Shown here one piece after another: positions 1 to 62,503 of a stretch of DNA of 62,503 bases. Below the pieces are notes generated by a model. It did not search any database, was not told the DNA's origin, and was given only the letters and a program-made list of their open reading frames with translations. The position numbers and the translations under genes were made by a program. Source of the stretch: Epibacterium ulvae (GTDB lineage Bacteria > Pseudomonadota > Alphaproteobacteria > Rhodobacterales > Rhodobacteraceae); contig NZ_JAHHIR010000080.1 in NCBI RefSeq assembly GCF_018678075.1, positions 1 to 62,503 on the forward strand, in the 5' to 3' direction. Every line of letters begins with the position of its first letter. The stretch's first letter is position 1.

Positions 1-13
1 GAGCTGCTCATCC

Positions 14-622
14 GTGAATCGTGCCTTCATTTGTCCGTCCTTTTGTTGGGCGGACTCTACACTAATCTGGAGGAGTTTTAGGGGCTCAGGTCACGGATCA
101 CACAGTGTCATCTATCGACCCTCCACAGCGCAGGATGTGAACGCCGTTTTTGCCATCACTGAAAGCGCGGTTCAACGCCTGAGCCCTTCCCCTTACGCGC
201 CAGAAGTGGTGGCAACCTGGATGGCCAACCGCAGCCCAGACTATTACAAGGCCGCTTGCGCCGCAGGGGCGGTTTGGATCGCTGAGCTGGACCGTGAACC
301 TGTGGGCTACAGTCAGGGCGTCCCGGGTGAGATCCTTCGCCTGTTTGTGGCAAGCCAAGCCTCGGGGCGTGGGATTGGTCGAGGCTTAATGAAGAAAGCG
401 CTGGCGCAGGCTTTGCAGCGCGCACTCGTAGGCGGATACACGCAGCCCGTTCAGGAAACTGTACCAAGCACCACACGTTGTGTCCGCGTGTCCTCCAGCC
501 TGGGTGCCGTATGCTTTTATCAAAAATGGGGATTCCGCGAAGTTGCACGCGGCTCTGTCCCGGGTCGTGAGGCTTTGCCTGCCATTGAGATCGTCCGGAT
601 GGAAGCGGAATTCCCTCTGTAG
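14..622 (+). CDS. GNAT family N-acetyltransferase
   Basis: Predicted acetyl-CoA dependent N-acetyltransferase; the substrate is unknown. The reading frame shows the GNAT order: an N-terminal strand-helix region, a central acidic/hydrophobic strand ending in LRLFV, then the acetyl-CoA pyrophosphate loop RGIGRG (about residue 118), and a C-terminal FYQKWGF segment typical of the last motif. The start is uncertain. The first 30 or so residues before IYRPST do not look like GNAT sequence. A purine-rich ribosome-binding-like stretch lies at about 69-75 but no ATG, GTG or TTG in this frame follows it, so either the ATG at 14 or a rare ATC start near 110 is used, or a small indel has occurred. Family call fairly sure, start not. 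Confidence 0.72.
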   Translation: MNRAFICPSFCWADSTLIWRSFRGSGHGSHSVIYRPSTAQDVNAVFAITESAVQRLSPSPYAPEVVATWMANRSPDYYKAACAAGAVWIAELDREPVGYSQGVPGEILRLFVASQASGRGIGRGLMKKALAQALQRALVGGYTQPVQETVPSTTRCVRVSSSLGAVCFYQKWGFREVARGSVPGREALPAIEIVRMEAEFPL

Positions 623-1034
623 CTGCCGCGTTCACCACGCGCCGCCCCTTTCGCCCAGACCACCAACGTCTCCCGCCCCCTGCCCCTGCGCTCTGCTTTT
701 GCAGATCACCGGTTCAGGCGTTGGGCGTGGCACCGGGCCTTTGGCCCGGTGCCACGCCCAACTGGCCAAGGGGATTTTACATCCCCACAGGCCGGGCGGG
801 AGGAGTTCGATTGCATCTTTTCAATAGGTCGTGTATTGAGACGTAACTGCAGCTGAAGACCGTCCAAACGCGTGATCAAATATCCTACATCAAGTCGGTT
901 TCGATATCAGCTTCCGTTCTTAAAAACCGCGGATACCTCTTTGAAACGCCTGCCCAGATAGTAACGCACATTTCAATCTTCGCCCTACATCAACAGGTTA
1001 GCCGCCCCGTCCACAAAGACCCGAGGTCGCAGTA
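623..1034. other. Intergenic region containing a hairpin repeat
   Basis: No supported gene. The first part (670-802) is a GC-rich palindromic repeat described separately. The rest (about 840-1034) is AT-richer and shows no ribosome binding site with a plausible frame, no tRNA-like fold and no clear promoter. Confidence 0.6.
670..802. repeat. GC-rich hairpin repeat, copy 1
   Basis: The element is bounded by CTCCCGCC on the left and GGGCGGGAG on the right. Its core is a perfect 20-bp inverted repeat (720-739 and 743-762) with a TTT loop. The right arm ends in GCCACGCCCAAC, which is shared with the copy near 10.98 kb. There is no long T run on either side, so it is not a simple terminator. It belongs to a small family in this window with the same edges and three-base loops. 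Confidence 0.75.
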
Positions 1035-1768
1035 TCAACCCTTCCAAAAGCTGGCCTGACACCTATCTGCGGAATGCGGTAGGCACGTTTGGTCTTGTGC
1101 CAACACTCGCAGAATGTCGTGAAAGGTCTTCGACAGTTCCAGAAGTTGGGCCTCACACCGAGCGGTAAGGTTCAATGCGTATCGTATTTCCCTATCCGTC
1201 AATTTCAGCTCAACTCGGCCGTCCTCAAGCCGACACTCATGAAAATAGTAGAGGTCATGACACCTCGCGCAAGCGGTGACGTAAGCATGAAGCATCCACA
1301 TCCCCTTGGATGCCAAAGTACCACTCAGCAAATGATGGGCCAAATGTTCAGTTACGCAATAACAGCCGCCAAACAGGCCGTGTTGATCGCTGGAACGGTT
1401 GCCAGCAACCAGTCTTTGAGCGCATTCCATTGCGCGCCATCAGACGCGTCTATCGCGTCGCTCGCAGTGTCCAACATGATGCGACCGGCCCCATACTCAG
1501 CAAAGGCACAATAGATCACGTGAGACAGGCAAGGCAGAATGCGGTCTCTTGCTTGCGCGTCCGTTTCTGACATGTTCCAAAGCCGAGGCAAAGCTGCAAA
1601 GATTACTGGGTAAAGCGTTTCCCGGTGGTAGAGTTTCTCCCAAAACAGATCCTCCGCTAACCCGTTGTCCCAGCGCACCAAAAGCTGATTGAGAACGCTT
1701 GAGACGTCTTCGACGCCGCAAGCACCCGGTAGGCAACGCCAAATCTCATGATCCAAATCTATTTTCAA
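1035..1768 (-). pseudogene. Hypothetical protein gene, probable frameshift
   Basis: Two overlapping minus-strand open frames appear to be halves of one gene. The upstream half (1352-1768, 138 codons, starting MKIDLDHEIW) looks like a helical protein. It ends abruptly in AAVIA, and the coherent sequence continues in another frame as VTEHLAHHLLSG and HAYVTACARCHDLYY, down to 1035. Joining them near 1350-1360 gives one protein of about 240 residues. I do not recognise the family; the CxxC pair in the second half could be a metal site. The base composition is lower in GC than the core genes. The break could be real decay or a sequence error. Confidence 0.5.
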
Positions 1769-1873
1769 CGATCAAAGCGTGCCTGAATTGCCAGAAAACG
1801 ATTGGACGACATAAACGTAAAAAACCCGCAGGACGTGCAGGAGTATCCTTTATGTCCAATTTGACCATAACCA

Positions 1874-2170
1874 CTACTCTAGTGGCAGTTCAAAAACCGC
1901 TGTGGCAAGTTGCAGCGCCCGTGCGTTCTGGTCCGCACGTCCTGAACCAAGCCCCATGTGGTCGATCTCAACCCAGAGGAAATACGTGACAACATCCTGA
2001 ATGCTATCCCCGTGTTGGCGCATCTTGATCGCCTGCGACATATAGCGATCATACTCATCCTCGAAGGGTTGGCCCTTCCAGCCTCCCATAATTTCACTGA
2101 GGCCAATTGGGTCCCAAAGGGTCCAAGCCAGCTCCCTCGCCTTCTCGGCAACACCGATGGATTGTTCCAT
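1874..2170 (-). CDS. Hypothetical protein (98 aa)
   Basis: A small acidic cytoplasmic protein without signal peptide or membrane segment. It starts MEQSIGVAEKARELAW after an AAAGGCGC ribosome-binding stretch seven bases upstream. It has a tryptophan-rich N-terminal half (AWTLWDPIGL) and a helical C-terminal half. I do not recognise the family. It lies downstream of proS and its terminator on the same strand and upstream of the frameshifted gene, in a stretch of lower GC, which suggests accessory DNA. Small toxin-immunity style proteins often look like this, but nothing here proves that role. Confidence 0.6.
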   Translation of the reverse strand: MEQSIGVAEKARELAWTLWDPIGLSEIMGGWKGQPFEDEYDRYMSQAIKMRQHGDSIQDVVTYFLWVEIDHMGLGSGRADQNARALQLATAVFELPLE

Positions 2171-2212
2171 GCGCCTTTACCCACGTTTGATGCAACCGCG
2201 CCGTCTTGTGCT

Positions 2213-2253
2213 AAAAAAAGCTCCCGCACGGTTTCGCGTGCGGGAGCTTTTTT
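2213..2253 (-). terminator. Rho-independent terminator of proS
   Basis: A perfect 11-bp stem (GCTCCCGCACG at 2220-2230 with its complement at 2237-2247) has a 6-base loop and is flanked by six A on the left and six T on the right. It can act in both directions. The natural user is proS, whose stop codon is about 20 bases away. Confidence 0.9.
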
Positions 2254-2273
2254 CACCAACCCACTGGGTTAGA

Positions 2274-3629
2274 TCAGAACCCCTGCGGGGTTGGGTGATC
2301 TTTGTAGATCTCGATGATCTTGGCCACGGCCGCTTCGGGTGCCAGCTCTTCGCTTTCGCCGCTACGGCGCGACGTCAGTTCGACCACGCCGTTTTTGAGA
2401 CCACGAGGCCCCACGGTAATGCGCCAGGGCAGACCGATCAGATCCATGGTCGCGAATTTGCCACCGGCGCGTTCCTTGCGATCATCATACAGCGGATCAA
2501 GTCCGGCGGCGGTCAGCTGCGCGTAAAGGTCATCACAGGCTGCATTGGCGGCCTCGTCCCCTTGTTTGAGGTTCACGATCCCACAGTGGAACGGGGTAAC
2601 ACCTTCGGGCCAGATGATGCCATTGTCGTCGTGGTTGGCCTCAATAATGGCGCCCAGCAGGCGAGACACACCAATGCCGTGACTGCCCATGTGCACAGGT
2701 TGTGGCTTGCCTTCACTCGCTTGAACAGTAGCGCCCAGCGCTTCGGAGTATTTGGTGCCAAAGTAGAAGATCTGGCCGACCTCAATCCCGCGTGCCACGC
2801 GACGGCGCTCTTCGGGCACTTCGTCAAACAGCGCCGCTTCATGAGTTTCATCAGTGCGCGCGTATTTGGTGGTGAACTCTTCCAGCACGCCCTGGCACTC
2901 TTCAACGCTGTCGTAGTCAATCTCACGATCGCCAAAGGTCAGATCGGTAACCGCGCTGTCATAGAAAACTTCACTCTCGCCTGTTTCAGCCAGCACCAGG
3001 AATTCATGGGTATAGTCGCCACCGATGGGACCACCATCCGCACGCATCGGGATCGCCTGCAGACCCATGCGTTCATAGGTGCGCAAATACGTCACCAGAT
3101 GGCGGTTATAGGCATGCAGCGCATCTTCCTTGGTCAGGTCAAAGTTATACCCGTCCTTCATCAGGAACTCACGGCCGCGCATCACGCCGAACCGCGGGCG
3201 GATCTCGTCGCGGAATTTCCACTGGATGTGGTAGAGCGTCAGCGGCAGATCTTTGTACGAGCTGACATGGGCGCGGAAGATGTCGGTGATCATCTCTTCG
3301 TTGGTCGGGCCAAACAGCATGTCGCGATCGTGGCGGTCATTGATGCGCAGCATCTCTTCGCCGTAGTCATCGTAGCGCCCGGATTCCTTCCACAGCTCTG
3401 CAGGCTGCATCGTTGGCATCAACAGCGGGATGTGACCGGCGCGCATCTGTTCTTCGTGCACGATGCCTTCGATCTTTTTCAGAACCTTAAAGCCCAGCGG
3501 CAGCCAGGAATAGATCCCAGCCGAAGATTGTTTGATCATACCAGCGCGCAGCATCAACCGGTGGCTGACAATCTGGGCCTCAGAAGGGTTCTCTTTGAGA
3601 ACCGGCAGGAAGTAACGGGACAGGCGCAT
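2274..3629 (-). CDS. proS: Prolyl-tRNA synthetase
   Basis: Charges tRNA-Pro with proline in the cytoplasm; class II synthetase. Class II signatures are visible: motif 1 region around [11 protein letters not shown], motif 2 with [17 protein letters not shown], and motif 3 near [11 protein letters not shown]. An anticodon-binding domain fills the C-terminal third ([20 protein letters not shown]). At 451 residues it is the short alphaproteobacterial form, which lacks the large editing insertion of the roughly 570-residue enterobacterial enzyme. The start MRLSRYFLP at 3629 is chosen because GGAG lies just upstream and the family begins here; the open frame extends 30 codons further without likeness. 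A strong terminator follows. Confidence 0.96.
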
Positions 3630-3773
3630 CTTGGCTCCATCAAATGTGTCTTGAGGTTTGAGGAGTGGTTTAGAAGCTGCGTGCACGCGGGGCAAGGGCG
3701 GAGATACGCAGGACAGCATTGGCAGGCGCGACAGGATTGCGCTAGACTCGCGTCAAAGGTGATTTGACGGGCG

Positions 3774-5240
3774 ATGGAATTTGAGGCTGTGCTGAACGCA
3801 AACATGGAAGAGATAGTGCGTGAAATCCTTCTGGATTTGGACGAAAACGAAGACGCAATCGGAAAAAACGAACCCAAAGAATTCCCTCCCATGCTCGGCC
3901 TTGGAGACGGGAACGTTGTCTATGTAACACGAAAGACAGTAGAGCTCGCGAACCGACTGCGTCGTGCAGTTTATTCAATAGAAACAGATCCCAAACAATT
4001 CTTTACGCATAAAGACTTCAAAAACGTTGTGGAGCACGCTGTCGCCAATACCCTTCTCGAAGTTAGGACAGGCGGAAACACTGAAGAAAACTGCCAGTCG
4101 TTTTTAAAACATTTCGAGAACTATGTCGGCGACTCGATCGACAAAATTAAGGACCAGGGTGGGCGAGAGTACTGCTTTGGCTGTTCGCTGGTTAGCGAAC
4201 CAAACGTATCTCCCTTCGATATTGGGTCTGTGCGATTTGAACCGCGTGCAGTTTGGTTGGAACGCAAATCAACCGAAAAGCGCACTTCCAAAATAGGGGC
4301 ACGCAGCAGGGTTATCGAGATCACTCAAGGCGAACTACCATCACAAATATCATCATCTACCAAACGGCGAATTTTGAGACATTGGAACGGAGAAACACTT
4401 CGTCCCCGGCGCCCCTCCAAAGACTCATGCACAGAGGGGTCGATCCTTAACGCCGTAGGAGAATTTCCCTATGTAAGCACTGTAACAATGCCCGGCCTTG
4501 GAAGTGATCTGAGCTACACACGCGCGCCAAAGGCAGTCCAAACAGCTCTCACCGGGATTTCTTTGATGTGGACACAGCCCTCAAGTGCGCTTCAAGGGCT
4601 ATCGTTTTCATATCGCGCAGAGCAGAGAGACAGCCCCATTTTGTTTTTCACAAAAAGCGGCTTAGCGCTCGGAGGGGTGCATCAATACGTTAGGCCCTAC
4701 GCCTCTTACATAGACGAAACACCGTTTGAAAAAATGCTAACAAGGTTTGACCCCGTTCTTAAATCCGTGGGGGATGTAATTGAGTGGAATTTGTCGCCAA
4801 AGGGTCAATACTCGAATCCAGCTGTTCGCGGTGTGCTTTCCCAAGCGCTTTATTGGTTTCGAAACGCTTGCATTGCCGAAATGGACCTTGTGGCAATTAC
4901 GGGATTTGCAACCTGTTTGGACATCCTATCGCTAGGTCAATATGAGACTCAACGCTTGGCCCTTATCAGCAAGATGTGCGAAGCCGATCCCGACAGCGAA
5001 TTTCTGAATGACGGAACGACCATCAAAGAGTTCTTAAAACGCGTATTTGACGGGCGCCGGAGAATGCTTCACGGCCCATTCAGCGGCAGCGGAACGCAAA
5101 AGTGGGACGACCAGTTTACGCAGGACTGGATCGAAGTTAGGTCCCAAGTCGAATACCTAGCAAGGTCGTGCTTAGTCGGATGCTTAGATTGGGCTTTTCG
5201 TAACCCAAGCCAAGATACCCCAAATAGCTTTGTAAAATAA
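3774..5240 (+). CDS. HEPN-domain protein, possible RNase/defence factor
   Basis: A 488-residue soluble protein. The C-terminal 120 or so residues look like an ApeA-type HEPN domain. They contain the RX4H ribonuclease motif as R428-R-R-M-L-H433 followed by G, preceded by a helical segment with ALYWFRNACIAEMDL. HEPN proteins with this motif are usually metal-independent RNases in toxin-antitoxin or anti-phage systems. The N-terminal 300 residues are unfamiliar and could be a sensor. The gene is clearly lower in GC and uses more A/T-ending codons than proS and the next gene, which suggests horizontal transfer. There is no partner antitoxin next to it. HEPN call moderate; the defence role is inference. 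Confidence 0.62.
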   Translation: MEFEAVLNANMEEIVREILLDLDENEDAIGKNEPKEFPPMLGLGDGNVVYVTRKTVELANRLRRAVYSIETDPKQFFTHKDFKNVVEHAVANTLLEVRTGGNTEENCQSFLKHFENYVGDSIDKIKDQGGREYCFGCSLVSEPNVSPFDIGSVRFEPRAVWLERKSTEKRTSKIGARSRVIEITQGELPSQISSSTKRRILRHWNGETLRPRRPSKDSCTEGSILNAVGEFPYVSTVTMPGLGSDLSYTRAPKAVQTALTGISLMWTQPSSALQGLSFSYRAEQRDSPILFFTKSGLALGGVHQYVRPYASYIDETPFEKMLTRFDPVLKSVGDVIEWNLSPKGQYSNPAVRGVLSQALYWFRNACIAEMDLVAITGFATCLDILSLGQYETQRLALISKMCEADPDSEFLNDGTTIKEFLKRVFDGRRRMLHGPFSGSGTQKWDDQFTQDWIEVRSQVEYLARSCLVGCLDWAFRNPSQDTPNSFVK

Positions 5241-5261
5241 GCGTTCAATGACAAGTCCCCG

Positions 5262-5356
5262 CGCCTGACTTTAGGGAGGTGCAAAGCGCCTTCGTCGTAC
5301 TGAAAGCACGCCTATGGCGTGACGGGAAGGTCAGGCGTTGCCCGCCTTTGGCGGGC
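5262..5356. repeat. Hairpin cluster, possible repeat-family member
   Basis: An outer inverted repeat (CGCCTGAC at 5262-5269 with GTCAGGCG at 5330-5337) encloses a small hairpin CACGCC-TAT-GGCGTG (5307-5321). It is followed by a hairpin GCCCGCC-TTT-GGCGGGC (5340-5356). The three-base loops resemble the other hairpin repeats in this window, but the CTCCCGCC edges are missing. Confidence 0.5.
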
Positions 5357-5399
5357 TGGGTGCAAGGAAACTACCCCATCCCCAGCAAATCCCACTCTG

Positions 5400-5460
5400 T
5401 CCCCGGCTTATCCACGCCCGTCTGATCTGCGGGACTTGCAACCGGGGGCGTGGTCGGGGA
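5400..5460. repeat. Imperfect inverted repeat before the AI-2E-family gene
   Basis: TCCCCG...CCACGCCC (5400-5419) is matched by GGGCGTGG...CGGGGA (5446-5460). The arm CCACGCCC recalls the conserved block of the hairpin repeats. It lies 44 bases before the next start codon and could fold in the leader RNA. Confidence 0.4.
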
Positions 5461-5503
5461 GAAATGGCGCGTGGATTTGTAAATTTAGCCTCAAGGAGCC
5501 GTT

Positions 5504-6652
5504 ATGGCCTTGCCTGCGAAGAAACAGTTTCAATATTGGGGCGTTGCGGCGGTGGTTTTTGCCGTGGTCATGTGGGCGCTTGGCGATGTGCTGCTGCCCT
5601 TTATCCTAGGCGCGGCGATTGCCTATATGATCGACCCGGTCGCCGACCGGCTGGAAGACTGGGGCCTGTCGCGCACCGGGGCGACGGCGGCGATTACCAT
5701 TGGCGCGCTTGTGGTCTTTTTGCTGGTCCTGCTGATCGTGCTGCCGACCCTAATTGGTCAGATGATCGATCTGGTGCGGGTCCTGCCAGATGTGCTGGGC
5801 AATCTGCGCAGTTTCGCGCAAGACCAGTTCCCGCAGATCTTTGACCAGCAAAGCCGGATCCATCAGATCCTTGAGACCTTTAGCACGACGCTGCGCGAGA
5901 AATCCGTGGTGATCCTTGAGACCGCGCTTGGCTCGGCGGTGTCCTTGTTGAATGTGCTGGTGCTGTTGGTGATTGCGCCCGTGGTGTCGGTCTATCTGTT
6001 GTTAGACTGGGACCGGATGATCGCGCGTATTGATGCCTTGCTGCCGCTGGATCATGCGCCGGTGATCCGCAAGTTGGCGGGTGATGTGGACGCGGTGATT
6101 GCCTCCTTCATTCGTGGCATGGGCACGGTCTGTCTGATCCTGGGCACCTATTACGCGGTGGCTTTGATGGCGGTGGGGCTGAACTTTGGCCTGGCGGTTG
6201 GCTTTGTGGCGGGGCTGGTGACGTTCATCCCCTACCTCGGCTCCTTGATTGGCGGCGCGCTGGCCATCGGGCTGGCGCTGTTTCAATATTGGGGCGCGAT
6301 CGAGGTTGTGGATGGCGATACGATCACCCATGCCACCGACTGGTTCCGCATCGGCGTTGTCGCGGCGATTTTCATTGCAGGTCAAGTGGTTGAGGGCAAC
6401 TTCCTCACCCCGAAACTGGTCGGAAATTCGGTCGGTCTGCACCCGGTCTGGCTGCTGCTGGCCCTGTCGGTGTTCGGCGCGCTGTTTGGCTTTGTCGGCA
6501 TGTTGGTCGCGGTGCCGATTGCGGCAGCCCTTGGGGTTCTGGCGCGGTTTCTGGTGGATCAATATCTGGACAGTCGCCTGTATCGGGGCCTGACCATTCA
6601 CGAACGTCTGGCCGAGGAAATCGCAGAGGCGGCGGCCGAGGACGAGGCCTGA
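5504..6652 (+). CDS. AI-2E family transporter (PerM-like membrane protein)
   Basis: An integral inner-membrane protein of 382 residues in the family of PerM/YdiK/TqsA. These are variously linked to autoinducer-2 export, ion antiport or small-molecule permeation, so the substrate cannot be read from the sequence. About eight hydrophobic segments are seen: a pair at the N-terminus (residues 10-45), one near 60-90, a soluble amphipathic region near 95-150, then a cluster from 150 to the end with GLVTFIPYLGSLIGG and a conserved PKLVG segment. The start ATG follows AAGGAG by six bases. Its stop codon directly abuts the next start (TGA ATG), so it is co-transcribed and translationally coupled with the DnaA-like gene. 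Confidence 0.9.
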   Translation: MALPAKKQFQYWGVAAVVFAVVMWALGDVLLPFILGAAIAYMIDPVADRLEDWGLSRTGATAAITIGALVVFLLVLLIVLPTLIGQMIDLVRVLPDVLGNLRSFAQDQFPQIFDQQSRIHQILETFSTTLREKSVVILETALGSAVSLLNVLVLLVIAPVVSVYLLLDWDRMIARIDALLPLDHAPVIRKLAGDVDAVIASFIRGMGTVCLILGTYYAVALMAVGLNFGLAVGFVAGLVTFIPYLGSLIGGALAIGLALFQYWGAIEVVDGDTITHATDWFRIGVVAAIFIAGQVVEGNFLTPKLVGNSVGLHPVWLLLALSVFGALFGFVGMLVAVPIAAALGVLARFLVDQYLDSRLYRGLTIHERLAEEIAEAAAEDEA

Positions 6653-7354
6653 ATGGCCCAACAGCTCAGCTTTGATCTGCCGACAAAACCGGCGCTGGAG
6701 CGGGAGGACTTCTTTGTAGCGCCGTCGAATGCGATGGCGGTGGCTTTGCTTGATCCGGCGTTTCACTGGCCCAGTGGCAAGATGGTTCTGACCGGACCCA
6801 AAGGTGCAGGCAAAACCCACTTGGCCCATGTCTGGGCGCGCCAGTCCGGGGCTTGGGTTATCCCTGCCCATGCCTTGCCCCATGAGGACATCGCCACCCT
6901 CTCCGAAGGTCCGATGGTAGTAGAAGACGTCCCCGATATTGCGCTGGACCCCGCCGCACAAGAAGCGCTGTTTCACCTTCACAATCTGGTGCTGGCGGCA
7001 GGTCATGCCCTGATGATGACCGGCCGGCCTGCGCCAAACCATTGGTCGCTGACCCTGCCCGATCTGCAAAGCCGGGTGCAGGCGGCAACCCACGCCGAAT
7101 TGCAGGCCCCCGATGATGCGTTGCTCGCGGTGGTGCTGGCAAAACTGTTCAATGATCGCCAGATTGCCCCAAAACCCGACGTGATCCCCTATCTGGTGGC
7201 CCATATGGATCGCACCTTTGCGGAGGCCGCACAGATTGTCGCCCGGCTGGATCAGCTGTCGCTTAGCGAGAAGCGCAGCCTGTCGCGCCCCTTGGCCATC
7301 CGGGCGCTGTCGGATCTGGCGTCACCGGGGCAAGATGAGCTTCCCCTCGAATAA
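6653..7354 (+). CDS. hdaA: DnaA-like ATPase HdaA, regulator of replication initiation
   Basis: A 233-residue AAA+ protein related to DnaA domain III but without the DNA-binding domain IV, as in Hda. In Caulobacter, HdaA works with the DNA-polymerase sliding clamp to stimulate ATP hydrolysis by DnaA and prevent over-initiation. A Walker A motif GPKGAGKT is at about residue 46-53. A Walker B-like strand is MVVEDV, and the sensor region contains MMTGRPAP. The N-terminal QQLSFDLP matches the clamp-binding motif seen in Hda proteins (QLxFDLP type), which strongly supports this role. The gene starts immediately after the transporter stop codon. The order transporter, hdaA, ppx is, to my knowledge, common in Rhodobacterales. 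Confidence 0.88.
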   Translation: MAQQLSFDLPTKPALEREDFFVAPSNAMAVALLDPAFHWPSGKMVLTGPKGAGKTHLAHVWARQSGAWVIPAHALPHEDIATLSEGPMVVEDVPDIALDPAAQEALFHLHNLVLAAGHALMMTGRPAPNHWSLTLPDLQSRVQAATHAELQAPDDALLAVVLAKLFNDRQIAPKPDVIPYLVAHMDRTFAEAAQIVARLDQLSLSEKRSLSRPLAIRALSDLASPGQDELPLE

Positions 7355-7445
7355 TGCACAGTTTATGGGCAAATGCGGTGGCCTGCCCAAAAGTTTCACG
7401 CTAGTTTGAGGGTGATATGACCCTGCCACGAATCCCGGATCTGCC

Positions 7446-8987
7446 ATGAACGAAGCCTCCGAAATTGCAACAGATTGGGGAGGTTACGGCCCTCCGTTGT
7501 TTAACAACCCGGATGTGCGCGCCCTGTCGCGGGTGGGTGTGGTGGATGTTGGCTCCAACTCGGTGCGGATGGTGGTGTTTGACGGCGCGGCGCGCAGCCC
7601 CGCTTATTTCTTTAACGAAAAGATCATGTGCGCGCTTGGCGCGGGCCTGTCGGAAACCGGTAAGCTGAACCCCGAGGGGCGCGAACGGGCCTTGGCCGCG
7701 ATGCAGCGGTTCAAGCTGTTGGCGGATGGGATGAAGCTGCCGCATCTGACTGTGGTCGCCACTGCTGCGGTGCGGGATGCCCAGGATGGCGCCGATTTCT
7801 GCGCCGATGTGTTGCGCGAAACCGGCTTGGTGATCCATGTGATCGACGGCCCGGAAGAGGCGCGCCTGTCGGCGCAGGGCGTGCTGCTCGGCTGGCCCGG
7901 TGCCTATGGGTTGATCTGCGACATCGGTGGCTCCTCACTGGAGCTGGCCGAGATCCAGGACAATACGGTGGGCCGGCGCGTGACCTCAGATCTCGGGCCC
8001 TTGAAGCTGAAAGAGATCAAGGGCGGCAAACGCGGACGCCAAGCTCATATTGACGCTGTTGTCAGCACGTTGAAAACACAGATGGGTCCCCAACGCGACC
8101 GATTGTTTCTGGTTGGCGGCAGCTGGCGCGCGATTGCCCGCATCGATATGGAGCGGCGCGGCTATCCGTTGAAGGTCCAGCATGAATACCGGATGTCGGT
8201 AAAGGCCGTGCAGGCCACAGCGAAATACATTGCCAAGGCGGATCTACAAGAGCTGCGCCGGACCTGTGGAATTTCCAGCTCGCGGATGTCGCTGGTGCCC
8301 TATGCAGCCGAGGTTCTGTCGCGGCTGGTCAAGACCTTCAAACCGCGAGACATCGCCATCTCAAGCTATGGCATCCGCGAGGGGCTGCTGTTTGAACAGA
8401 TGCCACAGGCGTTGCGCGACCGTGACCCTCTGATTGAGGCCTGCCGGTTTGCCGAAGACAAGGACGCGCGCCTGCCCGGTTTTGGACGTGCGCTTTATGA
8501 TTTTGTGCTGCCGCTGTTTCCCCGCGCAGATACATCCAAGAAACGGCTGATCAAAGCGGCCTGCCTGCTGCATGACGTGAGCTGGCGCGCCCATCCCGAT
8601 TACCGCGCCGAGGTCTGTTTTGAGAATGCAACCCGTGCCAATCTTGGCGGTCTGCGCCATTCTGAACGGGTGTTTGTGGGCCTTGCACTGACGTCGCGCT
8701 ACAGCAAACGCCGCCCGGCCGCGCGTTTTCGGCAGTTGTTCGATCTGATCGACGACAAGCAGCGCCAAGAAGCAGAAATCCTGGGACGCGCCATGCGTTT
8801 CGGCGCCATGCTGGTGGTCAGCACCGACACTGAAATCGGCACGTTCAAATGGCAGCCACGCAAAAAAGTGCTGGAGCTGCGGCTCGACAAAAGCACCGCG
8901 CCGATGTTCACCGAAACGGCAGAGGCACGGTTCAAATCGCTCTGTGACGCGCTGGACGCCGAAGGATCACTGCGCGTCGGCCGTTAA
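7446..8987 (+). CDS. ppx: Ppx/GppA family exopolyphosphatase
   Basis: A 513-residue phosphatase expected to remove phosphate from polyphosphate chains and/or the 5' phosphate of pppGpp. The actin-like ATPase fold shows its phosphate loops: GVVDVGSNSVRMVVFDG (about residues 32-48), the TAAVRDAQDG segment, EEARLSAQG, and the second glycine loop CDIGGSSLEL. The C-terminal half contains an HD-like helical region with LLHDVSWRAHPDYR, normal for the longer Ppx forms. It lies 91 bases after hdaA on the same strand. Whether it prefers polyphosphate or pppGpp cannot be decided from the sequence. Confidence 0.9.
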   Translation: MNEASEIATDWGGYGPPLFNNPDVRALSRVGVVDVGSNSVRMVVFDGAARSPAYFFNEKIMCALGAGLSETGKLNPEGRERALAAMQRFKLLADGMKLPHLTVVATAAVRDAQDGADFCADVLRETGLVIHVIDGPEEARLSAQGVLLGWPGAYGLICDIGGSSLELAEIQDNTVGRRVTSDLGPLKLKEIKGGKRGRQAHIDAVVSTLKTQMGPQRDRLFLVGGSWRAIARIDMERRGYPLKVQHEYRMSVKAVQATAKYIAKADLQELRRTCGISSSRMSLVPYAAEVLSRLVKTFKPRDIAISSYGIREGLLFEQMPQALRDRDPLIEACRFAEDKDARLPGFGRALYDFVLPLFPRADTSKKRLIKAACLLHDVSWRAHPDYRAEVCFENATRANLGGLRHSERVFVGLALTSRYSKRRPAARFRQLFDLIDDKQRQEAEILGRAMRFGAMLVVSTDTEIGTFKWQPRKKVLELRLDKSTAPMFTETAEARFKSLCDALDAEGSLRVGR

Positions 8988-9044
8988 GGTGATTTCACGG
9001 GTCTCTACGCCCGGTTTTCGGGGCGCAACGATGCGGTCTGCGCC

Positions 9045-9491
9045 CTAGATCTCGATATCTGTGCTGTCGTCCTTGTCGTCCCGGAGCGGGTCATCACGCT
9101 GTTTTTTGCGGATGATGATATCGCCGTTGGGCAGCATCTCGGGCAGCTCATAGACATTCCAATCCTCAACCTTGGCCGCGATATCGGCCAAGGCAGGCCC
9201 CATGGTGGAGAGGAATTCGCCCATGGACGGACCGATCTCCCCCATCAACTCCTGAACGCCCTCCAGCGCGGGTGCCATCTCATCCCGCAGGCCACGCAGG
9301 AACAATTCGGCGCCTCGTTCCATCAGGGAGCCACCGCTGTCAGCCTCCGCTCCGGCTTCGGGCGCGTCATTGGAGAACAGGCTTTGAGCATGGGCCTGGG
9401 ACGGCGTCAGGGCTGTTGTTGATAGGGTCAGCGCGGCAAGGATCGTCGCGGACAAAAGCGCATGGCGCATAGGCTGAAACAGGTCGATCAC
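9045..9491 (-). CDS. Small exported hypothetical protein
   Basis: A 148-residue protein with an N-terminal signal peptide (hydrophobic LLSATILAALTLSTTA, likely cleavage after AHAQ) and an acidic mature part, so periplasmic. The GTG at 9491 is chosen because GAGGAGAG lies six bases upstream; the internal ATG at 9470 is the alternative. The middle repeats helical stretches of the form MGPALADI/MGPSMGEF, and the C-terminus carries NGDIIIRKK followed by an acidic tail. Similar roseobacter proteins are, as I recall, sometimes misnamed AAA+ ATPase; no ATPase motif is present. It converges on ppx. Function unknown. Confidence 0.75.
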   Translation of the reverse strand: MIDLFQPMRHALLSATILAALTLSTTALTPSQAHAQSLFSNDAPEAGAEADSGGSLMERGAELFLRGLRDEMAPALEGVQELMGEIGPSMGEFLSTMGPALADIAAKVEDWNVYELPEMLPNGDIIIRKKQRDDPLRDDKDDSTDIEI

Positions 9492-9618
9492 GGTCTGCTC
9501 TCCTCTGTGAGGTTGGTGCAAAAGATCATGCGCCCTATATAGGCCGATTGCGCCGGTATTCACAGATGATTTCGCGGGGAAATCGCCGCTGCACGCGCCC
9601 ACTGTCTGCCTTTGAGTG

Positions 9619-9834
9619 TTATGCCCGCCAAAAGGGTTTAGCCGTCTCACGCAGCACATCCGCGCGGGTCAGGCCTGCATCCTGCAACGCACTGTCAGGC
9701 GCATGCAAAAGATCACGGGCCAGCATGCGACGATATTGGATCCGCTGGATATAGAGCGCCAAACCGTGTGCCTGCGGGCAGACAGGCGTTGTGGATTGCG
9801 GAAACGGGCGTGGGAAAGCGATGACCTGCGCCAT
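9619..9834 (-). CDS. DUF1127 domain protein
   Basis: A small basic protein of 71 residues. The DUF1127 core is visible in the second half: RRMLARDLLHAPDSALQDAG followed by LTRADVLRE. DUF1127 proteins are abundant in alphaproteobacteria. In Rhodobacter sphaeroides one member (CcaF1) is an RNA-binding post-transcriptional regulator encoded next to stress sRNAs, and in Agrobacterium others affect phosphate and carbon use. The gene is divergent from a LysR gene 115 bp away, an arrangement repeated near 53 kb, so the LysR protein may control it. Confidence 0.8.
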   Translation of the reverse strand: MAQVIAFPRPFPQSTTPVCPQAHGLALYIQRIQYRRMLARDLLHAPDSALQDAGLTRADVLRETAKPFWRA

Positions 9835-9949
9835 GGGCCTTATGTCCTTTTCTTCACACTGATGTCTTGTGAGCTTGGTATATCTTGTGGATTATTGGAG
9901 AAAAATCGAATTATTCGCACATAATTCGTGAGGAATAGGAACATACGGA

Positions 9950-10834
9950 TTGTCACATCTTCCGCCACTCACCGCCCTGCCCGCCTTTGAAGCCACCGCC
10001 CGGTTGGGGTCGGTCACGGCGGCGGCCAGCGAGCTGGGGCGCACCCATGGCGCGGTGAGCAAGCAGATCAAACATCTGGCGGAAGACCTGGGCGGTGATC
10101 TGTTTCGCAAATCTGGCACCGGGCTGGTTCTGACTGAACGCGGGGCGCGGCTGCAGGAGGCGTTGTCACCGATGCTGCGCAGGCTCGGGGAGCTGGCGAC
10201 AGAGTTGCGCCGTGGGTCTGAACAGCAGGTGTTGCGGATTGCAGTTGGCGCGACCTTTGCCACCCGCTGGCTGACCCCGCGCCTGCCCCGGTTTTATGCG
10301 ACCCACCCAGAGGTGGAGATCACTTTGCTCATGTCAGGTTTGGTTGCCGGGCAGCCGCGATATTCGGGCCAGGATTTCGACATATTGCTGAGCTATGACC
10401 GTTTGCGCGGCCCGGTTGGGCCCGGCTTTCATACGGTGGTCATGGGGGATGCAGCCTATGGCCCTGTCTGCGCGCCTAACTACCCGTTTGAACCGAACGC
10501 GGCCGGGGGCCAGGTGGCGATGCGCTTCAGCCATGCCGGAGGGCCATCGGCCTGGGCGGCGTGGGAAGAGATTTCCGGCCGTCAGATCCACAGCCCCGAG
10601 ATGCGCGAACACCCGCACCATATTCTGGCACTGGAGGCTGCCGCTGCTGGCATGGGCATGGCATTGACCGAACGGCGTTTGGTCGCACAGGACCTAGAGC
10701 AAGGACGCCTGATCGCACCACTGGGATTTGTGCACGGTAAGGATGGGTTCCTGGCGGCCTTGCCCAACCATCGCCCCGCGCCACAAGCGGCAGAGTTGTT
10801 CCTCGATTGGTTAAGGCAAGAGGCACGGGCGTAA
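9950..10834 (+). CDS. LysR family transcriptional regulator (GcvA-like)
   Basis: A 294-residue DNA-binding regulator. The N-terminal helix-turn-helix (about residues 5-65) shows PLTALPAFEATARLGSVTAA and the recognition helix THGAVSKQIKHL. The substrate-binding domain starts near residue 95 (LRIAVGATFATRWLTPRL). The TTG at 9950 is taken as start because AGGAATAGG lies about nine bases upstream and the family begins with PPLTAL. The closest look is to the GcvA branch, but the effector is unknown. It is divergent from the DUF1127 gene; the 115-bp gap has an AT-rich block around 9885-9925 suited to a shared promoter. Confidence 0.86.
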   Translation: MSHLPPLTALPAFEATARLGSVTAAASELGRTHGAVSKQIKHLAEDLGGDLFRKSGTGLVLTERGARLQEALSPMLRRLGELATELRRGSEQQVLRIAVGATFATRWLTPRLPRFYATHPEVEITLLMSGLVAGQPRYSGQDFDILLSYDRLRGPVGPGFHTVVMGDAAYGPVCAPNYPFEPNAAGGQVAMRFSHAGGPSAWAAWEEISGRQIHSPEMREHPHHILALEAAAAGMGMALTERRLVAQDLEQGRLIAPLGFVHGKDGFLAALPNHRPAPQAAELFLDWLRQEARA

Positions 10835-10875
10835 GACGCGCCGTTTTGGATGTCTCGCCCAGCCGCAAACAAACC

Positions 10876-11032
10876 CTCCCGCGCCCGCAGGTGCCTGCCT
10901 GCGGCATGACCCCTTGGCGGCCTTGGGCCGGGCAGGCAACCCTGACGGGTTGCCTGCCGCGCGGACCCTTTGGGTCCGCGCCACGCCCAACGGGAACCGC
11001 TGTGCTCTGGCACAGCAGGTGACGGGCGGGAG
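10876..11032. repeat. GC-rich hairpin repeat, copy 2
   Basis: Edges CTCCCGC (10876-10882) and GCGGGAG (11026-11032). Inside are two perfect inverted repeats in a row: GGCAGGCAACCC (10931-10942) with its complement at 10947-10958, and GCGCGGACCC (10959-10968) with its complement at 10972-10981 around a TTT loop. CCACGCCCAAC follows, shared with copy 1, and then a third small hairpin GCTGTGC...GCACAGC. It lies between the LysR and EEP genes. Confidence 0.72.
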
Positions 11033-11070
11033 GGCACGATTGCGAACGCGTTCGCAGGCCGCTGTTGTGT

Positions 11071-12066
11071 TCAGTTGATCTGAAGATCCAGCGTCACGGG
11101 AAAGTGGTCCGAGGCCTGCAGAAGCGCTGTGCGCAAGGCAGTATCGGCATAGATCTCCGCATCGTCGAACGGGTGCCAGATCCGCCACTGTGGGTCATGC
11201 CTGCGCAAACCGGGGGAGATCATCACATAGTCCAGCAAAGCGCCAAAGAACCGTTTTCGAACCCGGTCAAAAAACCGCGCAGTTGCGGGCAAGCCGGTTG
11301 GCCTTTGCTGACACAGGATCTGTGCGTGGGGGTCAAAGAGCTCTTCCCCCATAACAATTTCAACCGAGGATCGACCAAACAGCGCCTCATATTCATCCAG
11401 ACCTGGGCCATCATTTAGATCGCCCATCACCAAAAGGTCGTGGCCCTGTTCCAAATGCCAAGCTACCCTGCGGCGCAGCCAGATCGCCTGGGCCAATTGC
11501 TTGCGTCGATTGGCAATCGAGATCCGCATGACATCTTCGTCCGTTCGCGCGCCGTGTGGCGCCTTGGACTTCAGATGGGCGCCAATCAGCTGCAGTGTCT
11601 GACCGCCAGGGGTGGTGATCTCCAGCTCAAGCGGTGGTTTGGAGAAACGCACCTCGTCCACCTTTTCGTCCACGTCCAGATCGAGTTCGAACACGCCATC
11701 AAACTGCGGTGCACTGGCGTGGCTGCGTGGGGTGTGACGCGCAGTCAGCACGTCCGGGTCATAAAGCAGCGCGATCTCTTGCTGGGTGTCATTGGCAAAG
11801 CCGATTGCGGCCCGTCGCGCGCGGATGCCAGCCCAACTGGCAAAATGTTCCAGCGCGCGAATGGTGTTTCGACTGCGTCCCGTATCCGGGGCCTCCACCA
11901 CCAGAACCGCATCAGAATCAATCGCTTGAAAGACGGTCGCCAACGCAGCGGCTTGTTCGGCACGTGTGACGTCAAACCGGCTTGAGCGTGTTCCATTAAG
12001 GATCAGCGCATCGTCCCGATCAAACAGGGTGGCGAACCATTCGACATTATATGTGGTGAGACGCAT
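11071..12066 (-). CDS. Endonuclease/exonuclease/phosphatase family protein
   Basis: A 331-residue protein of the EEP (DNase I-like) superfamily. The family landmarks are in order: TYNVEWFATL at the N-terminus (catalytic Asn), an acidic VLVVEAPD strand (catalytic Glu), GAHLKSKAP in the middle, MGDLNDGPG (Asp-x-Asn pair) and a C-terminal ASDHFPVTLDL (Asp-His). The complete active site suggests a functional phosphodiesterase or nuclease; the substrate is unknown. There is no signal peptide. The start ATG at 12066 overlaps the 3' end of the upstream J-domain gene by 20 bases, so the two are probably one transcript. Confidence 0.88.
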   Translation of the reverse strand: MRLTTYNVEWFATLFDRDDALILNGTRSSRFDVTRAEQAAALATVFQAIDSDAVLVVEAPDTGRSRNTIRALEHFASWAGIRARRAAIGFANDTQQEIALLYDPDVLTARHTPRSHASAPQFDGVFELDLDVDEKVDEVRFSKPPLELEITTPGGQTLQLIGAHLKSKAPHGARTDEDVMRISIANRRKQLAQAIWLRRRVAWHLEQGHDLLVMGDLNDGPGLDEYEALFGRSSVEIVMGEELFDPHAQILCQQRPTGLPATARFFDRVRKRFFGALLDYVMISPGLRRHDPQWRIWHPFDDAEIYADTALRTALLQASDHFPVTLDLQIN

Positions 12067-12745
12067 GACCACCGCAGCCGTTAATCTGATCCCAGGCGCG
12101 GTTGATGTCGATCATCTTTTTCTCCGCCAGGCGCACCGCCTCTTCGGGCACCCCGCGTGCCATCATGGCATCGGGATGAGTTTCGCGCACCAGGCGGCGC
12201 CAGTGTTTGCGGATCTCATCCTTGGAGGCCGTGGGGCTGACGCCCAGCACCGTGTATGGGTCGCGCGGAGCATCCGGCACAAACCGCGCGCGCAGGGCCG
12301 AGAATTGCTGAGATGTCTGACCAAAGATTTCGCTCACCTCTTCCAGAAAGGCGTTTTCGCCGGGGTGATAGAACCCGTCCGCCATGGCGATGTGAAACAG
12401 ACCTTCCATCAGATCACATAGCGTGGTCGGGTCATCGGCAAACATCGCCTGGATGCGACGGGCATAATCTTGATAGCCTGCAACATCTTGGCGGGCGAGG
12501 TTAAAGACCTTTGCCGCGCCTGCTTCATCGCCCGGAGCAATACGAAACACCTCGCGAAAGGCCGTCACCTCATCCCGTGTGACCAGCCCGTCAGCCTTGG
12601 CCATCTTGGCCCCCAGCGCGACAACCGCGATGGCAAATCCGACCGAACGTTCAGGCGGTGTGCGCAGATGTTCGAACACCTCAGACAGGCTTGCGCCCTT
12701 GGCCAGGGCGGACAATGCGTCGGATATGCGGGTCCAGAGTGACAT
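12047..12745 (-). CDS. DjlA-like protein with TerB and J domains
   Basis: A 232-residue co-chaperone candidate. An N-terminal helical TerB/DjlA-type domain (about residues 25-145, with AVVALGAKMAKADGLVTRDE and MADGFYHPGE) is followed by a C-terminal J domain (about 165-230). The J domain has the essential HPD tripeptide inside RRLVRETHPDAM, so it should stimulate DnaK ATPase. Unlike Escherichia coli DjlA there is no clear N-terminal membrane anchor. The start at 12745 gives MSLWTRISDAL, the usual family beginning; a longer in-frame extension of 14 codons is unlikely. It overlaps the EEP gene. Confidence 0.85.
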   Translation of the reverse strand: MSLWTRISDALSALAKGASLSEVFEHLRTPPERSVGFAIAVVALGAKMAKADGLVTRDEVTAFREVFRIAPGDEAGAAKVFNLARQDVAGYQDYARRIQAMFADDPTTLCDLMEGLFHIAMADGFYHPGENAFLEEVSEIFGQTSQQFSALRARFVPDAPRDPYTVLGVSPTASKDEIRKHWRRLVRETHPDAMMARGVPEEAVRLAEKKMIDINRAWDQINGCGGHASHHI

Positions 12746-12849
12746 GTGGTGATCATATCTGCTGGCGAATGTGATGTCAGTGGCCAAAGCGTCGCAAAGC
12801 GGGGAAAACTGTGCTGCCGATCAACGTGCGTGCTTTGATGTCCGTGCGG

Positions 12850-13449
12850 TCACAAGATGCGCAATCCGTGAGGTGTGTCGATCTCAGCCCTTAGGCCGGG
12901 CGCGCCGACCTCAAACACCACGCGATTGTCTGTGATCCCTAGAGTTGTTTGTAATTCAATGGCTTGTGGGTGGAACACAATCAGGCGACGCAATCGGCAT
13001 CCTTTTGGAGACAGCCGTGCGGCCGGATGTGATCCTTGCCAGGACAGCACGGCGGGAAATAGATTATCATAGGGAAGACGGCCGCAGTCCGGCACAAACA
13101 TCTGCCAGCGCAAATCACCGCGCGCCAGCGCGATCTGTGACCCGGCCTCCGGCCAGCGGGTGGCGGCCTGTTGCGGGAAATCCGTGCGGCAGGCCCAGTT
13201 CGACAGGTGGGCGGGGCCGGAAAATTGGTCCAAAGCGTACCAACAGGGGCTGTATTCAGGAACAACGTCGGGCTCTTTTGCGATAGCCTCAATATAAATC
13301 CCGCCCTCAAGGTGGAGGAGCGCGTTATGGGTGCCAAAGACCGCATGCTGGCCCCCGGGCTGCATTGCAACCCCAAGGGCCTGTTCCACATGGCCCCGTG
13401 CATCCGCCAATGTCTCCCCAGCGACAACCAAATGATCCAATTCTAACAT
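12850..13449 (-). CDS. VOC/glyoxalase-like domain protein
   Basis: A 199-residue cytoplasmic protein of the glyoxalase-like fold. It begins LELDHLVVAGETL, the first strand of a VOC domain with its metal-binding-type His. A second module follows (HLEGGIYIEAIA, with an acidic residue at the typical position). Members of this group are dioxygenase-like or lyase-like, but the substrate cannot be inferred. The ATG at 13449 follows AGGGTAGG. The gene stands alone between the J-domain gene and the hairpin repeat near 13.6 kb. Confidence 0.75.
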   Translation of the reverse strand: MLELDHLVVAGETLADARGHVEQALGVAMQPGGQHAVFGTHNALLHLEGGIYIEAIAKEPDVVPEYSPCWYALDQFSGPAHLSNWACRTDFPQQAATRWPEAGSQIALARGDLRWQMFVPDCGRLPYDNLFPAVLSWQGSHPAARLSPKGCRLRRLIVFHPQAIELQTTLGITDNRVVFEVGAPGLRAEIDTPHGLRIL

Positions 13450-13519
13450 CAACCTACCCTCAGTTCATGAGTTTTCGGAACTCGATCATGAAGGTTTTAG
13501 CAAAAAAGCCAAGGGCCCC

Positions 13520-13703
13520 CTCCCGCCCGTCGCCTGTCCCACAAAATGTGAGACGGCTTGCGTTGGGGGTGGCGCATTTGCGCGCTCGGACGAGCGCGCA
13601 AATGCGCGGCAGGCGCGCCGGGGTTTCCCCGGCGCGCCTGCCGTGCCCAAGGTCGCACAGAAGCTGTATGTGCCAAAGGCATGTACAGCTGCGGGCGCGG
13701 GAG
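13520..13703. repeat. GC-rich hairpin repeat, copy 3
   Basis: Left edge CTCCCGCCC, right edge GCGGGAG. Three strong stem-loops lie in tandem: a 17-bp perfect inverted repeat (13572-13588 with 13591-13607), a 16-bp perfect inverted repeat with a TTT loop (13608-13623 with 13627-13642), and a smaller one with an AAA loop around 13660-13686. CGTTGGGGGTGGC precedes the stems and CCGTGCCCAAG follows the second, like the conserved blocks in copies 1 and 2. It ends 33 bases after the mcm stop codon (transcription sense) and may also act as its 3' end. Confidence 0.75.
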
Positions 13704-13736
13704 AACGTCCCTGCCCGTGCCCAGACGTCGCGTGTG

Positions 13737-15863
<2,127 letters not shown>

Positions 15864-16939
15864 TGGGCCTTCCTCGTGTCAATGTTCTGCGGAATGTTTT
15901 TGAATCTCCCGCTTGGTCTTGGTTGTCTTCGGCAATCCGGGCGAGCCCATCGGCTCCAGCCACCAGCCACATGATATCGTCGGCGTAGGCCTCGCGCAGG
16001 AGCGCGGTTTGCTCGGCATTGAAGGGGCGCCACAGGCCAAATTGGTCCGCCAGTTTGGCCGCATCCTGATCCATCAAATAGGCCGACAGTTCCTCCACAC
16101 GCGGAGAGCGCGCCAGACGGATGCGAGCGTGGGCACGCGGGGCACGCATGCCGGTCATCGAGCTGAGCTGCGCATTGGGGCGTCCGCCAAAGGTTTCAAA
16201 AGGTTGCACCCAGATGTTCACGTTTGGTAGTGCGGTTGCGATATCGGTGATCACATCGCGCCAGCTGCGCTGCGACTTGGCATAACGGTCCAGCATGTCT
16301 TCGGTTGGGAAAGGAAAGCCGCGCGCCACACCATAGGTCAGCGCCGAGGTCCAATAGTGATCAAGGGCGCGGATATTGACCACGATGTCGGTCAACTCCC
16401 CATCAAAGGCGGCGCCAAATCGGTTGAGACGGTCGCCCGCATCCGCATAGAGCGTGCCCAGATGCAGGTTCTGGCGCATCGAGCCGAGGATGTTTTCATC
16501 CGAGACCACCAGCTGGTCAAACCCCGTGGCACGTTCGGCGGCAAGTTTCAGTTTGATGCGTCCCCGTGCGCGCTGGTTGGCGTCGCCCTTGGGCAGCAGT
16601 TGTGGCCCCGGCAGGACCCCTTGGAACAGGCCAGAGCGGGTCACCTGCGGCCCCCAATAGGCGATGCCGTCATGGGCGGTTTGCGCGCGGTTCTGGCGCA
16701 TATATTCCTGGAATGTCGTGGTGGCGCAGCGATGGGCGCCGATGTGCAAAAACACTTTCATGGTCGGACCGGTCCTTCTGCCGGAGGCTGTCAAAGCAGC
16801 AAAGAATGCGAAACTGTTGCCAGCTTGTTCCGCAGGTCCTTCCAGGATGGTTAACACCATGTGTTTTTTTCGGGGCTTCTGCACATCGCCCATCGCATTT
16901 TGGTCATCATGGCATATATTGGAAACAACAGGAGGACCC

Positions 16940-17395
16940 ATGAGACCCCTATTACCTATTGTTTTGACTGCTTTTCTCAGCCCTGTCTTGGCCCCTGCAA
17001 CTTGGGCCAGTGACGCCACAATGCCGCCAGAAGACGCCTTGTTTCTGGAGGAGTTTGATTCAAATTTGAACGAATTTTTATGGAAAAAGCGCCCGATTGT
17101 TGTTTTTGCGGACTCCGATGCGGATCCGCGATTCCAAGAACAGCTGGAGCGGCTACGGTCGCAGGAAGATGCGCTGCGGGAACGGGACGTGGTGATTTTG
17201 ACCGATACGGATCCAACTGAGCGGTCGGAGCTGCGGCGCAAATTGCGCCCACGCGGCTTCCAATTGGTGTTGGTTGGCAAGGATGGCGATGTCAAACTGC
17301 GCAAGCCGTCTCCATGGACAGTCCGGGAATTGAACCGGACCATCGACAAGATCCCATTGCGGGTGCGCGAGATCGAGGAGCGGCGGGGCGAGTAG
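16940..17395 (+). CDS. DUF4174 domain protein, exported
   Basis: A 151-residue protein with a signal peptide (LLPIVLTAFLSPVLAPATWA) and a mature domain of the DUF4174 family. That family resembles a thioredoxin-like fold without cysteines: KKRPIVVFADS forms the first strand, RDVVILTD the second, and FQLVLVGKDGDVKLRKPSPW the last. The ATG at 16940 follows a perfect AGGAGG by five bases. It is divergent from the sulfotransferase-fold gene and convergent with the lipoprotein gene, whose coding region ends one base away. The role is unknown, probably periplasmic. Confidence 0.8.
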   Translation: MRPLLPIVLTAFLSPVLAPATWASDATMPPEDALFLEEFDSNLNEFLWKKRPIVVFADSDADPRFQEQLERLRSQEDALRERDVVILTDTDPTERSELRRKLRPRGFQLVLVGKDGDVKLRKPSPWTVRELNRTIDKIPLRVREIEERRGE

Positions 17396-17396
17396 A

Positions 17397-17966
17397 TCAC
17401 TTGCCGTCCCCCCGCGCATAAAACAGCCAGCGGTTCTCGCTGTCGACGACGATCATCGCCTGTTCTTCGGGATCAAAAACCAGGTCGGCGTTTTCATCCA
17501 AAAGCGCCTGCCGGTAATAGGTCTGCAAGGTTTTGGTCATACAGTTCTTGGCAGCGACACCAGATGACACCAGCCCTATCCCCCGGTGCAGGCTGACATT
17601 CATCAGCTGTTCGGTGACTGAATTCGGGCTTTCCCCCTTGATGTCAAAGAACACTGGCAGGTCCTCATCCAGCACCCTCTGTACCTTTTGCAAGGTCCGC
17701 GCACGGGTAACGGTTGATGAAATCCGGGTGGACTTCAAATCAAAGACAGCCGCAGAACAGCCGATGTCCGCGTAGAAATAAAGGGTTTCTCCCAGGTTCA
17801 CCCAATCAGAAAGCCGGGTACGAACGTCGTCTTCTTTTTGTTTGGAACACCCTGCAATCACAAGCAAGATCAGCCCGGCACCAACGGCGCGTGCAGCGGT
17901 TCGACCGCGTGCGGCCACCCGTTGCCGAGCCCTGGCCAACGACCAGGACATCTTATTGTCAGGCAC
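17397..17966 (-). CDS. Hypothetical lipoprotein
   Basis: A 189-residue predicted lipoprotein. An arginine-rich n-region is followed by the hydrophobic GLILLVIAGC, with the lipobox VIAGC at about residue 35. The GTG at 17966 is preferred because GGAGG lies about six bases before it; an ATG five codons later is the alternative. The mature part has two or three cysteines (CSAAVFDLKS, KNCMTKTLQTYY) and acidic patches; I do not recognise a domain. It sits 247 bases after pccA on the same strand, but the gap suggests its own promoter. Confidence 0.72.
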   Translation of the reverse strand: MPDNKMSWSLARARQRVAARGRTAARAVGAGLILLVIAGCSKQKEDDVRTRLSDWVNLGETLYFYADIGCSAAVFDLKSTRISSTVTRARTLQKVQRVLDEDLPVFFDIKGESPNSVTEQLMNVSLHRGIGLVSSGVAAKNCMTKTLQTYYRQALLDENADLVFDPEEQAMIVVDSENRWLFYARGDGK

Positions 17967-18076
17967 AACACCCCTCCATTTACTCGGACAGGGGCAAACA
18001 GAGCGCCCCCGATAATCCCCAGACCCACCAAGGTCTTTCCCAAAGGTAAATGCTGTTTGTTTACAAGGGGTTAAAG

Positions 18077-18088
18077 GTAAAATTTTAC
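18077..18088. promoter_or_regulatory. Palindrome between pccA and the lipoprotein gene
   Basis: GTAAAATTTTAC is a perfect 12-bp palindrome, and GTTTAC...GTAAAC flanks it at wider spacing (about 18058-18094). It lies about 110 bases upstream of the lipoprotein start and could be an operator. No regulator is suggested by the sequence. Confidence 0.3.
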
Positions 18089-18213
18089 GTAAACGAATTT
18101 GTGCAGGTCTGGCTGCGCGCAAAATCGGCGGCCGCGCCGCGCGCCCATGGGATATCGGCGCGAGAATATCGCGTGAAATCCTGGGGTTAGAGAGCGCGGC
18201 GCAGGTCATGGCT

Positions 18214-20244
18214 TTATTCGAACTCCATAATCACGTCGTCAACGGCAAGGCTGTCACCGGCAGTCGCGTTAATTTTAGTTACGACACCCTTTTTTTCTGC
18301 CCGCAGAATGTTCTCCATTTTCATGGCTTCGACGCTGCACAGCGCCTGCCCCTCTTGGACTTCGTCGCCGACCGCAACATTGACCGCGACGATCAGGCCC
18401 GGCATGGGGCACAGGAGCAGCTTGGAGGTATCCGGTGGCAGTTTCTCGGGCATCAGCTGCGCAAGCTCTGCCTGACGCGGGGTGCGCACATGGACCTTTA
18501 GCTCGGCGCCACGGCTGCGGATGGTGAAGCCATGGGTGATCTTGCCCACTTTCATCACCAAAGGCGCGCCGCCTGCGGCCACCACGGCCAGCTGGTCACC
18601 CGGTGTCCAGTCCGAGGTCACGCGGATGGTATTGCCATCCTCAAACCGAACCGTGGATCCGCCGGGATCTGCGTCGATGGACATCGAATAGGTCTGCCCC
18701 TGCAAGGCAACGACCCAATCGGTGCCCACTTTGCGTTCGTGATTGTCCATCCGGCCCGACACCTGGGTGCGGCGGATTTCGGCGACGCGGTGCATGGCGG
18801 CACAGGACGCGGCGATGCGTTTCAGGTCGGCTTCGGGCAGGTCTACTCCGTCAAACCCGTCGGGATATTCCTCGGCGATAAAGGCCGTGGTCATATCGCC
18901 CGAGACGAATTTTGGATGGTCCATCACTGCCGACAGGAATGGTAGGTTGTGGCCAATGCCTTCGACTTCAAAACTGTCGAGCGCCACGCGCATCGCCTCG
19001 ATCGCCGCATCGCGGGTTGGAGCCCAGGTGCAGAGTTTGGCGATCATCGGGTCGTAGAACATCGAGATCTCGCCGCCCTCATAGACGCCGGTGTCGTTGC
19101 GGATCACCACGTCGCCTGCATCGCCAGGTGCCACGCCCGGCGTATATGCTGCGGTTTCCGCCGGAGGACGATAGCGGGTCAGACGCCCAATGGAGGGCAG
19201 GAAGTTGCGATAGGGATCTTCGGCATAGAGACGGTTTTCAATGGCCCAGCCGGTCAGTTTTACATCGTCCTGGGTGATGCCCAGTTCCTTGCCTGCGGCG
19301 ACGCGGATCATCTGCTCCACCAGATCGACGCCCGTGATCAGCTCGGTCACCGGGTGTTCCACCTGCAGGCGGGTGTTCATTTCGAGGAAGTAGAAATTCT
19401 TCTCTCCGTCGACAATGAATTCCACGGTGCCAGCCGAGGCATAGCCCACCGCCTTGGCCAATGAGACCGCCTGTTCGCCCATGGCGCGGCGGGTTTCTTC
19501 GTCCAGAAACGGGCTCGGCGCTTCCTCGACCACTTTTTGATTGCGGCGTTGGATCGAACATTCACGCTCGCCCAGATAGATGCCATTGCCGTGGCTGTCG
19601 CACAGAACCTGAATTTCGATGTGGCGCGGCTGGGTGACGAATTTCTCGATAAAGATCCGGTCGTCGCCAAAGGAATTGGCCGCCTCGTTCTTGGAGGACT
19701 GGAACCCTTCGCGGGCTTCTTCGTCATTCCAGGCGATCCGCATGCCCTTACCGCCGCCACCAGCGGAGGCTTTGATCATCACCGGATAGCCAACTTCGTT
19801 CGAGATTTTGACCGCGTCTTCGGCGTCCTCAATCAACCCCATGTAACCGGGCACAGTCGAGACGCCGGCTTCCTGCGCGATTTTCTTGGAGGTAATCTTG
19901 TCCCCCATGCTTTGGATCGCACCCACCGGCGGACCAACAAAGGCAACACCGGCGTCGGCCAGAGCCTCAGCAAACTTGGAATTTTCCGACAGAAAGCCAT
20001 ATCCCGGATGCACCGCTTGAGCGCCCGAGGCATTGACCGCCTCCATAACCTTGTCGATAACAATATAAGACTGGTTGGCGGGCGGCGGGCCGATATGGAT
20101 GGCCTCATCCGCCATTTCGACATGCAGCGCTTGCTTGTCCGCGTCCGAATAGATGGCAACGGTCTTGATCCCCATTTTGCGCGCAGTCTTGATGACGCGA
20201 CAGGCAATCTCCCCCCGGTTGGCAATCAGGATCTTGTCAAACAT
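18214..20244 (-). CDS. pccA: Propionyl-CoA carboxylase, biotin-carrying alpha subunit
   Basis: Carboxylates biotin with ATP and bicarbonate and passes CO2 to the beta subunit, which makes methylmalonyl-CoA from propionyl-CoA. It has 676 residues. The biotin carboxylase domain (about 1-450) starts MFDKILIANRGEIACRV and contains the ATP-binding glycine loop ASAGGGGKGMR and the MNTRLQVEHPVTE segment. A linking BT domain follows. The biotinyl domain at the C-terminus carries EAMKMEN with the biotin-accepting Lys near 642. The start at 20244 follows GGAG. A terminator-like hairpin lies in the short gap to the upstream small lipoprotein gene. Confidence 0.97.
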   Translation of the reverse strand: MFDKILIANRGEIACRVIKTARKMGIKTVAIYSDADKQALHVEMADEAIHIGPPPANQSYIVIDKVMEAVNASGAQAVHPGYGFLSENSKFAEALADAGVAFVGPPVGAIQSMGDKITSKKIAQEAGVSTVPGYMGLIEDAEDAVKISNEVGYPVMIKASAGGGGKGMRIAWNDEEAREGFQSSKNEAANSFGDDRIFIEKFVTQPRHIEIQVLCDSHGNGIYLGERECSIQRRNQKVVEEAPSPFLDEETRRAMGEQAVSLAKAVGYASAGTVEFIVDGEKNFYFLEMNTRLQVEHPVTELITGVDLVEQMIRVAAGKELGITQDDVKLTGWAIENRLYAEDPYRNFLPSIGRLTRYRPPAETAAYTPGVAPGDAGDVVIRNDTGVYEGGEISMFYDPMIAKLCTWAPTRDAAIEAMRVALDSFEVEGIGHNLPFLSAVMDHPKFVSGDMTTAFIAEEYPDGFDGVDLPEADLKRIAASCAAMHRVAEIRRTQVSGRMDNHERKVGTDWVVALQGQTYSMSIDADPGGSTVRFEDGNTIRVTSDWTPGDQLAVVAAGGAPLVMKVGKITHGFTIRSRGAELKVHVRTPRQAELAQLMPEKLPPDTSKLLLCPMPGLIVAVNVAVGDEVQEGQALCSVEAMKMENILRAEKKGVVTKINATAGDSLAVDDVIMEFE

Positions 20245-20274
20245 CGGCTCTCCTTCGGCTCGTTGGTCTGAACG

Positions 20275-20310
20275 CAAAAAACGCCGCGCCCGGTTGTCCG
20301 GGCAGCGGCG
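20275..20310 (-). terminator. Terminator-like hairpin in the pccA leader
   Basis: CGCCGCGCCCGG (20282-20293) pairs with CCGGGC-A-GCGGCG (20298-20310) around a TTGT loop. On the minus strand it is followed by six U. It stands after the small lipoprotein gene but only about 30 bases before the pccA start codon, so it may act as a partial terminator or attenuator for pccA. Confidence 0.8.
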
Positions 20311-20351
20311 CAGTTTGCGAATGTAGGTATGTGTGAGGTGTTGCGCGCCCT

Positions 20352-20567
20352 TTAGCAGCGGCGCGGGTATTCCTTGCAATAGATGACATTGGCCGCAGCC
20401 CCAACAGCTGCGCCTGTGACCAGGTTACCTTGGAGCAACGCGGACCCAACGGTCCCCGCTGCGGCGCCAACGACCGCCTGTTCGCCGGTTGTCTCACCAC
20501 AGGCCGCAAGGCCCATGCTGCTGACGACGGCCAATGCCAACCAGGACCGCCCTTTTGTATCCTGCAC
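20352..20567 (-). CDS. Small glycine-zipper lipoprotein
   Basis: A 71-residue predicted lipoprotein. The signal sequence ends in the lipobox MGLAAC (Cys near residue 23). The mature part is rich in alanine and glycine with GxxxG-like repeats (AVVGAAAGTVGSALLQG), so it may insert in the outer membrane. It begins with GTG, with AAGGATC seven bases upstream. The C-terminus has CKEYPRRC, a possible disulfide pair. Similar small proteins are, as I recall, commonly found between pccB and pccA in Rhodobacterales; the function is unknown. Confidence 0.75.
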   Translation of the reverse strand: MQDTKGRSWLALAVVSSMGLAACGETTGEQAVVGAAAGTVGSALLQGNLVTGAAVGAAANVIYCKEYPRRC

Positions 20568-20796
20568 TGCTTCGATCCTTTCTGCATCGTCCCGAGGGAT
20601 GGCAGAGAGATTGCAGGATGCGAGACATCAAACAAGGGCACCCGGGCGGGCGCTGTCATCTGTGCGAAACTCTGCGCAAATGGCCCAGAGCGTGGGCGAA
20701 GCCCTGCCCAAATTGGCCTGCGCATAGGGTTTTTATCACCTAAAACGCCGGGGCGGCTGCTCCCGAAGGAGAAGATATGAAGCAGCCGTAGCCCCA

Positions 20797-21159
20797 TTAT
20801 CGGTGGCCCTTGCCGTCAAAGATTTCCGGGAAGGACGCGCGCGCAATGGCTTCGTCGATTTGCAGCTCGGCGTCATAATCGGTGGGATCAAAACCGTCTT
20901 TGTCGACGGCCACGACTTCGCGCCCGAACAGCCAGCTGAGCCGTCCGGCGTCGAGGTTGCCGCGCTCAAACGGCTCGGTGCCGAAATGTTCCCACAGCGC
21001 CAGCATAAAGCCTGCGTCGGCGCGCCGATCTGGGGGGCGGCGGTCGGGGAAACGTTCGCGCGGCGTCAAAGGGGTGGCCCCTTTGGGATTGGCGCGACGG
21101 ATGATGAATTGGAAATCTGTGCCGGCCAGACGGCCGGGGAATCCGCGATGCTTTAGCAT
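20797..21159 (-). CDS. Hypothetical protein in pcc locus (120 aa)
   Basis: A soluble 120-residue protein without signal peptide. The N-terminal half is basic (RRANPKGATPLTPRERFPDRR) and the C-terminal half acidic, with LWEHFGTEPFERGNLDAG and a final DGKGHR. I do not recognise a named domain. The ATG at 21159 follows AAAGG. It is part of the small-gene run between pccB and pccA, all on the same strand. The conserved setting suggests a real gene, but a link to propionate metabolism is unproven. Confidence 0.65.
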   Translation of the reverse strand: MLKHRGFPGRLAGTDFQFIIRRANPKGATPLTPRERFPDRRPPDRRADAGFMLALWEHFGTEPFERGNLDAGRLSWLFGREVVAVDKDGFDPTDYDAELQIDEAIARASFPEIFDGKGHR

Positions 21160-21195
21160 GGTGGTGCCTTTCGACCGGCACCCAGCGGAGCGGCG

Positions 21196-21220
21196 GGGGC
21201 CGGCCGCAGGGCCGGTCCCC
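21196..21220 (-). terminator. GC-rich hairpin after the 46-aa lipoprotein gene
   Basis: GGGGCCGGCC and GGCCGGTCCCC form a strong hairpin eight bases past the stop codon of the lipoprotein gene. No U run follows, so termination is only possible, not proven. Confidence 0.35.
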
Positions 21221-21228
21221 TGAAGGGT

Positions 21229-21369
21229 TTATTTGTATTTGCCGGTGTAGGTCGGCTCTTGCGAGATGGGCTCGGGCTCAACCACAACGAATTCTTCTTG
21301 ACGGTTGCCACAGGCGGCAACGGCAGCCAGAACGCCAACAACGGCGAACAGTTTGATGCTCTTGGACAT
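21229..21369 (-). CDS. 46-residue lipoprotein
   Basis: A very short predicted lipoprotein: MSKSIKLFAVVGVLAAVAAC gives the signal sequence with lipobox VAAC (Cys near residue 20). Only about 26 residues would remain after processing, ending in a Pro/Glu-rich tail with PTYTGKYK. The ATG at 21369 follows AGGAG at good spacing. Tiny lipoproteins with this VVVEPEPI type tail are, to my knowledge, typical of roseobacters, but their role is not known. A TTTGCAAA site lies about 110 bases upstream (21481-21488). Confidence 0.75.
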   Translation of the reverse strand: MSKSIKLFAVVGVLAAVAACGNRQEEFVVVEPEPISQEPTYTGKYK

Positions 21370-21583
21370 TTCAGTCTCCTGGTAACTTGCGTGAAACTGA
21401 CGAAACCTTGTGGCTCCGCGCGCCTCAACCAATGATGGTGGGTCGGCAAGACCGAACCCGCGGCAATGTTACATGAGCCATTTGCAAAATTACATACCCC
21501 CCGCACAAGAGGACGCGCCTGTGACGGCAAAGCCGCAAAAAACTGCCGACACTTAGAGAGAACCACCAGATTTAGAAGAGACA

Positions 21584-22097
21584 TCAGAAGCCCCCCCCAT
21601 ATGCAAGTGTTCGCATCTGTGCTGTAGAGTTCGAAAAACTGGGTCGCTGACGGGTCCGTATCGCCAAAGGGCACCAGTCGATCCGACAAAGAGATCGCGA
21701 TCCGTTCTGGTTGCAGCTGATGGGCCTTCACATAGGTCAGTGCGACAGTGGTACAAAGGTGATCCATATCCGCCGTCGTGCGGTCGATTTCAAAACTTGC
21801 TTTGGTGTGAGCAATCTCGGGTGCAATAAATCGAAATCTAAGCCACAGCTCACCAAGTGTTTTATCCTGTAACACTTCTGCAAGTTTTACGGCCTGCCCC
21901 GAGGGAACGGTGAAAATTTCATCAGCTGTTTGCGCACTTGCTGCGAGCGGCACAACACAACCAATAAGGGCAGAAAATGCTGTGGAAATCAGGGGAAATC
22001 CGCAGCCCCGGCACCCTGCAATAGGGCCTCCTCCAGCCGGGGCTGCAGGCGCTGCGCTGGCCGCGCGCGCTGTGCTGTAAAGGCGTGACGTGATCAT
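21584..22097 (-). CDS. DUF6497 family exported protein, 3' end frameshifted
   Basis: An exported protein of about 170 residues. A hydrophobic segment (STAFSALIGCVVPLAASAQ) acts as the signal peptide. The mature domain matches what I recall of DUF6497: PSGQAVKLAEVL, ELWLRFRFIAPEI, DMDHLCTTVAL and SDRLVPFGDTDP. The family usually ends shortly after CIW. Here an 8-bp G run (21591-21598 on the plus strand as C) throws the frame so that it reads on to 21153 across the next gene. With seven G the protein would end CIWGGF at 21584, as expected. The start is uncertain; the first 30 residues before the hydrophobic segment look unusual. Confidence 0.65.
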
Positions 22098-22257
22098 GGC
22101 CGCGATTCGTCCCTGTTGTCAAACGCCGTGACCACGAATCGCGAGGAATTACGTGTTTTTACGATAGGTGACACGGAGTCCACGAACCGCACGCTTAGGT
22201 TGAAGTCGCATGCATTCCCAAGGGGATAAGTCACAGAATTATGACATGAGAGATACA

Positions 22258-22620
22258 TTATTTCTTGCCCGCCCTACGATTCGAATGAGCCACCCAACGG
22301 CCGCGTTTGCTTTGATTCTCCAACAGATCAGAGATTCGGTCCGCCGTGCCCGGAGGAACTTTCCCAAGCACCCGCCCCCCTGCGGTCACGCGCCACCCCT
22401 GCCCCTGCGCCTCAAGGCGGACGACAGGAGAGTACCCACGCATAGATTGCAGCATCCGCCACATGTCCTGCCGGATTTGATGGGCCAGGCGCACGGGATT
22501 GCCCGCAGGCAAATCCGCCTGTGCGGCGACGTCAAACCGCGGCGGCTGTTCACAGCAGAGGGTGATCACCTCTCCTGTTTCGCTGTGTTCACGAAGGATA
22601 TGCCACTTGCGGTTTCTCAT
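22258..22620 (-). CDS. Hypothetical protein downstream of pccB (120 aa)
   Basis: A basic, soluble protein of 120 residues without signal peptide (MRNRKWHILREHSETGEV; C-terminus very basic). The start codon lies three bases after the pccB stop codon, so the two are translated from one message and probably coupled. No known domain is recognised. The sequence CCEQPPRFDV contains the only cysteine pair. The position directly behind pccB suggests a housekeeping role in the same pathway or just operon convenience. Confidence 0.68.
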   Translation of the reverse strand: MRNRKWHILREHSETGEVITLCCEQPPRFDVAAQADLPAGNPVRLAHQIRQDMWRMLQSMRGYSPVVRLEAQGQGWRVTAGGRVLGKVPPGTADRISDLLENQSKRGRWVAHSNRRAGKK

Positions 22621-22623
22621 AAT

Positions 22624-24156
22624 TCAAAGCGGAATGTTGTCATGTTTCTTCCACGGGTTTTCGAGTTTTTTGTTGCGCAAAGACGCAAAAGCTCGGGCGA
22701 CGCGGCGGCGGGTGGATTTGGGCTGGATCACCTCGTCAATGAAACCGCGTTCGGCGGCAACAAAGGGATTGGCGAAACGGTCCTCGTAGTCCTTGGCGTG
22801 GGCGGCGATCTTGTCTGCTTCGCCCAGGTCCGCACGGTGGATGATCTCAGTCGCGCCTTTGGCCCCCATCACTGCGATCTCGGCCGTGGGCCAGGCATAG
22901 TTGAAGTCCCCGCGCAGGTGTTTGGAGGCCATCACGTCATAGGCACCCCCATAGGCCTTGCGGGTGATGACGGTGACTTTGGGCACTGTGGCTTCGCCGT
23001 AGGCAAACAGCAGTTTCGCCCCGTGTTTGATCACACCGCCATATTCCTGCGAGGTGCCCGGCAGGAAGCCCGGAACATCCACAAGTGTGAGGATCGGGAT
23101 TTCGAAGCAGTCACAAAAGCGCACGAAACGCGCAGCCTTGCGGGAGCTGTCAATGTCCAGACAGCCCGCCAGCACCATCGGCTGGTTGGCAACCACGCCC
23201 ACGGTCTGCCCCTCAAGGCGCATGAAACCGGTGATGATATTGCCGGCAAAATCCTGCTGGATCTCGTAAAAATCACCTTCGTCGGCGACTTTGTGGATCA
23301 GCTCTTTCATGTCGTAAGGCTGGTTGGGGTTTTCCGGGATCAGCGTATCCAAGCTGGTTTCGATCCGGCCGGGTTCGTCAAAGAACGGACGCACCGGCGG
23401 CTTTTCACGATTGTTGAGCGGTAGGAAATCGACCAGACGGCGCACTTCGGCCAGCGCTTCAACATCGTTTTCAAAGGCACCATCGGCCACGGATGATTTC
23501 TTGGTATGGGTCGAGGCGCCGCCCAGCTCTTCGGCGGTGACAACTTCATTGGTGACGGTTTTAACAACGTCGGGGCCGGTCACGAACATATAAGAGGTGT
23601 CTTTGACCATAAAGATAAAGTCGGTCATCGCCGGGCTGTAGACTGCGCCCCCCGCGCACGGCCCCATAATGACAGAGATTTGCGGGATCACACCGGAGGC
23701 CATGATATTGCGCTGGAAGATCTCGGCGTAGCCCGCAAGCGCATCGACGCCCTCTTGGATTCGCGCGCCGCCGGAATCGTTCAGACCGATCACCGGCGCG
23801 CCGTTTTGGATGGCCATATCCATGATCTTGCAGATCTTCATCGCATGGGTGTCCGAGACCGAGCCGCCCAGAACCGTAAAATCCTGGCTGAAGACATAGA
23901 CCTGACGCCCGTTGATGGTGCCCCAGCCGGTGATCACGCCATCGCCGGCCGGTTTGTTGTTCTCCATGCCAAAATCGGTGCAACGGTGAGAGACAAACAT
24001 GTCGAACTCCTCAAAGCTGCCTTCGTCCAAAAGCAGCTCAATCCGTTCGCGCGCCGTCAGTTTTCCGCGCGCATGCTGGGCGTCGATACGTTTTTGTCCG
24101 CCGCCGAGGCGCGCATCGTTGCGCCGCTCGTTGAGTTCAGCAAGGATGTCTTTCAT
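22624..24156 (-). CDS. pccB: Propionyl-CoA carboxylase, beta subunit
   Basis: Carboxyltransferase subunit that moves CO2 from biotin on PccA to propionyl-CoA. It has 510 residues, the normal length. Two crotonase-like halves are seen. The N-terminal half binds acyl-CoA ([19 protein letters not shown], and [16 protein letters not shown] as one oxyanion-hole region). The C-terminal half binds biotin ([17 protein letters not shown], then [13 protein letters not shown]). The start [12 protein letters not shown] at 24156 follows AGAGGGA; the open frame extends further but without likeness. The upstream region carries TTTGCAAA-type repeats, the site type reported for PccR in Rhodobacter sphaeroides. 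Confidence 0.97.
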
Positions 24157-24221
24157 GGCCGGTATCCCTCTTAGATTCTGCGCCGACCATAGACCTGCCA
24201 TCGCCGGGACCAAAGTTAAAA

Positions 24222-24277
24222 CTCGCAAATTTGCAAATACTTCGCGGTGTAGTATTGCAAAGTTGAATAATTGCAAA
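24222..24277 (-). promoter_or_regulatory. Predicted PccR operator of pccB
   Basis: Four TTTGCAAA-type half-sites lie on one strand at 24222-24229 (degenerate), 24230-24237 (perfect), 24254-24261 and 24270-24277 (one mismatch each). Their start-to-start distances are 8, 24 and 16, all multiples of 8. The known Rhodobacter sphaeroides site is two direct TTTGCAAA copies separated by four bases upstream of pccB. Position and motif support control by the regulator encoded at 25.7 kb, but the spacing differs. Confidence 0.75.
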
Positions 24278-24450
24278 CCACACACCACTGCGACCAGCCT
24301 ATTGAGCGCACGTCAGGCCCCATACACAGCCCCCTGCGCATGCGAGCACAGTATATTCGCTTCCCTCCCCGCGCGCTTAACGATAGCCTAACCCAAATCG
24401 TTTAGTTGCTTTGTTAAGCACAAAATCTCCTGCCGTGAAATGAGCCCCGA

Positions 24451-25644
24451 ATGTCAGCCAAGACACCCCCACATATTGCCACGCTGATCCTGCTGACAGG
24501 CCTGGCCGCACTGAGTTTGAATGTGTTTCTGCCCTCGCTGCCCAGCATGGCCGCGCATTTCGAGGTGGACTACCGCGTCATGCAGCTGTCGATCTCGCTC
24601 TATCTGGCCTTTAGCGCCGTGGTGCAGATTGTTGCGGGCCCGATCTCGGACAAGATTGGCCGCCGCCCGGTGGTTCTGTGGTGCGGCGTTGGCTTTATGG
24701 TGATGACCCTTGGCTGTATCTTGGCCCCCAATGCGACCGCGTTTTTGGTGTTCCGTATGGGACAGGCGATCAGTGCGGCCATTCTGGCCCTGTGCCGCGC
24801 CTCCATCCGTGATGTGCATGACACCGAAAAAGCCGCCAGCAAAATCGCCTATGTCACCATGGGCATGGCCGTTGTGCCAATGTTCAGCCCGGCGATTGGC
24901 GGCGTGGTTGATCGTTACTTTGACTGGACCGCGAATTTTTGGATCCTGTTTACCATGGCGGGCGCAATCCTGGTGGTGGCCTATTTCGACTTTGGTGAGA
25001 CGAAATCCAAAAGCGGCAAGACCCTGGCCGACCAGTTTCGCGAATACCCGGAGCTGCTGCGATCACCTCGGTTCTGGGGCTATTCACTGGCCGCGGGCCT
25101 GTCGTCGGGTGCGTTCTTTGCCTATTTGGGCGGCGCGCCTTTTGTCGGGACCGAGATCTATGGCCTGCGCCCCGATATCTTGGGCATTTTGATGTCCGCC
25201 CCGGCGATCGGCTATTTCTTTGGCAATTTCGCCTCCGGAAAGTTCTCCCAACGGGTGGGGGTGAACCGGATGATCTTTATCGGCTGTCTGGTCAATCTGT
25301 TTGGCGTCAGCGTCTCGGCCGCGTTGACGGTCACTGGGGTCGACAGCGTCTATACCTTCTTTGGGTTGATGAATTTTGTCGGGCTCGGCAATGGGATGGT
25401 GATCCCCAATGCCACCACTGGCGCGATTTCGGTTCGCCGGCACCTGGCCGGTAGCGCATCGGGACTGGCGGGCGCGGTGATGATCGGCGTCGGTGCTGTG
25501 CTGTCCGCACTGGCGGGACGGGTATTGGTTCCGGGCTCCACCGCCCTGCCCCTGTTGCTGATCATGGGCGCGACGGCTGTGGCGGGCGTGATATCGATCC
25601 TGATGGTGATGCGACGCGAGCGCCGCTTGGCACTGGCGCTTTGA
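24451..25644 (+). CDS. MFS multidrug exporter, Bcr/CflA family
   Basis: A 397-residue inner-membrane protein with twelve hydrophobic segments, in the drug:H+ antiporter-1 family like Bcr and CflA. The motif-A loop between helices 2 and 3 is GPISDKIGRRPVV, and a motif-C-like helix 5 contains PMFSPAIGGVVD. It begins MSAKTPPHIATL. The ribosome binding site is weak. It is divergent from pccB, and the PccR-type sites lie in the shared gap of 294 bp, so it might be co-regulated. It is followed by pccR on the same strand. A role in exporting small organic acids is possible, not shown. Confidence 0.88.
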   Translation: MSAKTPPHIATLILLTGLAALSLNVFLPSLPSMAAHFEVDYRVMQLSISLYLAFSAVVQIVAGPISDKIGRRPVVLWCGVGFMVMTLGCILAPNATAFLVFRMGQAISAAILALCRASIRDVHDTEKAASKIAYVTMGMAVVPMFSPAIGGVVDRYFDWTANFWILFTMAGAILVVAYFDFGETKSKSGKTLADQFREYPELLRSPRFWGYSLAAGLSSGAFFAYLGGAPFVGTEIYGLRPDILGILMSAPAIGYFFGNFASGKFSQRVGVNRMIFIGCLVNLFGVSVSAALTVTGVDSVYTFFGLMNFVGLGNGMVIPNATTGAISVRRHLAGSASGLAGAVMIGVGAVLSALAGRVLVPGSTALPLLLIMGATAVAGVISILMVMRRERRLALAL

Positions 25645-25681
25645 TCAGTCGGGCGTTCATGCGCCCCCTTGCCCTGCATGA

Positions 25682-25719
25682 TTTGCAATTATACAGTTTG
25701 ACGAATTGACATTTGCAAA
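25682..25719 (+). promoter_or_regulatory. Predicted PccR autoregulatory site
   Basis: TTTGCAAT (25682), TTTGACGA (25697) and TTTGCAAA (25712) stand at exact 15-base steps, ending 11 bases before the pccR start codon. TTTGCAATTAT-N-CA is shared with the pccB site. The position over the start suggests repression of pccR by its own product. Confidence 0.65.
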
Positions 25720-25730
25720 GGCACACCGCC

Positions 25731-27131
25731 ATGGCCACTCCAAAGCTCTATGCCGGGGCAAAGCTGCGTGAGATGCGCGCCAAGCTAAGCCTGACCCAAA
25801 AGGATTTTGCCGCCAAACTGGGGGTGTCCCTGCCCTATTTGAACCAGATGGAGAACAACAACCGGCCCGTCTCAACCACGGTTGTTCTGGCCTTGGCGCA
25901 GGAGTTCGGGCTGGATGTGACTGAATTGTCCACCGGCGACAGCGAACGTCTGGTCAGCGATATGCGTGAGGCGCTGGCTGATCCGGTCTTTGCCGAGACC
26001 ATGCCACCACTGGCGGATCTGCGGCTGGCGGCCTCCAATGCACCGGCCCTGGCGCGGGCCTTTCTGGCGCTGCACCAATCCTATCGGCAAAACCACGAAC
26101 GCCTTGCCTCACTGGATGAAGCTTTGGGGCGCGAGGATGCGCGGCTGCAGGCCTCCCCTTGGGAAGAGGTGCGCGATTTCTTTCACTACTGCGACAACTA
26201 CATCGATGCCGTGGACCGTGCGGCAGAGTATTTCAGTCAGGACACCACAACCCCGACTGAGATCCGCGCCAAGGCCGTGACCGCGTTGGAGAACGCCGGG
26301 GTCACGGTTGCGCTGCAGGATATGGAGGGCGTGCGCCACTATGATCCCGAGCACAAGATCCTGCAGCTGTCGCAACTGGCCGCGCCCGAGACGCAGGTGT
26401 TCCATTTGTTGATGCAGGTGGCGCTGTTGCAGCAAAACGGGTTGCTGGAGGCGACGCTGGATTTCGCCAAATTTCAGAGCGAGGAAGCCCGCTCCATCGC
26501 CAAAATCGGTCTGGCAAATTATTTTGCCGGGGCGGCGCTGATGCCCTATGGTCGGTTTCTCGCCCATGCTCAGGAAGTGCGCCATGATCTGGAGCGGCTG
26601 ACCATACGGTTTGGCGCTTCAATCGAACAAGTTGCTCATCGCCTGTCGACCCTGCAACGCCCCGGTGCCAAAGGGTTGCCGTTCTTCTTTGTCCGGGTCG
26701 ATCAGGCCGGAACCATCACCAAGCGCCACTCGGCCACGCGGTTGCAATTTGCCCGTTTTGGCGGGGCCTGCCCCCTGTGGAACGTGCACCGCGCGTTTGA
26801 AACACCCGGTCAGTTCTTGCGCCAACTGGCTGCCACTCCGGACGGGGTGCGCTATATCTCATTGGCGCGGGATGTGTCGAAATCCTCGGGCCGGTTTGGA
26901 GCGCCGCTGCGTCGCTATGCAATTGCGTTGGGGTGTGAGGTCAAACACGCAAGCCTGCTGGTCTATGCGGATGGGATGGATGTTGACAATGCGGCAGCCT
27001 ATGAACCCATCGGCATCTCCTGCCGGATCTGCGAACGCCGCAATTGCCATCAACGCTCGGTCCCGCCCTTGGAACGCCGCCTGCAAGTGGACACCAACCA
27101 ACGCGGCACCTTGCCGTATGAGGTGAACTGA
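25731..27131 (+). CDS. pccR: Short-chain acyl-CoA responsive regulator PccR (ScfR family)
   Basis: A 466-residue XRE-type regulator. The N-terminal helix-turn-helix (about 5-65) has KLREMRAKLSLTQKDFAAKL and the recognition part SLPYLNQMENNNRPVS. An ImmA/IrrE-like DUF955 section (about 170-290) and the C-terminal DUF2083 region follow. The latter has the cysteine cluster CPLW...CRICERRNCHQRS. This is the architecture of the ScfR group, where PccR of Rhodobacter sphaeroides activates pccB during growth on propionate or acetate. The gene lies 1.6 kb from pccB, and TTTGCAAA sites occur before both. The ATG at 25731 is preferred over an upstream TTG that would fall inside the predicted operator. 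Confidence 0.92.
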   Translation: MATPKLYAGAKLREMRAKLSLTQKDFAAKLGVSLPYLNQMENNNRPVSTTVVLALAQEFGLDVTELSTGDSERLVSDMREALADPVFAETMPPLADLRLAASNAPALARAFLALHQSYRQNHERLASLDEALGREDARLQASPWEEVRDFFHYCDNYIDAVDRAAEYFSQDTTTPTEIRAKAVTALENAGVTVALQDMEGVRHYDPEHKILQLSQLAAPETQVFHLLMQVALLQQNGLLEATLDFAKFQSEEARSIAKIGLANYFAGAALMPYGRFLAHAQEVRHDLERLTIRFGASIEQVAHRLSTLQRPGAKGLPFFFVRVDQAGTITKRHSATRLQFARFGGACPLWNVHRAFETPGQFLRQLAATPDGVRYISLARDVSKSSGRFGAPLRRYAIALGCEVKHASLLVYADGMDVDNAAAYEPIGISCRICERRNCHQRSVPPLERRLQVDTNQRGTLPYEVN

Positions 27132-27155
27132 GGGGTTGTAGGCAACCAAAGCAAT

Positions 27156-27195
27156 CAGACCCAACGGCGCGGTGTCTATCGCACCGCTGGGTCTG
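27156..27195. terminator. Bidirectional hairpin between pccR and aqpZ
   Basis: CAGACCCA pairs with TGGGTCTG and GCGGTG with CACCGC around a short loop, with a small bulge. It lies between two convergent genes. The U run is poor, so it may be only an RNA end stabiliser. Confidence 0.6.
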
Positions 27196-27205
27196 AATTA
27201 TAGTG

Positions 27206-27886
27206 TTAGTCTGCGTCCAGAAGCCCGGAGCGGAAAATGAGGCCTGCAGCAACCGCACCGATGATTGGCGCCACGATAAACAGCCAGACCTGTGACATGG
27301 CTGTGCCGCCAACAAAAAGCGCCGGCCCGATAGAACGCGCGGGGTTCACAGAGACCCCGGTGACATTGATGCCCACCAAGTGGATCACCACCAGCGAAAG
27401 ACCAATTGCCAGCCCTGCCATAGCAGTTGGCACCCCAGAGCCTGTCGCACCCAAGATGACAACGAGGAAGAGGAACGTGGCCACCACTTCAAAGATGAAT
27501 GCAGCCTCTATCGCGTATTCGCCGAGGTAGCCCGCCCCCCAGCCGTTTTGGCCCAGACCATTGACGGCAACGGAATAGTCCGTTTTGCCAGACGCGATCA
27601 TTAGCAGCACCGCTGCGCCTGCGATCCCGCCTGCAATTTGGGCAACGATATAGGGAATTGCTTCGCCGATCGACATCCGCCCCGATACGACAACACCTAA
27701 TGTGACCGCTGGATTGATGTGACAGCCCGACACGCCGCCGATGCCATACGCCATACCGATCAGGGCCAAGCCAAAGGCAAAGCTGATGCCGGTGATACCA
27801 ATTTCCGCACCGGCGATGACTGCAGCTCCGCACCCAAACAACACAAGCGTGAACGTGCCTAGAAACTCTGCTAGTGGTTTTTTCAT
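27206..27886 (-). CDS. aqpZ: Aquaporin Z
   Basis: A 226-residue water channel of the inner membrane with six membrane helices. Both pore motifs are present as HINPAVT and SVNPARS. The selectivity-filter residues look like those of water-selective AqpZ (Phe in ISFAFG, His in VVIHLVG, Thr in NVTGVS, Arg in NPARS), so glycerol transport is unlikely. The ATG at 27886 follows GGAGGAG; the longer open frame upstream is not supported. It converges on pccR. It may serve osmotic adaptation together with the nearby betaine genes, but no shared regulation is visible. Confidence 0.93.
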   Translation of the reverse strand: MKKPLAEFLGTFTLVLFGCGAAVIAGAEIGITGISFAFGLALIGMAYGIGGVSGCHINPAVTLGVVVSGRMSIGEAIPYIVAQIAGGIAGAAVLLMIASGKTDYSVAVNGLGQNGWGAGYLGEYAIEAAFIFEVVATFLFLVVILGATGSGVPTAMAGLAIGLSLVVIHLVGINVTGVSVNPARSIGPALFVGGTAMSQVWLFIVAPIIGAVAAGLIFRSGLLDAD

Positions 27887-28140
27887 CGTTAACTCCTCCG
27901 CAATGCCAGAGCGCGTCGCTCTGGTCTTGATCGCTAAAGCAGTTTGACCGCGAAACAACGGGGAATTTCGCGGGGCCATTAACATTGGTTTTGAACGCAT
28001 TGCGGCGTTTGTTGGCGCAACGCGCAGTGGAAAGGCGCCCAATCCTTGGCTCACAGCCGACCTGAGCCGCACACCACCCCTCTACCAAAAGCGGCATCAA
28101 ACCAAGGCTTCGATGCCACCCAAGTGTTCTCAAAAAGCTC

Positions 28141-28380
28141 TTACGCGGCAGAGAGGATCGACCAGATCTCATCCTTCAGGGCCGCGCGTTTTTTGCGCAG
28201 GATGGTTTCGGCCTCTTGGCTGATCGGCTCTGCGTTGACCTCGGCTCGGTGCACGGCGCGGTTGACCTCATGGTAGCGTTCGGTGAGTCGGGCAAACCGG
28301 CGGTCCGAGGCTTTTAGTGCGCTGATGACCGCTACTTTGTCCGGAAATTCGGCGGCCAGTTCGTGGGGCGTATGGGACAT
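28141..28380 (-). CDS. YdcH family (DUF465) small protein
   Basis: A 79-residue helical cytoplasmic protein. The DUF465 pattern is clear: a first helix HELAAEFPDKVAVISALKAS, the turn with RRFARLTERYHEVNRAVHRAE, and the final LRKKRAALKDEIWSIL. Members form small coiled-coil hairpins; the function is unknown, with structural likeness to RNA- or protein-binding coils. The ATG follows GAGGAGAG. It lies alone between aqpZ and betA. Confidence 0.88.
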   Translation of the reverse strand: MSHTPHELAAEFPDKVAVISALKASDRRFARLTERYHEVNRAVHRAEVNAEPISQEAETILRKKRAALKDEIWSILSAA

Positions 28381-28480
28381 GGGCGTCTCTCCTCTTTGAT
28401 CCTTCGCAGTGAGAGTACCGCCATGCCCCGCGGCGCGATTTGATCCGGGTCAAGGCGTTGCGATTTGTGCCTCGCCCTGG

Positions 28481-30136
28481 TTACCGCTGCGCCATGTTCC
28501 AGTTCGGATTGAACCAGGGTTCAGCGTTGGAGGATGGCAGGCGGCGGCCCAGGATGTGGTCGGCGGCTTTTTCACCGGTCATGATCGAGGGGCCGTTGAG
28601 GTTGCCGTTGGTGATCCGTGGAAAGATCGAGCTGTCGGCGACCCGCAGACCTTCGACGCCGATGACGCGGCATTCGGGGTCGACCACGGCCATTGGATCA
28701 TCGACGCTGCCCATCTTGCAGGTGCCACAGGGGTGATAGGCGCTTTCGGCGTGTTCGCGGATGAACCCGTCCAACTCGTCGTCGCTTTGCAAATCATCGC
28801 CCGGCTGGATTTCATGTTTGATGTAGGGGGCCATCGCCTCTTGGCCAAAAATCTCACGCGTGAGGCGGATGCATTTGCGGAAATCCACCCAGTCCTGTTC
28901 GGTCGACATATAGTTGAAAACGATACTGGGCGCGGCGTTTGGATCTCTGGAGGCCAACGTAACCGCACCGCGCGAAGCAGAGCGCATGGGGCCCACATGG
29001 GCCTGAAACCCGTGACCTTCGGCGGCGGCCTGCCCGTCATAGCGCACGGCAATCGGCAGGAAGTGGTATTGGATATCCGGGTAGTCGACGCCCTTGTCGG
29101 ATCGGATGAAGGCGGCGCTTTCGAACTGGTTTGACGCCCCCAGCCCGGTCTTGGTGAAGAGCCATTGTGCCCCCACCAGCGCCTTGCCAAACAGGTTCCA
29201 GTATTTGAACAGGGTGATCGGCTGGGTGCAGGCCCATTGGAAATAGAACTCCAGATGGTCTTGCAGGTTCTGCCCCACGCCGGGACGATCCGCGATCACG
29301 TCGATCCCATGCTCAGCCAGATGCGCGGCGGGGCCAATCCCGGAGAGCATCAACAGTTTGGGCGAGTTGAGCGAGGAGGCCGAGACGATGACCTCAGCAT
29401 GGGCCTCGATCACCTCGACCTTGCCATTGCGTTCCACCTCAACCCCGGTGGCGCGACCGTCCTTGATGACGATCTTGCGGGCAAAGGCGCGGATCAAGGT
29501 GCAATTGTCGCGTTTTAGCGCCGGTTTCAGATAGGCGTTGGCGGCGGACCAGCGCTGACCTTTGTAGACGGTCATCTCCATCGGGCCAAAGCCTTCTTGC
29601 TGTTCGCCGTTATAATCAGCGGTCACCGGATAGCCGGCCTGTGATCCCGCCGCGACAAAGGCCGCGTGCAGCGGGTTGTCGCGAGGGCCGCGGGTGATAT
29701 GCAAGGGTCCGTCGCTGCCGCGCCAATCGGGATCGCCGCCGTGGCCGCTGTCGTGCCAGTGCTCCATCCGTTTGAAATAGGGCAACACATCGGCATAGGC
29801 CCAGCCCTGCGCGCCGCTGTCGGCCCAGTGGTTATAGTCGCCTGCGTGGCCGCGCACATAGACCATGCCGTTGATCGAGGACGAGCCGCCAATGACCTTG
29901 CCACGCGGTGTCACCAGCTCGCGGTTGTTGAGGTTGGGTTCGGGCTGGGTTTTATAGCCCCAGTCGTAACGCGCCATGTTCATCGGATACGACAGCGCGC
30001 CGGGCATTTGGATAAAGGGGCCCGCATCGGTGCCGCCATGTTCGATCACAATCACCCGCTTGCCCGCCTCGGACAGGCGATAGGCCATGGCGCAGCCTGC
30101 GCTGCCCGCTCCCACAATCACGTAATCGGCGTTCAT
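28481..30136 (-). CDS. betA: Choline dehydrogenase
   Basis: FAD enzyme of the GMC oxidoreductase family that oxidises choline to betaine aldehyde at the inner membrane. It has 551 residues. The FAD-binding loop [17 protein letters not shown] is at the N-terminus. The GMC signatures follow: [19 protein letters not shown] and [18 protein letters not shown]. The C-terminal catalytic His/Asn region has HPCGTCKMG and [10 protein letters not shown]. The start at 30136 follows GGAG; the 50 open codons upstream are a shadow. It is the last gene of the betaine operon, nine bases after the DUF2306 gene. Confidence 0.95.
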
Positions 30137-30144
30137 TTCGGCTC

Positions 30145-30537
30145 CTAGAAGAGTATTTGATGCAGGATGCGACCGGGCAACAGGGTGAAGGCGCCGGCCA
30201 GCAGCAAAGCGTAGATAAAGAGGTTGCGCATATGGCGACGGTGGGCCGTGATCTGCCCAAGGCGCGCGCATTTGATGGCCTGCCACAGTCCAACAAGCGT
30301 CAGAATGGACAGGAGGTGGATGGGTGAGAACGGCCCCAACAGGCGGATCTCATTGATGAAAAAACTGGAAACGGCAACCGCTACCATCAGGGACACCCAC
30401 ATCCAGCCCGCCACCCGGTGGGGCAAGGTCCCCTTGGGCAGTGCAAACTGTCCCACCCCCAGGCCAAAGGCAGCAAGTGCCGCATAGGCATGCAGGGGGA
30501 TGGGCGATGTGGCCTGGGTGAGCGGGCCGAAGTCCAT
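30145..30537 (-). CDS. DUF2306 family membrane protein
   Basis: A 130-residue inner-membrane protein with four hydrophobic segments. The family pattern has histidines at helix ends, here [18 protein letters not shown] and HRRHMRNLF. Such His pairs could bind haem or a metal, so an electron-carrying role is imaginable. It sits between betB and betA: its start codon overlaps the betB stop (TAATG) and its stop lies nine bases before betA. This tight packing in a choline oxidation operon suggests it may serve the membrane-bound choline dehydrogenase, for example as electron acceptor, but this is inference. Confidence 0.8.
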
Positions 30538-31994
30538 TAGAACGCGGCTTCCACGTCTCCCATGCGCACGTAGACCGATTTGACCTGGCTGTAGTGCTGG
30601 ATCGCTTCTTTGGAGTTTTCACGGCCCACACCGGAGGCTTTTACCCCACCAAAGGGCGCTTCGACTGGGGCGTCATTGTAGGAGTTGATAAAGCAGCTGC
30701 CCGCCTCCAACGCGCCAATCACCCGGTGGGCCCGGCTGAGGTCGCGGGTAAAGACACCGGCCGACAGGCCAAATTCGGTGGCATTGGCGCGGGCGATCAC
30801 CTCTGCCTCATCCTCGAAGTCAAGGACCGCCATCACGGGGCCAAAGATCTCTTCGCGGGCGATGGTCATCTCGTCCTTGACATCGGCGAAGACGGTCGGC
30901 GCGACAAAGAAGCCCTCCATCGCGGCGCGCTCCCCGCCACAGATCAGACGTGCGCCTTCGGCTTTGCCCTTCTCAATATAGCCCAGCACAATGTTCATCT
31001 GCGCCTCGGACACCATGGGGCCAAAGTTCGCCGCCTCATCCTGGGGGTCGCCTAAGACGGCAGTGGCGACGCGTTCTGCCAGACGGGCCAGGAATTTTTC
31101 CTTGATGTCTTTATGCACAAAGACGCGAGTGCCGTTCGAACACACCTGACCGGAAGAGTAGAAATTGCCGTTGATCGCACCGCCCACGGCGTTTTCGATA
31201 TCCGCGTCGTCAAACACGATCAACGGGGATTTCCCGCCCAGCTCCATGGTGACGTGCTTCATGCCTTCGGCGGCGGCGGCATAGACTTTCTTGCCGGTGG
31301 GCACCGACCCAGTGAGGGAGACTTTGTCGACGCGGGGATCGGTGACCAGCGCGCCGCCGACCTGTCCCATCCCCTGGATCACGTTGTAGAGCCCGGCTGG
31401 CAGCCCGGCTTCATGCAGGATCTCGGCAACTTTGAGCGCGCACAGCGGCGTGGTTTCCGACGGCTTAAAGACCATGGCATTGCCACAGGCCAGCGCTGGC
31501 GCGCCTTTCCAGCAGGCGATCTGGGTCGGGTAGTTCCAGGCGCCGATGCCCACACAAACCCCCAACGGCTCGCGCACGGTATAGACCCAGTCCTCACCCA
31601 GTTGGATATGTTCACCGGTCAGGGTCGCGGCCAGACCACCGAAATACTCCAGTGCATCCGCGCCAGATGTGGCATCCGCGACCAGCGTCTCTTGCAGCGG
31701 TTTGCCGGTGTCATAGGTTTCCAGCACCGACAGTTCGTGATTGCGGTCACGGATGATGTCGGCGGCGCGGCGCAGGATGCGACCACGTTCGGTGCCGGTC
31801 ATTTTGCCCCATGCGACCTGTGCGGCCTGCGCGGCCGTGATCGCCTGATCGACAATTGCCGGGGTTGCGGCATGAACGGTGGCGATCTGCGCACCAGTGG
31901 CGGCATAGATCACGGGGATCTTCGCGCCTGCGGTATCCTCGACATATTGGCCGTTGATGAAATGACTGGCGACAGGTTGAGCCGGATGCGTCAT
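30537..31994 (-). CDS. betB: Betaine-aldehyde dehydrogenase
   Basis: Oxidises betaine aldehyde to glycine betaine with NAD(P)+. It has 485 residues, typical of BetB. The catalytic Glu is in [14 protein letters not shown] and the catalytic Cys in [16 protein letters not shown]; the cofactor segment is [11 protein letters not shown]. The C-terminal [18 protein letters not shown] is normal for the family. The ATG at 31994 follows AAGGAA. The gene lies between the choline transporter gene and the DUF2306 gene on the same strand. Confidence 0.96.
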
Positions 31995-32149
31995 GTCGAA
32001 TTCTTTCCTTGTTCAAACGTTCGCGCCGCGCGCACGCGGGCTGCTTGGGACGGTGCATATCGAAGAGACGTGACAGATGTCCACGTCGCTCGGAGATGAA
32101 CCAAAACACGCCGCCCCCAACAGGGCGACGTGCATAGAATTTGGAGCGA

Positions 32150-33358
32150 TCAGTGGACCGCTTCGATCTTGTCGAAATCGAGGGTGTTTTCCTCGGGCGA
32201 TGCGGTGATCGCCATGACTTCGCTGCGCTTGGTGGCAACGATATAGATCAGGCAAGCCACATAAAGGCCGATCACCACGGCACCGATCCATTGGATCTGC
32301 AACCACTGGCTTTGGAAAGCGAGGGTCAGCGCAAACAGCACCGCCGCATTGCCGATCACATATGGCACGGTGCCAAACCGTTTGGCCGTAAGGTTCAGGT
32401 TGTCCGTGTACAGACGGATCAGCGAGTCAAACGAGTTGATCACAAAGATGATGCCCACAACTGCCATCGAGACATTGATCATGGTGGTCGTCGCGATAAC
32501 GTTCAGGTGGTAATAGTAGAGCACCGAGAACCAGATTCCGAGCGGGATCGACGGGAAGATCAAGAGCGCGGCAAGCACCTGCCAGGTCTTCAACCCGCCG
32601 ACAAAGCGCGAAGTAAACTGGCCGATCATGATGGACCATGCAAACCACCAGAACAGGTAGAACTCATGGTATTCGGTCAGCGGCAGCACGAATTTGTGGA
32701 TATTGGCAAAGTAGCCGCCGATGTTGGAGGCGGTCCCCAAGAATTCGCCAAAGCCCATGCCCGCATAGGCCCACATGCCCAGGATCAAAGTCAGGAACAG
32801 CGCAGTTGAGCCGACCGACAGGATGCGCACATATTTGATATCCGTGGATGAGAACGCCGCAAACAGGATCACCAAAAAGGTCACCACATAAAACGCCGGG
32901 ATCACGGTTTCGCCGTCGCCAATAAAGGTCGCGTAATATGGCAGGTAGACAAGGAACAACGCCCCGGTAAAGGCGCAGGTGCCGATGATGACGATATTGT
33001 TGATCAGCTTCACCAGCGGGATTTCAAAGAACTTCACCCGCGGTTCGATGACACAGAAATAGAACGTCGTCAGGAAGTAAAAGCCCCAGATCAAAAAGCC
33101 CCAAAAGCCAAATTCAAGCGCCAGCGGGTTGGTGAACCCATAGGCCGGCTCGGTCGCGGTATCCGCATAAAGCGGGAAATCCCAGGCGAGCGGGAACATG
33201 ATCAGCCCCACATCGAGGCCAGAGGTGAAAAGGATCGCGACAAAGGTGAACAGCGGCACCGGCGTGACACCCACAACCGACACGTTCCACCATTTCACAG
33301 TGCAAAAGATCACCAGCGCAAACGCCAGCAAGATCCCGAATGAAATCAAAAGGGTCAT
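32150..33358 (-). CDS. BCCT-family-like choline/betaine transporter, short form
   Basis: An inner-membrane carrier of 402 residues with about ten hydrophobic segments. The BCCT hallmark is visible: YEFY-like EYHEFYLFWWFAWSIMIGQFTSRF (seen in pieces, about residues 215-240) with the tryptophan cluster of helix 8. Typical BCCT carriers have more than 500 residues, and no extra N-terminal or C-terminal tail is present here. As the first gene before betB it should import choline. The ATG at 33358 follows GGGGAGGA. A palindrome suited to BetI lies about 105 bases upstream. Family fairly sure, substrate inferred from the operon. Confidence 0.78.
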   Translation of the reverse strand: MTLLISFGILLAFALVIFCTVKWWNVSVVGVTPVPLFTFVAILFTSGLDVGLIMFPLAWDFPLYADTATEPAYGFTNPLALEFGFWGFLIWGFYFLTTFYFCVIEPRVKFFEIPLVKLINNIVIIGTCAFTGALFLVYLPYYATFIGDGETVIPAFYVVTFLVILFAAFSSTDIKYVRILSVGSTALFLTLILGMWAYAGMGFGEFLGTASNIGGYFANIHKFVLPLTEYHEFYLFWWFAWSIMIGQFTSRFVGGLKTWQVLAALLIFPSIPLGIWFSVLYYYHLNVIATTTMINVSMAVVGIIFVINSFDSLIRLYTDNLNLTAKRFGTVPYVIGNAAVLFALTLAFQSQWLQIQWIGAVVIGLYVACLIYIVATKRSEVMAITASPEENTLDFDKIEAVH

Positions 33359-33461
33359 CAAGTCCTCCCCGTTTATGGGCTCTTCGCGCAGGATCACGCG
33401 GGCCATTTTGTGGACTTGGCCCCACGATATATCAGGTTTTCTAAATTAACCAAAATATTTT

Positions 33462-33477
33462 TTGAATGATCATTTAA
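33462..33477. promoter_or_regulatory. Candidate BetI operator
   Basis: TTGAATGATCATTTAA is a 16-bp palindrome with one mismatched pair, in an AT-rich 177-bp gap between the divergent choline transporter and betI genes. TetR-type regulators usually bind such sites, so BetI is the natural candidate. Confidence 0.55.
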
Positions 33478-33535
33478 GTTTTCATATTACCCCTCAAGCA
33501 TTGAAACCGCCTCTCAATCCGGTAAAACTTGGCCC

Positions 33536-34111
33536 ATGGGCAGAAAACGAATTCGCGACATCCGCAATAAAGAACTGATCGAGGCGACTATTGTCGCGGT
33601 GCACCGCCACGGGTACGGCGTTGTTACCATGGCAGAAATCGCGCAAGAGGCCGGGGCGTCGGCGGCCTCGATCAATTATTACTTTGGTTCAAAGGAAGGG
33701 TTGATGGAGGCCACGATGCGCCATCTGTTGACCAAGCTGAAAGTGGCCATGATCCAAGGCTACACCGGGACCAAAACGCCCAAAGAGCGGCTTTATGCGG
33801 TGATGGATGCCAATTTCGCAGACGATTTATATACGGTGGAACGGTGCAGCATCTGGATGCAGTTCTGGGCAAATGCACCCTACTCTCCGCGTTTGTCACG
33901 GCTGCACAGAATCAACCGGGCCCGTGTACGTAGCCATTTTTTGGCGGAACTCAGCCAACTGTTAACCGCTGATCAGGTGGAGCCAGCCCGTCAGGCCTTG
34001 CAGTGTTACATGGATGGTGTGTGGTTGCAGGCTGCGCAATCTGACCAGTCGGTGGACCCAAAGACCGCACGCGCCGCGGCGCATCAGGTGGTTGATCTGG
34101 TTATTCGCTGA
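33536..34111 (+). CDS. betI: TetR family repressor BetI
   Basis: A 191-residue choline-sensing repressor of the betaine operon. The TetR helix-turn-helix (about residues 10-60) has GVVTMAEIAQEAGASAASINYYFGSKEGL. The C-terminal ligand domain contains the BetI-typical CSIWMQFWANAPYSP and ends with VVDLVIR. It is divergent from the choline transporter, betB and betA genes, the usual arrangement, and a palindrome lies between. Choline probably releases it from DNA. Confidence 0.92.
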   Translation: MGRKRIRDIRNKELIEATIVAVHRHGYGVVTMAEIAQEAGASAASINYYFGSKEGLMEATMRHLLTKLKVAMIQGYTGTKTPKERLYAVMDANFADDLYTVERCSIWMQFWANAPYSPRLSRLHRINRARVRSHFLAELSQLLTADQVEPARQALQCYMDGVWLQAAQSDQSVDPKTARAAAHQVVDLVIR

Positions 34112-34114
34112 CCA

Positions 34115-35101
34115 TCAGCTCGTGGGTTTGCGCTGGTATTTCAAAACGCGCCCGCCCGGCAAAAAGCGCAGCGTCAACACATCTTCTTCCAAGCTTTCAA
34201 TCTCATAACACAAACCGCCTGAAACATCCTGGCTCCAACTATAGAGGGCCAGCCCGTCAATCTCGAAATCAAGACATTCGTCAGAAATAGAAATGAATTC
34301 CTGATGGGTGACCGCACCCAGATAAGCATTCCTCCGGGTGGCACCATCCACTATGAAACTGTCGTTGGGGTCCATCTGAGACACCCATGTTCCCTGCAAG
34401 TCGACCAAGACTTCGTAGGCTGTATCCGCTGAACGGCGCTCAACAAATTCGACCGAAACCTCGATTGTGCTCAGAATTTCCACGTCAACCCGCGCCGATA
34501 TGCGAGCAGGTGCGCCACGATGCAAACGTGTCAGGGTGCGTACGACCCCGCGCGGTGTGCTGTCGGTCAAATGGGTGATCACCTCATGATCCTGCCCGAC
34601 AAAAGAGCACAGAATGCCACGTGACGGCTGTTGGCGGCACGTCTGGAAAACCGCGTTTATGGAGACAACTGGCACTTCTTCCCTTTGTTGTACACGCAGG
34701 AAATCAGAAAGGTTGACCGAAAAATCAGTTGTCCCTCGCCCGACGTCCACGCGGGCAAAATCCTTGGGGGCCAGGCGTTGAGTGTGACACTCCTGGCTGC
34801 CGGTTCCGGAAAAATCCTCATTCGAGGCGCAGAATTTAATAGAGTTGTGCAAAAACTGTTCATCCACACCCAGCAGGCGAAAATAGACAAACCGTGAATT
34901 CAGATCTTCGTCCAGCAAAAATTCACAGGTAGATTTGGCAACAGGGTGCCAGCCAACGGTACGCCACGCGTCATGGCTTTTACTGGCAATGGCGACGTAG
35001 TGATCCTGTGCGGTGTCATTGCAGACGTGGAAACCAGCCCAAGCAGACGCCGGGATCAGCGTTAGGATCACCAGTAGCATTTTTCTGAAAAAACAATGCA
35101 T
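34115..35101 (-). CDS. DUF1036 domain exported protein
   Basis: A 328-residue periplasmic protein. A signal peptide (MLLVILTLIPASAWA) is followed by a DUF1036 domain (about residues 22-110: FHVCNDTAQDHYVAIASK and WHPVAKSTCEFLLDEDL). The rest, with several cysteines, is not assigned. The function of DUF1036 is unknown. The ATG at 35101 follows a strong AGGAGG by six bases. It converges on betI, whose stop lies three bases away. Confidence 0.82.
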   Translation of the reverse strand: MHCFFRKMLLVILTLIPASAWAGFHVCNDTAQDHYVAIASKSHDAWRTVGWHPVAKSTCEFLLDEDLNSRFVYFRLLGVDEQFLHNSIKFCASNEDFSGTGSQECHTQRLAPKDFARVDVGRGTTDFSVNLSDFLRVQQREEVPVVSINAVFQTCRQQPSRGILCSFVGQDHEVITHLTDSTPRGVVRTLTRLHRGAPARISARVDVEILSTIEVSVEFVERRSADTAYEVLVDLQGTWVSQMDPNDSFIVDGATRRNAYLGAVTHQEFISISDECLDFEIDGLALYSWSQDVSGGLCYEIESLEEDVLTLRFLPGGRVLKYQRKPTS

Positions 35102-35231
35102 TGCACCCTCCTAGGCAGGGCGAGACGATATTGCGGATTTGTAACAGAACTGCGACGGTTTCAACCGGGACACGACAAATCTATACCACAAAAGCTTTAT
35201 AAATTGTGATGCTCTCTGTGCTTTGTTGACG

Positions 35232-36152
35232 TCACGGAAGCTTGGCAGCGACGGCCGGTGGCGTCACTGACCGTCGTTTCAGGACCGCTTCGCGCCAGCT
35301 GATGTAGGTGATGCAAGTCAGGATCAACAGACCTCCGACGACCACCCAAATGTCCAAGGCTTCGCCAAAAAACACCGTGCCAATCAGCGTCGCCCAGACC
35401 AGCTGCAAGAAAGTCACCGGCTGGGTTGTGGTGACCGGAGCGGCCTGAAAAGCGAGCATCATTGTGTAGTGGCCGGTCGTTGCAAAACAGGCCACCAGAA
35501 ACAAAAGCCCGAGATCGGCGGTGCTTGGCGGGACCCAATCGGCCAGAGCAAATGGCGCCAGCGCGATCGGCACCCAAAGCGACAGCATCGCCACAACCAT
35601 CGTAGGCGTGGCATCCCGCATCGCAAGCTTGGCCATCAGGTGGGATACGCCAAATGTCAGCGCGGTGGCCAGCATCGCCAGATGCCCGAAAGAAATCTCA
35701 CGCACGCCGGGGCGCAGGATGATCAACGCTCCGATAAACGCCACGCCAATGGCTGCCATCCGGCGAAACGCCATCCGCTCCCCCAAAACAAGCACTGCGC
35801 CCACGGTGATAAAAATCGGGCTGAGGTAGCCAATGGCGGTGACTTCGGCCAGGGGGATATGGGCCATCGCATAGAACCATCCTCCGACTCCAACGCCATG
35901 CAACAGGCCGCGAGCGCCCAAGATCATATGCGCCCGCCGTGTCCAATGGGCGCTCAACAGGCTGCGCGCCACCGGCAACAGAAACACCAGCCCGAGAACA
36001 TAGCGCAGAAAGGCGGTTTCATAGGGGGGCAGTCGGCCATCCATGATCTTGATCACCACTGTCACGGCGACAAAATTGACACCGGTGACAAACATCCAAA
36101 ACACCCCGCGCAGAGGCGAGGTATCAGGCGGCATAGCAGCAGCGTCGGTCAT
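35232..36152 (-). CDS. DMT family transporter (EamA)
   Basis: A 306-residue inner-membrane protein with ten hydrophobic helices formed by two EamA repeats (about 15-145 and 160-290). The first ends with PIFITVGAVLVLGERM and the second with LVWATLIGTVFFGEAL, the usual repeat endings. Members export amino acids, purines or other metabolites; the substrate cannot be told. MTDAAAMPPDT at 36152 is taken as the start, although the ribosome binding site is weak. A longer start at 36251 is possible but less likely. Confidence 0.87.
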   Translation of the reverse strand: MTDAAAMPPDTSPLRGVFWMFVTGVNFVAVTVVIKIMDGRLPPYETAFLRYVLGLVFLLPVARSLLSAHWTRRAHMILGARGLLHGVGVGGWFYAMAHIPLAEVTAIGYLSPIFITVGAVLVLGERMAFRRMAAIGVAFIGALIILRPGVREISFGHLAMLATALTFGVSHLMAKLAMRDATPTMVVAMLSLWVPIALAPFALADWVPPSTADLGLLFLVACFATTGHYTMMLAFQAAPVTTTQPVTFLQLVWATLIGTVFFGEALDIWVVVGGLLILTCITYISWREAVLKRRSVTPPAVAAKLP

Positions 36153-36290
36153 GGTCGTGTCTTTCGCAGTCAGGAGGAGGCACGCGGCGCTTAACATGAT
36201 CAATAGTTTTGCGAAATGGACAAAGTCCTTTCGGTACAATGTTTCTGGCACCTACCCTGCAGATCTCGACCTGCCCGTGGGCTGCTCGGT

Positions 36291-36890
36291 TCACCCCAGC
36301 AGCAGGCGTGCCGCAATGGTCCACATGACCAGACCCACCAATGCATCTAGCACCTGCCAGGCCCGGGGAAGCGCAAAGAGCGGCGCGGCGAGACGGGCAC
36401 CAAAGGCCAGCGTCAAAAAGAAAGTGACACTGGCCGTGACGGCACCAAGCCCGAAACTGGTTGGATCGTCATATTGCGCCGCAATGGCACCCAGCAGAAC
36501 CACCGTATCCAGATAGACATGCGGATTCAGCCAGGTCAGCGCCAAGGCGGTGGCCAGAACCGGCCACAGGGGCTGCGCTTCACTTGTATCTGCTGCCAAA
36601 GCCTCACCACCGCGCCAGGCCGACAGGAAGCTGCGCAGCCCATACCACAGCAGGAACGCCGCACCGCCAAACCGCATGGCGGCTTCAAACCAGGGAACAA
36701 TCTGGGTCAACGTGCCAAAGCCCAAGATACCCGCGGTGATCAAAATCGAGTCCGAGGCCGCGCAGGTCAAAGCAACCGCCAACACATGCTGACGGCGCAG
36801 CCCCTGACGCAGAACAAAGGCATTTTGCGCGCCGATGGCAACAATCAGGCTGAGGCCGAGGGCAAATCCTGCATAGAGGCTGGGGGTCAT
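36291..36890 (-). CDS. argO: LysE/ArgO family amino-acid exporter
   Basis: A 199-residue inner-membrane protein of the LysE family with six helices. The conserved GAQNAFVLRQGLRR is present after the first helix, and the middle contains TWLNPHVYLDTVVLLG, diagnostic for the ArgO/LysE branch. It should export arginine and/or lysine. The gene is divergent from a LysR gene of ArgP type, as in Escherichia coli. The ATG at 36890 gives the usual N-terminus MTPSLYAGFALG; an upstream ATG at 36917 is an alternative. Confidence 0.9.
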   Translation of the reverse strand: MTPSLYAGFALGLSLIVAIGAQNAFVLRQGLRRQHVLAVALTCAASDSILITAGILGFGTLTQIVPWFEAAMRFGGAAFLLWYGLRSFLSAWRGGEALAADTSEAQPLWPVLATALALTWLNPHVYLDTVVLLGAIAAQYDDPTSFGLGAVTASVTFFLTLAFGARLAAPLFALPRAWQVLDALVGLVMWTIAARLLLG

Positions 36891-36994
36891 GGCGGGGGTC
36901 CTTGTGGTCTTGTCCATTCTTCGTGTTGGGTTTGACTACCGGGACTAGTCGACTTAATCCAATTAAAACATCTAACCGTAGATTAGGATTGCTA

Positions 36995-37876
36995 ATGCAA
37001 CTGGATCAAAACCAACTGGCGGCGCTGGCCGCTGTTTTGCGCTTTGGCTCATTTGAACTGGCGGCGCAGGATCTGCATGTCACCGCTTCGGCCATCTCAC
37101 AACGGATCAAAGCTCTCGAAGAACGGTTGGGAGCGACAGTGGTTCATCGGGGGCAGCCCTGCACAGCCACGCCAGTAGGTGCGCGATTGGCCAAACATGC
37201 CGAGGATATCGGGGTGCTGACATCTGCATTGCAGCGCGATCTGGGGTTGGATCCGGGGCAGCGGCCATCGCGGATCCGGGTGGCGGTGAATGCGGACAGT
37301 CTGGCAACTTGGTTTGTGGCGGCAATGGCCGAATGCGAGGGGATGTTGTTTGATCTGGTGATTGATGATCAGGATCACAGCGCCAACTGGCTGCGCCGGG
37401 GAGAGGTATCCGCAGCGGTCACGGCCCTGTCCACGCCAGTTGCGGGCTGTGACATGGCCAAGCTGGGCGCGCTGACCTATGAGGCGACGGCAAGCCCTGC
37501 CTATATGGCGCGTTGGTTGCCTGAGGGGTTAACCGAAGAGGCACTGTGCAAGGCCCCCTGCCTGGTCTTCAACCAAAAGGATCAACTGCAACGACGCTGG
37601 CTGGAGATCTACGTGGGGACAAGTGTGGCTCCACCAGAACATTTTCTACCCTCCACCCAAGCCTTTATCGATGCGGCACTGGCCGGGGTTGGCTGGGGGA
37701 TGAACCCACAGATGCTGGTGCGCGATCTGCTGAGGGAGGGTCGCCTGTGCCAGTTGACGTCGGACAGCACGCTGGCTATCGACCTCAGCTGGCAGGTGAG
37801 TCGGGTGATGGCCCCGGCGCTCGCACCGCTGACCACAGCAGTTCAGCGCGCGGCGCGAGCGGGGTTGGTTCAATAA
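36995..37876 (+). CDS. argP: LysR family regulator ArgP
   Basis: A 293-residue LysR regulator. The DNA-binding part has LAALAAVLRFGSFELAAQDL and HVTASAISQRIKALEERLG, close to ArgP. The effector domain contains RVAVNADSLATWFVAAMAE, typical of ArgP, where lysine or arginine is sensed. ArgP proteins activate argO, which is divergent here with a gap of about 104 bp. The ATG at 36995 follows TTAGGA. The pairing makes the assignment strong. Confidence 0.92.
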   Translation: MQLDQNQLAALAAVLRFGSFELAAQDLHVTASAISQRIKALEERLGATVVHRGQPCTATPVGARLAKHAEDIGVLTSALQRDLGLDPGQRPSRIRVAVNADSLATWFVAAMAECEGMLFDLVIDDQDHSANWLRRGEVSAAVTALSTPVAGCDMAKLGALTYEATASPAYMARWLPEGLTEEALCKAPCLVFNQKDQLQRRWLEIYVGTSVAPPEHFLPSTQAFIDAALAGVGWGMNPQMLVRDLLREGRLCQLTSDSTLAIDLSWQVSRVMAPALAPLTTAVQRAARAGLVQ

Positions 37877-37894
37877 GGCCGCAATGGACGGTCG

Positions 37895-38584
37895 TTAGTG
37901 CAGAACCTCCAGTTGGTCGCGCAATTGCTGGACCGAGGCCGCCGAGTTCTGGCTGAGGGAGCGGATTTCGCTGGCCAGGATCGAAAACCCCAAGTCCTGC
38001 TCCCCTGCCCGAGCGGCTTCGATTGAAGCGTTGACCGGAATCATAACAACCGCCTGGCTGATCTGTTCAATCTGCGTCACCGATTTAGAGATCACATCCC
38101 GGTTCACTTCGCTACGGTTGCAGCGTTCCTGGACCGCGAAGTCCAGCGCGCGCCCGATGCCGGCCACAACCTCGTTCAGAGTTCCCAACGGGGTTGAGGC
38201 CACAAATTACGCCAGCGCGACCAAACGGCTTTCGTTGCGATTGCTACCACTACCATCAGGCTCCAGACTGCGCGCAGCCTTGAGCAATTTGTCCAACTGC
38301 GCTTCTTGCGCCGGGGTGATCGCCTGCACCGCCTGCATCGCGTCCAGAACCGCGGGCGGCAATGGGCTGTGGGCGCGGGTTAGGGAAATCCTGCCTGCAA
38401 TCTCTGAAAACTCTTCCACCGATTTGGTATAAGCCTCGATACCGAGGGTTTTCTGTTCATCACGGCAGCTGTCGAGCAGCACGATCATCACAATCCGGTG
38501 GGACAGCATTCGCATTTTGCCACACAGGGTGATCAATTGCCCAAGCACGGCTTCGGCCTGGGTGTCGTCCTGATCCACAGGCAT
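37895..38584 (-). pseudogene. Chemotaxis-transducer-like gene split by a TAA
   Basis: Two in-frame pieces, 38207-38584 and 37895-38203, are separated only by TAA and one further codon. The first half has a PilJ-N-like segment (LITLCGKMRMLSHRI, compare AGRxRMLSQR). The second half contains NASIEAARAGEQDLGFSILA, the hairpin tip of methyl-accepting signalling domains, so the intact protein of about 229 residues would be a short soluble transducer. A CAA-to-TAA change explains the break. Both halves keep good coding sense, so the mutation may be recent, or readthrough may occur. The start at 38584 follows GAAGGAA. Confidence 0.68.
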
Positions 38585-38817
38585 ATTCGTATTCCTTCGT
38601 TCACAAAGCCACAGCGCACCCTGCCGGAGGAAGAACAGGTTGCGTTCGCACACGCCGCAGGAACTGCGCTAGGTAGAATAGGTAAAGCTGATCTAAAGGT
38701 TCTTGCCGCGCGGGCGGAATAATCTTGCTTTGACAAAAGAATTTCAAAAATGCACAGGTTCGCGTCCAATAAAGGGGCGACAAACCAGCGAAAAAGCATG
38801 CAATATCGGAATAAAAA

Positions 38818-38847
38818 TAAAAGCCCGCCAAAACCGGCGGGCTTTTA
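38818..38847 (-). terminator. Terminator of yebC
   Basis: A perfect 12-bp stem (TAAAAGCCCGCC with its complement) has an AAAACC loop and ends in a U run on the minus strand. It lies about 20 bases after the yebC stop codon. Confidence 0.9.
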
Positions 38848-38867
38848 AAAGTCGAATGGGAAGGCTG

Positions 38868-39608
38868 TTACAGCTGCTCCATCACCTCATCCGAGGCTTC
38901 AAAGTTGGTGGTGACGCGTTGCACGTCATCATCATCTTCCAATGCGTCCACCAGCTTCATCAACTTCTGCATGTCTTCCAGACCCAACTCGGTTGTGGTG
39001 GTAGGCTTCCAGATCAGCTTGGTCGATTCAGACTCGCCCAAGTCGGCCTCAAGCGCGCTGGAGACGTCGTTGAGATCCGTGTCCGCACAATAGATCGTGT
39101 GGCCCTCATCCGAGCTTTCGACGTCTTCGGCGCCCGCTTCGATGGCTGCCATCATCACGGTATCCGCATCGCCAACCGAGGCCGCATAGGTCACTTCGCC
39201 TTTGCGGTCGAACATGAACCCAACGGAGCCTGTTTCGCCCAGGTTGCCGCCGTTTTTGGTAAAGGTCGAACGCACAACAGAAGCGGTGCGGTTTTTGTTG
39301 TCGGTCATGGTTTCAACGATGACTGCAACGCCATTGGGGCCGTAGCCCTCGTAGCGGATCTCGTCATAGCTTTCTGCGTCGCCGCCCACGGCCTTTTTGA
39401 TGGCGCGTTCAATCACATCCTTGGGGACCGATTGGCTTTTGGCTTCTTTTACAGCCAGACGCAGACGCGGATTTTTGTCCGGGTCGGGGTCACCCATTTT
39501 GGCTGCGACGGTGATCTCTTTGGCCAGTTTCGAGAAAAGTTTGGAACGTGCGGCATCCTGGCGACCTTTGCGGTGCTGGATGTTTGCCCATTTGGAGTGG
39601 CCTGCCAT
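38868..39608 (-). CDS. YebC/PmpR family regulatory protein
   Basis: A 246-residue cytoplasmic protein of the YebC/TACO1 family. It begins [19 protein letters not shown], the family signature, and contains [14 protein letters not shown] and the acidic C-terminal region [12 protein letters not shown] typed for the group. Known members act as transcription regulators (PmpR) or help ribosomes at proline stretches; which applies here is open. The ATG at 39608 follows AAGGATG. A strong terminator follows the gene. Confidence 0.94.
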
Positions 39609-39772
39609 GGTGCATCCTTGCGTTAATAGTCTGGTATATCCGAATTGGCGTTCATATAGCCGCCCTTTGCCCACGCTTTCAAGGCCTGCCCGCATCACAC
39701 GGCCCCTCTGTGCAGGGACAACCTGTGCCGATGGCCCCTTGTTCCGCTGCGCGCCAGCAGTAAGGTGGCGCC

Positions 39773-41545
39773 ATGAGTTATGATCAATACCTGTTGTTCG
39801 GCCTGTTTGGCGTCGTCTTTGGCTTGTTGCTATGGGGGCGCTATCGTTACGATCTGGTGGCCTTTGGCGCGTTGATGGTGGCGGTGGTCCTGGGTCTGGT
39901 GCCCACGAAACATGCCTTTGACGGGTTTGGCCATCCCGCCACATTGGTTGTGGCGCTGGTGCTGATCGTCTCGGCGGGGTTGGTGCGCTCTGGCGCGGTC
40001 TATCTGATCACCCGCAGCCTGGTGGATGCGGGGCGCAGCCTTGGGGCGCATATCGGGATCATGGGCGGGGTTGGCGCGGTCCTGTCGGCCTTTATGAACA
40101 ATGTCGCGGCACTGGCGCTGTTGATGCCGGTGGACATTCAGACCGCGCGCAAGGCGGGGCGCGGGCCAGGTCTGTCGCTAATGCCCTTGTCGTTCGCCAC
40201 CATTCTGGGCGGCATGGCCACGCTAATCGGCACCCCGCCCAATATCATCATTGCCAGCATCCGCGAAGAGCAGCTGGGCGAACCGTTCCGCATGTTTGAT
40301 TTTGCCCCCGTCGGTGGGATTGCTGCCGTGGTCGGCCTGCTGTTTGTGGCATCGGTTGGCTGGCGGCTGATCCCACAGCGCGATGATGGCGCGGGCGAGG
40401 CCACGCATATTGCGCCCTATATTGCCGAACTCACGGTGCCTGAAGGATCGGAGCTGATCGGCAAACGCCTCGGCTCCCTCTACCCAGAGGCCGAACAGGC
40501 GGATGTGGCAATTCTGGGCCTGATCCGTCAGGGCACGCGCCGGTATGGCCGCGCAACCGGCGCCACGCTTGAAGAAGGCGATACGCTGGTTCTGGAGGCC
40601 TCCCCCGCGGCGCTGGATGAATTCCGCTCGGCGCTTTCGTTGAATTTCTCGGACGCGGCGCGGCAGGAAAAGCTGGATGCCGTCGGCGACGGGTTAGAAC
40701 TGGTTGAGGTCGTGGTGCCTGAAGATGCCCGCATCACAGAGCGTACCGCGCAATCCGTGGGGCTTGCTTGGCGACAAAGCACTGTTTTAATGGGACTGTC
40801 GCGGCAGGGCAAACGCATCACCGGCCACATTCGCCAAAGCGAGATCGAACCCGGCGATATCCTGCTGCTGCTTTGCCCACGTGGACGCACCCGCGATGTG
40901 ATTGAATGGCTGGGCTGCCTGCCTTTGGCCGATCGCGGGTTGGACGTGACCGCGAATGACAAGACGTGGCTCGCTATTGGGTTGTTTGGCGCGGCGGTTC
41001 TGGCGGCCTCACTGGGGCTGGTCTATCTGCCGGTGGCGTTGGGGCTTGTTTTGGTCGCCTATGTGCTGACCGGGATCCTGCCGATTGCCCAGCTCTATGA
41101 CCATGTGGAATGGCCGGTTGTGGTGCTGCTGGGATCGATGATCCCGCTGGGTGCGGCGCTGGAAAACTCGGGCGGGACCGAGATCCTGGCGCAGGGGTTG
41201 ATCACCCTTACCGACGGCCTGCCCGCCTGGGGCATTCTGGCGGTGCTGATGGTGGTGACCATGACGCTGTCGGATGTGTTGAACAATACGGCAACCGCGA
41301 TTGTGGCCGCGCCCGTGGGCATTCAGATGGCCAACACATTGGGTGTCTCGGCAGATCCATTTTTGATGGCGGTGGCGGTGGCGGCTTCTGCTGCATTCCT
41401 GACCCCAATCGGGCACAAGAACAACACGCTGGTTCTTGGGCCGGGGGGCTATCGTTTTGGCGATTACTGGCGGATGGGGTTGCCGCTGGAAATTCTGGTG
41501 GTTGTTGTCACCATTCCGGCGATCCTGATTTTTTGGCCCATGTAG
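39773..41545 (+). CDS. SLC13 family permease with two RCK_C domains
   Basis: A 590-residue inner-membrane carrier of the sodium/dicarboxylate/sulfate (DASS/SLC13) family. N-terminal helices (1-210) include the loop [14 protein letters not shown] and [11 protein letters not shown]. Two cytoplasmic TrkA-C-like (RCK_C) domains (about 220-285 and 305-375) follow, then the C-terminal helix set ends with [17 protein letters not shown]. The substrate is probably an anion such as sulfate or a dicarboxylate. It starts after TAAGGTGG. It is convergent with a second permease of the same layout at 41.8-43.6 kb. Confidence 0.9.
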
Positions 41546-41581
41546 GCAATACTGTGATCCGTTTGGCTGGCTCTCGTCGGC

Positions 41582-41662
41582 TCAGCCAAACAGCATCGAT
41601 GCAAAAGCAATTGCCAATCCGCCGCTCAGGACAACAGCGATAAAGGTAGGTATGGTCTTCAT
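41582..41662 (-). CDS. Possible 26-residue membrane peptide
   Basis: An ORF of 26 codons: MKTIPTFIAVVLSGG and then LAIAFASMLFG, a single hydrophobic segment. The start codon follows GAGGAA by nine bases. It lies between the two convergent SLC13 genes, 120 bases after the end of the second. The composition fits a small membrane protein. Without comparison to other genomes it may also be chance. Confidence 0.5.
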   Translation of the reverse strand: MKTIPTFIAVVLSGGLAIAFASMLFG

Positions 41663-41782
41663 AGTCCGGGTTCCTCGTTCAACATACTGTGCCCTTTATA
41701 TAGGGGTAAAATACGTCGGTTCAGGGGCAGGAATTCCGGAGGTTTGGGCGGTTTTTACGGGGAATTTTGTGCAAATTCGCGC

Positions 41783-43561
41783 TTAAAGCGGCCAAATGAT
41801 GGGGATGAGCAGCGAGGCCAGCAACCCAACGCTGAGGTTCAGCGGAATGCCCACACGCAAGAAATCCGAGAATCGATAACCGCCGGGACCATAGACCAGC
41901 ATATTGGTCTGGTAGCCAATAGGCGTCGCAAAGGACGCCGAGGCCGCGACCATTACCGCCACCACCAGCGGGCGCGGATCGAGCCCCATCGCCTGCGCCA
42001 GACCAACTGCGATGGGCGTGACTACAACCGCAACCGCATTGTTGGAGACCAGCTCGGTCAGCACCGAAGTCAGCAGATAGACCGCCCAGACCACCAGGAA
42101 CGGCGGCAACATCGACAGGCCCGGTGCAATGGCATTGGCAATCATGCTGACCGCACCAGAATGTTCCAGCGCCGCCCCAATCGCCAGCATGGCAAAAATC
42201 AACGCCAACAAGCGCCCATCGACAAAGGAAAACGCCTCATCCGCGTCGATACAGCGGGTGGCCAGAACAACCGCAACTGTGACCACGGCCAGCAGCAGGA
42301 TTGGTGCCACGCCAAAGGCCGCCAGCAGAACAATCGCAAAAAGCGACAAGACCGCAATCGGCGCGTGGCTGCGACGGTAGGCGCGTTGCGAGGGCTGAGA
42401 GACTTCGGTCATGTCCATATCTGCGGCCAGGCGTTGAATGTCGCTTGGCGCGCCTTCCAACAGCAGGGTATCGCCCACCCGCACCACAAGGTCATCGATC
42501 TGCACACCGATGTTCTGGTTCTTACGGTGCACCGCAAGCACATAGACACCATAGCGACGGCGCAGGCGCAGCGCGCCCAGCGAGCGCCCCACCATGCGGC
42601 AGCCCGGTGTGATCAGCACCTCAACCGTATTGGTTTCCACCGCCGAGACCTGATCGACGCGTTTCAGCTCTTTGTTGCTTTGCAAGCTGAGGAGTTCGGT
42701 CATTTGGGTACGCAATACCACCCGGTCACCGACCTGAAGCTCCACGCCTTTCAGCTCACGTCTGAGAGAGACATCGCCGCGCACCACATCGATCAGCCGC
42801 ACACCTGGACGTTTGAACAGCTGAACGCCTGTGACTTCGCGCCCGATCAGGTTGCTGTCCGGGGGGATCACCGCCTCGGTAAAGAATTTCATTTTGGAAC
42901 GATCGCTGAGCAGCATCGCCATACTGTCGCGCTCTGGCAGCAGCTTTGGCGCGATAAAGCGCAGGTAGATCATGCCCCAGACCACCAGCACCAGCCCCAG
43001 CGGCGTGACCTCAAAAATCGTAAACGGCTGCAGGCCTTGCGCGCGGGCAACCCCGTCGACCAAAAGGTTGGTCGAGGTCCCGATCAAAGTCAGCGTGCCG
43101 CCCAGGATCGCCGCATAGGACAAGGGGATCAGCAGTTTGGAGGCCGACACGTTTAAGGTACGCGCGATCTGGATAAAGACCGGGATCATCACAACCACGA
43201 CCGGGGTGTTGGAAACAACGGCAGAGGCCGCAACCACAAAGGCCATCAACATTGCGATGGCCATCTTGGGACTAACTTCGGCCTTTTTGCGCGCCAATTG
43301 GGTAAAGGCATCCAGCGCACCGGTACGCACCAAAGCCCCCATCAGGATAAACATCGCGGCGATGGTCCAGGGCGCGGGGTTTGCCAGCACCGGCAAGGCA
43401 GCCTCATACGGCAAAACACCGGTCAACAGCATCAGAGAGACGCCAAGCAGAGCCACAACCTCGGTGGGGTAAATCTCGCGCAGAAAACCAATAAACATGA
43501 TCAGCACAATGGCCAGCGCGATCACCGCATCTGTCGATGCTCCAAGCTGAAGAAAAGTCAT
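41783..43561 (-). CDS. SLC13 family permease with two RCK_C domains
   Basis: A 592-residue paralogue-like permease of the same layout as the 39.8 kb gene. N-terminal helices have VVSNTPVVVVMIPVF and GTSTNLLVDGV, two RCK_C domains lie about 210-270 and 295-365, and a C-terminal set ends TPIGYQTNMLVYGPGGYRF. The two proteins are clearly divergent in sequence, so they are unlikely to be a recent duplication. Anion transport (sulfate, dicarboxylate or similar) is expected. The start ATG at 43561 has GACGGG upstream. Confidence 0.9.
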   Translation of the reverse strand: MTFLQLGASTDAVIALAIVLIMFIGFLREIYPTEVVALLGVSLMLLTGVLPYEAALPVLANPAPWTIAAMFILMGALVRTGALDAFTQLARKKAEVSPKMAIAMLMAFVVAASAVVSNTPVVVVMIPVFIQIARTLNVSASKLLIPLSYAAILGGTLTLIGTSTNLLVDGVARAQGLQPFTIFEVTPLGLVLVVWGMIYLRFIAPKLLPERDSMAMLLSDRSKMKFFTEAVIPPDSNLIGREVTGVQLFKRPGVRLIDVVRGDVSLRRELKGVELQVGDRVVLRTQMTELLSLQSNKELKRVDQVSAVETNTVEVLITPGCRMVGRSLGALRLRRRYGVYVLAVHRKNQNIGVQIDDLVVRVGDTLLLEGAPSDIQRLAADMDMTEVSQPSQRAYRRSHAPIAVLSLFAIVLLAAFGVAPILLLAVVTVAVVLATRCIDADEAFSFVDGRLLALIFAMLAIGAALEHSGAVSMIANAIAPGLSMLPPFLVVWAVYLLTSVLTELVSNNAVAVVVTPIAVGLAQAMGLDPRPLVVAVMVAASASFATPIGYQTNMLVYGPGGYRFSDFLRVGIPLNLSVGLLASLLIPIIWPL

Positions 43562-43660
43562 TACCCGTCAATTCGCCCAGATTGTTGTACATATAAAACA
43601 CCCAGCAAAACCGCTGTGCAGATCACCGGAACCACTTAGGCCGTTGTCGACAGTGAAGGA

Positions 43661-43819
43661 TCCCACCCGGCGGAGCAAGCGCTTCTGCCGTAACGGAGGC
43701 AATTGCAACCCCAGCATGTGGATCTGCGCCGATCGCTTGTGCGCGCACGCCGCGCGCCAGCGCGGCGCCCGGCCCAACCGGGGAGGCACATTCTGTGAAT
43801 GGTCCGACACGGGCGGGAG
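43661..43819. repeat. GC-rich hairpin repeat, diverged copy 4
   Basis: The right edge GGGCGGGAG (43811-43819) matches the other copies. Inside is GCCGCGC-GCCA-GCGCGGC followed by GGCCCAACCGGGG. The left edge is only TCCCACCCG. It lies between the SLC13 and ymdB genes, in an otherwise empty 287-bp gap. Confidence 0.5.
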
Positions 43820-43848
43820 CATTTCTCGGATCACGTTACAATTGGTGC

Positions 43849-44664
43849 CTAGATCGCGCTGCTGGGTTGCAACAGACCGCCTTGGCGCACCATGCGCACT
43901 TTGGTTGCAGCACCCGTGCGATCATCGGTTTCCACATAAACGCCAGACAGGGTGGCCTCGCCTTCAGCCGGGGTAAAACGTCCCTTTGGCATGCCGGTCA
44001 GGAACCGCCGCATGGGTTCGGTTTTTTCCATACCGATGACCGAGTTATAGTCACCACACATGCCTGCATCCGTCAGATAGGCGGTGCCGCCCGGCAGGAT
44101 CTGCGCATCGCCTGTGGGCACATGGGTATGGGTGCCCACCACGAGGGAGGCTTTGCCATTGCAGAAATGACCCATCGCCATCTTCTCGGATGTGGCTTCG
44201 CAGTGCATATCGACAATGATCGCCTGTGCCAGCCCGCCCCGCGGGTGGGATTTCAAAACGCTTTCGACTGCACCAAAGGGATCGTCAAAGGCGCGCTTCA
44301 TAAACACCTGCCCCAGTGCCTGCAGCACCAAAACTTTGCGCCCGCCGGGTGCCGTGAACAGGCGGTGCCCGCGACCGGGTGCGTTTTTGGCAAAGTTCAG
44401 CGGGCGGATAATGCGGCTTTCGCTTTCGATAAACTGCAGCATGTCTTTTTGGTCAAAAGCGTGATCGCCCAGCGTCAGACAATCCACCCCGGCCGCCAAA
44501 AGCGCCTTGGCATGTTCACCATTGAGACCCATGCCATTGGAGGCGTTCTCGCCGTTCACAATGACAAAATCCAATTTCCATTCGTCCCGCAGTTTGGGGA
44601 GATCTTCGATGACGGCCTTGCGCCCAGCGCGGCCCATCACATCGCCTAGAAACAAAATACGCAT
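43849..44664 (-). CDS. ymdB: YmdB family metallophosphoesterase
   Basis: A 271-residue cytoplasmic phosphodiesterase of the TIGR00282/YmdB family. The metal-binding residues are in RILFLGDVMGRAGR, NGENASNGMG, TLGDHAFDQKD, VDMHCEATSEK and VVGTHTHVPTGD. In Bacillus the protein hydrolyses 2',3'-cyclic nucleotides and affects biofilm and sporulation; the role in alphaproteobacteria is not clear. The start follows AGGGAAGGGG. It is the last gene in a likely mgtE-fau-ymdB transcript. Confidence 0.92.
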   Translation of the reverse strand: MRILFLGDVMGRAGRKAVIEDLPKLRDEWKLDFVIVNGENASNGMGLNGEHAKALLAAGVDCLTLGDHAFDQKDMLQFIESESRIIRPLNFAKNAPGRGHRLFTAPGGRKVLVLQALGQVFMKRAFDDPFGAVESVLKSHPRGGLAQAIIVDMHCEATSEKMAMGHFCNGKASLVVGTHTHVPTGDAQILPGGTAYLTDAGMCGDYNSVIGMEKTEPMRRFLTGMPKGRFTPAEGEATLSGVYVETDDRTGAATKVRMVRQGGLLQPSSAI

Positions 44665-44741
44665 GCCCCTTCCCTACGGAGTGCGCGGCGGGGCAGCAAG
44701 GGGCCGTGGGGCTGTGACGCGGATTTTTCGCGGATACCGTG

Positions 44742-45317
44742 TCAGTTACGGCTAAAATCGTGGATCGATGCCTCGGTCACGATCAGATCAAGCGGTTGAT
44801 CGGTGGGTTCCAGCGGCAGATCCTGCGCCTCTTGCGCAGCAAAAGCAAAGCCGATGGCAAGGGTCGAACGTTTGGCACGCAGCATTTCTAGCGTGCGATC
44901 ATAAAACCCACCGCCATAACCCAGACGCCCTCCCGACCTATCAAAGGCCACCAGCGGCACAATCAGGATTTCCGGTTCAAAGAAGTCATCCACCGCAGGC
45001 ACCTGCGCGCCAAAGGGACCGTCACGCAAGGCGCAGTCCGGCTCCCAACGGCTAAACCGCAGAGGCTGCCCTTCCCCCATGATTACCGGCACGCCAACAG
45101 GTCCGTGCGCCGCGGCTTCGGCCATTGCGACCAAAGGGCTGATCTCGCTTCGGATCGGCATGTAACCCGCAAGGGGGACACCGCGATAGCCCGCCAACAC
45201 CTCCGACAGGTGCCCAGCCACGCCGGGAGGCCGCGTGTCATGTGCCACCTTACGGCGCGCAAAACCTGCCTTGCGGGCAGCGGCCTTTTGTGCGGCCAGA
45301 TCTGAGCCTTGATCCAT
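44742..45317 (-). CDS. fau: 5-formyltetrahydrofolate cyclo-ligase
   Basis: Converts 5-formyltetrahydrofolate to 5,10-methenyltetrahydrofolate with ATP, returning a folate storage form to the one-carbon pool. It has 191 residues. The family motif LIVPLVAFDRSGGRLGYGGGFYDR is seen in parts (FDRSGGRLGYGGGFYDRTL) near the C-terminal third, and the N-terminal basic helix AAQKAAARKAGFARRK is normal. It lies 18 bases after mgtE. In many proteobacteria this gene follows 6S RNA; here mgtE is directly upstream and no room for 6S RNA exists. Confidence 0.93.
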   Translation of the reverse strand: MDQGSDLAAQKAAARKAGFARRKVAHDTRPPGVAGHLSEVLAGYRGVPLAGYMPIRSEISPLVAMAEAAAHGPVGVPVIMGEGQPLRFSRWEPDCALRDGPFGAQVPAVDDFFEPEILIVPLVAFDRSGGRLGYGGGFYDRTLEMLRAKRSTLAIGFAFAAQEAQDLPLEPTDQPLDLIVTEASIHDFSRN

Positions 45318-45335
45318 ATCCCACCTATCCCCGCG

Positions 45336-46727
45336 TTACAAAAGGACCGTTGCCGCCAGCCCCAGAAAGGCAAAGAAGCCAACAACATCCGTCACCGTCG
45401 TCACAAAGGCCCCGGACGCCAGCGCCGGGTCCACGTTCAGCCGGTCCAGAATAATCGGGATCAGGGTCCCGGCGAGGCCAGCGACGACCAGATTGATCAC
45501 CATTGCGACCGCGATCACCGCGCCCAGCGCCGGAGACCCAAACCACAAAATACCAACGATCCCCATCACAACCGCAAAGATCACCCCGTTGACCAATCCC
45601 ACCAAAGCCTCACGCCGGATCACTCGCCAAACGTTTGACCCGGTCAGGTCGCGGGTGGCCAAGGCGCGCACAGCCACAGTGAGCGATTGTGTGCCAGCAT
45701 TGCCCCCCATGGAAGCCACGATAGGCATCAAAACGGCAAGTGCAACAAACCCGGCAATCGTTTCCTCAAACTGGGCGATCACCAGCGAGGCGAGAACCGC
45801 AGTCACCAGATTAACCGCAAGCCAAGGAAAGCGGCGGCGGGTGGTGTCGGCCACTTTGTCCGAGAGCGAGCTTTCGTCGCCCACGCCGGCCAGTCGCAGA
45901 ATGTCTTCTTCGTGTTCTTCGTCCAGAACCACCATCGCATCATCGATGGTGATCACCCCAACCAGTCGGCCTTCGTTATCCACCACGGGGGCAGAAATCA
46001 GGTGGTATTGGTTAAAGGCATAGGCCACGTCTTCTTCGTCCATATCGGCGCGAAAGATTTCAAACGTCTCTTCGGTCAGATCCAGCAGCAGCACATCCCG
46101 ATGCGTGGCCATGATCCGCCCAAGGGTGACATTGCCCACCGGATGCAGGCGCGGGTCCACAACAACCACGTGGTAGAATTGTTCCGGCATGTCCTCATGC
46201 GCGCGCATGTGATCAATCGCCTGGCCCACGGTCCAATGGTCCGGGGCCATGACCACCTCGCGCTGCATAAGGCGGCCGGCCGAGTTCTCGGGGTAGCGCA
46301 GCGATTGTTCGACCGCGACCCGGTCGGAATCTTTCAGCGCATCCAGAATGGCCTCTTGTTGCGGCTCTTCCAGATCCTCCAGAAGGTCGACAACATCATC
46401 GCTTTCCAGCTCACGCACCGCTTCGGCGAGAACATGCGGGTTGAGGATTGCAATGACCTCTTCGCGGATGCTTTCATCCAGTTCCGACAGAATGTCGCCG
46501 TCAAATTCGCGGTCATACAGCTCAATCAGGCGACGGCGGTCATAGGCGTTGATCTGTTCCAGAAGGTCAGCGATGTCGGCCGCATGGAGCGGATCCATCA
46601 GCGCGCTCAACTGGTCGCGGTCGCGCGCGTCCACAGCATAAAGGATCCCGACAACCAGCTTGCGGCTCAGTTCAAACGGCTCATCTTTGGTGTCATCGAA
46701 AACGGCTGTCTCGTTGTCGCTGCTCAT
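45336..46727 (-). CDS. mgtE: Magnesium transporter MgtE
   Basis: A 463-residue magnesium channel. The N-terminal superhelical domain (about 20-140, LMDPLHAADIADLLEQINAY) and two CBS domains (about 145-270, DHWTVGQAIDHMRAHED and DEEDVAYAFNQYHL) sense cytosolic magnesium. The C-terminal membrane domain has five helices with MPIVASMGGNAGTQSLTV. The gene is divergent from the guanine deaminase gene. The start MSSDNETAVFDD is chosen by family length. No magnesium riboswitch is evident in the short upstream gap. Confidence 0.93.
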   Translation of the reverse strand: MSSDNETAVFDDTKDEPFELSRKLVVGILYAVDARDRDQLSALMDPLHAADIADLLEQINAYDRRRLIELYDREFDGDILSELDESIREEVIAILNPHVLAEAVRELESDDVVDLLEDLEEPQQEAILDALKDSDRVAVEQSLRYPENSAGRLMQREVVMAPDHWTVGQAIDHMRAHEDMPEQFYHVVVVDPRLHPVGNVTLGRIMATHRDVLLLDLTEETFEIFRADMDEEDVAYAFNQYHLISAPVVDNEGRLVGVITIDDAMVVLDEEHEEDILRLAGVGDESSLSDKVADTTRRRFPWLAVNLVTAVLASLVIAQFEETIAGFVALAVLMPIVASMGGNAGTQSLTVAVRALATRDLTGSNVWRVIRREALVGLVNGVIFAVVMGIVGILWFGSPALGAVIAVAMVINLVVAGLAGTLIPIILDRLNVDPALASGAFVTTVTDVVGFFAFLGLAATVLL

Positions 46728-46864
46728 TTGCGCTGCCCCCGTTTTTCTTTGGTACAGGATAGAAGAAGCAGTTACCGGAAAACAATGACAATACCACGAT
46801 TTACCGGCACCATGGTCGCAGCTATCCTGCGGTCTGCGCTTTGGCAAGGAAAGGTCATGATGCG

Positions 46865-48163
46865 ATGCGTGAAGAATTTATCCTAACCGGTCAGGTGCTT
46901 TCTTTTGACGCATCGCCATTTGAGGCTGACGCGCCAACCGATGCCGCCCGTCTAAGCGATGCGGTTCTGGTGCGCGACGGCAAGGTGGTGGAGCTTGGCA
47001 GCCGCGCCGACTTGCAAGCACTGGCGCCCGAGGCCCCGGTGCGCGATCACGGTCAGGATCTGGTTCTGGCAGGTTTTGTCGATGCCCATGTGCATTTTCC
47101 ACAAACAGCCATGATCGCCAGCTGGGGCAAGCGGCTGATTGACTGGTTGGGCAGCTATACTTTTCCGGAAGAGATGAAGTTTGGTGACAGGGCCTATGCG
47201 GATGAGATCGCCGGACGTTATCTGGATCTGACCCTTGCGCATGGCACCACCACCGTGTGCAGCTTCTGCACCATCCATCCCGAAAGCGTCGATGCGTTTT
47301 TCACCGCCGCCCAGGCGCGTGGGCAGCGGGTCGTCGCTGGCAAGACCTGTATGGACCGCAATGCCCCCGAGGGGCTGCGGGACACGGCGCAAACCGCCTA
47401 TGATCAAAGCGCGGCATTGATTGACCGCTGGCACGGGGTGGAGCGTCTGGAATATGCGGTCACGCCGCGGTTTTCCCCGACCTCCACACCGGAACAGCTG
47501 GAGGCCATGGGGGCCCTGTGGAGGGCCCATCCCAGCTGTTTGATGCAAACCCACCTGAGCGAGCAGACGGATGAGATCGAGTGGGTCAAGTCGCTGTTTC
47601 CGACCGCGCGCGATTATCTGGATACGTATGAGATGTTTGGCCTGTTGGGCGCGCGCGGCGTCTATGGCCATGCCATTCATCTGGAGGAGCGCGAACGTCA
47701 TCGCTTGCGCGAATTTGGGGCCGCATTGGTGCATTGCCCGACCTCCAACACCTTTATCGGCTCGGGCCTGTTTGACATGGCGGGATTGATGGCGGAAGGG
47801 CAGCGCATTGGTCTGGCGACAGATACGGGCGGCGGTTCCAGCTTTTCCATGCTGCGCACCATGGCGGCGGCCTATGAAATTGGTCAGCTGCGCGGACGTC
47901 CGTTGCATGCAGCAGAACTGTTGTGGCTGGCCACTCAAGGATCGGCCCAGGCGCTACGTATGGAAGACAAGATCGGCAATATCGCACCGGGTATGGAGGC
48001 GGATATAGTCGTGCTTGATCTTGCCTCAACCCCGGCGATTGCACAACGTAGCGCAGGCGCGCAGAACCTGTGGGAGGCGACGTTTGCCACCATCATGATG
48101 GGCGATGACCGCGCTATCTCTCAGGTCTATGTCTCGGGGCACCCCCGGCAGGAAGGGCGCTGA
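46865..48163 (+). CDS. guaD: Guanine deaminase
   Basis: Zinc amidohydrolase that deaminates guanine to xanthine in purine breakdown. It has 432 residues. The metal site is seen as GFVDAHVHFPQ near residue 72, a His in MQTHLSEQTDE, a His in YGHAIHLEE, and the Asp in LATDTGGGSSFSML. The loop CSFCTIHPESVDAFF is typed for GuaD. The ATG at 46865 follows AAGGAAAGG; a TTG eight codons earlier is possible. Convergent with the 8-oxoguanine deaminase gene. Confidence 0.92.
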   Translation: MREEFILTGQVLSFDASPFEADAPTDAARLSDAVLVRDGKVVELGSRADLQALAPEAPVRDHGQDLVLAGFVDAHVHFPQTAMIASWGKRLIDWLGSYTFPEEMKFGDRAYADEIAGRYLDLTLAHGTTTVCSFCTIHPESVDAFFTAAQARGQRVVAGKTCMDRNAPEGLRDTAQTAYDQSAALIDRWHGVERLEYAVTPRFSPTSTPEQLEAMGALWRAHPSCLMQTHLSEQTDEIEWVKSLFPTARDYLDTYEMFGLLGARGVYGHAIHLEERERHRLREFGAALVHCPTSNTFIGSGLFDMAGLMAEGQRIGLATDTGGGSSFSMLRTMAAAYEIGQLRGRPLHAAELLWLATQGSAQALRMEDKIGNIAPGMEADIVVLDLASTPAIAQRSAGAQNLWEATFATIMMGDDRAISQVYVSGHPRQEGR

Positions 48164-48229
48164 CGCGCCCTAGCCTTCGGCGAAAGTATTTTTGAAAAGA
48201 TGAAAGGGTGCGGTGTGTGATATGCTCGC

Positions 48230-49585
48230 CTAGCTCATAGCAGCAAGGTCAGATGCGCGGGCAGTGTGACGGGCGATCAGTGCTTCAAGGTCAATGGTGG
48301 TGATTTGACCATCGGCCACAATCTGACGTCCTTCAACAAAGAGATGTTTGACGGTTGAGGCCCCTGCCAGAACCAAGGCGGCGGGATCCCAACTGCCGCT
48401 GGCGGCCACAGTATTCCTGTCCCAGATCGCCAGATCCGCACGTTTTCCGACCATAATGCGTCCACATTCGGGCCGCCCGAGCACATCGGCACCGCCACGG
48501 GTGGCCATCTCCAGCGCTTCATATGCGCTCATGGCGTCCGCGCCATTGGCAACCCGTTGCAGCAACATCGATTGCCGCGCTTCACCGATCAATGAGGCAA
48601 TGTCATTGCTGGCAGAACCATCCACGCCCAAACCCACCGGCACGCCTGCATCCCGCATTGCACGCACTGGTGCGATGCCGGAGCCGAGGCGGCAATTGGA
48701 ACAGGGGCAATGGGCGACGCCGGTGCGGGTTCTCGCAAACAGGTCAATTTCTGCCCCGTCGAGTTTCACGCAATGTGCATGCCAGACGTCATCGCCGGTC
48801 CAGCCGAGATCTTGGGCGTATTGGCCCGGACGACAGCCGAAATTGGTCAGGGAATAGGCGATGTCTTCCTCGTTCTCGGCCAGATGGGTGTGCAGCATGA
48901 CGCCTTTGTCGCGGGCCAAAATCGCGGTATCGCGCATCAGCTCGCGGCTGACCGAGAACGGCGAACAGGGCGCGAGGCCCACACGCAGCATTGAGGCCTC
49001 GGAGGGGTCATGAAATGCGTCGACCACCCGGATCATATCGTTGAGGATCGCGGCTTCGCCTTCGACCAAAGTGTCCGGCGGCAGACCGCCATCGCTTTCC
49101 CCAATGCTCATGGCCCCGCGGGTGGGTTGAAAGCGCAAACCGACATCTTGTGCAGCCGCGATGGTATCATCAAGGCAGGCACCATTGGGATAAAGGTAGA
49201 GGTGATCGGAAGAAAGCGTACAGCCCGACAACGCCAGTTCGACCAGCCCAAGCTGGGTGGAAAGGTGCATGTCTTCGGGCGTGAAGCGCGCCCAGATTGG
49301 ATAGAGCCGCTGCAGCCAGCCAAAAAGCAAGGCGTCCTGTGCGCCCGGCACTGCGCGGGTCAGGTTTTGATAGAGGTGGTGATGGGTGTTCACCAGTCCC
49401 GGTGTCACCACGGATCCCGCTGCTGAAACGGTGGTGCCGGTGGTGGTGAGCCCCTGCCCCACGGTTGCGATCTGCCCGCCTTGGATCAGCACGTCGGCAT
49501 TGCGCAGAACGCGTCGTTTGTCGTCCATGGTGACGATGTAATCGGCGTTCTGCAATAGAACTTCAGTTGGCTCTGCTTGCCGCAT
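48230..49585 (-). CDS. 8-oxoguanine deaminase
   Basis: Amidohydrolase of 451 residues, close to the group of 8-oxoguanine deaminases (previously called hydroxydechloroatrazine ethylaminohydrolase). The metal site is TPGLVNTHHHLYQNLTRAV, with later His in MLHTHLAENEEDI and AHCVKLDGAE, and Asp in GLGVDGSASND. The CPCSNCRLGSG segment is typical. It converts oxidised guanine to urate, so with the guanine deaminase beside it forms a purine salvage/clean-up pair. The ATG at 49585 follows AGGAG; the longer frame is not needed. Confidence 0.85.
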   Translation of the reverse strand: MRQAEPTEVLLQNADYIVTMDDKRRVLRNADVLIQGGQIATVGQGLTTTGTTVSAAGSVVTPGLVNTHHHLYQNLTRAVPGAQDALLFGWLQRLYPIWARFTPEDMHLSTQLGLVELALSGCTLSSDHLYLYPNGACLDDTIAAAQDVGLRFQPTRGAMSIGESDGGLPPDTLVEGEAAILNDMIRVVDAFHDPSEASMLRVGLAPCSPFSVSRELMRDTAILARDKGVMLHTHLAENEEDIAYSLTNFGCRPGQYAQDLGWTGDDVWHAHCVKLDGAEIDLFARTRTGVAHCPCSNCRLGSGIAPVRAMRDAGVPVGLGVDGSASNDIASLIGEARQSMLLQRVANGADAMSAYEALEMATRGGADVLGRPECGRIMVGKRADLAIWDRNTVAASGSWDPAALVLAGASTVKHLFVEGRQIVADGQITTIDLEALIARHTARASDLAAMS

Positions 49586-49662
49586 ACCTACACTCCTTTT
49601 TGCGCGCCCGCTTCGGTAAGAAGTGTAGTTAGGATCCGACAGAAGACGGGCAAAGGACACGG

Positions 49663-49687
49663 ATCGGCGGTGTTATAGACCGCCGAT
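49663..49687 (-). terminator. Hairpin after hisN
   Basis: ATCGGCGGT and ACCGCCGAT form a perfect 9-bp stem around a 7-base loop, 11 bases after the hisN stop codon. No U run follows, so it is a weak terminator candidate. Confidence 0.45.
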
Positions 49688-49697
49688 TACCTGTGGC

Positions 49698-50489
49698 TCA
49701 AGCCTTTTGCAAAAGCGCCAGTGCGGCCGCATGCAGTTCTGGGGTTGCGGCGGCAAGAGCACGTCCGCCGTTATGCGCAGGCTTACCGTCCCAATCGGTG
49801 ACAATTCCGCCTGCGGCCTGAATGACGGCAATCGGCGCCTGGATGTCATAGGGGTTGAGGCGGGATTCAATCACCAGATCCACCTGACCAGCGGCCAGCA
49901 GCGCATAGGCGTAACAATCCATGCCAAAACGGGTCAATTTGACCTGCGCCGAGACACGTTCAAAGCCCGCGCGATCCTCGGGCGTGCCAACTTCGGGGAA
50001 GGTGGTGAACAAGATCGCCTGCGCGAGATCTGTGTTCTGTTTGGTTCTGAGTGGGTTCGGGCCAAGCGGGCCGGACATTTCCGCCAGATCGGGCGTACCG
50101 ACAAAGCGTTCGCCGATGTAGGGTTGGTCGATGACCCCCAGAAACGGGCCATTTTCATCCGATAGAGCGATCAACACGCCCCAGGTCGGTGTGCCGCTGA
50201 TAAAACCACGGGTGCCGTCGATCGGGTCCAGAACCCAGGTGCGACCGGACGTGCCGTCAACATTTGGAAATTCCTCGCCCAGGATGCCGTCATTGGGGCG
50301 AAACTCTGCCAGCACAGAGCGCATTGCCTGTTCGGCGGCGCGATCGGCGACCGTGACTGGATCAAAGCCATCATCCAGCTTGTTCTCGGCGGCTTCGGGC
50401 AGATTGCGAAAGGACGGAAGGATTGCGGCGCGGGCCGCGTCGGCCAGCTTATGCGCAATGTCTAGATCGGAAAGGGCGGCTCGGGTCAT
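49698..50489 (-). CDS. hisN: Inositol-monophosphatase family protein, probable histidinol-phosphatase
   Basis: A 263-residue magnesium phosphatase. The metal-binding motifs are GEEFPNVDG (Glu), WVLDPIDGTRGFISG and ESRLNPYDIQAPIAVIQAAGG. The shape of the DPIDGTRGFI and PYDIQA segments is like the HisN group (histidinol-phosphate phosphatase, IMPase type) of actinobacteria and alphaproteobacteria, rather than SuhB. Histidinol-phosphate is therefore the most likely substrate. It lies 92 bases downstream of an XRE regulator gene on the same strand. Confidence 0.82.
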   Translation of the reverse strand: MTRAALSDLDIAHKLADAARAAILPSFRNLPEAAENKLDDGFDPVTVADRAAEQAMRSVLAEFRPNDGILGEEFPNVDGTSGRTWVLDPIDGTRGFISGTPTWGVLIALSDENGPFLGVIDQPYIGERFVGTPDLAEMSGPLGPNPLRTKQNTDLAQAILFTTFPEVGTPEDRAGFERVSAQVKLTRFGMDCYAYALLAAGQVDLVIESRLNPYDIQAPIAVIQAAGGIVTDWDGKPAHNGGRALAAATPELHAAALALLQKA

Positions 50490-50581
50490 ACGGCACGCGT
50501 GCCACCGAACCGCCCAATTTACAAGTGCAATTCCCCCGAAACGAGAGTGTTATTTCGAGGATGTCACCTTAACAACGTTGC

Positions 50582-50950
50582 TTATGCAACGTCGCTGAGA
50601 ACGCGCGCCAGTTCAAACAGGCGACGACGTTGATTTTCCGGAATCGCATAATACGAACGCACCAGATCCAATGCTTCCTTATCGGTCATCAGATCGTCAG
50701 GAACCTTACCACCTTCTGTGGTTTGCTGGTCGTCCTGCAGCCCATCAAAGAAGAAGCTGACTTGTACTTCCAGTGCATCAGAAATATCCCAAAGTCTTGA
50801 GGCACTGACGCGGTTGGCGCCAGTTTCATATTTCTGAATTTGCTGGAATTTGATTCCGACCTTCTCGGCCAGTTGTTGTTGCGTCATGCCAATGAGCCAT
50901 CGGCGATGACGGATTCTCTTTCCTACATGTACATCCACAGGGTGAGCCAT
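50582..50950 (-). CDS. XRE family transcriptional regulator
   Basis: A 122-residue DNA-binding protein. The helix-turn-helix (about residues 8-65) has VHVGKRIRHRRWLIGMTQQQ and the recognition part KFQQIQKYETGANRVSASRL. A short acidic linker and a C-terminal helical tail (YYAIPENQRRRLFELARVL) follow. This form is very common in alphaproteobacteria. The ATG at 50950 follows AGGAG. No target is known; the 355-bp gap upstream shared with the quinone oxidoreductase gene is a natural place for control. Confidence 0.9.
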   Translation of the reverse strand: MAHPVDVHVGKRIRHRRWLIGMTQQQLAEKVGIKFQQIQKYETGANRVSASRLWDISDALEVQVSFFFDGLQDDQQTTEGGKVPDDLMTDKEALDLVRSYYAIPENQRRRLFELARVLSDVA

Positions 50951-51305
50951 GGGATTCTCCTAGTCGTTTTCCACCGCGGAAGTATCAGATCACAGCCGAA
51001 GCTCGCCACTCCGGACCCACACCCGAACTAACGCCGCCGACTAGGAATTCCCCACATTCCCTAATCTGAGACATACCACATCCTTAAGTTTACGCTCTTT
51101 ACGGTTGAATACAAGCTCCGATGCCCGCCAATGCCGGGTGACCAGAACAAGATAATGATTTTCCATGGGAAAATTTGCGAGATATCGTATTCGCCTAGAA
51201 GTGTAACAGCGGGATAACGCTTTGCCGCAGCGCAAAAGGAAACAACCTCTGTTAATCTTTTCCGCGAATCACAGCCCTCGGACAGGCGCAACTCAAGGAT
51301 GACTT
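50951..51305. other. Divergent intergenic region with a palindrome
   Basis: A 355-bp gap between the XRE gene and the quinone oxidoreductase gene. ATTTTCC-AT-GGGAAAAT (51158-51174) is a near-perfect palindrome about 130 bases before the oxidoreductase start and could be an operator. The region is AT-richer than its neighbours. No small gene is supported. Confidence 0.5.
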
Positions 51306-52280
51306 ATGATGCAGGCATATCAAGTTTCAGCGCCGGGAACCGCCAGATTGGTTTCACTCCCTGAACATGCGCCTGGACCGGGTCAAATTGGAGTTCGCAT
51401 CGCCGCCTGCGGTCTAAATTTCGCGGATTTATTAATGATCAAGGGCACTTATCAGGATACACCACCCCTGCCCTTTGTTCCAGGCCTGGAAGTCGCCGGT
51501 TGGGTCACATCGGTCGGCGCAAATGTGACTGAACTTGAGCTCGGCATGCGGGTCGCCATCTTTGGCGGGCAAGGTGGGTTGGCGCAATACGGTGTGTTTG
51601 ACGCTGCCCGCGCCGTTCAACTGCCGGATGCAATGGGGTTTTCTGAGGCGGCGGGATTTCAAATTGCTTATGGAACAAGTCTTCTGGCCTTGGATCATTG
51701 CGCGCGTTTACAACCGGGAGAGACGCTTTTGGTGACCGGCGCCGCGGGCGGTGTTGGTCTGACGGCTGTCGAAATCGGCAAGAAAATGGGCGCCCGGGTG
51801 ATTGCCCATGCGCGCGGGGCCGAGAAATTGGCGGTGGCCAAGGCGGCGGGCGCGGATGTGTTGGTGGAGGCCAGTGACGATCTGCGCAGCGTGGTCAAAG
51901 AGCTTGGCGGCGCGGATGTGGTTTATGAAACCATTGGGGGTGACGTCTGGACCGCAGCCTTTCGCGCCACCAATCCCGGCGGACGTTTGCTGCCGATTGG
52001 ATTTGCCGGAGGTGACGTGCCGCACATTCCGGCCAATCACCTATTGGTTAAAAACCTTACAGTTATTGGGCTCTACTTTGGCGGGCTTTTGAAATCACAC
52101 CCGGAGGTGGTGCAAAATGCCTTGGCCAAACTGTTTGGCTGGTTCGCGGACGGCAGCATCCGCCCCCATGTCAGCCATGAGATCCCATTGGATCAGGTTG
52201 CGGATGCGCTAGAGCTTTTGCGCAGCCGCAAGTCCACCGGCAAGGTGGTCATAACAATGGCAGGGGACGCGGCCCCCTAA
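51306..52280 (+). CDS. NADPH:quinone oxidoreductase family protein
   Basis: A 324-residue zinc-free medium-chain reductase. The N-terminal GroES-like part has CGLNFADLLMIKGTYQ and PFVPGLEVAGWVTSVG. The Rossmann part has the NADPH loop VTGAAGGVGLTAVEIGKKMG. The catalytic zinc ligands of alcohol dehydrogenases are absent. Such proteins reduce quinones or enoyl-CoA-like substrates. The start codon pair ATGATG follows AAGGATG. It is convergent with the LysR gene that ends nine bases away. Confidence 0.88.
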   Translation: MMQAYQVSAPGTARLVSLPEHAPGPGQIGVRIAACGLNFADLLMIKGTYQDTPPLPFVPGLEVAGWVTSVGANVTELELGMRVAIFGGQGGLAQYGVFDAARAVQLPDAMGFSEAAGFQIAYGTSLLALDHCARLQPGETLLVTGAAGGVGLTAVEIGKKMGARVIAHARGAEKLAVAKAAGADVLVEASDDLRSVVKELGGADVVYETIGGDVWTAAFRATNPGGRLLPIGFAGGDVPHIPANHLLVKNLTVIGLYFGGLLKSHPEVVQNALAKLFGWFADGSIRPHVSHEIPLDQVADALELLRSRKSTGKVVITMAGDAAP

Positions 52281-52289
52281 GCCAAATGA

Positions 52290-53171
52290 TCAAACCGCAA
52301 GGCGCAAAGAGGTCGGGCGCATGTCCTTGAAGCTTTGCCGGACCAGATTGGCCAGCTCTTCGATATAGGGTGCATGCCCCTTGCCGCCGCCATAGAGGTT
52401 GATGCGCTGCATCGGCAGGGTCGGCAGCGCGCCATTGGACTCGACCAGTTCCTGGTGGTCGGGCTGGGTGCCTTCCAGCAAAACCCCGATGGCCAGATCC
52501 GCGCTGATCGTGGCTTCAACCGTGCGATCGGAATCGCTGTCGATGGCCATCTCCCACGGGATGCCCGCATCATCTAAAGCTTTGACCGCGATGCCGCGGA
52601 AAATACAGTTGCGGCTGAACCCCAGTTGCAGCGGTTGCTGGCGCCATGTGGTGCCACCCGGGGCGCCAATCCAGCGCAGTGGCATTTCATGGATCACCTC
52701 GGCCCCTTCATGGGCGCTGCTTTCGGTGGTAAGAATGATGTCAAAACCACCGCGCGTGAACTCTTCCTTCAGGTGGCGGGTATTGGTGGTCACCAGATTG
52801 ACGCGCACACGCGGGTAACTTGCGTTAAAGAGCTTCAGCACCCGTGGGATCACCGGGTGAACCACATCATGGGGCACACCGAGCGCGACCTCTCCCTCGA
52901 ACGCCTGATCCGTCAGCCGCGCCATGACCTCATCATTCAGAGCGACCATGCGCCGGGCATAGGCCAGCATCTGTTCACCGGCCGAGGTCAAGGCAATGGT
53001 GCGTCCGCTGCGATCCAGCAATTGCAGGTCCAGCAGCTCTTCCAGCCGTTTGAGCTGCATGGAGACCGCAGATTGAGTGAGATGCAGATAGCCCGCAGCC
53101 CGTGTAACCCCGCCATTGTCTGCGACCGCGACAAAGGAGCGAAGTGTGGTGATATCCAAATTTCGAACCAT
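52290..53171 (-). CDS. LysR family transcriptional regulator
   Basis: A 293-residue regulator with a typical N-terminal helix-turn-helix (LDITTLRSFVAVADNGGVT and HLTQSAVSMQLKRLEEL). The effector domain starts near residue 95 (EVALGVPHDVVHPVIPRVL). The ATG at 53171 follows GGAGG with only four bases between; the GTG just before it is less likely. It is divergent from a DUF1127 gene 121 bp away, just as the other LysR/DUF1127 pair near 9.9 kb. Confidence 0.9.
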   Translation of the reverse strand: MVRNLDITTLRSFVAVADNGGVTRAAGYLHLTQSAVSMQLKRLEELLDLQLLDRSGRTIALTSAGEQMLAYARRMVALNDEVMARLTDQAFEGEVALGVPHDVVHPVIPRVLKLFNASYPRVRVNLVTTNTRHLKEEFTRGGFDIILTTESSAHEGAEVIHEMPLRWIGAPGGTTWRQQPLQLGFSRNCIFRGIAVKALDDAGIPWEMAIDSDSDRTVEATISADLAIGVLLEGTQPDHQELVESNGALPTLPMQRINLYGGGKGHAPYIEELANLVRQSFKDMRPTSLRLAV

Positions 53172-53292
53172 CACGCCTCCTGATGTAATTCATCAAAAAC
53201 ATTCGTTTTTAAAATCTGTCACGTTTTGCCATATGTATCAAGCAAATTGATGAAAGCGAGAAACGCATCAAATCTGAATAAGGAGTTTACCC

Positions 53293-53493
53293 ATGGCTTA
53301 TCTCTCAACTGCACAATCCCTGCGCCCAGCACGGCGTTCTATCTTTGCTCTGATCGGCGACCTGACCGCGCTGTATCGCCAACGCCGTGAACTGGCGCAA
53401 ATGTCTGATGTTGAACTGTCTGACATCGGTCTGACCCGCGCCCAGGCCGAGGCCGAAGCTGCGCGTCCGATCTGGGACTTCCCGCGTCGCTAA
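53293..53493 (+). CDS. DUF1127 domain protein
   Basis: A 66-residue basic protein. The DUF1127 core fills residues 22-55: DLTALYRQRRELAQMSDVEL followed by SDIGLTRAQAEAEA. The ATG follows TAAGGAG at good spacing. As in the family generally, an RNA-binding or stress-linked role is possible. The divergent LysR gene suggests direct control. Confidence 0.92.
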   Translation: MAYLSTAQSLRPARRSIFALIGDLTALYRQRRELAQMSDVELSDIGLTRAQAEAEAARPIWDFPRR

Positions 53494-53703
53494 GTGCCTT
53501 TGATGACACAACACCCCAAGGGGTGGCGGTGATCGCCATCTCGGCTATATTTGCCAGATGTGCAAACTTGCATATCTTTTAAGTGTTTTGATGCCGCATC
53601 CTTGCGGAAAACACTTGAACCTTGCCCCACTTCCCCCAATATCTGTTGCAACGCCGTTGGGATCCTCCAACGGTTGGATTTTATGCGACGGAGACCATTG
53701 AAC

Positions 53704-54480
53704 ATGGCACAATTTGACCACATCCGGTCCGCCGCGGGCACACGCGCGGCAGAGATCGATCAGGGCCTGCGCGCCCATATGAACAAAGTTTACGGCACAA
53801 TGTCGGTTGGCATGCTGATCACCTTTGCTGCGGCTTGGGCGATTTCCAACCTGGCCGTCACCAGTGACCCGGCAGCGGCTGCAGCGCAGCTGAATGCCAA
53901 TACTTATCTGACCAGCCTCGGCTACGCGCTGTTTGCGTCGCCTTTGAAGTGGGTCATCATGTTTGCACCGCTGGCCTTCATCTTTGGCTTTAGCGCTGGC
54001 ATCAACCGCCTGTCCGCCGCCGCGGCACAGCTGGTTTTCTACGTCTTTGCAGCCGTAATGGGCCTGTCGATCTCCTGGATCTTCCTGGTCTTTACCGGTC
54101 AGTCGATCATTCAGGTCTTCCTGATCACATCCATCGCCTTTGCCGGTCTGTCGATGGTGGGTTACACCACCAAGAAAGACCTGACCGCGATGGGTACTTT
54201 CCTGATCATGGGCGTGATTGGTCTGCTTGTGGCTTCCGTCGTCAACATCTTCCTTGCGTCTTCGGCGCTGGCCTTTGCGATTTCAGCCATTGGCGTTTTG
54301 ATCTTTGCGGGCCTCACAGCTTATGACACTCAGAAGATCAAGAACACCTATCTGGAAATGGCGCATTCTGCGGATCAAGAATGGCTGGGCAAAGCCGCCA
54401 TCATGGGCGCGCTGAGCCTGTATCTGGACTTTATCAACATGTTCATGATGCTGCTCCAGCTGTTTGGCGATCGCGAATAA
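53704..54480 (+). CDS. Bax inhibitor-1 family membrane protein
   Basis: A 258-residue inner-membrane protein with seven hydrophobic segments, in the BI-1/YbhL/YccA family (TMBIM). Landmarks are the N-terminal HMNKVYGTMSVGMLITFAAA, the middle GYTTKKDLTAMG and the C-terminal GLTAYDTQKIKNTY with its conserved aspartate. Known members are pH-sensitive calcium leak channels or modulators of FtsH. The ATG at 53704 follows GGAG; the longer open frame starting at 53551 is not supported. A good terminator follows. Confidence 0.92.
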   Translation: MAQFDHIRSAAGTRAAEIDQGLRAHMNKVYGTMSVGMLITFAAAWAISNLAVTSDPAAAAAQLNANTYLTSLGYALFASPLKWVIMFAPLAFIFGFSAGINRLSAAAAQLVFYVFAAVMGLSISWIFLVFTGQSIIQVFLITSIAFAGLSMVGYTTKKDLTAMGTFLIMGVIGLLVASVVNIFLASSALAFAISAIGVLIFAGLTAYDTQKIKNTYLEMAHSADQEWLGKAAIMGALSLYLDFINMFMMLLQLFGDRE

Positions 54481-54507
54481 GCGACACACAAAAACCAAAT
54501 GAGCGAG

Positions 54508-54540
54508 GGGCGGGCCAGTTGGACCCGCCCTTTTCTTTTT
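54508..54540 (+). terminator. Terminator of the BI-1 gene
   Basis: GGGCGGG and CCCGCCC form the stem around a nine-base loop, followed by TTTTCTTTTT on the plus strand. Confidence 0.88.
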
Positions 54541-54607
54541 CGACCTTTCCAACATTTAGACCTCCCCCCACTTACAAGGAGCAGAGGCCCCCCCCTCTGA
54601 CGCACCG

Positions 54608-55081
54608 ATGAAGATTTCCCCCTTGCCCGCAGCGCATGCCGCGCGTTTGGTTCCTTTGCTGACCGATTTGCATCAACTGCATGTCGACCATCAACCTGGC
54701 CGCTATATTGCGGACCCTGACGAGGCCGCATTGATCCAATGGATCGAACAATGGCTGAGCGCGAAAAACATGCATGCGCTGGTTGCCGAAAGCCCCATGG
54801 GTGCACTGCTGGGATATGTCATTTATGAAGTGCAGCATCGCCCCGATTTGCCGATTGTGAAAGGCGGGACAACTTACGTGTTGCATCACATCGCTATCAC
54901 CACCGCCATGCGGCGTATGGGAATTGGCAAAGCACTGGTGGGCGCGGTGCGCAAGGCAGCTGAGGACGCCGGGGCGCGCTCCTTGGCCACCACCTATGCG
55001 CCGTTCAACGCGGCCTCGGCAGGGTTGATGAAGGCGATGGGACTGGAGCCGAGCGTTATCTATGCGGACATGCGGTTCTAA
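54608..55081 (+). CDS. GNAT family N-acetyltransferase
   Basis: A 157-residue acetyltransferase. The pattern is complete: an N-terminal LPAAHAARLVPLLTDLHQLH, the LGYVIYEV strand, YVLHHIAITTAMRRMGIGKAL with the acetyl-CoA loop RRMGIGKA, and a C-terminal NAASAGLMKAMGLEP. It resembles RimI-like small GNATs; the substrate is unknown. The ribosome binding site is poor at the chosen ATG, but the frame begins in the right place for the fold. Confidence 0.85.
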   Translation: MKISPLPAAHAARLVPLLTDLHQLHVDHQPGRYIADPDEAALIQWIEQWLSAKNMHALVAESPMGALLGYVIYEVQHRPDLPIVKGGTTYVLHHIAITTAMRRMGIGKALVGAVRKAAEDAGARSLATTYAPFNAASAGLMKAMGLEPSVIYADMRF

Positions 55082-55086
55082 GGCCG

Positions 55087-55230
55087 CTAGCCGTGCAAGG
55101 GACGCACGGCAACGGTTGTTGGTTGCAGGGCCGCAGGCACCACGGTCGTGGCGCTGGGGTAGCGCACAAGCGAGGCCTCAGCCACCATCACGGTGGCCAC
55201 CAGGACGAGAAAGACAAACAAACGTTTCAT
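55087..55230 (-). CDS. Small exported or membrane protein (47 aa)
   Basis: An ORF of 47 codons. MKRLFVFLVLVATVMVAEAS is a signal peptide or membrane anchor, and the mature part is a Val/Pro-rich tail (YPSATTVVPAALQPTT). The start follows GTGGAG at eight bases. It lies between the GNAT gene (convergent) and rpmG. No family is known to me. Confidence 0.55.
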   Translation of the reverse strand: MKRLFVFLVLVATVMVAEASLVRYPSATTVVPAALQPTTVAVRPLHG

Positions 55231-55407
55231 AGCCAAAACTCCACGCAGCCAGGCCGGTTATCCGTCGCTGAAGCCACAGGAAACAGGCGGGCCAGTCTAG
55301 CCTGTGCCATATTGGCTCTTATTCCGTTTCTTTTACCATTGTTTAATAGATCCCATTTGAGACAAGCCGCCCCGGATCTTGTCTTGTAGGTCACCGGGCC
55401 CAAATAG

Positions 55408-55439
55408 AAAAAGGGCCGCGCCCCAGGCACGACCCTTTT
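55408..55439 (-). terminator. Terminator of rpmG
   Basis: On the minus strand GGGTCGTGCC pairs with GGCGCGGCCC (two G-U pairs) around a three-base loop, followed by a U run. It lies about 25 bases after the rpmG stop codon. Confidence 0.85.
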
Positions 55440-55464
55440 GATAATCCGAACCGGATTAGAAGGC

Positions 55465-55632
55465 TTACTTGATTTTGCCTTCTTTGTAGTCGACGTGCTT
55501 ACGCACAACCGGGTCATACTTACGTACAACCATTTTCTCGGTCATGGTGCGTGCATTTTTCTTGGTCACGTAGAAGTGGCCCGTGCCCGCGGTCGAGTTC
55601 AGGCGGATCTTAATAGTCGTCGGCTTCGCCAT
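55465..55632 (-). CDS. rpmG: 50S ribosomal protein L33
   Basis: A 55-residue ribosomal protein. The reading frame gives [20 protein letters not shown], then [20 protein letters not shown] and [15 protein letters not shown], a normal L33 of the cysteine-free type (no CxxC zinc pairs). The ATG follows AGGAG. It stands alone with its own terminator. It marks the boundary of the core region; beyond it lies lower-GC DNA. Confidence 0.96.
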
Positions 55633-56100
55633 GGTGCTTCTCCTGCGTCCGAAAAGGCAGGGGCCTCTCGGTAAATTCCATATGAGCGTGCGCTTTTAAA
55701 CGTAGGGGGCACGGAGTCAAGTGGTCTGATGGGGAATTTCCACGGATTCATCCACATTCTTTGGCCAAGAATCGGGATTTGACAAACCCTGTGGACCGAG
55801 CGACGGACTCCAAGTTTGTCCTCCAGTCGACCTTACGAAGTTTGTGTGGCAAACTTGTACACCTACGGGACAGCAGCCTTTCAGAGGTGATACCACGAAT
55901 GGCTGGTTCGAGCCCATAGCTCCAGATACTGCACCTCGCGCGAATAGCTGAGCAGCGTTGATTGTCGACATTGGCGTTTGAAAGGATGCTCCAAAGCCGA
56001 AATTTACCGACGCCCTTGGTTGCTGCAACACAGCCCGTCATTGCGGACATTCATAGAAAACATAACGCCGAGGAAGCATTGTCGAAAAATTACTTTTCGC
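55633..56100. other. Intergenic region at the edge of the sulfatase island
   Basis: A 468-bp stretch after the rpmG promoter region and before the sulfatase 3' end. Two overlapping minus-strand frames of about 100 codons exist (55717-56050), but neither has a ribosome binding site with a convincing start nor a recognised domain. A TPsiC-like GGTTCGAGCCC near 55.9 kb has no matching tRNA fold. It may be remnant DNA at an insertion boundary. Confidence 0.45.
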
Positions 56101-57501
56101 TTAATCCCTAGGTGCGCTCGTTGCGCTGAGGATTGGACCTTTGAGCACTTTGTTTTGCCCGCCGTAGGCAGCCACCAACTTCTGCTGATCCGCCCGAGCT
56201 AGAATATCAATATTGACCGGGTGTTCCTGCAATTGCTCACAAAGTTTGTGCTGCATTTGATCTAAAATCTCTCGGTTTGATGGGTCTTTAGACAAATCTG
56301 TTCGTTCGAAGGGGTCCGCCTCAAGATCAAAAAGCATAGGCGCGTAGCCGACAAAAAGGCATAGTTTGAAACGCCCCTTGCGAAGCATGAAGGCCCCGCT
56401 CGGAGATCCTGCCGCATGATATTGCGAAATAACGGCCCTGTTCGGATCGCTTGGCTTTGACGAAATATGACCTAAATGATCTGGGTCATCGCGGATACCG
56501 GTCAAGGTAGCAGCAATATCTGTCAGTGAAACAGGAGTATTACAAACATCGCCGCGCGTTTTGCTCGCAGGAGCATAAATTAACGGAACCCCGACGCTGT
56601 CTTCGAAAAATGTAGATTTCCCCCACATGCCGCGTTCACCAAGGTTGTCGCCATGGTCGGAAAAATAAATTACGTCTGTTTCGTCTCTTGCGCCAGACGC
56701 ATCCAGCGACGCGAGAACTGCCCCAATATTCGCGTCAAGAAAGCTGACCAGCCCATAATAATTGCGCAATGCCTCTCGTCGGGACTGATCGTCGAAATTG
56801 TCGTAGACATAGGAGCCACGCAGCGCTTGAAGCCATGGGTGATCCGCTGGGCAAGTGGGATGGATTTGCGAAGGTTTAAGGTCCGCATCACGATAAAGGT
56901 CATAAAACTCAGCTGGCGCAATCAGTGGAAAATGCGGCGAAACAAATGACACCAAAAGCGTCCAGCCTGTTTCATCCGCAGCCTCTGAAAGCCAACGGCA
57001 CGCGGCATCACGGATTTGCCGATCATACTTTACATAGCTGCTTTCACCGGGGCCTAGTTTATTAGCCAGTGCGCGGCTTTGGGTCCGCACAGGCAGCGGA
57101 GACCGGATTGATCCCGCAATATCACCTCGCCCATTTTCGACATGCATCGGCAGGATTTGTTCCGAGAACCCTGTATCACGGCTAGAATCCCTATAGTGGA
57201 GCTTACCAATTGAGACCACTTGGCCTCCTCGTGCCCGCAACGTATGTGCCCAACCTTGAGGTATCCCCTCATAGGGGTGCGCATTGTCCCAGTGTCCCGT
57301 CTGATGAACCGGAAGACCAGTCGCGATAGCAGCACGTGCAGGAACACAAATAGGCGACGGGGTATAGGCCGATGTAAACCGCGTTCCGCGCACAGCCAGC
57401 GCATCCATGTGCGGGGTCTGTACAACGGGGTCGCCATAACATCCCATTACTCGACGAGCATGCTCGTCGCTCATTATAATAAGCCTATTTTTCGCGGTCA
57501 T
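56101..57501 (-). CDS. Sulfatase (arylsulfatase/choline-sulfatase type)
   Basis: A 466-residue type I sulfatase without signal peptide, so probably cytoplasmic. The active-site motif C52-V-P-A-R56 (CxPxR, in ICVPARAAIATG) is the formylglycine site, converted from Cys by a maturase encoded elsewhere. Metal ligands are likely Asp12-Glu13 in MSDEHARR and Asp282-His283 in YFSDHGDNLGE, with Lys in GKSTFFE nearby. The C-terminal part is of the COG3119 type. Its start overlaps the tctA stop (ATGA), so it is the last gene of the GntR-ComA-Tct operon. It should hydrolyse a sulfate ester imported by the Tct system; the exact substrate is unknown. Confidence 0.86.
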   Translation of the reverse strand: MTAKNRLIIMSDEHARRVMGCYGDPVVQTPHMDALAVRGTRFTSAYTPSPICVPARAAIATGLPVHQTGHWDNAHPYEGIPQGWAHTLRARGGQVVSIGKLHYRDSSRDTGFSEQILPMHVENGRGDIAGSIRSPLPVRTQSRALANKLGPGESSYVKYDRQIRDAACRWLSEAADETGWTLLVSFVSPHFPLIAPAEFYDLYRDADLKPSQIHPTCPADHPWLQALRGSYVYDNFDDQSRREALRNYYGLVSFLDANIGAVLASLDASGARDETDVIYFSDHGDNLGERGMWGKSTFFEDSVGVPLIYAPASKTRGDVCNTPVSLTDIAATLTGIRDDPDHLGHISSKPSDPNRAVISQYHAAGSPSGAFMLRKGRFKLCLFVGYAPMLFDLEADPFERTDLSKDPSNREILDQMQHKLCEQLQEHPVNIDILARADQQKLVAAYGGQNKVLKGPILSATSAPRD

Positions 57502-59024
57502 CTTGCCTCCGTTTCGATGCGGTCCCGGGCCAATTTCTGTTTGCGCGCGATGTAAAAGATCGACGCGATCATGATCATCCAGATCGCCATGGAAACAGGT
57601 CGGGTAAAGAAGATGTCAGGTGAGCCAAAGCCCATGCGCAGACCAACAAAAAAGTTAGCTTCGACCACAGGAGCAAGGATTATACCGATCAACATGGCCT
57701 GCGGGGGATATCCCTCGCGCCGCATAACGTACCCTAGCAACCCGAACCCTAGCGCAAGATAGACATCAAACATCATGTAGCGGGCCGCATAAGCTCCAGC
57801 GAGAGCGAAAATGGTGATGACGGTCGCAATGACAGGTCTTGGAATTTGCGCCAACCGGCTTGCAACAAAAGATGCGCCAAATCCAAGTACGATCAGCAAT
57901 AATGCAGCAAGTGGTATTGCCCCTAACATAGCATAGGCCGAAACTGTGTTTTCCACGAACAAGCGTGGCCCGACATTCAAACCATGCGCTGACATCACTA
58001 GCAACAACACAGCTGTTGAGGATGAACCAGGGATTCCGAGTGACATCATCGGAACCAGCGCACCGCTGGCACAGGCGTTATCGGCACTTTCACTTGCGAC
58101 GATCCCGCGGGGGTTACCCTTACCAAATTGGGCCTGATCGGCGGCGTTTGGCGAAAACGTGATAGCTTGTTGGTAACTCAGAAAACTGGCGATATTGGCG
58201 CCTGCGCCTGGTAACGCGCCTATGAGGGAGCCGATTGCCGTAGAGCGCAACAAATCCGCAGGCTTGCGGATTGCATATCGCGCGCCGCTGAAAATTCCCT
58301 TGGCGCGTTCCGCAAATCCGATCCTAACGGTTTCTAGCGCGTCCACCATTCGATGACGCTCTGCCTGCGCCATTTCCATGACCTCCGCCACAGCATACAG
58401 GCCAACGAGGGCGGCAATTACCGGAATGCCGTCATACAGCTCAAAAAAACCGAAAGTTCCCCGTTCGGTGCCCCACATAGGGTCTACGCCGACACTGCCA
58501 ATCAGTAGTCCAGCAGCACCGGCAAACCAACCTTTGAACCTGTCATCGCCCGCTATTTGGCCAACCATTATAATTGAGAATACCGCGAGTGCAAAAATTT
58601 CAGGTGCGCCGAACTCCAACGCCAGACGCGCAATTAGCGGGGCAGCTGTGATGGCAATCAACCCCGATGCAAACGAACCCACGACTGATGCCAAAAGCGC
58701 CACACCAAGCGCCATGCTGGCAAGCCCCTTTTTTGACATAGGGAACCCTTCCAACGCCGTAACTGCGCCGGAGGCCGTACCTGGAACATTGATTAGAATG
58801 GCGGGCATCGCCCCTCCAAAACGGACACCGACAAACAAACCAGTCATCATGATCAGGGCGCTGTTGACCTCCATGGTAAGCGTCAAAGGGAATAGGATGA
58901 TCAATGTGTTTGATGCGCCAAACCCAGGCAAGGCACCTGCCACGACACCCAGTGCAACGCCGAGTGCGATGAGAGGCAAGCCAGCCATCAGGATTGGGAG
59001 AACTTCTGCTGCGACAGACATCAT
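57498..59024 (-). CDS. tctA: Tripartite tricarboxylate transporter, TctA large membrane subunit
   Basis: A 508-residue inner-membrane protein with about twelve hydrophobic segments. Family landmarks are GALPGFGASNTLIILFPLT near the start, GVRFGGAMPAILINVPGTAS and ALEGFPMSKKG, then the repeated GALPGAGANIASFLSYQQ and SESADNACASGALVPMMSLGIPGSSSTA. It uses the ion gradient to import the ligand delivered by TctC. The start ATG at 59024 lies five bases after the tctB stop codon; the open frame runs further upstream without likeness. Confidence 0.93.
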   Translation of the reverse strand: MMSVAAEVLPILMAGLPLIALGVALGVVAGALPGFGASNTLIILFPLTLTMEVNSALIMMTGLFVGVRFGGAMPAILINVPGTASGAVTALEGFPMSKKGLASMALGVALLASVVGSFASGLIAITAAPLIARLALEFGAPEIFALAVFSIIMVGQIAGDDRFKGWFAGAAGLLIGSVGVDPMWGTERGTFGFFELYDGIPVIAALVGLYAVAEVMEMAQAERHRMVDALETVRIGFAERAKGIFSGARYAIRKPADLLRSTAIGSLIGALPGAGANIASFLSYQQAITFSPNAADQAQFGKGNPRGIVASESADNACASGALVPMMSLGIPGSSSTAVLLLVMSAHGLNVGPRLFVENTVSAYAMLGAIPLAALLLIVLGFGASFVASRLAQIPRPVIATVITIFALAGAYAARYMMFDVYLALGFGLLGYVMRREGYPPQAMLIGIILAPVVEANFFVGLRMGFGSPDIFFTRPVSMAIWMIMIASIFYIARKQKLARDRIETEAR

Positions 59025-59029
59025 AGCGC

Positions 59030-59503
59030 TCAAGCCACCCAAGGAGCAGTAGGCAGCGGCACATTCAACAGGTGTAACAACAGCAACCAAGCAAGCCCCG
59101 AGAGGGCGAGTGTTAATGCACCTATGCGCACGCCCCCTCCTGCGCGTAAAAAGATCAAGAGCCAAAGCGCCATGATACTCGTCGCGGGTAAAAACCCGAT
59201 CCAACTTTGAAAATAGACATATCCCCACATCGATAAGCACATGACTAGAGCAGGCGCGTGATCTCGGATCGCAACCGGTCGCTGCAATATCCAAGATCCT
59301 ATCGAGTGATCGCCTCCCGCCCAAAATACACCGCGTGACGCGATGATAAGCGTAAGAATGATTAAAATCGAGCCACATAGTGCGCCATAACCTACCGTTT
59401 CAAACCGGCCACCCCACGTCCCTGAAAGGTAATAAGCGCCGTATGCTAGGATCGCGATCGGTGTAAATCCAAAGCGAGTGAGTTCTTTACGGTGTTCAGT
59501 CAT
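59030..59503 (-). CDS. tctB: Tripartite tricarboxylate transporter, TctB small membrane subunit
   Basis: A 157-residue inner-membrane protein with four hydrophobic segments, the usual shape of TctB (GFTPIAILAYGAYYLSGTW at the start). The ATG at 59503 follows AGGAG by nine bases. It lies between tctC and tctA. TctB sequences are poorly conserved, so the call rests largely on size, helices and position. Confidence 0.85.
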   Translation of the reverse strand: MTEHRKELTRFGFTPIAILAYGAYYLSGTWGGRFETVGYGALCGSILIILTLIIASRGVFWAGGDHSIGSWILQRPVAIRDHAPALVMCLSMWGYVYFQSWIGFLPATSIMALWLLIFLRAGGGVRIGALTLALSGLAWLLLLHLLNVPLPTAPWVA

Positions 59504-59561
59504 TCTGCACTGCTCCTAAATCATTTCGCCCGGCCCAGCATTTTGGGCCGAGAGATCGTCC

Positions 59562-60542
59562 TTAGCTGCCTTGCTCGAATAGGCTTCGGTATTGTTCAAG
59601 AAGCGCGAGAATATTCGCGGAGACCATTTCTACTTCTTCTTCACCCCAAGAAATAATCTGCGACGGCTTAGCGCGAATCTTGCCGAAGTCAGCGGCAAAT
59701 TCTGGGTTAGTAGCAACCTGCTGATAAGCGGACAGCAATGCGTCGTAACGATCAGGATGGCTTTCCTTCAGGCTTTCGTGAACAGCCAAGGCGCGGTTCG
59801 ATGACGCTGCAAAAACTGGCACGTTCAACTGGTCTTCTAGAGGTGTGTATCTAGCGTTGGGCGCAGACGGTGCGAAAATACCTAACGCACGGGCTTCTTC
59901 TCCCAATCCCTCAACCGCTGAGAAATTTCCGACTGCGGCCTCAATATCTTGCGCAAGCATAGCTGCAGCGGCCTTTTTAAAGCCTGAAAACGGAATAATC
60001 TCAAATTGCGCACCGGTCTCTTCTGCCAACTGTAGCAAGGCAAGAGTTTGCACTGATGACCAATTGGCGACACCCACCCGGATCGGGTTGGTTTTAGCAT
60101 CCGCAATCAGATCGCTCGCGTTTTGATAGTCAGATTTCGCAGCGGCCGCTAGAATAGCAGGATCGTCCAGATAAGCGCCCAGCCAAGCAAGTTCTTCCTC
60201 TATCACAAAGTCCTGCGTCTGCGAGCCGTAGCCTAATAAAAGCGTGGGAACATTGCCCGAAAAGATCGTGTATCCGTCATCTTTACTGGCCAGAAAGCTT
60301 TTCAACGCGATTTGGCCTGACGCGCCACCGCGATTAACATACCGCATGGGTTGGCCAAGGACTTCGGACAATGCGTCACCAACATAGCGGGACGCGCGAT
60401 CCATACCGCCGCCTTCCGAGCTCATGATGATCATTGTGATTGGTCGTTCAGGATAGTTCTCAGCATTGGCAGGCGCTACAAAAGCGATCGGGCCAGCCAC
60501 CAGGGCCGCGCAGAAAACGCGGCGGATCATATTCCAAGACAT
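59562..60542 (-). CDS. tctC: Tripartite tricarboxylate transporter, TctC substrate-binding protein
   Basis: A 326-residue periplasmic binding protein. The signal peptide runs to about residue 27 (FCAALVAGPIAFVAPANA). The mature TctC/Bug fold starts YPERPITMIIMSSEGGGMDR, where the usual Gly/Asp-type carboxylate pocket is replaced by Ser/Glu/Gly/Gly, and contains NRGGASGQIALKSF and a C-terminal region near KPSQIISWGEEEVE. Bug proteins bind carboxylates such as citrate, aspartate or terephthalate. The modified pocket suggests a different ligand. The start follows AGGGAGGA. Confidence 0.9.
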   Translation of the reverse strand: MSWNMIRRVFCAALVAGPIAFVAPANAENYPERPITMIIMSSEGGGMDRASRYVGDALSEVLGQPMRYVNRGGASGQIALKSFLASKDDGYTIFSGNVPTLLLGYGSQTQDFVIEEELAWLGAYLDDPAILAAAAKSDYQNASDLIADAKTNPIRVGVANWSSVQTLALLQLAEETGAQFEIIPFSGFKKAAAAMLAQDIEAAVGNFSAVEGLGEEARALGIFAPSAPNARYTPLEDQLNVPVFAASSNRALAVHESLKESHPDRYDALLSAYQQVATNPEFAADFGKIRAKPSQIISWGEEEVEMVSANILALLEQYRSLFEQGS

Positions 60543-60599
60543 TATTTCCTCCCTTTCATGTCCTGCACCTATTGCGGCGCATACTTTTGTTTTGACTGC

Positions 60600-61415
60600 T
60601 TAAACCTCCAGCCTGCTGCGCACACCATCGCGCCCAGCGGCACCTTCTATTGTCAAATGCCCCATTTCACGGCTGATCCCCAGCCGTGACGGTTCGAGCC
60701 ATTTGACCAACTCAAAATCGATATTCGGGCCCAAATTTACATCGCGTCCAAGGCCTCTTATTAGGGCGACGGCCTGCGCCTGGCTTTCGGCCTCAAAGAT
60801 CAGAACGTCCGAGCCTACCAGCTTAGCCAAGTCTCGCATTCGCTCGATTCCGTCTGGCTTCACGTCTGGCATAAGAAGTTGGTCGATTTCAGACCGTTCA
60901 AGAATCACATAGGTCGCACCTGCGTCAGTCCAAAGGGCGATGTCTTCTGCTGCTCGTTTTGGGTCCATCGGTGCAGTTGGGTATTTCTCACCCCACTCGA
61001 CGAACACCATAATTCCTACATCCGAATAAGACGCTATATGGCTCGCCATTTCTGCCGACCCAAGATCAAGGATGTTATTGGATATCTCTATTGCGGGCGC
61101 ACCTATATCGCGCAGATAGGCCGCTAACTCGTCAGCTTTGCCCTGTGCCACGGCGTTTTCAAACAAAATCCCGCCAAAGAACGGCAATAAGTTATATTCC
61201 TGATAAAGCTTCAGTTTTTCGACCAAAAAAGTTTCGGAATAGAGTCGCGGCGCAAAGTTAGAAATCTTGGCGAAATCTACAAACTGCGCATAGGTTTCAA
61301 GAAATTCGCGTTGTTCGCCAAGGCCGCGCATCCGATCGCGCACCGCTGTCAGCCCTGTTTTGCGTGGCTTGCTTGGGCGTTGGTCAAGCTGCAGAAAATC
61401 AAACGCGTATTTCAT
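60600..61415 (-). CDS. Phosphosulfolactate synthase (ComA) family protein, divergent
   Basis: A 271-residue TIM-barrel protein of the ComA family (PF02679). The family line is clear: RPSKPRKTGLTAVRDRM near the start, FVDFAKI, LVEKLKLYQEYN, FFGGILFENA, APAIEISNNILDL, DAGATYVILERSEI, VLIFEAES and DVNLGPNIDFELV. ComA joins sulfite to phosphoenolpyruvate in coenzyme M synthesis. Here conserved parts differ: FGWGTS becomes ISNFAP, and the C-terminal RRGLRGDT is lost. A catabolic or altered reaction is therefore likely. It lies one base after the GntR stop codon and heads the tct genes and the sulfatase. Confidence 0.84.
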   Translation of the reverse strand: MKYAFDFLQLDQRPSKPRKTGLTAVRDRMRGLGEQREFLETYAQFVDFAKISNFAPRLYSETFLVEKLKLYQEYNLLPFFGGILFENAVAQGKADELAAYLRDIGAPAIEISNNILDLGSAEMASHIASYSDVGIMVFVEWGEKYPTAPMDPKRAAEDIALWTDAGATYVILERSEIDQLLMPDVKPDGIERMRDLAKLVGSDVLIFEAESQAQAVALIRGLGRDVNLGPNIDFELVKWLEPSRLGISREMGHLTIEGAAGRDGVRSRLEV

Positions 61416-61416
61416 A

Positions 61417-62166
61417 TTACTCACCCATTCCAACTTGAGCATCTCCGGCCAACGTAACAATGTCGGCAAGGAATACAGACCGGCTCATCAAAAGCGGTCG
61501 TCCACGGCGATCGACAGTGGTGTCTTCGCGCTGAAGAATTGTAGTTTCAGTTGGGACGCCGATCAGTTCGGCGTCAAAGGCAGTCACTTGTCCCGCGGAA
61601 ATACGGAAGTTTCTCCTATAGGGACCTGCGGTCACATCCTTGGTCAATTCTAACCGAAGGTCTGCGCTCGCAATAACTTCGGGGCGGATCGTTTGCATGA
61701 CATCGAACGGCAGATTACAGGTCTCCAAGCCAGCGGTTCGATCTTGTAGCAATAACCTCCGTCGACAGCGGATCATGTGGCTGCCCGGCTCGATCTGCAA
61801 AATTTCAGCCATTCTATCTGGTGCCGCGATCAGATCACTGCCCAGATGTTCATAGGTGAACGTTGCTGTGTTGCCATTCGCCAGCGCTTCGGAGTCCCCC
61901 AAATCAACGGCCACCTTGGGTTCCGTGACAAACACTCCTTTGCCCTGACGCGCGATCACCAATCCCTGGTTGCTAAGGTTCAAAATCGCCTGCCTCACTG
62001 TCGCTTGACTTACATTGAAGCGGGCCATCATTTCCGTTTGCGACGGCAGTTTATTGCCAGGGACAAGTTCGCCCTTGCCAATGCGGCGCGCGAAATCTTC
62101 CGCAATTTGCGCATAAAGTGGCTTTGAAGTTTCGGCGGTCTCGTTCGTAGTGACGTATTCCTTCAT
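61417..62166 (-). CDS. GntR family regulator with UTRA domain
   Basis: A 249-residue regulator. The winged helix (about residues 14-82) has LYAQIAEDFARRIGKGELVP and the recognition part SQTEMMARFNVSQATVRQAI, ending with ARQGKGVFV. The UTRA ligand domain (about 95-240) contains RCRRRLLLQDRTAGLETCNL and LQREDTTVDRRGRPLLMSRS. UTRA regulators of the HutC type sense small metabolites. It is the first gene of the operon, so it most likely represses its own unit until the substrate is present. A perfect inverted repeat lies 18 bases upstream of the start codon. Confidence 0.93.
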   Translation of the reverse strand: MKEYVTTNETAETSKPLYAQIAEDFARRIGKGELVPGNKLPSQTEMMARFNVSQATVRQAILNLSNQGLVIARQGKGVFVTEPKVAVDLGDSEALANGNTATFTYEHLGSDLIAAPDRMAEILQIEPGSHMIRCRRRLLLQDRTAGLETCNLPFDVMQTIRPEVIASADLRLELTKDVTAGPYRRNFRISAGQVTAFDAELIGVPTETTILQREDTTVDRRGRPLLMSRSVFLADIVTLAGDAQVGMGE

Positions 62167-62503
62167 GCAAACAACTTACAACTCATTCGCATGAGCTGTC
62201 AACTATTGCGAATGAATGGAGAAACAGATCGATTGCACTGCTCTAGGTTTGGTGCGCTACTGAATGTCTTGTGTGGATGGCTCCTGCATAGCAAGACATT
62301 TCTGATGTGATTTGCTCTTTGGTCAGAAGCAGTCTTGTGTCCGGCCTGTTGACGCGATGCACATGACCGCTGGCCCTGATGGGTTCCGCGAACCAAGTCC
62401 CATTCTGCTTTGCGGACTGATGTGTCCCTGACATTCGGCGGGGTGTCTTGGCTGTTACGGCTGACTGTTGTGCCATCACTTCGCTGTACCTGCTCACTCC
62501 TGG
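62167..62503. other. Upstream region of the organosulfur operon
   Basis: Up to the window end no gene is supported. Overlapping minus-strand frames (62199-62396 and 62243-62497) have no recognised domain; the second starts GTG near the edge and could be a remnant. The part next to the GntR gene carries the inverted repeat listed separately. Confidence 0.45.
62184..62214. promoter_or_regulatory. Candidate operator of the GntR regulator
   Basis: CATTCGCA (62184-62191) and TGCGAATG (62207-62214) are a perfect 8-bp inverted repeat with 15 bases between. It lies 18 bases upstream of the GntR start codon, over the likely promoter. CTCAT-TCGC-ATGAG overlaps it. The position fits autoregulation. Confidence 0.65.

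Follow-up and report, generated by a model that had tools for sequence, protein, structure and literature searches.

What does a bacterium do with a ComA-family protein, a carboxylate transporter and a sulfatase encoded side by side? The question is raised by a 62,503-nucleotide stretch of Epibacterium ulvae DNA (hereafter the window), which is one entire contig and carries near its end six minus-strand genes that form one compact unit at 56101-62166. The transporter is of the tripartite type (TTT), and the genes and the elements next to them are as follows.

61417-62166, minus strand: gntR, GntR/HutC-type regulator with a UTRA domain, 249 aa (Pfam GntR and UTRA)
60600-61415, minus strand: comA-like, non-canonical ComA-fold enzyme, 271 aa (Pfam ComA)
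59562-60542, minus strand: tctC, TTT solute-binding protein, 326 aa (Pfam TctC)
59030-59503, minus strand: tctB, TTT small membrane subunit, 157 aa (Pfam TctB)
57498-59024, minus strand: tctA, TTT large membrane subunit, 508 aa (Pfam TctA, 396 bits)
56101-57501, minus strand: sulfatase, FGly-type (C-x-P-x-R), 466 aa (Pfam Sulfatase)
62178-62199, minus strand: 22-bp palindrome ACAGCTCATGCGAATGAGTTGT, candidate GntR operator
62262-62503, strand not given: multi-copy repeat at the contig end, the last 242 bases of the contig

All six reading frames are intact; for comA-like and tctA we adopted the starts giving 271 and 508 aa, as the 289-aa and 626-aa frames of the mechanical list begin too far upstream. 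A sequence-only reading had described six tightly spaced genes, lower in GC than the core and lying beyond rpmG, and this description stands. The spacing is 1 bp between gntR and comA-like, 57 bp between comA-like and tctC, 58 bp between tctC and tctB and 5 bp between tctB and tctA, and the sulfatase overlaps tctA by the 4-bp ATGA that it had pointed out. GC is 52.8% against 58.3% for 1-56100, below every one of 101 sliding 6-kb windows within that range, and rpmG (named from its sequence, without a profile) lies at 55465-55632 on the same strand. Its family calls were also confirmed by Pfam, with GntR HTH at 65.5 bits and UTRA at 52.8 bits, ComA at 163 bits (cut-off 25.2), and all three transporter subunits above their cut-offs, TctB by a margin of 0.8 bit (29.9 vs 29.1). 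Pfam searches of 55748-56050 and 62243-62497 gave no match.

Is the unit more than a chance assembly? The same six genes occur in identical order in an uncultured Nioella (locus L011), with 46-82% protein identity (gntR 58%, tctC 71%, tctB 46%, tctA 82%, sulfatase 68%), so the gene order on which the earlier reading had been staked is kept in a second genus, which argues for more than chance. The genes flanking the unit in L011 are unrelated to those in the window, and the palindrome before gntR is found there too, at about 9222-9243, again before gntR. From the shared order, the unrelated flanks and the matching palindrome, we consider it probable that the unit is transferred as a cassette. 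The palindrome itself is a candidate GntR operator; a TTGACA hexamer lies by it at 62202-62197, and its core CTCATNNNNATGAG was found in 5 of 113 loci, all of them stretches of the same two genomic places (window and L011). The palindrome/TTGACA site is missing from the output of a general promoter scan. The contig ends in the multi-copy repeat, and the sequence upstream of gntR is therefore cut off there. Four more contigs of this genome have copies of the repeat (97-99%) close to their ends, and 105 plasmid records have similar DNA; the repeat probably marks where a mobile element ends. The comA-like gene is absent in 17 congeners.

The sulfatase carries the motif C-V-P-A-R, and ten residues with catalytic roles in this family (D12, C52, P54, R56, K100, H102, H190, D282, H283 and K295) do not vary across the 48 sulfatases that were aligned, a set that includes some duplicates. 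Its nearest solved relatives are choline-sulfatases; the fold is also that of phosphonate monoester hydrolases, which match the sequence as well. An identity as choline-sulfatase was demoted, the protein scoring 240.9 bits on TIGR03417 where the cut-off is 433.45. The enzyme is apparently cytosolic, and elsewhere in the genome an FGE-like gene (G000:C89, PF03781 219 bits) contains GGSFLCHRSYCYRYR, which we assume to be the FGE motif; NCBIfam makes no FGE call for this gene. On the transporter side, TctA has no solved relative by sequence and the PDB matches of TctC are too distant for naming a ligand.

How the sulfatase is placed in other genomes tells which part of the unit is common. A search that scored no more than four candidates in each of 394 genomes turned up at least 60 sulfatase places, spread over 49 genomes; 40 of them were sampled, 17 stayed outside the sample, and the window, L011 and L014 are a further three. 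One of the 40, L148, duplicates the plasmid of L082. A tctA gene lies near the sulfatase in 32 of the 40, by BLAST neighbour labels that are crude and only in part checked by profiles, and with short contigs (L019, L055, L162 and others) that may conceal neighbours. Six of the eight sampled sulfatases without a nearby tctA form a separate branch. GlcD-like or FMN 2-hydroxy-acid oxidase genes stand near the sulfatase in 8/40 (three checked by profile), some sulfatase-TTT loci lacking a ComA-like gene hold GlcD-, YdiJ- or LldD-like 2-hydroxy-acid dehydrogenases or a lactonase-type amidohydrolase, and some related loci also have a gene for FGE as well as another sulfatase. A ComA-like gene was seen in none of the 40. 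The sulfatase-TTT pair is thus a common module in the family, to which the ComA-like protein is a rare addition, which modifies the sequence-only reading: the pair is no one-off.

The family name of this rare member can mislead. A predicted model of the ComA-like protein (mean pLDDT 80, three-sequence alignment) matches 1u83 and 1qwg and so has the ComA fold, and the family-wide residues K43, E103, E133, K137 and R240 are kept. The protein nevertheless falls outside the canonical phosphosulfolactate-synthase clade (support 0.997), and the R170, P207, R244, G47, G107 and G177 of that clade are not kept. R170 is present in 11/11 canonical rows and 1/41 others and G177 in 11/11 and 0/41, while P207, R244, G47 and G107 are retained in some other non-canonical groups. 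On TIGR03849 it scores 125.6 bits against a cut-off of 280, which only one of six canonical-clade control proteins (213.7-325.4 bits) passes. Because it lies outside the clade and lacks R170, P207 and R244, it is, on sequence grounds, unlikely to be a phosphosulfolactate synthase, and it is apparently a redirected relative of this coenzyme-M biosynthesis enzyme. The assignment to the ComA family was thus correct, but the sulfonate chemistry that it seemed to imply lost its footing with the clade's invariant residues.

On the window's ComA branch (support 0.917), relatives stand beside TcuA (tricarballylate dehydrogenase), PrpF and MmgE/PrpD, and the one in L072 adjoins aconitase. Five loci (window, L011, L014, L071 and L072) bring together a ComA-like gene, a sulfatase of this kind and TTT gene(s); they span at least two ComA branches, and three of them are arranged differently from the window unit. 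A contig scan of the genomes gave Nioella and one distant MAG and nothing else, and no further trio came from the 9 genomes in the family of G620 or the 5 in that of G954. TctA or TctC lies beside ComA in 17 of 39 non-canonical and 0 of 9 canonical loci (p 0.018), a combined count that was made after seeing the data, includes the window, ignores relatedness, omits L025 as identical to L026 and classes L099-L104 and L078 without a tree (a later tree assigned L078 to the canonical clade but none of L099-L104). Taken singly, no neighbour type separates non-canonical from canonical ComA at p < 0.05 (TctA 0.095, TctC 0.09, MmgE/PrpD 0.09, sulfatase 0.58), and a TTT neighbour is lacking for many of the non-canonical ComA genes.

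We give an even chance to the unit being an operon that spreads horizontally and serves the catabolism of a small sulfated carboxylate. GntR, sitting on the palindrome, would keep the unit repressed as long as no effector is bound to its UTRA domain; TctC would bind an organic acid bearing a sulfate ester and TctAB would import it; the sulfatase would free the sulfate and leave a hydroxy-acid. The ComA-like protein might then attack the carbon skeleton through enolate chemistry, either by abstracting the alpha-proton with beta-elimination or by C-C lysis, with the product passing to central metabolism. Most likely, then, the order is uptake, cytosolic desulfation and a lyase-type ComA-like step. 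That the substrate may be a sulfated hydroxy(poly)carboxylate is a guess by analogy, prompted by the 2-hydroxy-acid dehydrogenases and amidohydrolase of sulfatase-TTT loci and the aconitate- and tricarballylate-type enzymes beside ComA-like relatives; the window unit itself holds no hydroxy-acid dehydrogenase or aconitase gene. More tentatively, and with somewhat less confidence, roseobacters and their relatives may share a widespread undescribed route of TTT uptake and cytosolic desulfation for small sulfated carboxylic acids, candidate substrates being lactic- and glycolic-acid sulfates, known atmospheric organosulfates, among others. In window-type operons a non-canonical ComA branch would then be a new lyase or hydro-lyase on the desulfated hydroxy(poly)carboxylate, and TTT-linked homologues would be wrongly named "phosphosulfolactate synthase".

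Of the two chemistries first proposed for this DNA, import with desulfation remains the best reading and C-S cleavage, lacking direct support, is kept as a rival. In that rival, which we hold to be rather unlikely, the ComA-like protein eliminates sulfite from a sulfonated carboxylate (sulfosuccinate- or sulfo-tricarballylate-like) by a reaction of the reverse type of ComA's, with the sulfatase there for an accompanying sulfate ester. The retained family-wide residues would suit it, as would relatives lying beside enzymes of unsaturated di- and tricarboxylates, the natural products of sulfite elimination; yet the six canonical residues are gone, the unit has no recognised sulfite-handling or sulfolyase gene, and a pure sulfonate would need no sulfatase. 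A true phosphosulfolactate synthase operon, turning sulfite to sulfolactate, is scarcely credible: the clear Pfam score and the modelled fold are outweighed by the position outside the canonical clade, a TIGR03849 score below all six controls and a unit without comB-like or coenzyme-M genes.

The sulfatase-fold enzyme could instead be a phosphate or phosphonate monoester hydrolase acting on an imported phosphorylated or phosphono-carboxylate. This is clearly unlikely, since the closest solved relatives are choline-sulfatases and some related loci carry the FGE gene and second sulfatase, although phosphonate monoester hydrolases share fold and sequence similarity and PhnF is the top regulator model, whose 99.7 bits are far under the 156.8 cut-off. 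A further alternative is a decaying or accidental cluster beside a mobile element, for which low GC, the repeat at the border and the missing comA-like gene in congeners might speak. We judge this very improbable, given six open frames, a gene order and palindrome shared with Nioella at another genomic place, and the co-occurrence of ComA-like, sulfatase and TTT genes in three differently arranged loci.

If the preferred reading of uptake and desulfation is true, TTT uptake would be linked to intracellular desulfation in marine bacterial use of small sulfate esters, and the TTT-locus genes that bear the name phosphosulfolactate synthase may have another function; six clonable genes and a candidate operator offer the means to find the substrate. 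Searches of an open-access library gave no description of such sulfate-ester use or of this operon, which is weak evidence, as preprints and most subscription papers lay outside its scope; the portions seen of PMC12421959, PMC10838667 and PMC7029141 held no such operon, and mercaptosuccinate catabolism (PMC5373536) was dropped, the part consulted having no ComA term. In Vibrio sp. C42 a TTT imports alginate oligosaccharides (PMC13390454), an acidic marine substrate other than citrate, which likens it to the window TTT; unlike our unit, the part seen of that report mentions neither a sulfatase nor a ComA-like protein.

Among known systems, ComA, YitD and the ComA of coenzyme-M clusters share with the window protein the fold and family-wide residues and differ in clade and clade-specific residues; comB and coenzyme-M neighbours are lacking in the window unit. 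The window sulfatase shares C-x-P-x-R and the catalytic residues with choline-sulfatase (BetC) and other FGly (S1-type) sulfatases, but is tied to a TTT and not to betaine genes. Roseobacter MarR-sulfatase/tctCBA-sulfatase loci (e.g., L082, L145-L151) likewise place a same-clade sulfatase by a complete TTT, with MarR in place of GntR, often a second sulfatase, and a very different TctC; as window-type and aligned MarR-type TctC are only 18-22% identical, hints from those loci may not carry over. Loci combining a ComA-like gene and TTT with MmgE/PrpD, PrpF or TcuA (e.g., Paracoccus versutus pTAV3) share the polycarboxylate setting with the window; they are without a sulfatase of its clade, and the window unit has none of their MmgE/PrpD, PrpF or TcuA genes. 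The TcuA/PrpF-adjoining ComA-like proteins of such loci lie on the window's own ComA branch.

The six-gene unit lies near the end of the window and is bordered there by a repeat at the contig end. The window itself is all of contig C74, one of the 107 that make up a 4.09-Mb genome.

56101-62166, minus strand: six-gene unit, gntR (UTRA), comA-like, tctC, tctB, tctA and sulfatase
62262-62503: multi-copy repeat at the contig end; four other contigs have 97-99% copies close to their ends

The compact minus-strand unit claimed in the sequence-only reading was borne out by the intergenic distances from gntR to the sulfatase (+1, +57, +58, +5 and -4 bases) and by Pfam, which confirmed all six family assignments, TctB barely over. 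Its lower GC than the core was also upheld (52.8% vs 58.3% in positions 1-56100, below all 101 sliding 6-kb windows of that region), as was its position beyond rpmG, found 468 bases past the sulfatase on the same strand. The unit is bordered by the repeat, which is probably a mobile element. A search of relatives for the same gene order, proposed in that reading, was answered by L011, a locus from a contig titled uncultured Nioella sp., which carries all six genes in identical order, with identities of 58% for gntR, 67% for comA-like, 71% for tctC, 46% for tctB, 82% for tctA and about 69% for the sulfatase. The 9-kb and 5.4-kb Nioella flanks gave no tblastx match to window positions 1-56100 at E <= 1e-10. 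Within the genus the comA-like gene was present in one of 18 genomes, the window's own, and homologues at E <= 0.001 occurred in 8/295 genomes of the family, close only in Nioella. PF02679 matched 4/390 genomes in the order, 19/385 in the class (17 over cut-off) and 5/398 in the phylum (3 over cut-off), each count including the window's own. Judged from these sequence comparisons, the unit appears to be a cassette that is both rare and mobile.

In both units, ACAnCTCATGCGnATGAGnTGT precedes gntR directly behind a TTGACA or TTTACA hexamer, and is naturally read as a candidate GntR operator inside a putative operon promoter; the second promoter hexamer is weak, and the sites listed by a general promoter scan did not include the one before gntR. 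Among 113 loci, CTCATNNNNATGAG was found in five, all of them stretches of the window or Nioella genomic place.

Relatives of the window sulfatase at E <= 1e-90 were found in 49 of 394 family genomes, at no fewer than 60 places, and 40 of the 60 listed places were retrieved for neighbour reading. The sulfatase and the tripartite tricarboxylate transporter (TTT) form a module: tctA lay within the retrieved stretch in 32/40 loci, and of the eight without it, six (L174, L175, L179-L182) branch at the base of the sulfatase tree, one is a 4.8-kb contig (L162) and one adjoins a TRAP system (L170). A frequent arrangement is tctC-tctB-tctA-second sulfatase, divergent from MarR-sulfatase, with a MarR label in 27/40 loci and a second-sulfatase label in 21/40. 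Such loci recur across many family genera (L144-L183), apparently undescribed. On plasmids, where ten loci were picked from 167 matching records, five joined this sulfatase to an annotated TTT permease (Chelativorans, Rhodobacteraceae M382, two Sulfitobacter, Paracoccus seriniphilus), Polaromonas had TctC genes only and Marinovum a TRAP system, while the incomplete gene tables of Mameliella, Paraburkholderia and Nocardia listed no transporter of these kinds. The catalytic residues are invariant in 48/48 aligned sulfatases (rows include duplicates). The window sulfatase begins straight at its catalytic domain and is therefore probably cytosolic.

Sulfated 2-hydroxy or sugar acids are plausible substrates of the module because of its oxidase and Amidohydro_2 neighbours. 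A GlcD-like FAD oxidase or FMN hydroxy-acid oxidase is labelled in 8/40 loci; by profile, the L144 oxidase is D-2-hydroxyglutarate dehydrogenase YdiJ-like (1019 bits, cut-off 1350), that of L088 GlcD-like (346 bits, cut-off 567.9), and that of L082 exceeds the cut-off for an L-lactate dehydrogenase subfamily model (421.7 vs 376). An Amidohydro_2 protein adjoins the sulfatase in L144, L171 and L183, being fuconolactonase-like in L171 with a score far under cut-off. The window TctC shares 71% identity with that of Nioella but just 18-22% with the aligned TctC proteins of MarR-type loci, so the ligand of the window unit may differ from theirs.

None of the 40 sulfatase loci has a labelled comA-like gene. 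Five places combine a ComA-like gene with a sulfatase of this kind and one or more TTT genes: the window, L011 and the following three. In L017, a ComA-like gene is paired with a different sulfatase.

L014: MarR-sulfatase divergent from tctC-tctB-tctA-comA
L071: tctC-sulfatase-MarR adjoining comA, tctA not found within 11.4 kb
L072: FCD regulator-comA-tctC-tctA, facing sulfatase-aconitase

A tree of 45 ComA sequences places M. jannaschii ComA, B. subtilis YitD and the proteins from coenzyme-M clusters in a single canonical clade (support 0.997). The window and Nioella proteins pair with each other outside it (0.999), L072 being nearest (0.81); their branch (0.917), which has weak inner supports, also includes TcuA/PrpF-linked proteins, and L014 and L071 pair elsewhere (0.96). 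Against TIGR03849, six canonical-clade proteins scored 213.7-325.4 bits and four others, including the window's, 86.4-125.6. The window protein retains D20, D40, K43, E79, E103, S105, E133, G135, K137, E168, E205, N227, E237 and R240, and is without G22, G47, G107, R170, G177, P207 and R244. R170 is present in 11/11 canonical rows and 1/41 others, G177 in 11/11 and 0/41; P207, R244, G47 and G107 are retained in some other non-canonical groups, and an acidic residue replaces P207 in the window, Nioella, L062, L064, the TcuA/PrpF-linked L026, L027 and L070, and one L018 row. A predicted model has the ComA fold. By this pattern, with residue roles that we infer, the family core is kept and the ligand pocket has probably been partly altered.

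Among 48 ComA loci, TctA or TctC occurred in the stretch of 17/39 non-canonical vs 0/9 canonical ones (Fisher p 0.018, counted post hoc with the window included and relatedness ignored). Within 8 kb of non-canonical genes were TctA (11/39, p 0.095), TctC (13/39, p 0.09), MmgE/PrpD (13/39, p 0.09) and sulfatase (6/39, p 0.58), each 0/9 in canonical loci; PrpF, the tricarballylate dehydrogenase TcuA and an aconitase are also found. Other members have an ABC or NMT1-type system or a peptidase as neighbour, or lack any recognisable partner, and thus the group is not uniform.

ComA catalyses the addition of sulfite to PEP, and a relative that retains the family core, as here, could remove a beta-substituent by elimination or cleave a C-C bond next to a carboxylate. 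We give roughly even chances to a pathway in which TTT would import a sulfated hydroxy(poly)carboxylate under GntR control, desulfation would follow in the cytosol, and the ComA-like enzyme would then process the carbon skeleton. Its main rival, a version for a sulfonate, we consider unlikely. The gene families are known and, as far as we found in the literature searched, their combination is not: no open-access paper joining phosphosulfolactate synthase and TTT was found, and among open-access papers naming both sulfatase and tripartite tricarboxylate, no title or abstract opening describes such a system.

The window's genome carries an FGE-like (sulfatase maturation) gene on another contig, adjoining another sulfatase. 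That stretch (L105, G000:C89:9000-18000) also holds enolase-superfamily-like, gluconolactonase-like, SDR and ABC ATPase genes, named from their sequences, and is perhaps a sulfated sugar-acid locus. A second recurrent combination is ComA-like adjoining MmgE/PrpD (L058, L059, L060, L073, L074, L079, L099-L103), with TTT in several. On a Legionella lytica plasmid (L078, 2856-5768), a 970-aa annotated phosphosulfolactate synthase has its ComA part C-terminal, and the next gene is annotated as a 2-phosphosulfolactate phosphatase. On a plasmid of Arthrobacter sp. ERGS1:01 (L029, 7278-13118), the ComA-like gene is flanked by a CocE/NonD hydrolase and by thioredoxin reductase, thioredoxin and a UGSC family (seleno)protein; a CocE/NonD-like gene likewise precedes the ComA-like gene in L069.
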